A DNA stretch of 36,669 bases from Candidatus Collierbacteria bacterium RIFCSPLOWO2_01_FULL_50_23. GTDB lineage: Bacteria > Patescibacteriota > Microgenomatia > UBA1400 > MFAQ01. The notes under the pieces are model-generated. The model was not told the origin of the DNA. It saw only the letters and a program-made list of their open reading frames with translations, and did not search any database. Made by a program: the position numbers and the translations under genes. The first letter of the stretch is position 1; each line of letters begins with the position of its first letter. Shown piece after piece: positions 1-36,669 of this stretch. The stretch covers positions 65,488 to 102,156 of the forward strand of contig MFAI01000036.1 of assembly GCA_001774555.1 (NCBI GenBank), written 5' to 3'.

Positions 1-1082
1 GGATCCTCCAAGGTAACGATGTTCACCTTCGGAGTGTTGATCTTACTTATCAACGAATAAAGTGTCGTCGTCTTGCCCGAACCAGTCGGCCCGGTAATCA
101 GGATTATGCCGTGGGGGATCAAAACCGCTTCCTCCAGATTCTTTAGGGCCTTCCCCCTTAGCCCCAACTCTTGCAGGGTGGGTATCTTCTGGCTCTTGGG
201 CAGTAGACGCATAACCACTTTCTCTCCATGAGCAGTGGGCAAACTACTGATACGCAAGTCGACCCCACCAAGATCCGACTTGAAAGCAAAACGACCGTCC
301 TGGGGCAGACGCTTCTCATCGATTTTCATCCCGGAAAGGATCTTGATACGCGATACCAAGGCCGCATGGTACTGGCGATCCAAACGCAACCTTTCTTCCA
401 GTATGCCGTCGATTCGATAGCGAATCCGAGTGATATTTTCCAACGGCTCGATATGAACGTCGGTCGCCCGAAACTTGATCGCATACTCCAAAACCTTCTT
501 GACGATCTCAACAATCTTCGGTTCCTTGATTATTTGCGCCATAGACTCTGCCGTAATCACTCCGGCTTCCTCTTCCTCCTCTCCACCTTTCTTCAATACT
601 TCAGTTACTTCTCCAATCAAGCTTTGGGCATAGTTTTGATCGATCAGCGTTGAAAGTCTGGTTTCTGAAGTCATTTGAACGATCACTCTCATTCCTGAAC
701 GCTTTTCCAAAAAGTCGATCGCCGTCAGGTTCTGGGGATTACTCATCACGACGGTCAACAAGTTATCCTGTTTGTCTAAGAAAGCTGGAATCACCCGGTA
801 AGCGTCGGCAATTGATTTGGGGACCAAATTCAGCAGATCGGGTGACAAAACCAAACTACCTTGATCAAAGTAGGGTATTCCCCAAACCGCCGCTTGGGCA
901 CGGGAGAGAGTCTCTTCATCCGTTACTCCCAAACCACGGACAACGTCTAGTTGGGATTTATCGGAGCTAACCATCTCAACTCGGGCCTTCGCCACCTGAT
1001 CGACAGTCAACTTCCCACTCTCAGCCAAAACAGTAATTAGATCCTTGGTACCCGACGGGCTACCAGGGGCAGTCTGATCCAT
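1..1082 (-). CDS. pilB: Type IV pilus/type II secretion assembly ATPase (GspE/PilB family), truncated by the window start
   Basis: Reverse-strand translation from CAT at 1080-1082 gives [37 protein letters not shown]...[21 protein letters not shown]...[40 protein letters not shown]: Walker A plus the Asp box typical of GspE/PilB. Absent from the ORF track because it runs off the edge. Confidence 0.92.
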   Translation of the reverse strand, partial: [360 protein letters not shown]

Positions 1083-1144
1083 AACTTAAATGTACAATAT
1101 ATTTTATCTCTCGCCAAATTTGTCCAATTTGACCAATAAGACCA

Positions 1145-1789
1145 ATGTTACCTCTAATAATCGAGTCAGACGACCCGGGTCTGACCACTCAATACCTGAC
1201 TGATCACTATTATCTAGGCAACTTGGTCGGAGAGGTGAAACCGGAAAACGACAGTATTGGTCTGCTGGCGATCAAATACTTGATCGACCGCGCCAAGTTT
1301 TCCCATCCGGACAAAAGTCAGGCTGTTTTTCTAATCCATGATGGGCATCTTGTTACCCCTGCCGGCCAAAACGCTCTTCTCAAAACCCTGGAGGAGAGCA
1401 AGCCCTACGAACAGTTCATCATCACCACCCACAATCACCATCTTCTTTTGGAAACAATCGTCAGTCGCTGCCAGGTCATTAGCCTCACCCAAAAAACCCC
1501 AAAAACCATCGACGGCAAGTTTCTAAAAGACTTTGTCGCTTGCCTCGACAACCCATCCACGTGCCTAAAAAATAGCGACGAAATCCTATCGGATAACCCC
1601 AAGGACTTTATAAACCTTATCATCAGCAACCTTCATCTGGCGAATCGAAATCGGGTAACCAACAAAAGGGTCAAAATTCTTTCGCTTGCCCTGGAATGTC
1701 TCTCTGATTTGGACCGAAACATCAATCCAAAACTGGCCCTCGACCATTTCTTCTTACAAACAGGAAGAATTATCAAAAAGTCAACTTGA
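1145..1789 (+). CDS. DNA polymerase III delta' subunit-like (HolB/clamp-loader AAA+ domain, short)
   Basis: ORF with KSQAVFLIHDGHLVTPAGQNALLKTLEESKPYEQFIITTHNHHLLLETIVSRCQVI, matching the delta'/DnaX sensor region (A.NALLKTLEEP...F.L.T.....L..TI.SRCQ). Confidence 0.75.
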   Translation: MLPLIIESDDPGLTTQYLTDHYYLGNLVGEVKPENDSIGLLAIKYLIDRAKFSHPDKSQAVFLIHDGHLVTPAGQNALLKTLEESKPYEQFIITTHNHHLLLETIVSRCQVISLTQKTPKTIDGKFLKDFVACLDNPSTCLKNSDEILSDNPKDFINLIISNLHLANRNRVTNKRVKILSLALECLSDLDRNINPKLALDHFFLQTGRIIKKST

Positions 1790-1806
1790 ACGAGACGCCC
1801 GCATGA

Positions 1807-3828
<2,022 letters not shown>

Positions 3829-3867
3829 ACTTTGAATTATTAAATTATTTACTTTAATTAATTAAAC

Positions 3868-4803
3868 ATGACTACATACATCATCGGTCACATAAAACCT
3901 GATTTGGACGCCGTAGTTTCTGCCCTGGCCGTGGCAGAGTTTAGAAATCTAAGAGGGGATATCGATAACCCGGTCGCCGTCATCGCCGATCCGTTCAATC
4001 CCGAAACCGAATTCGTCTTCAAAAAATTCGGTGCCACCCCACCCCGCCTCATCACCGCCACCGATATTAAAACCGAAGACAAAATCGTTCTGGTAGACCA
4101 CAACGAGGTCGACCAGCGTCTAAACAACTTACCCCAAGACCAGATTACCGGTATCGTCGATCACCATAAGTTCAACATAAATTTGAACCATCCAATCAAA
4201 ATTACCGCCCTACCCATCGGCTCGACAACGACCATTGTCTTCCTGAAATTCAAGCAATACAACCTGACTATAAATCAGGATTTGGCAAAATTAATGCTCT
4301 GTGCCGTTCTCTCGGATACGGTCGGGCTAAAATCAGGAACCACCACCGATAAAGACCGATCTGCGGTAACTGACCTTTCCAAAATTGCCGGCATTACTGA
4401 CATCGATGGGCTGACTCTAGAGATTTTCAAGGCCAAGAGCAATATCAGCTCATTAACCCCAGAGCAAATTGTCAAAAACGATTACAAAATTCTTGAGTTC
4501 TCCAAAAAAACCTTTATCGGCCAGATCGAAACCGTCGAACAAGGAGAAGTCATCGATAAGAGAAAGGATGAGCTCTTGAAAGCCATGGCCGTCGTCAAGG
4601 AAAAAGAGGGTGTCGCCTTGATCTTTTTGGCTATCTCAGATATCTTGAAAATCAACACCAAACTTCTACTCCTGGGCAAAGATGAAACCGAAGTGGCCCA
4701 AAAAGCCTTCGGCGGCCAAGCCGTAAATAACGTTTTGGATATCGGACCCAAACTAAGCCGCAAAAAAGATATCTCTCCTGCGATAGAAAAAGCCGTAGCG
4801 TAG
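3868..4803 (+). CDS. ppaC: DHH-family manganese-dependent inorganic pyrophosphatase
   Basis: [56 protein letters not shown] family II PPase motifs. Confidence 0.9.
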
Positions 4804-4808
4804 CGAAG

Positions 4809-4825
4809 GTCCCGCTAAGCGGGAC
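4809..4825. repeat. Perfect hairpin GTCCCGC-TAA-GCGGGAC in the ppaC-gyrA gap
   Basis: Direct reading; 7-bp stem, 3-nt loop, 12 nt upstream of the gyrA ATG. Confidence 0.85.
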
Positions 4826-4837
4826 AATACAAAAAAT

Positions 4838-7483
4838 ATGGACAACGAGGAAAAGAAACCACCAGTCGAAACCACCGAAGAGAGTCAGGTCGGCCAATCT
4901 TGGGAAACCGAGAAAACCAGCTATGGCTTGATCAAACCGGTCAAGATCATCGAGGAGATGGAGCGCTCCTACCTGGACTATGCCATGAGTGTTATCGTCG
5001 CTCGAGCCCTTCCCGATGTTCGCGATGGCCTGAAACCGGTTCACCGACGGATTCTTTTTGCCATGAAAGAAATGGGCCTGACCTACCGTTCGGCCTACAA
5101 AAAAAGTGCCCGCGTCGTCGGAGAAGTGTTGGGCAAATACCATCCCCACGGTGATCAGGCAGTTTACCAAACCATGGTCCGTTTGGCTCAGGACTTTTCC
5201 ATGCGCTATCAGCTCGTAGATGGTCAGGGCAACTTCGGTTCGGTTGACGGTGATTCGGCCGCTGCTATGCGTTACACCGAGGCGAGACTAAGTAAGATCG
5301 CCGAAGCCATACTCGAGGACATCGACAAAGACACTGTCGATTTTGTGGATAACTTCGACGGCAGCCAGAAAGAGCCATCTGTCCTCCCGGCAAAACTACC
5401 AAATCTTCTCTTGATGGGTTCCGATGGTATTGCCGTCGGTATGGCGACAAAGATCCCGCCTCACAACCTGAATGAAGTTGTCGCCGCCATCGCTACTTTA
5501 ATTGATAAAAGTACCATCACTGGAGCCGAAGAGTTCAAAGACGAGAGCCTCGAAACCATAGACAGCGCGAAGCTGGTCGGCAAGCTCGAGGCCAACATCG
5601 AAATTGATGAACTGGTCGAGCACATCAAGGGCCCGGATTTCCCCACCGCCGGCCAGATCTTCGACCAAAACGAAATCAAGAAGCTCTACCACACCGGCAA
5701 GGCCAACATCGTCAATCGGGGAGTCGCCGAAATTGTCGAAAAGAAAAGCGGCCGTTTCCAGATTGTTATCACCCAGCTACCATACCAAGTCAACAAAGCA
5801 AAGTTGATCACCCACATTGCCGATCTGGTCAAGAAAAAAAAGCTTGATGGTATTTCTGACCTCCGCGACGAATCGGACCGAAAGGGGATGACCGTCGTCG
5901 TCGAGCTCAAACGCGACGCCAAGCCAAAGAGCGTCCTCAACAATCTCTACAAACACACCGAACTTCAAAGCAGCTTTCCGGCGAATATGGTTGCCTTAAC
6001 CTCCGATGGCACTCCTCATTTACTCAACCTCAAGGTAATCCTGACCGAATATGTTCAACACCGTCAACACGTTATTGTCCGCAGAAGTCAGTTTGAATTG
6101 AAGGACGCCAAAGCCCGCGCCCACATTCTCGAGGGCTTACTCAAAGCCCTCGACGTCATCGACGAAGTCATCGACACCATCAAGAAGAGTGAAAGTACCG
6201 ATGCCGCCAGAATGAACCTGATGAACAAGTTTGGCTTTTCCGAACTCCAGACATTGGCTATTCTCGAGATGCAGCTTAAGAAACTGGCCCATCTCGAACG
6301 CGAGAAGCTTCAAAACGAATATGACGAACTCATGAAACGCGTCAAATTCCTCATCGCTGTTTTGAAAGACCCTCAAAAAGTGCTTCAAATAATCAAGGAT
6401 GAACTCAAGGGTTTGTCAGAAACTTACGGCGACGCCAGAAAGACCAAGGTTTACAAAAATGCCGTTGGCGAGTTCTCCGAAGAAGATCTTATCGCCAACG
6501 AGGAAACCATCATTACCCTCACCAAAACCGGCTATATCAAACGTATGCCGATTGATACTTTCAAGAGTCAGAGAAGGGGAGGCAAGGGTGTCGCCGGCAT
6601 GACCGTCAAGGATACCGACGAGGTAAACCTGCTCACCGCGGCCAACACCCACGACTCACTCCTGGTTTTTACCAGCAAAGGCAAGGTTTTCTCCCTAAAA
6701 ACCTGGGAACTGCCGGAGGGCAGCCGCATCAGCAAGGGTCAGGCGATCATCAATCTGATCAATATCGACACCGATGAAACGATCCAGTCACTCCTACCGG
6801 TCAGCAAGGAAGTTTTCGCCAGTAAAACTTTTCTTTTCTTCACCACGAAGAAAGGCACTGTCAAACGCACCAAAATAGGGGACTATCAAAATATCCGAAA
6901 CAACGGTCTCATCGCCTTGAAGCTCGAGGCGGGAGATCAGCTGGTCTGGGTAAACAAAACTATCGGCACCGACCACATTCTCCTGGTCACCAAGGAAGGT
7001 AAATCGATCAGGTTCCCGGAGGGGGACGTTCGTCCCACCGGCCGCGACACCATGGGTGTCCGAGGCATTCTGCTTGCCTCAGACGATTACGTTGTGGCTA
7101 TGAAGAGTTTTGACCCCAAAACCATCAGTGAGGATAAAAAGAAAAAAATCTTCACCGACCTCCTCATCGTCACCGAAAAAGGTATGGGCAAAAGAACCCC
7201 GCTAACTCAGTACCCCACCCAAAAGAGGGGAGGGCAGGGGGTCAAGGTCGCCGAGGTGACAGACAAAACCGGCCTGATCGCCAACGCCCTTTCCATCACC
7301 GAAAAAGACATCGAGCTCCTGATAACGACAAGGGAGGGCCAGGCCATCAAGCTCCCCATCAGGAATATTCCCCAGCTCCAGCGCTCCACCCAGGGAGTCA
7401 TCCTGATGCGCTTTGGCAAAACCGGAGACTTCGTCGCCGCCGTCGCCACCGTCTCCGAATCCGAAAAAGAAGAGAAAAAGTAG
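4838..7483 (+). CDS. gyrA: DNA gyrase subunit A
   Basis: [56 protein letters not shown], GyrA box [11 protein letters not shown] and C-terminal beta-pinwheel blades. Confidence 0.96.
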
Positions 7484-7509
7484 ACAGCCCATAGTCGGTA
7501 GGTTATAAT
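7481..7509 (+). promoter_or_regulatory. Putative sigma70-type promoter TAGACA-17-TATAAT overlapping the gyrA stop codon
   Basis: TAGACA 7481-7486 and TATAAT 7504-7509 with a 17-nt spacer. Confidence 0.65.
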
Positions 7510-7581
7510 AGCACCAGTCCACGTCACCGTGGAAATTCGCACCTCCTAGTCAAAGAAGTCAGAGAAAGGTAGGCTAACAAC

Positions 7582-8073
7582 ATGGCCGCAAAGGTTTGGG
7601 ATTCAACAGCAAACGGCGGAAAGGGTGATTGGGTTCCTGCGGACACTCCACGCAGGGGAACGCCACCCATCCCGGATCCTCACCGGGAACGGAGAGTACG
7701 GACGGAAATCCGCCGGGCACAGCTCACGATCGCGCTCTTCATCACCGTCGGCTTCGCCGTTCTAGCCGCGGTGGTTGCCATCATCACGGGCTTGCCGTAC
7801 GAGCGCTGGACCGCGAAAGAGTTCAACGCCACCGTCACGGAGAAGTTTCTGTGTGGTCCACAGAAAACGGTCTACTGCGTCTCTATCGTACACGACGACG
7901 GAAAGGCAGAAGTCCTCCAAAACCACGATAGCCTGTGGTGGTGGAAGTGGACCAGTACCGACTACCAGACACTCTTCCAACCGGACACGCGGTTCCACTT
8001 CAAGGTGTACGGCTGGCGCTGGCCACTGCGCTCATGGTTCCGCAACATCATTGCAGCGGAATCCATCGGCTGA
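7582..8073 (+). CDS. Hypothetical single-pass membrane protein with Trp-rich extracytoplasmic domain
   Basis: ORF of 163 aa with TM segment LTIALFITVGFAVLAAVVAIITGL, own promoter and own terminator. Confidence 0.7.
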   Translation: MAAKVWDSTANGGKGDWVPADTPRRGTPPIPDPHRERRVRTEIRRAQLTIALFITVGFAVLAAVVAIITGLPYERWTAKEFNATVTEKFLCGPQKTVYCVSIVHDDGKAEVLQNHDSLWWWKWTSTDYQTLFQPDTRFHFKVYGWRWPLRSWFRNIIAAESIG

Positions 8074-8090
8074 ACAATAGCAGCCACTCA

Positions 8091-8126
8091 AAAGCCCTCG
8101 CGACACTTCGTCGGAGGGCTTTTTTT
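8091..8126 (+). terminator. Intrinsic terminator
   Basis: AAAGCCCTC...GAGGGCTTTTTT with an inner CGAC/GTCG stem. Confidence 0.85.
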
Positions 8127-8149
8127 CATTTCAAAAACTTGTCATGGAT
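8126..8149 (-). repeat. Partial third copy of the recombinase/kinase 3'-end repeat (ATCCATGACAAGTTTTTGAAATGA on the minus strand)
   Basis: 22/24 identity to the minus-strand 3' end of the kinase gene (ATCCACGACAAGTTTTTGAAATAA, 9341-9364). Confidence 0.75.
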
Positions 8150-8155
8150 CTAGCC

Positions 8156-8178
8156 TTGGCAACCTGGGACGTTGCCAA
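8156..8178. repeat. Hairpin repeat copy 1: TTGGCAACCTGGGACGTTGCCAA
   Basis: 10-bp stem with one mismatch and GGG triloop; shares the flank TAGCC...AC with copy 2. Confidence 0.85.
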
Positions 8179-8219
8179 ACCCAACCACTCGCAACTAATA
8201 GGGTCATTGGATCGCTATA

Positions 8220-8891
8220 ATGATCTTCGTGGCTCACGAACAAGATATCAAGGATATAAAAAATGGTCTGATTGCTTTGGACAGAGTATTTAACAAAAAG
8301 GGGGTCAACTACCGCGTGCTCGGGTCCGTCTTGGTCGCCGCTATAAACGGAACGCCGCATAGAACGTTAGGTGATATCGACATCCTATTGGACGAATCGA
8401 ATTGGCAACAAATTTCTGGAGTTCTCAAAAAAGAGGGGTATCAGCTTGTCAACAAGAGTAGCTTCGGCTTTAATTGGTTCGAAGCGCATAAGCCAAACAG
8501 TCTCGGGTTTACCTTTCTATTGATTGGGAAGTTCCAAGATGATTATTTTGAATATGTACTTAACCACATACTTAAATTACGAATCGCAAGTTCATATCTC
8601 ACTCCGACAAAATATACTTTGTTCGGATATTCATTTACCGGAATTCCCAGACGATCGGTCTACGAAGGACTGAAAATAAGCAGTCTTAACCCAAAAAGAA
8701 AATTGGATAGGGAACTTGTCACCAAAGCCTTTGGTGGAAAAATTCCGACAGGAGTTAAGCTTGAGAGAGCCTTCAATATCTATTCCTTTGGATTGGAAAT
8801 CCCATATGCATATTCGTTCTTTTCCTACCTCTATAACCTCTACGGCGGCCTGCGAGTAATCATCGGCAAAAAATACGAAGTCTGGGACTAA
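8220..8891 (+). CDS. Nucleotidyltransferase-fold protein (hypothetical)
   Basis: LGSVLVAAINGTPHRTLGDIDILLDESNWQQISGVLKKEGYQLV resembles the NTase GS...D.D motif. A GTG at 8229 is a plausible alternative start. Confidence 0.6.
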   Translation: MIFVAHEQDIKDIKNGLIALDRVFNKKGVNYRVLGSVLVAAINGTPHRTLGDIDILLDESNWQQISGVLKKEGYQLVNKSSFGFNWFEAHKPNSLGFTFLLIGKFQDDYFEYVLNHILKLRIASSYLTPTKYTLFGYSFTGIPRRSVYEGLKISSLNPKRKLDRELVTKAFGGKIPTGVKLERAFNIYSFGLEIPYAYSFFSYLYNLYGGLRVIIGKKYEVWD

Positions 8892-8900
8892 TATTTAGCC

Positions 8901-8923
8901 TTGGCAACCTGGGAGGTTGCCAA
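8901..8923. repeat. Hairpin repeat copy 2: TTGGCAACCTGGGAGGTTGCCAA (perfect 10-bp stem)
   Basis: 22/23 identity to 8156-8178, same orientation. Confidence 0.85.
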
Positions 8924-8965
8924 ACCAACTACGGTGTCCGTCCTCGCAGACCCAAGAAGAAATAG

Positions 8966-9337
8966 TTGTATACTGTGAATGTGGGAGATAAAGAAAGAAA
9001 ACAAAAGCATCCGAAAGTAGTCATCGCCGAGACTGAAAGTGAGGGGGTTATCAACGGCAGGCAAAGGTTACGCAAAGCCCTGGCAGAAGCCTACGCCGAG
9101 ATCAGAATACCAAAAAGAATCAGAAATCTAATTGAATCTACCGGGTTGACCCAAAGCGAGTTATTTTTCAAACTCTGGTGGGTTACCCCCAGCCTATTAT
9201 TTGGAAATTACTCCCCTCAACAGATGTGGGAATGCGGTGGTAAAGAGCTGGTGATCGATCATCTTTTTGCTTTGGCTGGCGACCAACACGAATTAATTCA
9301 AGAAACACTCAGAAAAATAAGGTCCACCAAAATCTAG
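8966..9337 (+). CDS. Hypothetical protein; C-terminus vaguely resembles DUF2384/Xre-MbcA-ParS-like toxin-binding domains
   Basis: LTQSELFFKLWWVTPSLLFGNYSPQQMWECGGKELVIDHLFALAG. The called start at 8966 is TTG; GTG at 8981 is an alternative. Family assignment is weak. Confidence 0.5.
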   Translation: MYTVNVGDKERKQKHPKVVIAETESEGVINGRQRLRKALAEAYAEIRIPKRIRNLIESTGLTQSELFFKLWWVTPSLLFGNYSPQQMWECGGKELVIDHLFALAGDQHELIQETLRKIRSTKI

Positions 9338-9340
9338 TCC

Positions 9341-9376
9341 TTATTTCAAAAACTTGTCGTGGATTTGTTTCAGCTG
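9341..9376 (-). repeat. 3'-end repeat copy B (kinase end)
   Basis: Minus strand CAGCTGAAACAAATCCACGACAAGTTTTTGAAATAA; 31/36 identical to copy A at 9850-9885. Confidence 0.9.
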
Positions 9377-9853
9377 TTCCTGGACGGTGAGATTTCCGTC
9401 AACAACCAGAACATTAGATCCGTGAGGCGGTTCAAATCTCGATTGGGAATCACGAATATATTCTTCACCAACATCGACTCTTGCGACCGAGTTCTTATTT
9501 TCCAGCCATCTAGCCTTGGCCACTTCGGGGAGGATATTAACACAAATAATCGCAATGTCAGCACCGAATTTCTCGCCAATTTTCACTACCAAATCCCGCT
9601 CATACTCTGTAAAATTACCTGCGTCCTGGATTACATTTTTCCCTTCCCTTAAATAATCTTCGATTCTCCCATGCATTTCTCCATAAACATTATCCCACTG
9701 CGCCTGTGTCACAACTTCATCGGCGACGTCACCCAGCATTTCAGACTTGACTTCATCCAGATCGATTCTGACAAAGCCAAATCGCTCACTTAGTTTTTTA
9801 GATAGAACTGTTTTACCGGAAAATGGCGTTCCACAAAAAATAATTAGCTTCAT
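9341..9853 (-). CDS. P-loop kinase (AAA_33-like) with a recombinase-like C-terminal tail
   Basis: MKLIIFCGTPFSGKTVLSKKLSERFGFVRIDLDEVK (Walker A); ends QEQLKQIHDKFLK. Start codon overlaps the recombinase stop (ATGA). Confidence 0.8.
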   Translation of the reverse strand: MKLIIFCGTPFSGKTVLSKKLSERFGFVRIDLDEVKSEMLGDVADEVVTQAQWDNVYGEMHGRIEDYLREGKNVIQDAGNFTEYERDLVVKIGEKFGADIAIICVNILPEVAKARWLENKNSVARVDVGEEYIRDSQSRFEPPHGSNVLVVDGNLTVQEQLKQIHDKFLK

Positions 9854-9885
9854 TTTAAGAATTTGTCGTGGATTTGCTTCAGCTG
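9850..9885 (-). repeat. 3'-end repeat copy A (recombinase end)
   Basis: Minus strand CAGCTGAAGCAAATCCACGACAAATTCTTAAAATGA. Confidence 0.9.
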
Positions 9886-10794
9886 CGGATTGGTGACGTG
9901 GGTATAGATCTGGGTCGTGCTGACATTTTTGTGGCCGAGCATTTCCTGGACACTGCGCAGATCCGCGCCGTTTTGCAGTAGGGAAGTCGCGAACGAATGT
10001 CTCATCGTATGAGGACTGACCCTAACCGGCAGTCCCGCCATCAGGCGGTATTTTTCGACGATCCGTTGGATTGTCCTCACCGTCAGGCGCATTTTCTCGC
10101 CACCGGTTGTTGGGTCAGATTTCTTCCCGGCCAAGCGGATCCAGAGCGGTTTGTTGGCGTCATCGCGGCTCTTCATAAAACGCGAAAGCCAGACTGCGGC
10201 CCGCTCGGTCAGGAAAACCACCCTCGGGTGTCTGCCTTTACCGATAATGCCGAATTCTCGTTGTTTCAAGTCGATCTTGTCCCGATCTAGTTTCATCATT
10301 TCCGAAACACGAAGGCCCGTGGAAAACAAAACTTCTAAGATAGCCCGGTCACGTAGACCTTCAACTTTTTGTAAATTCGGCATTGAGAGCAACCGTTCGA
10401 CTTGTTCACGGGAGAGGAACTTCAGCGAGCGGCTTTCCGCCTTCGGCAGGTCAATCTTTTCCGGAGCCAAAGATTTAATTCCTTTTCGGGCCAGATATTT
10501 TAGGAAAGCGCGGAGAGAAATAATGTAATACGACTGCGTCGCCTTTGACAATGTGCGACCCTGCACATCTTCATAACGGGTCAGGAAAAGGCGGTAAAGA
10601 CGAACAATCTCCGGCGTCAGCCGCTGAATATATTCCTGTTGATAATGCTTTTCAAACCATTTCCGGAAGACAACCAGATAATGCTTGTAGTTACGGACCG
10701 TGTAAGGGGAGTAGTTTTTCTCGATCTCGATATTACTTAAATATCGATTTATTAATCTTTCGAGGGAAATATCTTCGGTTTTTGACTTTGCCAT
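9850..10794 (-). CDS. xerC/D-like: Tyrosine recombinase, XerC/XerD family
   Basis: ILEVLFSTGLRVSEMMKLDRDKID, HTMRHSFATSLLQNGADLRSVQEMLGHKNVSTTQIYTHV: R...HxxR...H...Y signature. Confidence 0.93.
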   Translation of the reverse strand: MAKSKTEDISLERLINRYLSNIEIEKNYSPYTVRNYKHYLVVFRKWFEKHYQQEYIQRLTPEIVRLYRLFLTRYEDVQGRTLSKATQSYYIISLRAFLKYLARKGIKSLAPEKIDLPKAESRSLKFLSREQVERLLSMPNLQKVEGLRDRAILEVLFSTGLRVSEMMKLDRDKIDLKQREFGIIGKGRHPRVVFLTERAAVWLSRFMKSRDDANKPLWIRLAGKKSDPTTGGEKMRLTVRTIQRIVEKYRLMAGLPVRVSPHTMRHSFATSLLQNGADLRSVQEMLGHKNVSTTQIYTHVTNPQLKQIHDKFLK

Positions 10795-10890
10795 TAGTGG
10801 GGGAGAGAGGACTCACCCTCTCCATACTAGAATGTACGACGTTAAATCGCAATCCAATCTGCCAATCTGGTGGTCAAACAACCCATAGTG

Positions 10891-10899
10891 TGATATACT
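10891..10899 (+). promoter_or_regulatory. Extended -10 promoter element TGATATACT
   Basis: TGnTATACT, with TGGTCA 17 nt upstream as a weak -35. Confidence 0.55.
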
Positions 10900-10963
10900 A
10901 TCATGCTGGATGTGGAAGTTCGACAGAACCGCTGTCAAAACACCCCACATTCGGGAGGTAGAA

Positions 10964-11134
10964 ATGGACATCCTCGTCTATGCGGTCATTGTGATGACCG
11001 CAGGCTCGGCCAGTGGCCAAGTGGTCGAAGCCATTAATGCCGCGAAAAAAGGCCAATTCGACGAGGCGCGGTGGCGAATTGCCCTGGCCATCGGGCCAGC
11101 GATGGCAGTGATATACATCATCGTCGGGATGTAG
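10964..11134 (+). CDS. 56-aa small membrane protein (hypothetical)
   Basis: GGGAGGT Shine-Dalgarno then ATG: MDILVYAVIVMTAGSASGQVVEAINAAKKGQFDEARWRIALAIGPAMAVIYIIVGM; dedicated promoter and terminator. Confidence 0.65.
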   Translation: MDILVYAVIVMTAGSASGQVVEAINAAKKGQFDEARWRIALAIGPAMAVIYIIVGM

Positions 11135-11152
11135 GATGGTGATGAAAAACAT

Positions 11153-11181
11153 AAACGCCCCGCAACCCGCGGGGCGTTTTT
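11153..11181 (+). terminator. Intrinsic terminator
   Basis: AAACGCCCCGC-aacc-CGCGGGGCGTTTTT. Confidence 0.9.
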
Positions 11182-11338
11182 CTTGACTTTTTGAGGCTAG
11201 ATTCCTTCCTGCCGGCAGGCAGGGAGGCCGCGAGACCGTATGATGCCCCTAGAAAGCCCGCTGGAATATTTGACGGTTAGTTTAGTCGTCCAATGTGACC
11301 CACTTCAATTAATTAAACCGGAAAACATTCGGGTTTTT

Positions 11339-11491
11339 CTACAATAACGCAACCAGAACATAGACCACCAGAGGACCAAAAAGAATCGGGGATCTAATTA
11401 AAGATAAGATTAAAAACCGGAAGGTTTCGGGATTTTGTCCGGCAATACGGAAGATATAATAGACCACTTCTCCCGGCGCATCAGTTCTACA
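11339..11491 (-). pseudogene. Remnant of the C-terminus of an integral membrane protein
   Basis: Minus-strand frame reads ...DAPGEVVYYIFRIAGQNPETFRFLILSLIRSPILFGPLVVYVLVALL-stop with an in-frame stop immediately upstream. Confidence 0.45.
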
Positions 11492-11744
11492 TCACGTCGC
11501 AAAACTAATATTGTACGACATAACAGTTAAAGGCATGAGGTCGGGAACTAATGGCTCCACAATGGTGGAGGAGTGCCATGTAAAGACTGGGGCCAAATCC
11601 TGGCACAAATAAATAATACAGACGGTCTCCCCGAGAATAGAGTTGATGACGAAGCTAAAAACGGAATTAAGTTAGGGCCGAGGTCGTCTATCTTCCCGAC
11701 CATATCACTCCATATCGTTTGTGCATCCCTAGGCACGCTGGCAG

Positions 11745-11753
11745 TTATCCACA
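11745..11753 (+). promoter_or_regulatory. Consensus DnaA box TTATCCACA (isolated)
   Basis: Exact match to the E. coli consensus, in a non-coding region. Confidence 0.4.
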
Positions 11754-11890
11754 TAGGTTGCCGAAAATCGTGAAAACTATAGGACTTCGTGAAAACAGCA
11801 TATAATTATAGGCTTAGGATAATTATAGGACACTCCTCTACCTCGTCGATGCAAACAAAAATTACCCCGATTCTGCTAGTTCTTGAACAA

Positions 11891-12715
11891 TCACCCTCTC
11901 CAGGATGTAGTCAAAAATGCAATCAGAATAATAATTAAATTAAATATCACGAATTCAAGGTAGTTTACCGCCATCATCTTGTTCACCAATCGTTGTTCGA
12001 GGATACCCAGGAGGGCATAAAAACACGAAGTCAGCACTAAACCACCCATAAACGGTCCGATCGGCCAAAATGATATTACGCAGCCAAATAAACCCATTAA
12101 CCAACCAATGACGATCGAGAGGCGGTAGACATCGTCCAAATGTTCTGTTTTCAAATCTACACTCCAAAGACTTTCAAAAGAAAGAAGCAGACTAACCAAC
12201 CCCACTATTACTCCGATGATGTAAAAAGGTAGTTTCAAACTAAAGGCAACGGCGAAAAAGAAAAGCGATACCACCAGTGCCAAGATAAAACTCACTGACC
12301 GTGCCGCCCGAAATAGCTGGATCGTCCTGATCGAGGCGACCGAAAAAATATTTTCGGTCAACAAAACCGCATACATTCCAAAAACATATAAAACAATAAA
12401 GATAAAACGGACGACCGCGCCCAAAAAGAGCGATGTTTCAATCTGAAAGCTAAGCCCGAATATCGAAGGAATTGCGCTTGGCAAAAGATTGCCAAAAAGA
12501 CCTGTCCCCAAAGTAAACAAAACCGGGAGAATGAGCAGGGTAACCCATTCCCAACCCTTCAGATCCTCAAACAAAACCCACGCGGACAAAACATAAGCAA
12601 TGCCAGAGACAGAAAGCACCAAGGCCAACCTTTTCTCTACTCCAAACAATCCAGTCAACCAAAGAAAAAAACCTAAAATGAGAGAAATAATAAAAAAACG
12701 GGCTCGCTTACTCAT
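11891..12715 (-). CDS. Hypothetical multi-pass membrane protein
   Basis: 274-aa ORF with about 8 hydrophobic segments; start overlaps the yebC stop. Confidence 0.75.
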   Translation of the reverse strand: MSKRARFFIISLILGFFLWLTGLFGVEKRLALVLSVSGIAYVLSAWVLFEDLKGWEWVTLLILPVLFTLGTGLFGNLLPSAIPSIFGLSFQIETSLFLGAVVRFIFIVLYVFGMYAVLLTENIFSVASIRTIQLFRAARSVSFILALVVSLFFFAVAFSLKLPFYIIGVIVGLVSLLLSFESLWSVDLKTEHLDDVYRLSIVIGWLMGLFGCVISFWPIGPFMGGLVLTSCFYALLGILEQRLVNKMMAVNYLEFVIFNLIIILIAFLTTSWRG

Positions 12716-13241
12716 AATTCAAATTTGTCCAGACCTCAACCACATCATCATGATTCTCAAGTGCCTCGATCAAAGCAAGACACCTGGAAAGGACGTCCCC
12801 GGTCAAGGTAATCATCGGAACCACCGGATTAATATGTTTTAGATAGGACACAGACCCGGGAGAACCCAAACTTCCATCCGCCTTATCAATTATCGACTTG
12901 ATTTCCCCACCGGTACGATTCCGATTGTCCGTCGCCGACGTAATCAGTAGTCCCACGCCGCCCGGTCCATAGGCCTCATAAACAATTTCTTCCACTTCAC
13001 TGCCGCCACCACCTCCGAGGGCTTTATCGATTGCACGTCGCACATTCTCAGAAGGTATGCTTAGACTGTGGGCTTCATCCAATACCGTCCTCAAAAAAGG
13101 GTTCATTCCGGGATCTCCGGAGTTACCTTTTTTGGCCGCAATCTGTATCTTTTTGGCAATTTTGGTAAAGGCCGCTCCCCTTTTGGAATCTTCAACCGCT
13201 TTTTTATGCTTTATCGTAGACCATTTTGAATGACCTGACAT
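12708..13241 (-). CDS. yebC: YebC/PmpR-family protein (shortened)
   Basis: MSGHSKWSTIKHKKAVEDSKRGAAFTKIAKKIQIAAKKG...NVRRAIDKALGGGG..EEIVYEAYGPGGVGLLI. Start chosen at MSGHSKW (13241). Confidence 0.92.
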   Translation of the reverse strand: MSGHSKWSTIKHKKAVEDSKRGAAFTKIAKKIQIAAKKGNSGDPGMNPFLRTVLDEAHSLSIPSENVRRAIDKALGGGGGSEVEEIVYEAYGPGGVGLLITSATDNRNRTGGEIKSIIDKADGSLGSPGSVSYLKHINPVVPMITLTGDVLSRCLALIEALENHDDVVEVWTNLNYE

Positions 13242-13310
13242 AGAACCTATTCTAGCACCAGAATGCTGGGGCTTGACTATCCTTCTTAATATTTCTATCA
13301 TTTACAATCA

Positions 13311-14024
13311 ATGGCTGATCAATCCTCCAATCAAACACCCGAAAGACTAGCCATCACCGCCGCCCTTACCGCCCGATGGGATGACGCCATAAATATCAAC
13401 CAGGAAATTCTCGTCAATAACCCCCACGACACTTCCGCCCTAAACCGACTCGGAATTGCCTATCTCAAAACCAAACAGCCGGGCAATGCCAAAAAAATGT
13501 TTTTAAAGGTCCTCGATCTCGACCCCTTTAACTCGATCGCCAAGACTAACCTCAAAAAAGCGTCTCCAAAATTCAGTAAGGACTATGACAACACCACTCT
13601 TCTTTCAAATCATACTTTTAGTTTTATCGAAGAACCGGGTAAATCAAAGGTTATTCCGTTAAACAACCTAGGCGAACCAAATGTGGTTGCAACTCTTTAC
13701 ACCGGCCTGGAAGTGGAACTGAAAATTGCGGCCAGAAAGGTGAAGGTTGCCAGTAACGACAAGTACATCGGCTGTCTTCCTGATGATATCTCGGTCCACT
13801 TGATCCGGCTCGTCAAGGCGGGATATAAGTATCAGACACTCATCAAGTCAGCTGATACCAATAGTATCCAGGTATATATCAAGGAGGTCAAAAACAGCAA
13901 GCGCCTAAAGGGTACCCCATCCTTCACTTTTAATCACGATCTGAATGAGATGGATAGTTCCGGTGGGGGCCCCACACAGCCTCCTTTGGAAATCTATGAT
14001 CCGATTGTCGAATCGGAAATTTGA
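13311..14024 (+). CDS. TPR-containing protein
   Basis: WDDAININQEILVNNPHDTSALNRLGIAYLKTKQPGNAKKMFLKVLDLDPFNSIAKTNLKKA: tandem TPR pattern. Confidence 0.8.
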   Translation: MADQSSNQTPERLAITAALTARWDDAININQEILVNNPHDTSALNRLGIAYLKTKQPGNAKKMFLKVLDLDPFNSIAKTNLKKASPKFSKDYDNTTLLSNHTFSFIEEPGKSKVIPLNNLGEPNVVATLYTGLEVELKIAARKVKVASNDKYIGCLPDDISVHLIRLVKAGYKYQTLIKSADTNSIQVYIKEVKNSKRLKGTPSFTFNHDLNEMDSSGGGPTQPPLEIYDPIVESEI

Positions 14025-14059
14025 AGCTACCACCAAAATCCCGACGTACTTCTTCTGGA

Positions 14060-14962
14060 TTAGTCCCCTCTCCCCAATACAATCACCAGGTCTGATTTTG
14101 TATCTCGATCAATATAATCCTTCAATAGGTTTTTCTTCTGTGCCGGCTTGCAAAAAAACGAATTGATCAAAAACTCAGCCGTTTTTGGGTGAACTTTTGT
14201 GTCCCCCCAAATCAGGCAAGACTCTTTTTCCTCTTTCTTGGCAGTCAAGACGTCGATGACGCGGGTGCCCGCCGATTCGATTTGTCTGGCGCCCTGTCTG
14301 GCACGACCCCCCTTGCCCGTGGCGTTAACAACCGTTACCTCAGCGGTCTCCGAAAGAACCCCGTCTACCACCCACTGATTTCTACTCCAGACGAATACCG
14401 CCGCATTGAGTCTGTATATCGTTTTACCATCAGGCTCCTCGATGATATCCATGACGTTTTTAGGTAAACTCACCGACAAAGACATCGTTTTGCCCAACAA
14501 TTCATTTACGTCTTTCAGCAAAAGGTAGCGGTCAATCAGACTCAAGTTGGTCTTAGCAGAAAAAGACAATAGTCCTTCCCGTAAACCCGTCAAAGAAAAC
14601 TCCACATTCGACTTAACCACCCCAGCGACAACCACCCCCAGAGCTTGTCCAATGCTGGTTCTAGCCACGTTGCTGGGATCAGGAAGAGGTAAACCAATCT
14701 TGTAAATTGCTTCCATCTGATATTCTCCCCCGTTTGCACCGATCGGGATCGATAAATTATTTGGTAAACGCATCAGGCTGACAACCCCCGAGTTTTGTCT
14801 GATTGATACTATCCCCATGCCGCCCTCGCCGATCAACAAAAGATTTATCCCCAGTTTGGCATTATATATATTCCGCCGCAGAGCACCCAAAAGGACCATC
14901 AGGGCTACCAAGATCAGAAAAACCACGCCAGCGATGTGAAAAAATTTATATAGTCTAGACAT
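14060..14962 (-). CDS. Membrane-anchored protein with LytR C-terminal-like domain
   Basis: N-terminal TM helix; VTVVNATGKGGRARQGARQIESAGTRVIDV resembles the LytR_C motif (V.V.NGTG..G.A......L...G). Confidence 0.65.
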   Translation of the reverse strand: MSRLYKFFHIAGVVFLILVALMVLLGALRRNIYNAKLGINLLLIGEGGMGIVSIRQNSGVVSLMRLPNNLSIPIGANGGEYQMEAIYKIGLPLPDPSNVARTSIGQALGVVVAGVVKSNVEFSLTGLREGLLSFSAKTNLSLIDRYLLLKDVNELLGKTMSLSVSLPKNVMDIIEEPDGKTIYRLNAAVFVWSRNQWVVDGVLSETAEVTVVNATGKGGRARQGARQIESAGTRVIDVLTAKKEEKESCLIWGDTKVHPKTAEFLINSFFCKPAQKKNLLKDYIDRDTKSDLVIVLGRGD

Positions 14963-16622
14963 ATACCCCGGTCATCTCTTCCTGTTGATACTTCCGATAA
15001 GATTCAAAATCTTCTTTTTCGCAAACACCTTTCCTGATCAAGTCGCCTAGGTGTAAACCTCCAACGAAATGGGGAAAAATAACATAGGTCGCCCCGGCGG
15101 CATACAGCTTCTGTGCATCCTCAACCGACTCGGCGTCCATAACCACACTCGCCCTCAATCTTCTTCTCTTCAATTCCGAAAGCATTATTAGGTTATCTTT
15201 GATGTCTCTGAGAGTTGAGATCACCATCTTCGCTTTTGTTAGGTTCAATCGGTCATACATCTCAGTATCAGACGCATCAGCATAGATTACTTCATAGCCC
15301 TCACTTGTAAGACGAGATACGGCCTCGGGGTCAAAATCAACGATTAGCATCTTTTGCTTGTTTTTAGCAAGATGCCTCAACAGACTTCTCCCCATTCGGT
15401 GGCAACCAAACAGGACAATGCGATCGCCAATCACTTTCTTAACCTCGTCCTCACCGGATAAGTTATCCTTCCAGAAAAACCTTAGCAGTGGTTTCATCAA
15501 ACGATAAACACTTTCGTTATCGAGAATCAGGTAACCCGAAACAACCATTGTGATCAATCCAACCAAAGATACTAATGAGAGCTCGCTACCATTCAATAGA
15601 CCGACTTTGTTCCCAATCCCAACCATAATAAAACTAAACTCTGAAATCTGACCGAAAAGAATACCGGTGTTAAATGCAACCCGCTGTTTATAACCAAGGC
15701 AGCGCATCAAAAACCAAATTATGATTGGTTTGAGAAAGATTACCGCCAAAGATAGGTAAATAGCGGTTATCACAATCGAAAAATCAAGTCTTAGATTCAG
15801 ACCCAGACCCACGAAGAATATTGTCAAAAAGAAATCTCTAATCGGCTTAATCTTTGTGGCGATGTGGGAGTGTTCGAAACTTCCCGATAACGCCAGCCCG
15901 GCCAAAAAACCGCCGATCTCCAAGGACAAACCAATTACCGGAGATGCGATCAGGCTTGCCAGAACGAAGCACCAAGCAAGACTAAAAAGAATCAGTTCGT
16001 CCATGGACCGGGCTACTTTGTGTAAAAGCTTCGGCATTACCCTCCGCGCCATCAAAATGGTCAAACCTGCCAGAACCAATACTTTCACAGACAGCGTCAT
16101 CGGGTCGTTCCCCTCCCCCCTCCCCAGAACCAGAAGGATTACGATCGCGGCCAGATCTTGAATCAGAAGCAATGCTACGGCCACCTTTCCGGCCAAACTT
16201 TCAAGGTCATGCTTTTCCGAAAGTAATTTGACGACGATAATCGTGCTGGAAAACGTCAGCGCCGCGGCCAAAAAAAGACTTAGGTTGAGAGAGATTCCCA
16301 TCAGCTTCAAAAGTAAGGAAAAAATGGCAATGGTGAACACGATCTGGGAAAACCCGATCAGAAGAGCCTTCTCCCCCATTTTTTTCACCTCGGCGACATT
16401 CATTTCAAGCCCAACCAAAAAGAGCAACAGCATCACCCCGGCACTACTTAGCATTTCCAAAAAACGGTTGATTTCCCCGCCACGAAGCAAACCCCAGTAT
16501 CCAACCAACAAACCGACCAAAACATGACCGAGAAAAGCCGGTTGGTGAAAAATCCGTGCTACCATCCCGGCACACACCGCCAACCCAAAAACAAAACTAA
16601 AAATCAAAAACGGATTATCCAC
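14955..16622 (-). CDS. Monovalent cation:proton antiporter (CPA2/Kef type) with TrkA-N (RCK) domain
   Basis: Multi-TM Na/H exchanger region followed by IVLFGCHRMGRSLLRHLAKNKQKMLIVDFDPEAV (Rossmann). Confidence 0.92.
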   Translation of the reverse strand: MDNPFLIFSFVFGLAVCAGMVARIFHQPAFLGHVLVGLLVGYWGLLRGGEINRFLEMLSSAGVMLLLFLVGLEMNVAEVKKMGEKALLIGFSQIVFTIAIFSLLLKLMGISLNLSLFLAAALTFSSTIIVVKLLSEKHDLESLAGKVAVALLLIQDLAAIVILLVLGRGEGNDPMTLSVKVLVLAGLTILMARRVMPKLLHKVARSMDELILFSLAWCFVLASLIASPVIGLSLEIGGFLAGLALSGSFEHSHIATKIKPIRDFFLTIFFVGLGLNLRLDFSIVITAIYLSLAVIFLKPIIIWFLMRCLGYKQRVAFNTGILFGQISEFSFIMVGIGNKVGLLNGSELSLVSLVGLITMVVSGYLILDNESVYRLMKPLLRFFWKDNLSGEDEVKKVIGDRIVLFGCHRMGRSLLRHLAKNKQKMLIVDFDPEAVSRLTSEGYEVIYADASDTEMYDRLNLTKAKMVISTLRDIKDNLIMLSELKRRRLRASVVMDAESVEDAQKLYAAGATYVIFPHFVGGLHLGDLIRKGVCEKEDFESYRKYQQEEMTGVYV

Positions 16623-17340
16623 TCTCCATCCATAATATCAGCTTGGCAGCAGGAACGGGAAGCGGCGCCCCAACCGACTGCCACTCACCCTTTAGATCCA
16701 TAAACCCGATCTTTTGCGCGTGTAAAAAGTGAAAAGGCAAAAGTTTCCGGTCCACAGCAACCTTACTCCTGGTCAGATATTTCTCGTCCGAGAAAACAGG
16801 AAACCCAAGATGCGCCAAATGAACCCTGATTTGGTGGGTTCTGCCCGTTTTAGGAAAGAGCCTGACCAGAGAGTAACTCCCAAAATATTTTTCAACCTTC
16901 CAGGACGTTTCTGCCATCTTACCGCTGTATTTTATTTCCCATTTTTCCCTGTCAAACCGGCTTCGGGAAAGAGGCAAACGAACCGTTCCCTCTTTGGGTG
17001 TTAGGTGACCATGAACCAGGGCCAGATATTCCTTTTTGGTTTCCCGATCATGAAATTGTTTCAATAAGTGTGTCAGAGCGGTCTGATTCTTTGCGATCAG
17101 CAAACAACCGCTAGTCTCCTTATCCAACCGATGGGCCACCCCACACCTTGCCACAAATGTCCTTCGTTCGTTATCAATCAGGGAATCTCCCTCGTTTTTG
17201 ATTTGTAGTCTGCCACAAGCCCAGTCCGCCACCGTCTCACCACTTGCTGACTCGGCCCGGTTTACCACCACAAACGGCGGCTTGTTAATTACAATGATGT
17301 CTTTGTCCTCCCAGAGGACCGGTAATTGCCAATTTGCCAT
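16615..17340 (-). CDS. RluA-family pseudouridine synthase
   Basis: LWEDKDIIVINKPPFVVV, VAHRLDKETSGCLLIAKN, GRTHQIRVHLAHLGFPV. Start taken as MANWQLP. Confidence 0.93.
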   Translation of the reverse strand: MANWQLPVLWEDKDIIVINKPPFVVVNRAESASGETVADWACGRLQIKNEGDSLIDNERRTFVARCGVAHRLDKETSGCLLIAKNQTALTHLLKQFHDRETKKEYLALVHGHLTPKEGTVRLPLSRSRFDREKWEIKYSGKMAETSWKVEKYFGSYSLVRLFPKTGRTHQIRVHLAHLGFPVFSDEKYLTRSKVAVDRKLLPFHFLHAQKIGFMDLKGEWQSVGAPLPVPAAKLILWMESG

Positions 17341-17690
17341 ACTACTCCAAGTGTAATTGAAACATCGGCCAAATTGAACCACAACGAAAATAAGAAATTC
17401 CAATGAAGATAATCCCAAACGCTACCCAGCACGACTCTGGACAATCCGTTGGAGAGCCCGCCGACAATAATAAGAAGCCACCCAAAACCGGTTATTCTTT
17501 TGGCAACTGCCAAGGCAAATAGGAGTCCGACCGGAAACAGATATAAATAAGCCGGCAACAAACCATTCGCCAATCCAAAGCTAAAACCGCTATTGCTGGT
17601 CCCCCAGTCTACCGACTTGGTATAAAACTGTAAAAACAAATCAACCAAAACCAATAACAATAGCAAGCCACCCCAAGATGAAAACCTCAC
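17289..17690 (-). CDS. lspA: Lipoprotein signal peptidase (signal peptidase II)
   Basis: NSGFSFGLANG, GGLSNGLSRVVLGSVWDYLHW, WFNLADVSI retain both catalytic Asp positions; GTG start (17690) overlaps the dksA-like TGA. Confidence 0.8.
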   Translation of the reverse strand: MRFSSWGGLLLLLVLVDLFLQFYTKSVDWGTSNSGFSFGLANGLLPAYLYLFPVGLLFALAVAKRITGFGWLLIIVGGLSNGLSRVVLGSVWDYLHWNFLFSLWFNLADVSITLGVVWQIGNYRSSGRTKTSL

Positions 17691-18100
17691 CTCTTTTTTC
17701 TCGCCTCCACTTCGTTCTCGCAGGCAAAGCAGTATTCTGCCGTCGGTTTGATCGCCAATCTGTCGGTATCGATCATCACTCCACATTTCTCGCAAATCCC
17801 ATAACTCCCGATCTTAATTCTGGTCAAGGTCTTTCGGATATTGATCAAGGATTTGATCAATTCAACCCGTGATGCAAAAACGCGGTCGTGATCGACTTGC
17901 TCCGCCACATCAGCATCAATTGAGTTGTCTTCTTCTCTATTTTTCCCCTTGAAGGGATCTTCTTTTTTCAGGCTGCTTTTTGCTTTCACCAACCTCTTTT
18001 CTTCACCCTTCAAATAATCCATCAATGGCTTCAAAACGTTCATCGGAAAAGAGAACGATAAACCCGTGTTCTTGACGACCTTTTTTGGCTCAGATTTCAT
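17687..18100 (-). CDS. DksA/TraR-type C4 zinc finger protein
   Basis: ALTRIKIGSYGICEKCGVMIDTDRLAIKPTAEYCFACENE. Confidence 0.88.
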   Translation of the reverse strand: MKSEPKKVVKNTGLSFSFPMNVLKPLMDYLKGEEKRLVKAKSSLKKEDPFKGKNREEDNSIDADVAEQVDHDRVFASRVELIKSLINIRKTLTRIKIGSYGICEKCGVMIDTDRLAIKPTAEYCFACENEVEARKKR

Positions 18101-18834
18101 TTGGACTTAGTGTACCATCTTCCGAAGATTGGAAGCAACTTGACATCATGAGCTAAACTTCTCCCCGACTGGCGGTATATCAGCATCAAACCCAAAAAAA
18201 CACTCGCCAAACCGAACGGCAGAGCCGACGTTGCGATCACCAACCCGGAAAAAAACAGGAATGCCCCGCAAATGAAACCGGGTCGAGCCTGAGTTTTTCT
18301 GAAGCGATACCAGCCAAAGGTGCGGTACTCCGATTCCAATCTCCAAAGCCAAACAAATATGAGTAAAAAGAACAAAGCTTGGAGGAGCTCGAGCGGAACT
18401 CCAAACACTAGTGAGCCAAGGCCGGCAAATACCCGGCCCAATCTCTCGAAAGCAATGGCTCCGGGAAGACCAAGGGAGGCCAGATCCAGCCCCTCATAAA
18501 ATTTGATCTCTCCCCGCCTGGCAAGCAGGGTAATGCCCAAAAACAGACCAACGAGCAACCCCGCATACTCATAACCCGGGTACTCACGAAGTAGGAAAAC
18601 ACGCAGCCAATTCAACTCGAATATAGAAAGATGAGAGGCGACAAAGCCGATCCTTGCGCCCAGCCAGGAAAACATCCCGGATATGACCGCCAAATCCAGC
18701 AAGCTTTCAACCGGATAGCGGTATTCCAGGCCCTTCTTGTAGACGACAAAACTGTACCAAAAATAACCAACCACCACCAATAAAGACAGGGTGTATACCG
18801 AAAATCCACTGAAAGTAGCCAAGACTTCGCTCAT
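18097..18834 (-). CDS. Prolipoprotein diacylglyceryl transferase-like membrane protein (divergent Lgt)
   Basis: Multi-TM; GARIGFV, EYAGLLVGLFLGI, AFERLGRVFAGLG resemble weakened Lgt motifs; adjacent to lspA. Confidence 0.65.
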   Translation of the reverse strand: MSEVLATFSGFSVYTLSLLVVVGYFWYSFVVYKKGLEYRYPVESLLDLAVISGMFSWLGARIGFVASHLSIFELNWLRVFLLREYPGYEYAGLLVGLFLGITLLARRGEIKFYEGLDLASLGLPGAIAFERLGRVFAGLGSLVFGVPLELLQALFFLLIFVWLWRLESEYRTFGWYRFRKTQARPGFICGAFLFFSGLVIATSALPFGLASVFLGLMLIYRQSGRSLAHDVKLLPIFGRWYTKSK

Positions 18835-18864
18835 CCTGTCTATAGTATACTAGAGAGAAACCTT

Positions 18865-19311
18865 ATGCTTTCGATCGCCCACGCTACCACAGGCGCCTTT
18901 ATCGCCACCAAAATCCCCAATCCCTATCTTTCCATTCCCCTGATTCTGGCTTCTCACTTTCTCGAGGATTACATCCCCCATTGGGACGTCGGTCAGGGTT
19001 TGTCCAAAAAAAACAAAGGCCACAAGGACGCTTTTTTGCAAGAGCTTTTTACCGATTTCCCGGCTTCGATACTTTTGGTATTTTTCTTTTTTCAGTACGG
19101 CCAGCCCTTTTCGATTTACCCTTGGCTGGGCTGGTTTTTTGCTCTCCTCCCCGACTTCATCGAGTTCCCTTATCTTTTTCTGGGCTGGCGTTTCACCCCC
19201 ATCAAGCAACTGGCAGCCTTCCACAAATATTTCCATCACTCCACCCCGGAAAAACTGAAGGGGCTCCTGCCCCAAGTCGTCCTGATTCTTCTCATCTACA
19301 TCCTCCGCTAG
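18865..19311 (+). CDS. Hypothetical membrane protein
   Basis: MLSIAHATTGAFIATKIPNPYLSIPLILASHFLEDYIPHWD: His/Asp-containing TM protein resembling YdjM/DUF457-type membrane proteins. Confidence 0.65.
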   Translation: MLSIAHATTGAFIATKIPNPYLSIPLILASHFLEDYIPHWDVGQGLSKKNKGHKDAFLQELFTDFPASILLVFFFFQYGQPFSIYPWLGWFFALLPDFIEFPYLFLGWRFTPIKQLAAFHKYFHHSTPEKLKGLLPQVVLILLIYILR

Positions 19312-19868
19312 TTAACTCTTCCAATATATGAACCCTCTTCCGTGTTGATCTTGAGCTTGTCCCCCTTCTTGATGAACAGAGGCGCCATGACAGTCAAGCC
19401 GCTCGCTACCTTCACCGGTTTGGTCAGGTTGCTGACACTGTTCCCCTTTTCCCAATGTTCGGCCTCGGTCACTTCCATCACTACCGAGGCGGGCACCTCA
19501 ACACCCAGAACTCGTTCGTTCCAGTAGAGCACCCAGGACTTCTCCCCTTCAACCAGATAACTGATATCGTCACCGACTGTCGAAACGGGTAGCTCGACTT
19601 GCTCGAAGCTGATCGGGTCCATGAAATATATCTTTTCATCGTCTTTGTAGAGATACTGTAAGTGTCTCTTTTCCAAAGCAATGTCTTCAACCATATTTCC
19701 CGACTGAAAGCTCTTGGTGATGATCGAACCGGACACCAGGTTTCTCGCCTTGACCTTGATGGTCGCTCCGCCACGGCCCATCTTGATAAAGTCATACTTC
19801 ATCACCTTCCAGGGCGTCCCTTCATCAACGAAGGTTACTCCGACTTTGAGCTTGTTTACATCGATCAT
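19308..19868 (-). CDS. efp: Elongation factor P
   Basis: VDEGTPWKVMKYDFIKMGRGGATIKVKARNLVSGSIITKSFQSGNMVEDIALEKRHLQYLYKDDEKIYFMD. Confidence 0.93.
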   Translation of the reverse strand: MIDVNKLKVGVTFVDEGTPWKVMKYDFIKMGRGGATIKVKARNLVSGSIITKSFQSGNMVEDIALEKRHLQYLYKDDEKIYFMDPISFEQVELPVSTVGDDISYLVEGEKSWVLYWNERVLGVEVPASVVMEVTEAEHWEKGNSVSNLTKPVKVASGLTVMAPLFIKKGDKLKINTEEGSYIGRVN

Positions 19869-19886
19869 ACCGGCTGAATTATACAG

Positions 19887-20897
19887 CTACGCCCTCAAAA
19901 ACTTAAATATACTGGCCTTCTTTCCCGAGACCAGTATCTCGTATTTCTCGGCCAAAGTAAATTTGGAAGTCGTGAGCGCAATCCCCTCAAACCCAATTTC
20001 TCGAGCCACCAGAACGACCATTACTCCCCCGGGTCCCAAAACCCTGCCAAACTCATCGATCATCCGCTTATAAAATGTACCCACATCTCCCAATTTCTCA
20101 TGGTGTCCCCAAGGAGGGTCGGTCACGATCTTGTCCACTGACTCATCTTCGATCTCAGAGAGATTTAAGGCATTTCCGGCACGGATTTTCACCTTCTCGC
20201 GAGTCCAGGACACCTTTTTCGTAAGTAGATTTATTTTACTGACGTCACTATCGATCGCACAAGCGAACTTATAAGGAAAGCTGCTGATTCTTTCCAGGAA
20301 TATCGCCCCGGACCCGCAATAGGGATCAAGAAAAATATCCGATTTTAGTGGGTCAGAGAGACGGCAGAGAACATTAGCCAACCCCAGCTTCAATTCACCC
20401 TCCGTCACTTTTTTCTTTAGTGATGTGATCCTTAATCCGAAAAAAATCGAGCCATCGCTTCGAACCATTACCCAAAATTCACGCTCTCCCTCCACACCCA
20501 ACCACTTCAGACCGGTCCTATTACTGATAAATCTCTCTAGTTTGGCCGACGAATCGTGATCCACACTGACCGTGCGGTTCTCGAAAGAGACCACGAGCTT
20601 AAATGATCCGCCTTTGACCGCGCCCAAACTAGACAGCTTTTCACCCAAGTCCTTATCAGCAAGTAATACTTGAACAGCCTTGTCGCCATCGACACCAATT
20701 AGTTTATCTCGGGAAATCAGAATAAAGCTGTTATTAAAAAATCTGATCTTTCCCACCTGGTGAGAGGGAGTTTTGGTTCGGAAAACTACCAACCCGTCAA
20801 GCAAGAAATCAACTTCGACATCCGCCAAGTCCTCTTTTAACCAACGGTCAGTTACCTTGCCCAGACCAGAAATAAAGGTCGAAAAGAAAGGAAGCAT
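19887..20897 (-). CDS. RNA methylase (class I SAM-dependent MTase, TDPPWG motif)
   Basis: FLDPYCGSGAIFLERI...DKIVTDPPWGHHEKLGD. Start moved to MLPFF (20897) because the longer ORF reads through the antisense of a tRNA gene. Confidence 0.82.
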   Translation of the reverse strand: MLPFFSTFISGLGKVTDRWLKEDLADVEVDFLLDGLVVFRTKTPSHQVGKIRFFNNSFILISRDKLIGVDGDKAVQVLLADKDLGEKLSSLGAVKGGSFKLVVSFENRTVSVDHDSSAKLERFISNRTGLKWLGVEGEREFWVMVRSDGSIFFGLRITSLKKKVTEGELKLGLANVLCRLSDPLKSDIFLDPYCGSGAIFLERISSFPYKFACAIDSDVSKINLLTKKVSWTREKVKIRAGNALNLSEIEDESVDKIVTDPPWGHHEKLGDVGTFYKRMIDEFGRVLGPGGVMVVLVAREIGFEGIALTTSKFTLAEKYEILVSGKKASIFKFLRA

Positions 20898-20946
20898 ACG
20901 CGCCAATCTTAACAGATTCAGCCTAGCTGTGAGATAATAGACATAT

Positions 20947-21034
20947 GCCTGGGTGGTGAAACTGGCAAACACGCAGGTCTCAAAAACCTGTGAGGTAAAA
21001 TCTCTTGCGGGTTCGATTCCCGCCCCAGGCACCA
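20947..21034 (+). tRNA. tRNA-Leu (anticodon CAA), CCA encoded
   Basis: GCCTGGG...CCCAGGCACCA acceptor; anticodon arm CAGGT-CTCAAAA-ACCTG; long variable arm GAG..CTC; T arm GCGGG-TTCGATT-CCCGC. Confidence 0.95.
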
Positions 21035-21045
21035 AAGTCGCGCTA

Positions 21046-23637
21046 CTATCGCCGCCGGTCTGTTCCAAAAAATTTGATCTTCTCTCCCCTGAATGTCAGA
21101 CTGATTTGTGACAAAGGACCATTCCTGTGTTTGGAGATATTCAGTTTGTAGTCAGTCAGGTTGTTGTCATCGGGTTTGTAAAGAAACATGACCACGTCGG
21201 CATCCTGTTCGATACTGTTGTGAACAACCATATCATTGGCCAGGAAATTGGCGTGACCCGGAACAGTTGCATCAAAAACCTCCATCTCTCCACGATCAGT
21301 TATTTCCACTACTTCGTCCCAGTAAATATCCGAACTGGCCAAGTCGAAAAATCTCTTCTCTGGTAGAACTTGATGAATCTTCAAGAGGCGCTTCCGGCTT
21401 ATCCCACTATTGTGACGCTGTGTGCCACTATATGCCCAGTCCAGTCTTTTATGAAACTCCCTTGTTGTCAAACCCGCCCGACGCCTGGCGTCTTCTATCT
21501 CCCCCCAAACTTCCTTCGGCACGACGTCGTCGTTGGGATTCTCTGTTATTCCGCCCAGTAGTTTCATCGCCTCGATGGCCCTTCTCCCCTTCTCCCCCAC
21601 CACACCAACTAATTGTAAAAACTTAACCTGTTCGATCTTTCCTTGAACCACGGCTATCCACATATCCTCATTACCATTCTTCTTTGTGGACGTGACCCGC
21701 GCTCTGATCCCCAACCGCAACAACAGGTGCGCCACCTGCTCTATCAACTGTCGACTACCCGAAGCATAATAAATTCTTATCTTCGGTCCTTTTCCCTTTG
21801 AATTTATATGAACACAACCATCAGTAGACCACAGGTGTTTCAAAAACAAAGCTACTTTCTCTTTTGATTGGAGGAAAATTACTTCCGGAATTCGTTTCTC
21901 TCTAGACCTTTGATCAAAAATTCCCAGATCATCAAGCCATTTTACAATCGGGTTGCGTCGTCCCCTTGCCAATTTATAAACGGACGGTAGATACAAATGA
22001 TACCAATTTGATTGGGGCACGATCCGTGGCTTTATTGTAAATTCGGCAACAGCCGCCCGACGAACTATTTCGATCAGCTCCATTTCGGAGTTTGTATAGT
22101 GCAAGGGCTGATCGGCTAGATAGCAACCATCCCCAATAAGATGGGCCAAAACAACCAACCGGTTGTCACTAACCTGTCTCACGGTGTCACCCTTCCCGAC
22201 CACAACCTCTCTCGCCACACCGATGTGGTCACCCGCATTTAAGCGATCAAGTCTCGTCCACCCAGAAACTTTATAAAAAGGATGATTCGCCGACGCTCTT
22301 ATTATCCGCCCACTCTTAAGCTTCAGTTCGAAAATCCTTTTTTTACCACTCAAAAACGCTCTGCTAATCTTCGCTGGAACAAGTTTCATTTCATTATTCA
22401 TTGCCAAAACCGGAATATCCTTTTTACACACCAAGTCCCCAATTTTGACCCGCTCGCCAGTGTCTTGCCTGACAATTAAAGTATCTCCGGTTAGACAGCC
22501 GGACTCGCGTAAATCCGACAGTTGGGGAATCTTTTCACCACGACTCTCCACCGCACGGGATAGCTGTGACAAGGCAATCACTGGGATACGGAGCTCGCGC
22601 GCCAAGTTCTTCAAACCTTGCGAGATCGCACCCACTTCCTGGACTCGGCTTTCGTATCTACCATCCCCAACCGCGAGCTGGAGGTAGTCCACTACAAGTA
22701 GCTTAAGGCCCACTTCGGCATGAAGACGTCTTGCTTTGGTTCTCATCTGGAGAATAGTTTGCCCCGGCGTATCGTCGATAAAAAGCGGCGAATCGGCCAA
22801 AATACCCATCGCCTCTGACAACTTTTCAAAATCTTCCGGTTTGAGATTTCCTGTCTTCATCTTCCAGGCATCAATTCCCGCCTGCCCGACCAACATGCGG
22901 TCGACCAGTTCGAGATTACTCATTTCCAGAGAAAAAATACCTACCGGGATCTTCTTTTCTACCGCCGCGAACTGGGCAATGTTTGTTGCAAAAGCAGTCT
23001 TTCCGACGCCGGGACGGGCCGCCACAATGATTAGATTGCTATCCTGCAAACCAACCAGCACGTCATCCAAATCAGAAAAACCGGTAGGAACACCTCGGAG
23101 TCCTCCCTCCATCTTCTGCAATTCATCAAGTCGGTCAAAACTTTCAGCCAATGCTTCCTTGATCGGAATAAAGGAGCGTTTGATATTTTTCTGCGACAGC
23201 GAAAAAACTGCTCTTTCCGCCGTGTCCAGAATTGTCTCCAGATTGTTACTTTCATCAAAGGCCAATTCCCCCAACGTCCCCGCCGCCGAAATCATTTGCC
23301 TCTTGATGTAAGTCTCTTTTACCAAGGCTCCGTACTTGACGACATTGGCCGAAGTGGGAACTTCATTGGTCAACTCGGATAAATAAGCCATTCCACCCAC
23401 CCGAGTCAGTCCCTTCTCCTTCTTCAACCAATCAGAAACCGTAATTACGTCAATAGGATCGCGGTTTTCATACAAAGAAATCATCGCCGAATAGATCAGG
23501 CCGTGGTTTTCTCTATAGAACATTTCCGCCTTGAGTGACTCAGCTACCTCGACAATCGCATCCTTATCAATCAGAATCGCTCCCAGAACTGACTTTTCCG
23601 CTTCATCAGAATGTGGTGGAACTTTAAAGTTAGCCAT
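21046..23637 (-). CDS. dnaB: Replicative DNA helicase DnaB, intein-containing precursor
   Basis: PPHSDEAEKSVLGAIL, AARPGVGKTAFATNIA, SLEMSNLELVDRML, DYLQL, LSDLRESG|intein|SIEQDADVVMFLYK. Confidence 0.96.
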   Translation of the reverse strand: MANFKVPPHSDEAEKSVLGAILIDKDAIVEVAESLKAEMFYRENHGLIYSAMISLYENRDPIDVITVSDWLKKEKGLTRVGGMAYLSELTNEVPTSANVVKYGALVKETYIKRQMISAAGTLGELAFDESNNLETILDTAERAVFSLSQKNIKRSFIPIKEALAESFDRLDELQKMEGGLRGVPTGFSDLDDVLVGLQDSNLIIVAARPGVGKTAFATNIAQFAAVEKKIPVGIFSLEMSNLELVDRMLVGQAGIDAWKMKTGNLKPEDFEKLSEAMGILADSPLFIDDTPGQTILQMRTKARRLHAEVGLKLLVVDYLQLAVGDGRYESRVQEVGAISQGLKNLARELRIPVIALSQLSRAVESRGEKIPQLSDLRESGCLTGDTLIVRQDTGERVKIGDLVCKKDIPVLAMNNEMKLVPAKISRAFLSGKKRIFELKLKSGRIIRASANHPFYKVSGWTRLDRLNAGDHIGVAREVVVGKGDTVRQVSDNRLVVLAHLIGDGCYLADQPLHYTNSEMELIEIVRRAAVAEFTIKPRIVPQSNWYHLYLPSVYKLARGRRNPIVKWLDDLGIFDQRSREKRIPEVIFLQSKEKVALFLKHLWSTDGCVHINSKGKGPKIRIYYASGSRQLIEQVAHLLLRLGIRARVTSTKKNGNEDMWIAVVQGKIEQVKFLQLVGVVGEKGRRAIEAMKLLGGITENPNDDVVPKEVWGEIEDARRRAGLTTREFHKRLDWAYSGTQRHNSGISRKRLLKIHQVLPEKRFFDLASSDIYWDEVVEITDRGEMEVFDATVPGHANFLANDMVVHNSIEQDADVVMFLYKPDDNNLTDYKLNISKHRNGPLSQISLTFRGEKIKFFGTDRRR
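21217..22497 (-). mobile_element. DnaB intein with LAGLIDADG homing endonuclease domain (427 aa, C381-N807 of the precursor)
   Basis: CLTGDTLIV (block A), ASANHPFY (block B), LAHLIGDGCYL and FLKHLWSTDGCVHI (dodecapeptides), VFDATVPGHANFLANDMVVHN (F/G), +1 Ser; codons TGT 22497-22495 and AAC 21219-21217 checked. Confidence 0.95.
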
Positions 23638-24208
23638 TCAAGACCACTACCTCGGTACTCTCAGGCAGAGAGTCGGCGTCTAATTTGAGTTTGTCCATGT
23701 CGCGCTTGACGACCTCAAATTTGTTGGTAGACAAAAAATGATCGACTTCACCGATTGCATCATAACCCATCAGGACGGCAAGATATGGCTCACAGGCGTC
23801 GATGAGACCCGCTCCCCCGGTCAGGGTTACCAACAAAACGTCGATTTCGGACAATTTCTGCTTCATCTTCTCGTCAGGATCGCCGACTAATGCGCCGGTG
23901 TGGGCAACCTCAACGCCGTCGCCGCTTATCCTCACCACCATCCCCTCTTTGCCGATCTCTACTCTGTCTGCGATAATACCAACACCACCGAGCTCATATT
24001 CTCCCTCTTTATCAATAACAAATGTTTTTTCTCGGTTTACTGCCCCGGAGATTTCAAACCTACCTGCCTGCCCGCCTGCATGCGCAGCTTGCGGCGTGGT
24101 ATAAATAACCACATCCGCTTTTTCTTTGGAAGAGATCGGATCAATGACCAGGGTCAAGGTCTTGGTCTTAAATTTAAAACTGTTTTTACCCAAAAATGTT
24201 ATCTCCAT
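23630..24208 (-). CDS. Metallo-beta-lactamase-fold (UlaG-like) protein lacking the canonical HxHxDH
   Basis: MEITFLGKNSFKFKTKTLTLVIDPIS..KADVVIYTTPQAAHAGG...FVIDKEGEYELGGVGI. Confidence 0.75.
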   Translation of the reverse strand: MEITFLGKNSFKFKTKTLTLVIDPISSKEKADVVIYTTPQAAHAGGQAGRFEISGAVNREKTFVIDKEGEYELGGVGIIADRVEIGKEGMVVRISGDGVEVAHTGALVGDPDEKMKQKLSEIDVLLVTLTGGAGLIDACEPYLAVLMGYDAIGEVDHFLSTNKFEVVKRDMDKLKLDADSLPESTEVVVLNG

Positions 24209-24290
24209 ACCTGCCCGCCCCTGGGGGGAGCGAGTTTATCTTAACACATGGTCCGAACGGTAGGATGTGATATAGTTTGCTTGTTCTATT

Positions 24291-24722
24291 ATGCGTAAAG
24301 AAGTCATTTTTGCAATCATCGTCGGTCTGGTCCTTGGACTCGTCATTCTCTATGGTATCCAAGTAGCCAACAAGTCAGCCAAACAGGCGGCCTTGGTACT
24401 TGCTCCCACCCCCGAAGAAACGGTCACTCAGGTCCCCACACCCACCCCCGTCTCCGGCTTGACGATCGTTTCGCCGGCCGATCATTCCGTGATTAACACC
24501 TCAATAGTAAAAATTATCGGCAAGACCGACCCAAACTCGACAGTGGCGGTCTATTCTTCCGAAGATGACGCCTTGGTCAGCGCAGACAAAGACGGCAATT
24601 TTTCCTTCGATCTAAAGCTCACCGGTGGTGAAAACGTCATCAAGGTCACCGCCCTAAAACCCGATCAATCCATCCAAGGAACCCAAATAACCGTTATTTA
24701 CACCACCGCCAAAATCAACTGA
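24291..24722 (+). CDS. Membrane-anchored extracytoplasmic protein with Ig-like/bacterial Ig domain
   Basis: N-terminal TM, Pro/Thr linker, TIVSPADHSVINTSIVKIIGKTDPNSTVAVYSSEDDALVSADKDGNFSFDLKLTGGENVIKVTA. Confidence 0.7.
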   Translation: MRKEVIFAIIVGLVLGLVILYGIQVANKSAKQAALVLAPTPEETVTQVPTPTPVSGLTIVSPADHSVINTSIVKIIGKTDPNSTVAVYSSEDDALVSADKDGNFSFDLKLTGGENVIKVTALKPDQSIQGTQITVIYTTAKIN

Positions 24723-24724
24723 TC

Positions 24725-25375
24725 ATGAAGAAACTAGCTACCTTACTGCTAACCACATATATTCTTGTGCTATCCGCCCACCCGATCTTCGCAGTTGATA
24801 GCTTGGATACCCCGGTCGGCTCAGCCAGCGCCATCAAAGAGGATATCAACAAACGCATCAAGGAAGCCATCGATAAAAACCTGAAAAATACTCAGGCAGT
24901 CCTTTCCGAAAGCAGTGATCAGATCGTTGGTTACGTCGGCATTGTCAGCGATATCAAACAGGGAGTCTTCAATCTGAACACCGACACGATTGCCCTCCAA
25001 GTCAGTCTGGGTTCGGCAACTCAAATCATCAAAGACAACCAGCCCCTAAAAACAGAGCTCATCTCTCTCAAAGATAAAGCGATCGTCATCGGCAATCTCT
25101 CCTCCCCCGATATTCTTACCGCAAAAAGAATAGTCATCATCAAGGAAATAGCTCCAAAGTCGGAAAAGAAGGTCGTCCTCTCCACCATCGTCAAGGTTGA
25201 TCTTAAGAAAAAAACCATTACTCTGAAGATAGACGACAAAGCCCTGGAAATGACTATGGGAAAACTTATCAAGTTTGATCTCGCCACCCTCAAGTTGACA
25301 CAAAAGATCTTCGGCATCATCGTCATCGATACCGCCTCCGGAGGAACCACTCTTATCCAAGGAAAAATTATCTAA
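24725..25375 (+). CDS. Secreted hypothetical protein
   Basis: Signal peptide MKKLATLLLTTYILVLSAHPIFAVDS, then repeated beta-rich segments. Confidence 0.7.
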   Translation: MKKLATLLLTTYILVLSAHPIFAVDSLDTPVGSASAIKEDINKRIKEAIDKNLKNTQAVLSESSDQIVGYVGIVSDIKQGVFNLNTDTIALQVSLGSATQIIKDNQPLKTELISLKDKAIVIGNLSSPDILTAKRIVIIKEIAPKSEKKVVLSTIVKVDLKKKTITLKIDDKALEMTMGKLIKFDLATLKLTQKIFGIIVIDTASGGTTLIQGKII

Positions 25376-25384
25376 TTTCCAAAA

Positions 25385-25429
25385 ACCACCTTGTGCCGGG
25401 GTCCTGCCCGAGCCCCGGCAAAAAGTGGT
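25385..25429. terminator. Strong hairpin, possible terminator or structured 3' end
   Basis: ACCAC...TGCCGGGG-loop-CCCCGGCA...GTGGT; no good T-run. Confidence 0.45.
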
Positions 25430-25472
25430 CTATTTGGCCCATAATTTACCTCATCCGGCCTCAAAAGTCAAT

Positions 25473-25501
25473 TTGACAACGCCCCTCTCCCCTGCTATTA
25501 T
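25473..25501 (+). promoter_or_regulatory. Promoter TTGACA-17-TATTAT with extended -10 (TGC)
   Basis: TTGACA 25473-25478, TATTAT 25496-25501, spacer 17 nt. Confidence 0.85.
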
Positions 25502-25506
25502 CGCCT

Positions 25507-25706
25507 AAAGCGTTACGAGCGGAGTCACGATCCGCAATGGGCTCGCCGAAGCGAAAGCGAAGGCGGCCACGCTTCCCGCCAAAATGCGGGACGGAAGCCA
25601 AACCGAACCAATCAGGCAGTCGATGTCGCACCTAGCGGAGTCGGCCCAAGAGTCTCGAAGAGAAATACTTCGAGGAAAGAAGATGGGACCGCGGGGGTCC
25701 TTTTTT
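25507..25706 (+). ncRNA. Probable T-box riboswitch leader (predicted tRNA-His-responsive)
   Basis: Predicted TSS begins at AAAGCGT, which can pair with ACGCTT (25569-25574). Stem III-like CTCGAAG..CTTCGAG is followed by TGGGACCGCG (T-box core UGGNACCGCG, N=G), overlapping hairpin GGACC..GGTCC + T6. hisS lies downstream. Confidence 0.7.
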
Positions 25707-25728
25707 ATTGGCCAAAACGCCATAGAGA

Positions 25729-25777
25729 GGCTCTCGTTCTTCAAAACGTTATTAGTTTTGGGGAACGGGAGCCTTTT
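25729..25777 (+). terminator. Second intrinsic terminator in the leader
   Basis: GGCTCTCGTTCTTCAAAAC-gttatta-GTTTTGGGGAACGGGAGCC followed by TTTTTT. Confidence 0.85.
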
Positions 25778-25801
25778 TTGTTCCCCGACCAATAAAAACA
25801 T

Positions 25802-26998
25802 ATGACCGAAAGACAAAACTGTAGGCCCGAAGTCAAAAAAAACGAGGCTCGGCCAAACTCGAGATATCTCATCTTGTCCGAAAATGGTTTTGGTGGGAAA
25901 AAATATCGTTTAGCGAAAAAATATCTAAAGTCATCGGGGAATACTACAGAGTCATGGGCAATCAAACGTGACGGCAACTGTTTCGTCACCCAAGTGACGA
26001 TATCAGGTGAAGCTGGCAGGCTGGATAAAATCACTACAAGAATCGGAAGTAAAAAAGTAAAAATTGCTATCTTCCAGCCAGCGAACGAGTCGGACTTCGC
26101 CTACTATCTTGAAAAAAGAAACCCGGTCAAAGACAAATTGCTATTTACCAGTCTCACTATCACCGAAGTCTCACCGGCAACGTATGCCGTTGGGACACTT
26201 AGAGAAAAGTTAAAGACTGAAACGGAGGTCAGTACTCCAACTAAAAAAATGCGGCAACTTCTGAAAGAAACCTCGTATTTACCTGTTCAGAATCTCGAAA
26301 CTATTCTTGCCAGACTCGAGGACTCCATCACCAGGAACCGACCTCTCCGCATCGGTTGTTTCGTCTGCCTCAATATGAAGTGTCTTCAATCTGGTGATAA
26401 ACCGGTTTACTTTGTTGGCCAAGAAAAAAACAGACTGGAGACCCCTAAAGTCTCCAAGCGGACGCGAGAAATTCTTTCAAAATTGGAAAATTCGGGCCTT
26501 AACTTCGCCTGGGATTTTCTGCTGGCAGATACCGATCCGCTGGATATTTACGACGAATGGCTCGGGCAACAAGAACTGGTCAAAGAAATAGGTAGGTATA
26601 AATCCAGGTTAGAGAAATCAATCGCTAGCCTATCCCCCAACACCTCAATCAAATCTTGGTCTGACGTTCAGGCTATGTTCCAAAAAAAATATCAGACAGA
26701 TTTTCAAAGGGCCTTTGAGACATGCGACCAGCTTGTAGGCACAGAATATATAGCTTCCAGTGCTAGACGCCGGCTTGCATATTTCACCGACAGGGTCGGG
26801 CTTCCCTATTCAGACGAGATCACCAAAATCTGTGAAACCACCGCCAAAAGAAATATCGCCCTCTATGCCGCTCAGGGACCGATTCTTTACGATTCATATG
26901 ATCTACTTGTAATTTCCGATCCCGATCCATCAAGACTTGGAAAGATCCAAAGCCTACTCTGTCCAAAATTACCAATCTGGTATCCCTTCCCGGGATAA
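25802..26998 (+). CDS. Unknown protein in the T-box/hisS operon (398 aa)
   Basis: Long ORF in the operon; NIALYAAQGPILYDSYDLLVISDPDPSRLGKIQSLL...PIWYPFPG. No family recognised. Confidence 0.75.
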   Translation: MTERQNCRPEVKKNEARPNSRYLILSENGFGGKKYRLAKKYLKSSGNTTESWAIKRDGNCFVTQVTISGEAGRLDKITTRIGSKKVKIAIFQPANESDFAYYLEKRNPVKDKLLFTSLTITEVSPATYAVGTLREKLKTETEVSTPTKKMRQLLKETSYLPVQNLETILARLEDSITRNRPLRIGCFVCLNMKCLQSGDKPVYFVGQEKNRLETPKVSKRTREILSKLENSGLNFAWDFLLADTDPLDIYDEWLGQQELVKEIGRYKSRLEKSIASLSPNTSIKSWSDVQAMFQKKYQTDFQRAFETCDQLVGTEYIASSARRRLAYFTDRVGLPYSDEITKICETTAKRNIALYAAQGPILYDSYDLLVISDPDPSRLGKIQSLLCPKLPIWYPFPG

Positions 26999-27004
26999 AA
27001 ACAA

Positions 27005-27721
27005 ATGACCAAAACACAGAAGTTCCTAAAAAACATTCAGGCAATATCCATCGCTCCACCGGAAAACATTATCCGCATTCTGGAGTTAATCGACAACAAT
27101 AAACCCATCACTTTTTTCAGTTGGAAAATGTTTGGGATCAAAATGACTCAGAAGGGTCTAATCGCCAACCCCAGTTTCGACACCGACGAAGCGGATAAAT
27201 ACATCATCAAAGAAAAGAATTTCATCAAGACCTTACTGAAATTAGAAATCAATTTCAAATACATCAAACTCATCCCCAACGAGCTACCCAAAGTATTCTT
27301 TGGTGTGAACCTCCCCAAAGAATCAACTAGTTTTGCGGTCAATGTCTCTCGCTACTTCAAGAAGATCTACCCCAAAACCAAAGTAATCAAATTGTCCGAG
27401 TTGCTTTCCAATCGCCCCCTCGCGTTAGTCTACCAAAAGGCGTTTGCCAAGGGACAGACCGAAAACATTGACCCAAAGAAATTTGCCAAGGAAAAACTTT
27501 CTCGGTCAACATATTACTCAGACGAACCTCTATCGAACGAAAAAGGGACAATCCTTGCCCAAAAAGCTTTCGGTCTTTTTTCCGCCGAAACCGCCATAAT
27601 TTTCAAATATATTACAAATCCTGTCTTGCTCGCGGGTGCAAGGTCAATAGATACTTACAAATACAAGTTTTCAAAATATCCCAAAGATCGACCAATATTA
27701 CCAATATTATTTGTTCTATAA
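27005..27721 (+). CDS. Unknown protein in the T-box/hisS operon (238 aa), possibly paralogous to the preceding ORF
   Basis: ORF between 25802-26998 and hisS; TAATGA coupling to hisS. Confidence 0.75.
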   Translation: MTKTQKFLKNIQAISIAPPENIIRILELIDNNKPITFFSWKMFGIKMTQKGLIANPSFDTDEADKYIIKEKNFIKTLLKLEINFKYIKLIPNELPKVFFGVNLPKESTSFAVNVSRYFKKIYPKTKVIKLSELLSNRPLALVYQKAFAKGQTENIDPKKFAKEKLSRSTYYSDEPLSNEKGTILAQKAFGLFSAETAIIFKYITNPVLLAGARSIDTYKYKFSKYPKDRPILPILFVL

Positions 27722-28968
27722 TGAAAAACATGGCCCAAAACAAAATTCAAACTCTCAAAGGCTTCCGGGACTTTCTCCCCGAGCAGGCCAAAAAAAGACA
27801 GTGGTTAACACGCAGAATTGAGGCTGTTTTTGAGCTCTGGGGCTATGACCCACTCGAAACCCCGACTCTCGAACCACTGGAGCTTTTTGCTGGTCAGATT
27901 GGTGAAGAGGAACAACTCTTCTTCAAATTCGAGGATAATGCCGGCCGTCAGGTCGCCCTCCGTTATGACCAAACCGTCCCCACTTGCCGCGTCGTCGGTC
28001 AATACGCTCAAGTGCTCCCCATGCCCTTTCGCCGCTACCAAATCCAGCCCGTCTTCCGGGCCGAAAAACCCCAAAAAGGCCGCTACCGTGAATTTACCCA
28101 GTGCGATGCGGATATCTTTGGAGTTGCCTCTCCCTTAGCCGACGCCGAGGTGATCGCCCTTTCTCTCGATATTTATCGCCGTCTTGGGTTTCCCAATGCG
28201 CTTGTCCTCGTCAATGACCGTTCGCTTCTTTCGGACCTCCCCTACAAGGCCATCGTCGCCATCGACAAACTGGAAAAAATCGGAGAAGCGGGTGTCATCA
28301 CAGAGATGATAGCCAAGGGTATCGACGAGACGACCGCCAGAGACTATCTGATCAAAGTCCGCGCCCTCACCCCGAATGAAACAATACGGATAATTTTTGA
28401 CTATCTGGACAAGTCCGGTTTTGACAGCTCTTGGTACAAATTCGAACCCACCCTGGCCCGCTCCTTTTCCTACTCAACCGGGCCCATCTGGGAAGTGAAG
28501 ATTCCGGGTTTTGATTCTGGTTCGGTTCTCGGTGGCGAACGCTACGACCAATTGGTCGAAAGGGTTTCGGGAATCAATGTTTCCGGTACCGGTTTCGGTC
28601 TTGGCTTTGATCGAACTCTGGAGGCAGCAGAACAGTTAGGGCTGATCCCCAGTTTCAAAACAGGCAGCCAAGTACTGATTTGTACCCTAGGCAAAGACAA
28701 CCTGAATCTCTCCCTGATACTGACCAGCGCCCTGCGCGATAATGGCGGCGTGAACACGGAAATCTACCCCGATCCGGAGGCAAAACTGGACAAGCAGTTA
28801 AAATACGCCAACAAGAAAGGCATCCCCTTCGTCGCTATCCTCGGCGAAAACGAAATCAAAAACCAGACCGTGACGGTGAAAAATATGGCCTCGGGGGAAC
28901 AAACAAGTTTGCCATTAGATAAGCCGGATGAACTCGCTGCCTATGTCCAAACACCACCTGTCCAATAA
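27721..28968 (+). CDS. hisS: Histidyl-tRNA synthetase
   Basis: GFRDFLPEQAKKRQWL, VALRYDQTVPTCRVV, PFRRYQIQPVFRAEKPQKGRYREFTQCDADIFG, GTGFGLGFDRTLEA. Confidence 0.96.
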   Translation: MKNMAQNKIQTLKGFRDFLPEQAKKRQWLTRRIEAVFELWGYDPLETPTLEPLELFAGQIGEEEQLFFKFEDNAGRQVALRYDQTVPTCRVVGQYAQVLPMPFRRYQIQPVFRAEKPQKGRYREFTQCDADIFGVASPLADAEVIALSLDIYRRLGFPNALVLVNDRSLLSDLPYKAIVAIDKLEKIGEAGVITEMIAKGIDETTARDYLIKVRALTPNETIRIIFDYLDKSGFDSSWYKFEPTLARSFSYSTGPIWEVKIPGFDSGSVLGGERYDQLVERVSGINVSGTGFGLGFDRTLEAAEQLGLIPSFKTGSQVLICTLGKDNLNLSLILTSALRDNGGVNTEIYPDPEAKLDKQLKYANKKGIPFVAILGENEIKNQTVTVKNMASGEQTSLPLDKPDELAAYVQTPPVQ

Positions 28969-29872
28969 TCGGTCAAAAGCCTATGCCCTTCTCCTCATAA
29001 ACACGATTTTATGGGGTCTATCTCCCCCGATCATCAAGGTGGCCCTAAATTTCGTCACCACCAATCAATTCCTCTTGGGACGCTATCTGCTTGCCAGTTT
29101 GATCTTCCTTCCCCTTTATTTCATCTTCCAAAACAAAGGTATCAAGCAGCTCCGCCAGGGAAACTGGCCCCTGCTTATCTTCCTAGCTCTGCTTGGCACC
29201 CCACTGACTTTGATTCCTCTTTACGAAGGCCTAAGGCTGACCAGTTCGATCGAGGCATCGATCCTCACTGCCACCGGTCCGCTCCTGGTAATTCTCGGCG
29301 GCCGTATATTTCTGAAAGAAAAGATCAGTCGAAATGAAGAAGTCGGCCTGATCATCGCCATTTTCGGCACTCTACTTCTTGCTTTTGAACCCATCTTTAA
29401 TAACGGTTCGGGAATAAAGTTCTCTCTGATCGGGAACCTGCTTATCTTGGGCAGTAACCTAATTTGGACCGCCTTCCTGCTTTTGGTCAAGAAACTCAAG
29501 ACCGACGCCAGTCAGATCAGTTTGGTCAGCTATCTCGTAAGTATCCCGGTTTTTGCCCTCCTGGTATTCTTTACACCTGTCTCAGTCGTGGCCAGGACCA
29601 ATATCGCCGCCCCTCTTGCCCTAATGGGTATCGTTTATATGGCCATTTTTGGTTCGGTGATCGCCTTCTGGGCCTACACCAAGGGACAGGAATACATCAA
29701 GGCCGGTGAGGCGGCAATCTTTACCTATCTCCAGCCACTCATCACTTTTCCCCTCGCCTATTTCTGGCTTGGCGAGACCCTTTCCGGCTCCAGCCTGCTG
29801 GCCTGCCTCCTGATCGCCACCGGTGTCTACTTCTCCGAATACCACGGCAAATCAAAATCGGCTATAATCTGA
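28943..29872 (+). CDS. EamA/DMT-family transporter
   Basis: 10-TM ORF with duplicated EamA pattern (LLINTILWGLSPPIIKVAL; SVIAFWAYTKGQEYIKAGEAAIFTYLQPLITFPLAYFWLGETL). Start at MSKHH. Confidence 0.88.
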   Translation: MSKHHLSNNRSKAYALLLINTILWGLSPPIIKVALNFVTTNQFLLGRYLLASLIFLPLYFIFQNKGIKQLRQGNWPLLIFLALLGTPLTLIPLYEGLRLTSSIEASILTATGPLLVILGGRIFLKEKISRNEEVGLIIAIFGTLLLAFEPIFNNGSGIKFSLIGNLLILGSNLIWTAFLLLVKKLKTDASQISLVSYLVSIPVFALLVFFTPVSVVARTNIAAPLALMGIVYMAIFGSVIAFWAYTKGQEYIKAGEAAIFTYLQPLITFPLAYFWLGETLSGSSLLACLLIATGVYFSEYHGKSKSAII

Positions 29873-29877
29873 AAACG

Positions 29878-30369
29878 ATGCCAAAGAGAAACGAGGCAAT
29901 TAACCACACCGACGTCCTTACGGAAGTCAGACAGTTCCTTGAGCCGGGTTTTACCTCTTTTGTTCTGCCCCCATTCGAACAAATCGACAACCTGTATCGC
30001 TATGAAACCTGGACCACCGAATACCAATGGGGAGACAGACCAGACACAATCGTTTATCGCATCGTTCACAAAAACCACGATATTTTTTTTCTCATTCTTC
30101 ACCCAAAGGGATTTAATCAGCGGAAAGAAAACCGGTTTCCCGATTTGGCACTGATCATCCTCAATAAGAGAAGTGACCTGACTATTACCGATCCAGCCAC
30201 CGGCAAGGCCCTCGAGATCCTCAGTCTCTCTGCCACAGACGGCAATGGGTCACCCACCCGGCCCCACCTCTTCGGATTCGATTACCGAATTGATCTTGCC
30301 GAGCTTATCTTATACAACCAAACCCATGGTCAACGCACGAACCAAAAGAGTCTAAGCCCGGATCAATAG
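29878..30369 (+). CDS. Hypothetical protein
   Basis: 163-aa ORF closely following the EamA gene. Confidence 0.55.
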   Translation: MPKRNEAINHTDVLTEVRQFLEPGFTSFVLPPFEQIDNLYRYETWTTEYQWGDRPDTIVYRIVHKNHDIFFLILHPKGFNQRKENRFPDLALIILNKRSDLTITDPATGKALEILSLSATDGNGSPTRPHLFGFDYRIDLAELILYNQTHGQRTNQKSLSPDQ

Positions 30370-30389
30370 ATTTAGCCTCGACTTTGTGG

Positions 30390-30395
30390 TACAAT
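30390..30395 (+). promoter_or_regulatory. Extended -10 (TGGTACAAT) for rpmE
   Basis: TGnTACAAT ending 10 nt before the rpmE ATG. Confidence 0.5.
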
Positions 30396-30405
30396 AAGCC
30401 TCTGT

Positions 30406-30708
30406 ATGAAAGCCAAATTGCATCCCGACTACCAGCAGACCACCATTACCTGCGCTTGTGGCAACTCTTTCACCACCGGTTCAACCGTCAAGGATCTCAG
30501 GGTAGACATTTGTTTCAAGTGTCATCCTTTTTACACCGGAGAGCACAGGTTCGTCGACACCCTTGGTCGCGTCGACAAGTTTATGGCCAGACGCCAAGCT
30601 GCTGCAGCCATGCCAAAATCCACCAAGAAAGCCAAAAAGGGCCAAGCAGAAATGAAACAAAAAGCCCTAACCCTGAAGGAAATGCTCACCGTGACCAAAA
30701 CTGCCTAG
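30406..30708 (+). CDS. rpmE: 50S ribosomal protein L31
   Basis: [59 protein letters not shown]. Confidence 0.95.
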
Positions 30709-30766
30709 TCATTCCGGGCCTGACCCGGAATCTATATAAATAGATTCCCGCCTTCGCGGGAATGAC
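30708..30766. repeat. Composite palindromic (REP/MITE-like) repeat
   Basis: GTCATTCC GGGCCTGACCC GGAATCTA tataaa TAGATTCC CGCCTTCGCG GGAATGAC: ends and internal arms pair in cruciform fashion. Confidence 0.88.
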
Positions 30767-30777
30767 ATAATAAATTC

Positions 30778-31746
30778 ATGGATTACCTTTCCAACCAAAT
30801 TAACGAGCTTAAAGAAAAAATCGAGACGAACGAGAAGCTTCTCTCTGACCCCGTTCTGGGTCCACTGGCCACTGAAGAGAACAAAAGCCTACAAGAACAA
30901 CTTCAGGCGCTTGAGTCCGCCGGAAGAAGCGCCCAGGAGACGGACGGAGATGGAACGGACCCGTCCTATTCCCCTGCCACGATCGAAATTCGAGCCGCCG
31001 CCGGAGGTGATGAGGCCCAGATCTTTGCCAATGACCTGACCCGGATGTACATCCGTTTTGCCACAAATCAGGGTTTCAAAGTTGACCTGATCGACGAGAA
31101 TATTATCCGGATTCACATCGGTAAAAATAACTCCTGGGGACACGGCGCCTATGAAACTTTTTCGGTCGAGTCTGGTGTCCATCGTGTCCAACGCGTTCCG
31201 GAAACCGAGTCTGCCGGCCGAATTCACACCAGCACTGCCACAGTCGCCGTTTTGCCGATAATTCCTCCAAAAGCCGTCGAGGTTAAAGAAGCGGACCTGG
31301 AGTGGCAATTCACCACCGCCGGTGGCCCTGGTGGCCAAAACGTCAACAAGGTCAATACCGCGGTCAGACTGACCCACAAACCCACCGGTATCGTCGTCGC
31401 CGTCCGCGAGGAACGTTACCAGGCAAGAAACAAAGAAATCGCCCTCGAGATACTCCGGAGTAAACTCTGGGAGCGCGAAGAACAGCAACGACTAAGCAAA
31501 GTCGAGTCCGGACGGGCCGCCGCTGTTGGCCGCGGCATGCGTTCCGAAAAAATCAAGACCTACAACTTTCCCCAGAATCGCCTCACCGACCACCGTCTGA
31601 CCAAAAACTGGTATTCTCTCAAAGAAATCATTGAGGGTGACCTTTCTGACGTTCTAACATATACCCTCGAGCACCTCGGCCTGCCCGCAGATGCCACGGC
31701 GTTGCAGGCGGGCAAAGACAAAGTACCTGAAGAAGCAAGGGAATAA
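30778..31746 (+). CDS. prfA: Peptide chain release factor 1
   Basis: [28 protein letters not shown] (PxT motif = PET), [20 protein letters not shown] (GGQ). Confidence 0.94.
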
Positions 31747-31780
31747 CAGAGGGCGCAGCAAAGCAAATTTTACGCGCGCA

Positions 31781-31834
31781 GCGAAACCGTGTCCTGTATT
31801 CAGGAACCGGGAGTCGAGCACGGAAAAATTTCGC
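31781..31834. repeat. Imperfect inverted repeat between convergent prfA and ctpA
   Basis: GCGAAA-CCGTG-TCCTG-tatt-CAGGA...CACGG...TTTCGC. Confidence 0.65.
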
Positions 31835-31854
31835 TTGTGAGCCCCGGGAAAACA

Positions 31855-33078
31855 TTATTTCGCCGCGGTGATCACTCCATTCAATACCTCAACCGCGCGA
31901 TCGAGCTGATTATCCTTCTCCGGATTCTTTTCATCGGCCACATACTCGATCAACACATCCGGCTCGATCCCCTCTTTGTGAATATTTTTCCCAGAGGGCA
32001 GGTTCCACTTGGCGATCGTAATGTGAATACCGGCGCCGCCGGGCAGGTCCTCCACTTCCTGGACCGTGCCTTTGCCGAAAGTCTTTTCACCCACCAATTT
32101 CACCCCCAGTCTTTCCTTGAGCGCACCCGAAAGGATCTCCGCCGCCGAGGCCGAGCCCTTGTTCACCAGGACAACTAGCGGCACTCCAATCAGTCTACCG
32201 GGTCGGTCAACCCCAAAGCTCTCGGTCTGATCAACTCCCTGTTGCTGGACGATAGTTCCGGAAGTAATAAACTCACTCCCCAAATCGATCGCTCTTTGCA
32301 AATACCCGCCTGGGTTATTACGTAGGTCCAGAACTATCCCCGAACCTTTCTTGTTGATATACTCAGAAACCGCCTTGTCCCACTCATCCAAAGTTTTGTC
32401 CCCAAACCGATTGACTTTTATCTGGGCAATTTTCTTATCCTTCCCCACCCAAGTCAGCTCTACCGATGGAACATTAATAGTGTCGCGAACCAAGGTGATC
32501 TCTTTCGACTTGGCGTCTTTTTCATGATAAATCGTCAGGGTAACGCTCGTCCCCTTCTTGCCGCGAATATAGCCCACCGCATCCATCAGATTGATACCGT
32601 TGGTGTCCTTATCAACCTCGTTAGCCTCATCCTTGATATGAAGAATTAGATCCCCGGCCCTGATGCCGGCCCGCTCGGCCGGATTTCCGGGCAGCGGCGT
32701 CATTACCGCCAAAGTTTTGTCAATAAATCCGAGCTGAATCCCAACCCCGGAAAACTCACCCGAGAGGTCTTCCTTGGTCCTTTTGTTCTCCGCAGGAGGG
32801 AAAAACGAGGTGTAGGGATCATCCAGGGCGGCAGTCATCCCCTCGATCGCCCCGAAGACCATTTTCTTCGGATCCAAGTCTTTCTTATCCAAGTAGTTAT
32901 TCTCCAGTCTACTCCAAACATCCCAGAATAGAGTCAAGTCCGCCTTCGGAGTGCCATCGGCGGCGATACCTTGTGCCAAACCGGCTTTCTTCCCAAAAGA
33001 ATACGAAACCAAAGAAGAAACCGTCACCAAGAGGATACAAATCACCACAAAACGGATCCTGGCTAAAAACATCATCAT
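31855..33078 (-). CDS. ctpA: S41-family carboxy-terminal processing peptidase
   Basis: PDZ region (IGVQLGFIDKTLAVMTPLPGNPAERAGIRAGDLILHI) and LVVLVNKGSASAAEILSGALKERLGVKLVGEKTFGKGTVQ. Confidence 0.94.
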   Translation of the reverse strand: MMMFLARIRFVVICILLVTVSSLVSYSFGKKAGLAQGIAADGTPKADLTLFWDVWSRLENNYLDKKDLDPKKMVFGAIEGMTAALDDPYTSFFPPAENKRTKEDLSGEFSGVGIQLGFIDKTLAVMTPLPGNPAERAGIRAGDLILHIKDEANEVDKDTNGINLMDAVGYIRGKKGTSVTLTIYHEKDAKSKEITLVRDTINVPSVELTWVGKDKKIAQIKVNRFGDKTLDEWDKAVSEYINKKGSGIVLDLRNNPGGYLQRAIDLGSEFITSGTIVQQQGVDQTESFGVDRPGRLIGVPLVVLVNKGSASAAEILSGALKERLGVKLVGEKTFGKGTVQEVEDLPGGAGIHITIAKWNLPSGKNIHKEGIEPDVLIEYVADEKNPEKDNQLDRAVEVLNGVITAAK

Positions 33079-33314
33079 TACAGTCTACCGTCAAAAGGCA
33101 AAAGTGCCAAGTGCCTGGCGCGTTTTACAGCCATCGATAATCTCTTCTGGTGCTTTTGACAAAGTCCGGTAAGAAGCCGGCTGACAATTCTGTCCTTATT
33201 TGAAAGTCCGACACGAAGACTCTCGATGTCTTTGAAGTCAGGTTCGGTTTTCTTCACACAAAAAACACAGGGCTTGTTGCTTTTCCTAATTTTTTTCTTT
33301 ACTGGCTGTGCCAT
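33078..33314 (-). CDS. rpsR: 30S ribosomal protein S18
   Basis: SNKDRIVSRLLTGLCQKHQKRLSMAVKRARHLALLPF. Confidence 0.93.
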   Translation of the reverse strand: MAQPVKKKIRKSNKPCVFCVKKTEPDFKDIESLRVGLSNKDRIVSRLLTGLCQKHQKRLSMAVKRARHLALLPFDGRL

Positions 33315-33343
33315 ATCTATTCTCTGCTCCTAGTATTGATAAC

Positions 33344-33844
33344 TTAAAATGGAATATCATCGGCGACTTCTTCTGCCCTTGACTTGGTGCTCTTCCTTAT
33401 TTTTTTCGGGGCCTCCGCCTGCTTTTCCTCATTGCCAAAAACAGCCGCGGCCTCATCTGCAGTCGGTTCCGGTGAAACATAACTCTCCTCCGTCATTTGT
33501 CCGCTCTTACCCTCGCCAAAAGCGATCATCTCATCAATCACAATTTCGGTCGTGGTCCGCTCAGCACCGTCCTGACCTTGCCAATTTCTGGTTTGCAGTC
33601 TCCCTTGGACATAAGCCTTGCGGCCCTTAAAAAGCAATTGAGAGCAGATCTCCGCCAACTTGTTCCAAGCGACGATCTTGTGAAACTCTACCGCTTCTTG
33701 TTTTTGGCCGGAAGCATCCGCCCACTCACGGTTTGTCGCAAGACCAAAGGTACAAACAGCCGTTCCCTGAGGAGTATAGCGGAGCTCCGGATCACGGGTT
33801 AGGTTCCCGATCAAGATTACTTTATTCAAACTGCGAGAACTCAT
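33344..33844 (-). CDS. ssb: Single-stranded DNA-binding protein
   Basis: SLNKVILIGNLTRDPELRYTPQGTAVCTFGLATNREW; C-terminal acidic tip DDIPF. Confidence 0.95.
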   Translation of the reverse strand: MSSRSLNKVILIGNLTRDPELRYTPQGTAVCTFGLATNREWADASGQKQEAVEFHKIVAWNKLAEICSQLLFKGRKAYVQGRLQTRNWQGQDGAERTTTEIVIDEMIAFGEGKSGQMTEESYVSPEPTADEAAAVFGNEEKQAEAPKKIRKSTKSRAEEVADDIPF

Positions 33845-34170
33845 TATTTGGTCTCCTTCCCCACTTTGACTGCTTTTTTGGCGGGAACCTTAGCGTCGCT
33901 CTTAACTAAAAGGTGGCGTAGTAAACTTTCGTCCAGCTTCAGGGAGTTCGCCAGAGTTTTGGTGTCCCCGCCTTCAATGACTAGCCTCAGATAATATGCT
34001 TTCGTTTCTTTTTTGATCGGATAAGCCAGTTGTTTGATCCCCCATTTATCCACCTCTACAACCTTGAATTTGCTCGCCTTAGAAAGATCAGCCAGGGTTT
34101 TTTCGGCCATGATGTCATTCATCTTAGTCGGAAAAAGGGCGATGAGTTCATATTGAGTTTCCATATCCAA
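33844..34170 (-). CDS. rpsF: 30S ribosomal protein S6
   Basis: YELIALFPTKM..., VDKWGIKQLAYPIKKETKAYYLRLVIEG; rpsF-ssb-rpsR order. Confidence 0.92.
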   Translation of the reverse strand: MDMETQYELIALFPTKMNDIMAEKTLADLSKASKFKVVEVDKWGIKQLAYPIKKETKAYYLRLVIEGGDTKTLANSLKLDESLLRHLLVKSDAKVPAKKAVKVGKETK

Positions 34171-34197
34171 CCTATTTTACCCGAAAACGCCCAAAAA

Positions 34198-34863
34198 TTA
34201 CAGTCCCCAGCCATCGGAGAGGGCAAAAAGGTACAACTCCTTTGCCAACTCGGCCCCCCGCCACCGATCAGCCCACCGCTCAACCCCCTCCATGTTAATA
34301 ACGCCTCGGCTAGAAAGACCCTTAACCACCTCAACCACTTCCAGGGCTACCGCCTTACCGATGGAAAAATCATCCGCTTCGAGTGGTCCGGCGAAGTGAT
34401 CCCACCAATAGCGAAGATTTCTTGATCCCACTTTCCCGTCAACCGGCCGGCCCTCCCGCTTTCCCAAACGCTCCCTGATACCAGCCGCATTGCTTAGATA
34501 GTGGACAAACAGAGCCATCCCTTCGATTACCTCAGGGAGCCAGACACGATCTTCCAATTCCAGAACCAGTCTCACCCCATCTCCCCCCGCCCCGCCGCGG
34601 GCAAAAGATTGGGCCAACACCCTTGTCTCCTCATAGACCGTCAAGAGAGCACAGATCTCAGAAAAACTAAATTTACCATCAATCTCACTCCTGGCCTCAA
34701 TTGCAGGCAAAATCTCAGTGAGACCAAGGGCATTGGCTTTTTGATGAGGGGCATAAACTCCCCCACCTTTCCTATCCATCGTCCTCAACTGATCAAGAAT
34801 GCCTGCCGGTAACCGGTCGAAATAAATTCTCGCATCCTCCAAAAGCAGTTCGTTTTTTCCCAT
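34198..34863 (-). CDS. Hypothetical protein (alpha-helical)
   Basis: 221-aa ORF, no family recognised. Confidence 0.6.
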   Translation of the reverse strand: MGKNELLLEDARIYFDRLPAGILDQLRTMDRKGGGVYAPHQKANALGLTEILPAIEARSEIDGKFSFSEICALLTVYEETRVLAQSFARGGAGGDGVRLVLELEDRVWLPEVIEGMALFVHYLSNAAGIRERLGKREGRPVDGKVGSRNLRYWWDHFAGPLEADDFSIGKAVALEVVEVVKGLSSRGVINMEGVERWADRWRGAELAKELYLFALSDGWGL

Positions 34864-34885
34864 ACGCCAATCATATCAGGCCGTG

Positions 34886-35971
34886 TCAACTCCCAATCAT
34901 GAACTCCACCACATCACCGTCCCGCATGACATACTCCCTACCCTCCACCCTGACCTTACCAGCTTCGGATGCCCCCTTCCAGCCATTCTGCGCCACAAAA
35001 TCGCCGTAGGTACAAACCTTGGCTTTGATAAATTTTTTGGTGAAATCGGTATGGATCACTCCGGCGGCCTCGGGCGCTTTCATCCCGGACTCGATCGTCC
35101 AGGCTCTTGCCTCAAGCTCTCCGGCGGTCAGGAAGCTGATCTTCCCGAGGGTCTCGTAGGCTTTCCTGATCAGTTTATCCAATCCCGACTCTTTTATTCC
35201 CAATTCAGAAAGGTACGCCTTCGCCTCCGCCTCAGGCAGTTCAGACAGCTCCGCTTCGATCTTCGCGCTGATCACCACCTCTTCACCGGAGTATTCCTTT
35301 AGGCGCTGGTCGTCCTCGCTCACATTCAGAACCCTGATCTCCTTCTTCATTGTCAGCAAATACAGGTCCGTCGCCAATTTCCACTCCTCACCGGAAGAGA
35401 GTACTTCCCGAGCCGGTCTTCCGGCGTCCAAACCGGTATAGAGCTTCTCCGCCAACTCCCTCTTCTTCTCCAGCCCATTTTCCCGCAGCGTCTTACTCTC
35501 CTTCATCTTCTGGATCGTCTCCAGATCCTTCAGAATAAGTTCCGCGGTAACCACTTCATAGTCGGATTTCGGGTCGACACCCTGCCCGCCAAACTGCGTA
35601 GCTGTCGGCGTGGTCCCCTCCCTTGCCCAAACGATCTCTTTGTCCTCAAACGCACGCAGTACCTGGACGATCACATCCACCTCCCGGATATGGGAAAGAA
35701 ACTTATTCCCAAGCCCCGCTCCACTTGCCGCTCCGGCCACCAATCCGGCAATATCAACGAATTCAACCGTGGCATAGACAATTTTTGAAGTGCCTACGAT
35801 CTCTGCCAGCACTGACAATCGCTCATCCGGGACCTCTACCACCCCCACATTTGGCTCAATCGTGGCAAAAGGATAGTTTGCCACCAGCGCTTGCTGACGC
35901 TTCAAAAGGGCATTAAACAGCGTTGACTTCCCCACATTCGGCAAGCCAACGATTCCTACTTTCAAACTCAT
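34886..35971 (-). CDS. ychF: Redox-regulated ATPase/GTPase YchF
   Basis: MSLKVGIVGLPNVGKSTLFNALLKRQQALVANYPFATIEPNVGVVEVPD; C-terminal TGS-like domain. Start at 35971. Confidence 0.95.
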   Translation of the reverse strand: MSLKVGIVGLPNVGKSTLFNALLKRQQALVANYPFATIEPNVGVVEVPDERLSVLAEIVGTSKIVYATVEFVDIAGLVAGAASGAGLGNKFLSHIREVDVIVQVLRAFEDKEIVWAREGTTPTATQFGGQGVDPKSDYEVVTAELILKDLETIQKMKESKTLRENGLEKKRELAEKLYTGLDAGRPAREVLSSGEEWKLATDLYLLTMKKEIRVLNVSEDDQRLKEYSGEEVVISAKIEAELSELPEAEAKAYLSELGIKESGLDKLIRKAYETLGKISFLTAGELEARAWTIESGMKAPEAAGVIHTDFTKKFIKAKVCTYGDFVAQNGWKGASEAGKVRVEGREYVMRDGDVVEFMIGS

Positions 35972-35998
35972 GGGGCTAATTTTACCCGATTCCGCCCG

Positions 35999-36014
35999 AA
36001 CTCCGTACGGAGTT
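35999..36014. repeat. Perfect 16-bp palindrome AACTCCGTACGGAGTT upstream of ychF
   Basis: Direct reading. Confidence 0.9.
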
Positions 36015-36039
36015 GTCATAATTCATCATTATTCCTTTC

Positions 36040-36498
36040 TTGAGAAAGACTTCACCCATATATGCTAAACAGAGAAGTCTCTGCCAAATGGGCATGTCAA
36101 GCCTCAAAAAACTGTCACTGTTCATCATCATCTCCAATGTACTTAGCAATGATCAGGCCACCCACACGTTTAATCCGGTTGATCTTGCCGTGATTACAGC
36201 CCCACTGTCCAATGGTGATAGTGGTCATTTGTTTTTCGCCAACCCTACCTCCCGTTCAATTGCGGGCTTCGGCTTCGTTACCGGCTTTAACTGGGCCCTC
36301 CGCCAGGGCCATGCCGAAAAAGCTGTTGCTAGAATTCACGAACTAAGACTGAAGGTCACGGGTCCGGTCCGAGACCGACTTGATCGCCTAACGACCTACC
36401 TGGAACAGTTCATGGCCACCACCAGTCTCACGGCCGAGTATCAGGAGGGGAAGATCAGTCATCGGGAGATATTGGACTCGATCGGCGCCTACGATTAA
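36040..36498 (+). CDS. Hypothetical protein
   Basis: 152-aa ORF; start uncertain (internal ATG possible). Confidence 0.5.
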   Translation: MRKTSPIYAKQRSLCQMGMSSLKKLSLFIIISNVLSNDQATHTFNPVDLAVITAPLSNGDSGHLFFANPTSRSIAGFGFVTGFNWALRQGHAEKAVARIHELRLKVTGPVRDRLDRLTTYLEQFMATTSLTAEYQEGKISHREILDSIGAYD

Positions 36499-36669
36499 CT
36501 ACTCCATTGTTACGCCATCTTCATCACACGAAAATATCTTCAAACTATCATTGACGGTTGTTTCCAGATGTACCGGCCGGCCCCAGAGACGATAAATGTA
36601 CGGCAGGGTTTTCTTTAGGTACTCAAGATCCAGCTCGTCACCATCATAATAATGACTCAGGTAGAGTTC
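36499..36669 (-). CDS. spoVR: SpoVR-family protein, C-terminal end (truncated by window)
   Basis: Reverse translation ELYLSHYYDGDELDLEYLKKTLPYIYRLWGRPVHLETTVNDSLKIFSCDEDGVTME-stop matches the SpoVR C-terminal motif (YRLWGRPVHLET). Confidence 0.85.
   Translation of the reverse strand, partial: ELYLSHYYDGDELDLEYLKKTLPYIYRLWGRPVHLETTVNDSLKIFSCDEDGVTME

Follow-up and report, generated by a model that had tools for sequence, protein, structure and literature searches.

The question raised by this locus is whether the structured leader in front of a hisS-containing gene cluster, found in a 36,669-nucleotide stretch of Candidatus Collierbacteria DNA (the window), is a tRNA-sensing regulatory element, and, if so, which tRNA it reads and how it does so with hardly any Stem I. 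Our reading, held with high confidence, is that the leader is a T-box riboswitch acting by transcription attenuation, with tRNA-His as its specific ligand. Sequence comparison shows a conserved structure, a specifier, a discriminator match, mutually exclusive alternatives and a fitting gene context; that the leader binds tRNA, responds to charging, adopts a kissing-loop geometry and terminates transcription is inferred.

The elements of the locus are collected in Table 1. An earlier, sequence-only reading had placed a strong promoter upstream of the leader, and its elements are indeed found there, with the -35 box at 25473-25478, the -10 box at 25496-25501, a spacer of 17 nt and an upstream TG. 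By consensus match (11/12 positions), this is the best promoter-like site within 24200-31900. The leader RNA folds better than its shuffled versions (z = -2.9). The same reading described an operon ending in hisS; this gene is present, but it is not the last one, as the EamA transporter gene that comes after it shares 41 nt with its 3' end.

Table 1. Predicted leader elements and genes of the cluster, in window coordinates.
Feature	Position	Strand	Remarks
Sigma-70-type promoter, extended -10	25473..25501	+	TTGACA-17-TATTAT with TG, 11/12 matches; consensus match only
Whole leader, Stem I base to second terminator	25508..25780	+	conserved in homologues
P1 (Stem I base), AAGCG / CGCUU	25508..25512 with 25570..25574	+	covariation
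Specifier hairpin, stem GCGGA/UCCGC, 7-nt loop GUCACGA	25519..25535	+	stem covaries, loop almost invariant
Specifier codon CAC (His)	25526..25528	+	in all His-type relatives; CGC, UGC, UGG in leaders of other specificity
GC-rich inserted hairpin, after the specifier hairpin and before the P1 3' strand	25538..25567	+	missing in most homologues
Stem II-position hairpin CCCGC-CAAAAU-GCGGG	25575..25590	+	5/5 pairs with changes on both sides
Stem IIA/B-type pseudoknot	25591..25617	+	both helices covary
P6, extra hairpin with AUGU/GAGU internal loop	25619..25645	+	covaries
Purine string AAGAG and Stem III UCUCGAAG/CUUCGAGG	25648..25675	+	helix varies in sequence
Antiterminator 5' side: A1 GAAGA, bulge UGGGACC (25684-25690), A2 GCGGGGG	25679..25697	+	A1 covaries
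Terminator 1, with the T-box as its 5' arm	25685..25706	+	hairpin then T6; -11.8 kcal/mol alone
Terminator 2, 5' arm holding the antiterminator 3' side	25728..25780	+	20-pair stem and U run; -36.0 kcal/mol alone
Antiterminator 3' side: A2 CUCUCGU, A1 UCUUC	25731..25742	+	conserved pairing
ORF, 398 aa	25802..26998	+	predicted fold like cyclodipeptide synthase / class Ic aminoacyl-tRNA synthetase; tentative
ORF, 238 aa	27005..27721	+	possibly same fold as the 398-aa ORF
hisS, histidine--tRNA ligase	27721..28968	+	TIGR00442, 346 bits vs cut-off 287
EamA-family transporter, overlapping the hisS end	28928..29872	+	PF00892

The T-box core on which the proposal was originally based, TGGGACCGCG, was located at 25684-25693 and, as had been claimed, overlaps a hairpin, forming the 5' arm of a stem followed by T6. 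Taken alone, the core motif is weak evidence, since 0.21 exact occurrences of TGGNACCGCG are expected per window from shuffling and two were found. The second copy lies within an ORF, in antisense orientation (minus strand, 7988-7997), and is probably due to chance. The case for the leader rests on conservation instead. When 56 related genomes were searched at the DNA level, five others of the order proved to have homologous sequence, with 74-81% identity over the longest stretches and two copies in one genome. In GTDB genomes, 30 exact matches to the pattern were obtained, and the candidate-phylum names, where the records carry one, are mostly Daviesbacteria, Gottesmanbacteria, Woesebacteria, Levybacteria, Amesbacteria, Shapirobacteria and Blackburnbacteria, all of them Microgenomates lineages. 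The covariance model R1 gave matches in 22 of the 95 genomes searched in the order, in 84 of 289 from the class and in 21 of a phylum-wide sample of 341; its weaker matches carry other codons in the same specifier hairpin. The relatives compared are not independent samples.

Covariation among homologous leaders, named in the sequence-only reading as a check, is borne out by an alignment of 21 homologues (alignment A1), where 88.3% of the cells are paired and 28 of the 38 pairs have changed on both sides. The covariation score of 0.452 compares with 0.162 for shuffles, and no slid control exceeds 0.212. The structure was drawn from one homologue and then counted on this same alignment, which favours the structure, a bias that the slid controls only partly remove. 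The elements follow one another in the order P1, 5-bp hairpin, Stem II-position hairpin, H-type pseudoknot, P6, Stem III and T-box. P1 covaries in the relatives as AGC/GCU, UCC/GGA, AAC/GUU and GGC/GCU.

Stem I had been suspected to be short or atypical, and it proves to be both: a 5-bp hairpin holds the specifier in its terminal loop of 7 nt, without any long Stem I. This reduction is the main novelty of the leader. No internal-loop specifier within a long Stem I was found, the codon being closed in its terminal loop by covarying pairs, and the elbow-binding elements of a distal Stem I are absent, with no sequence above the 5-bp hairpin. Among 72 leaders with His-, Arg- or Cys-form loops, the specifier hairpin occurs as 33 distinct stem-loop-stem sequences, and the five standard stem pairs are present in 52. 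The two CAC triplets considered earlier as specifiers both exist, and the choice between them can now be made, as the one at 25526-25528 is invariant in the 21 aligned homologues. The triplet at 25568-25570 was rejected, because it is not conserved and adjoins the insertion that most relatives lack; a few homologues carry other insertions at that site.

At the Stem I base, where a K-turn (GA motif) would lie, several relatives retain UGA...GGAGC, which is not clearly present in the window. The S-turn sequence of Stem II is absent, as judged by sequence only, and a short hairpin with an A-rich loop is found instead. The pseudoknot pairs CGG 25592-25594 with CCG 25603-25605, and GCC 25597-25599 with GGC 25615-25617. 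P6 also occurs in the long-Stem-I T-boxes L075 and L077, at an RF00230 insertion. The RRRNG-Stem III-AA motif of T-boxes (PMC7778990) is met by AAGAG at 25648-25652, Stem III and a following AA.

The 3' strand of the antiterminator lies about 35 nt downstream of the UGGGACC bulge. RNA 25676-25752 is predicted to fold as the antiterminator, with UGGGACC as a bulge, at -25.4 kcal/mol; this folding refers to a transcript ending after the antiterminator 3' strand. Helix A1 occurs in three pair variants, which indicate that it is conserved through compensatory changes: the window shares GAAGA/UCUUC with L005, L006 has AGAGA/UCUCU, and most relatives have AAGGA/UCCUU. Because it uses the 5' arms of both terminators, a single antiterminator excludes the two of them. 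In five leaders of the Arg and Trp types (L091, L093, L095, L174, and L184), a further intrinsic terminator follows P6 and precedes the T-box, apparently within the Stem III loop, so that transcription may be checked twice.

According to the proposed mechanism, the hairpin, which resembles an anticodon arm, would display CAC in its 7-nt loop for pairing with the GUG anticodon of tRNA-His. If this tRNA were uncharged, its CCCA end (C73) would pair with the UGGG of the bulge and stabilise the antiterminator, whose helices A1 and A2 would occupy the 5' arms of both terminators, allowing the polymerase to enter the cluster of two ORFs, hisS and the EamA gene. With charged tRNA-His, the terminators would form.

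From the G at the variable position of the bulge, the sequence-only reading had predicted a C73 discriminator, and of the tRNAs of this genome that were checked, tRNA-His(GTG) alone has C73; the anticodon GTG and C73 that it was expected to have are both present. The tRNA-His genes found have likewise anticodon GTG and C73. Specifier and variable base were further compared across SPECIFICITIES, leaders of several codons. The variable base is G in 38 of 38 CAC leaders, U in 14 of 14 CCN (Pro) leaders and C in 16 of 17 UGG (Trp) leaders, while CGC (Arg) leaders are divided between UGGU (11) and UGGC (6). Altogether, 79 of 86 leaders carry the base most frequent in their codon group, whereas 2000 shuffles reached 40 on average and never more than 49. 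In seven of seven cases, the division among the Arg leaders corresponds to the discriminator that the tRNA-Arg(GCG) of the respective genome carries, with G73 where the variable base is C (G577, G515, G516, and G532) and A73 where it is U (G036, G530, and G373); these tRNA genes were located by DNA queries. In G532, the match is with the isoacceptor reading CGC, since the other tRNA-Arg found (TCT) has A73. Reading the CGC loops, some with UGGC, as Ser UCG was discarded in view of their genes (argH, argF, and argG) and of the tRNA-Arg(GCG) with G73 in those genomes. Two Trp leaders, L173 and L184, are exceptions, having UGGC and yet an adjacent tRNA-Trp gene with A73; L182 has UGGU with A73.

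The downstream genes fit the codons as well: argH and ornithine carbamoyltransferase for Arg, trpS and trpG for Trp, and proS and proB for Pro. The list extends to Cys (one leader, L143, UGC with UGGA, cysteine-synthase-family gene), Ser (UCC with UGGC, serS) and Asn (AAC, with a nondiscriminating aspartyl-tRNA synthetase, aspS). Regarding the His-type leaders, 45 of 49 are followed by His-linked genes, the counts being 26 for tRNA-His, 21 for hisG, 15 for hisD, 13 for hisS, five for an M20 peptidase and two for a DapF-like gene. One of the other four (L140) also leads to hisS, and in L002 a histidine ammonia-lyase comes after the leader. Pfam confirmed HisG, HisD, histidyl-tRNA synthetase and the aromatic amino acid lyase on examples.

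In 26 of the 49 His-type loci (such as L079, L104, and L117), the leader directly precedes the gene of the very tRNA to be sensed, as also happens in L097 and L174 (Trp) and L091 (Arg); in such loci, the ligand may be under the control of the switch itself. A recognisable UGGN motif is missing in 11 of the 49 His-type leaders. Six His leaders (L138, L139, L144, L148, L149, and L150) and one Asn leader (L175) have no recognisable UGGN antiterminator and a single intrinsic terminator; these UGGN-less leaders retain the specifier hairpin and the pseudoknot, and precede hisS, tRNA-His or a synthetase gene.

Other explanations of the same sequence have to be weighed. The strong promoter and the complete terminator 1 would also suit a separate small RNA ending there, whose T-box likeness would be incidental, all the more as some homologues have no recognisable His genes just downstream. 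Such an RNA is nevertheless hard to reconcile with the maintenance, by compensatory changes, of the second hairpin and of the pairing with the UGGGACC flanks, with the His genes found downstream in 45 of 49 cases, or with a loop codon that co-varies with the T-box base and the gene in other leaders, and is considered very improbable. Ordinary attenuation through a translated, His-rich leader peptide would also suit the tandem terminators and alternative structures seen before this His-related operon, and a 73-codon ORF does start at 25584. However, no run of His codons was seen in the leader, and what is conserved, with compensatory changes, are RNA helices, so that this explanation is practically discounted.

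It is also conceivable that the specifier hairpin binds His-tRNA but ignores charging, the total tRNA-His being what is measured. The six His leaders mentioned above that have lost the UGGN antiterminator and keep a single terminator point in this direction, but the window and 38 relatives retain UGGG, and the variable base of the Arg leaders tracks the discriminator base; for this leader, a charging-blind sensor is given very little credence. The T-box riboswitch responding to uncharged tRNA-His remains the preferred reading.

The function of the cluster is less clear. No match to Pfam or NCBIfam was obtained for the 398-aa ORF (ORF1), whose structure model has a pLDDT of 72.6 and a Foldseek E of about 2e-4, and the same searches assigned no family to the 238-aa ORF (ORF2), whose model is weak (pLDDT 60.1). 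Their predicted folds resemble cyclodipeptide synthases, isonitrile synthases of the PvcA type and class Ic synthetases. The order His leader-ORF1-ORF2-hisS recurs in G402 (L140, 574-2392; window, 25802-27721), and ORF2 is present in just two of the 289 genomes of the class. From these low-confidence models of two sequences, it may be speculated that the cluster employs His-tRNA in making a small molecule, which the EamA protein would export.

Neither RF00230 nor the whole of Rfam matched the window or the region 25300-25900, even at E=10. The absence of an RF00230 match had been named in advance as a refutation, but it is not a valid one, because most of the weight of that model lies on the Stem I missing here. 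The family is not rare in these bacteria, contrary to the expectation that a T-box in a CPR-like genome would be notable: among 294 genomes sampled from the phylum, 97 have RF00230 matches at E<=0.001. Only nine of them are over the cut-off, and at its curated cut-off the model misses most of these elements; L269, L275 and L276 sit on sub-threshold RF00230 matches. Of a sample of 20 RF00230 matches, about 120-185 nt long and almost all sub-threshold, many carry the codon in a short terminal loop (AUC-ileS, GAC-aspS, AGC-serS, GGC-glyS with UGGA, GUC-valS, and a proline codon with proS). These leaders were read by eye, which makes the phylum-wide claim less firm than the His result. Two His-type leaders with a terminal-loop codon, L269 and L270 (G272 and G334), come from outside the class of the window, the former before a hisG-like gene.

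No report of T-boxes in CPR, Patescibacteria or Microgenomates was found in the open-licence literature, and prior work elsewhere is not excluded; a stripped-down T-box form seems to be common across the Candidate Phyla Radiation and apparently undescribed. A broader proposal is that this is a distinct, CPR-wide architecture with a single-hairpin Stem I and a terminal-loop codon, kissing the anticodon and acting on transcription without elbow contacts, which would serve at least a dozen amino acids, control tRNA genes too and, in some members without a T-box, sense by the anticodon alone. On this proposal, the evidence is evenly poised.

According to reviews, T-boxes that act on transcription as a rule require a long Stem I, which grips the tRNA elbow for fast enough binding, and the ultrashort ones act on translation (PMC7583486). 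Terminator-bearing leaders with only a 17-nt codon hairpin, and with their code intact across genomes, contrast with that requirement (PMC7583486) and make the minimal RNA for co-transcriptional tRNA recognition directly testable. In addition, uncultured CPR bacteria gain a readable amino-acid regulon, as codon and variable base predict the substrate of nearby unknown genes, and a source of small tRNA-responsive switches becomes available. The TBDB combined RF00230 with a class II model for Actinobacteria (PMC7778990).

The transcriptional T-boxes of RF00230 share with the window the Stem I base, the IIA/B-type pseudoknot, the purine-flanked Stem III, the UGGNACC bulge between A1 and A2, the choice between terminator and antiterminator, the pairing of N with the discriminator, and amino-acid genes as targets. 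By contrast, nearly the whole of their Stem I, with specifier internal loop, AG bulge and elbow-binding distal loops, is replaced in the window by one 17-nt hairpin, its Stem II has no S-turn sequence, and it holds the extra P6 and a second terminator. Long members aligned to RF00230 have the Stem I base and the downstream half in common. In other CPR classes, long-Stem-I His T-boxes (L273, L278, and L279, as well as L283, before tRNA-His) have their CAC where it is usual, following GAA, and share the downstream half of the window leader; the simplest reading, for which no tree is available, is that the short form derives from the long one through loss of most of Stem I. The specifier hairpin is also similar to a tRNA anticodon stem-loop, with its 5-bp stem, its 7-nt loop, a U before the triplet and a purine after it (G-U-CAC-G-A), a likeness of sequence and predicted pairing only, in an element that belongs to an mRNA leader. 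The ultrashort-Stem-I T-boxes of Actinobacteria keep their specifier in an internal loop. Like the window leader, they are devoid of the elbow-binding distal Stem I, but they act on translation (PMC7583486), whereas the leader described here uses intrinsic terminators.

Follow-up and report, generated by a model that had tools for sequence, protein, structure and literature searches.

Two diverged copies of a new protein family between a histidine T-box and hisS in a reduced-genome bacterium

The locus

The window, a stretch of 36,669 nucleotides from a 0.75 Mb Candidatus Collierbacteria genome (G000, contig 36), contains an operon-like block in the order T-box, ORF1, ORF2, hisS, EamA transporter. 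Its features are as follows.

25519-25535, + strand: short hairpin resembling Stem I (GCGGA-GUCACGA-UCCGC), with a CAC (His) specifier at 25526-25528 in the apical loop
25679-25742, + strand: T-box antiterminator, with GAAGA at 25679-25683, UGGG bulge at 25684-25687 and AC at 25688-25689, pairing with GU-UCUUC at 25736-25742
25724-25779, + strand: intrinsic terminator; its 5' arm contains the 3' strand of the antiterminator
25802-26998, + strand: ORF1, 398 aa; N-terminal extension and C-terminal domain of the new family (residues ~145-398)
27005-27721, + strand: ORF2, 238 aa; diverged paralogue of the ORF1 C-terminal domain, without the first-strand Cys
27721-28968, + strand: hisS, histidine--tRNA ligase (TIGR00442, E 2e-103, above cut-off)
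28928-29872, + strand: EamA-family transporter, last gene of the conserved block (PF00892, E 8e-40)

The gap between ORF1 and ORF2 is 6 bases, and hisS is coupled to ORF2, its ATG overlapping the ORF2 stop codon (TAATG). A sequence-only reading had described two unrecognised proteins of 398 and 238 aa here; both frames were recovered at the coordinates above, with no significant family in Pfam, NCBIfam or PHROGs and no PDB sequence match. Scans of genome contigs, viral contigs and plasmids returned no relative. The further remark that the pair lacks transporter-like membrane segments agrees with hydropathy: the maximum over 19 residues is 1.03 for ORF1 and 1.22 for ORF2, against 2.42 for the EamA protein. 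The operon does include a transporter, as the EamA gene directly follows hisS; it does so in 22 of the 30 histidine T-box loci that have hisS, and the protein encoded at 28928-29872 is a candidate histidine transporter. Structure predictions made from the window proteins alone reached a pLDDT of 34-40 (ORF1 40, ORF2 35), too low for fold comparison. A HisZ-type identity was considered for the pair and rejected: the HisZ models match HisS alone.

Elsewhere in the window, a DnaB helicase of 863 aa (21046-23637, - strand) carries an intein, recognised by its N-terminal splicing region (TIGR01445, residues 381-455, E 1e-11); the DnaB of a related genome, G048, has 442 aa and no intein.

A histidine-specific T-box

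The T-box that had been proposed upstream of ORF1 is real, though missed by Rfam: it has a specifier hairpin, a UGGG bulge, a covarying antiterminator and a strong terminator, and an Rfam search of the window reported no T-box even at E values up to 5. Three leaders, compared with one another, share an antiterminator with a UGGG bulge and a covarying helix, and a terminator after it. The model built from them (R1) recognises such leaders in 26 of 380 genomes sampled from the phylum and in 45 of 351 sampled from the class; some of the weaker phylum matches are T-boxes of other specificity, with UGGU, upstream of arginine and other genes. In the 47 leaders collected, 98.2% of the cells of the antiterminator helix are paired, four pairs are changed on both sides, and there are 15 two-sided changes. 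The covariation score of this helix is 0.163, against 0.074 for shuffled alignments, and none of 500 shuffles scored as high. All 47 leaders have the UGGG bulge, the model itself having been built from UGGG leaders.

The specifier hairpin, GGAGUCACGAUCC, has a covarying stem and presents CAC in its loop. In 36 of 46 leaders the stem has at least five contiguous pairs, and the types of pair vary among them; 209 of 230 cells are paired, where shuffling gives a mean of 155 and a maximum of 173. The motif AGTCAC is present in 41 of the 47. The terminator region (25672-25782) folds at -52.6 kcal/mol (z -6.6), and terminator and antiterminator are mutually exclusive because of the strand that they share.

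The tRNA-His of the same genome (GTG anticodon) has C73, complementary to UGGG, with the caveat that C73 of tRNA-His can be paired inside the tRNA, as the T-box database paper points out (PMC7778990). The decisive point for specificity is context: all 47 leaders precede hisS (30) or hisG/hisD (20) within 6 kb. By these comparisons, the switch in the window is a histidine-specific T-box. It belongs to a compact class of histidine T-boxes, and the window example is one that the standard RNA model misses. A search of one literature library found no paper linking T-boxes with the phylum of these genomes.

A protein family in two diverged copies

ORF1 and ORF2 had been suspected of paralogy from a weak shared order of motifs. 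BLASTP and profile comparison place the relationship beyond chance: the two proteins match each other with E 2e-4 over ~215 residues; ORF2, combined with its G048 orthologue into a profile, matches the remaining members at 91% probability (hhalign, E 9e-7, 207 columns); and profiles of ORF1-type (G128, G480, G424) and ORF2-type (G128, G480) members match at 98% (E 7e-13, 232 columns). The paralogy is firm because homologues from other genomes support it. Some of the segment pairings first proposed by eye agree with these alignments (NRPLRIGCFVC with NKPITFFSWKM; ALYAAQGPIL with GLFSAETAII). As judged from the alignments, then, the two frames encode diverged members of a single protein family that had not been recognised before.

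The closest pair, in G048 (same class, another taxonomic family), has 384 and 220 aa, with ~41% identity to ORF1 and 46-50% to ORF2. The pair of G480, from another taxonomic family of the same phylum, has 423 and ~290 aa, and that of G128 has 367 and 291 aa. The protein family is very divergent: G480 and G382 share a genus, yet no match between them is among the best 25 pairwise BLASTP matches of all members. Membership is tentative for the second protein of G382 (E 0.03) and the first of G499 (E 0.002). Two further weak matches, L003 and L004, were excluded, their reading frames containing stops, and a protein search across seven genomes of the order of G480 gave no further member. Read off the alignments, the conserved elements are F.C at the end of the first strand, AD(T/N)D at the end of the second, the motifs W-S/E and Y..(E/Q)G, and LP.hYP at the C-terminus. 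The cysteine at the end of the first strand is present in most members and absent from ORF2 and its G048 orthologue.

Genomic context of the family

A survey of homologues near hisS or T-boxes gave a mixed answer. G048, G480, G128 and G382 repeat the order seen in the window, with T-box, pair and hisS, whereas in G499 a tandem pair lies between a yerC-like gene and hrcA (both named from sequence), with neither T-box nor hisS; a T-box first suspected upstream of that pair proved absent on inspection. The count is biased, in that five of the eight other loci came through the T-box model: G128 and G382, with pairs, and G424, G017 and G070, with single members. These five are not independent evidence of linkage, because they were found through the T-box. 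Searches with the proteins alone yielded three true homologous loci, and the order T-box, pair, hisS holds in two of them (G048, G480). In G017 and G070 the single member directly follows a histidine-racemase-like gene. The proposal that the pair has a role tied to His-tRNA or histidine metabolism is supported by the specificity of the T-box, the position of all collected leaders before hisS or hisG/hisD, and the recurrence of the pair in four other genomes; this recurrence in distant relatives points to an unrecognised step in how histidine is acquired or used.

In other genomes the slot between the histidine T-box and hisS holds nothing, hisG alone, peptidases of the M20, M29 or M15 families, or DapF-like proteins; complete his operons, too, can begin with a leader of this kind. 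In NCBIfam the DapF-like proteins match histidine racemases best (HisR 5e-27, CntK 3e-24), with scores that fall short of the equivalog cut-offs. Such genes lie under histidine T-boxes at L075 512-1342, L135 ~4984-5895 (- strand), L137 4090-4929 (- strand) and L154 313-1008; closeness to HisR/CntK was tested for L075 and L137, and in L075 and L135 the DapF-like gene directly precedes a member of the ORF1/ORF2 family. A 271-aa protein after the racemase-like gene of G017 was considered as CntL or nicotianamine synthase and set aside, with no NCBIfam or Pfam match.

The slot is not reserved for histidine supply, because the T-box operon of G117 has a HutH-like lyase in it and that of G225 an ATP-grasp-like protein (weak match). 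In G117 the lyase (L078 402-2063; PF00221, E 1e-170) and a threonine-synthase-like protein (2060-3100) precede hisS; a HutH-like aromatic amino acid lyase is an odd gene to find under a histidine-starvation switch. Another operon of this kind, L144, encodes a 420-aa protein (394-1656, reverse-complement coordinates), followed by a DUF917-like gene and one for an M29-like peptidase; the 420-aa protein gave no profile match to the ORF1/ORF2 family.

What might the pair do?

One way to approach the function of two proteins without annotated relatives is through the switch that controls them: a known switch indicates the purpose of its genes, and the pair is expected to act when histidine or His-tRNA runs short. 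The state of the host adds to this. None of the nine genomes that carry the family has hisD, the gene for histidinol dehydrogenase, and all three his-operon genomes tested do have it. Because several of the family-bearing genomes are incomplete, a single absence is weak evidence, but the overall pattern is clear. On gene content, the host bacterium cannot make histidine. The starting points that the sequences themselves provide are a new family, the paralogy of its two copies, the order of the operon, a T-box of defined specificity and the lack of hisD.

The best explanation, to which we give a probability of about 0.45, is that ORF1 and ORF2 are paralogous subunits of a histidine-supply enzyme, induced when tRNA-His is uncharged. 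That is, uncharged tRNA-His would pair at two sites, the CAC specifier and the UGGG bulge, and hold the antiterminator, so that transcription proceeds; ORF1 and ORF2 would be co-expressed with HisRS and the EamA transporter; the two proteins would act jointly, probably as a heteromer in which the ORF1 copy carries the likely catalytic cysteine; the pair would yield histidine from some precursor, taken from outside or present in the cell, such as modified, D- or peptide-bound histidine; and HisRS would meanwhile recharge tRNA-His. We infer a part in supply because T-boxes turn on when the cognate tRNA is uncharged (PMC7778990) and because the occupants of the slot that can be identified mostly produce histidine or set it free. 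A supply role for the cargo, the union of the two copies in one enzyme and a part for the cysteine in it are suggestions from context, and the fold, active site and heteromeric state are likewise conjectural. Several points count against supply: ORF1 and ORF2 have no established fold or catalytic motif of a known kind, the G499 pair stands apart from T-box and hisS, the slot has the other occupants seen in G117 and G225, and the synteny count is biased.

A second perspective supposes that the pair consumes His-tRNA. In this account it would be an enzyme like the cyclodipeptide synthases (CDPSs), Rossmann proteins related to class-I synthetases, converting His-tRNA to a histidine-containing product that is perhaps exported by EamA; the T-box would raise HisRS as the enzyme drains charged tRNA-His. 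We regard this, the main rival, as unlikely. The family profile does show a weak similarity to the CDPS profile, with E ~0.001 over 72-115 columns, in a register that is consistent between subfamilies and with E 0.0003-0.005 in every leave-one-out; the controls all score worse (eight other families, best 0.051; a reversed profile, 0.27; 100 column shuffles, best 0.094). However, the probability of the alignment is 42% at most, and it covers the strands and helices of the centre without reaching the catalytic Ser or Glu: Ser37, Tyr178, Glu182 and Tyr202 of CDPS all fall outside the reliably aligned region, and what most members have by eye is the Cys and Y..(E/Q)G. A cysteine ends the first strand in most members and ORF2 has none, which also sits poorly with a CDPS; the PF16715 HMM matches neither ORF1, ORF2 nor the homologues; and switching on a consumer of His-tRNA when histidine charging is low would be paradoxical. 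No CDPS gene was detected in the genome of the window. The family is not classed here as CDPS, and the lead is worth testing because a CDPS from Parcubacteria uses His-tRNA (PMC7613923).

A narrower form of the same idea is decidedly unlikely: a two-subunit distant relative of CDPS, with Cys replacing the Ser nucleophile, acting on His-tRNA under control of the T-box for that very tRNA, in bacteria with reduced genomes and histidine auxotrophy. If true, the tRNA that serves such an enzyme as substrate would also regulate it. The phylum also contains a 227-aa, strongly diverged CDPS-like protein (L098 1438-2121; PF16715, E 5e-5; hhalign 88% to CDPS), possibly an intermediate between CDPS and other families.

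A third account makes the pair an accessory factor of HisRS or tRNA-His, serving in processing, editing or synthetase stabilisation and co-expressed with HisS as its working partner. The direct coupling of hisS to ORF2 in the window suits this, as does the position of the family shortly upstream of hisS in other T-box loci that have it. Yet a HisRS partner would be expected to be more universal, and most genomes of the class with a histidine T-box and hisS are without the family; other genes intervene between family member and hisS in G070, G017 and G128, and the G499 pair is not near hisS. We judge it unlikely. Identity with the isocyanide synthases (DIT1/PvcA), suggested by the C-terminal pattern FP.AI.L....P....K......LP/TPWH, is highly improbable: it has in its favour a by-eye similarity of the second G128 protein to PvcA (PDB 3e59); against it, PF05141 has no hit in nine genomes even with E values as high as 10, and profile comparisons give inconsistent registers and a best E of 0.055.

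The pair and its switch offer a testable handle on how reduced-genome bacteria without a histidine pathway obtain or use histidine.

Comparison with known systems

The switch shares with transcriptional T-box riboswitches the specifier, the UGGN bulge, the antiterminator, the mutually exclusive terminator and a position upstream of aminoacyl-tRNA synthetase or amino-acid genes; it differs in that the specifier sits in the 7-nt apical loop of a 5-bp hairpin. A short Stem I with an apical specifier has been described mostly for translational T-boxes (PMC7583486). The short Stem I is alike there, but the expression platform here is a terminator.

Among proteins, the likeness to DIT1/PvcA (PF05141) is a superficial one of C-terminal motif order, with no significant profile match. 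Relatives of the histidine racemases HisR (Fusobacterium) and CntK, of the DapF fold, share the operon slot and directly precede a family member in G017 and G070, but they are another protein family, and neither ORF1 nor ORF2 matches them. With CDPS (PF16715) the family has in common a similar order of central elements (a helix, a hydrophobic strand ending AD/PD, a helix, and a strand with W-S/E-D/E), a similar domain size and a possible link to His-tRNA. It differs in having no PF16715 match and no catalytic Ser, Tyr or Glu detectable within the reliably aligned region, and in its arrangement as tandem paralogues under T-box control.
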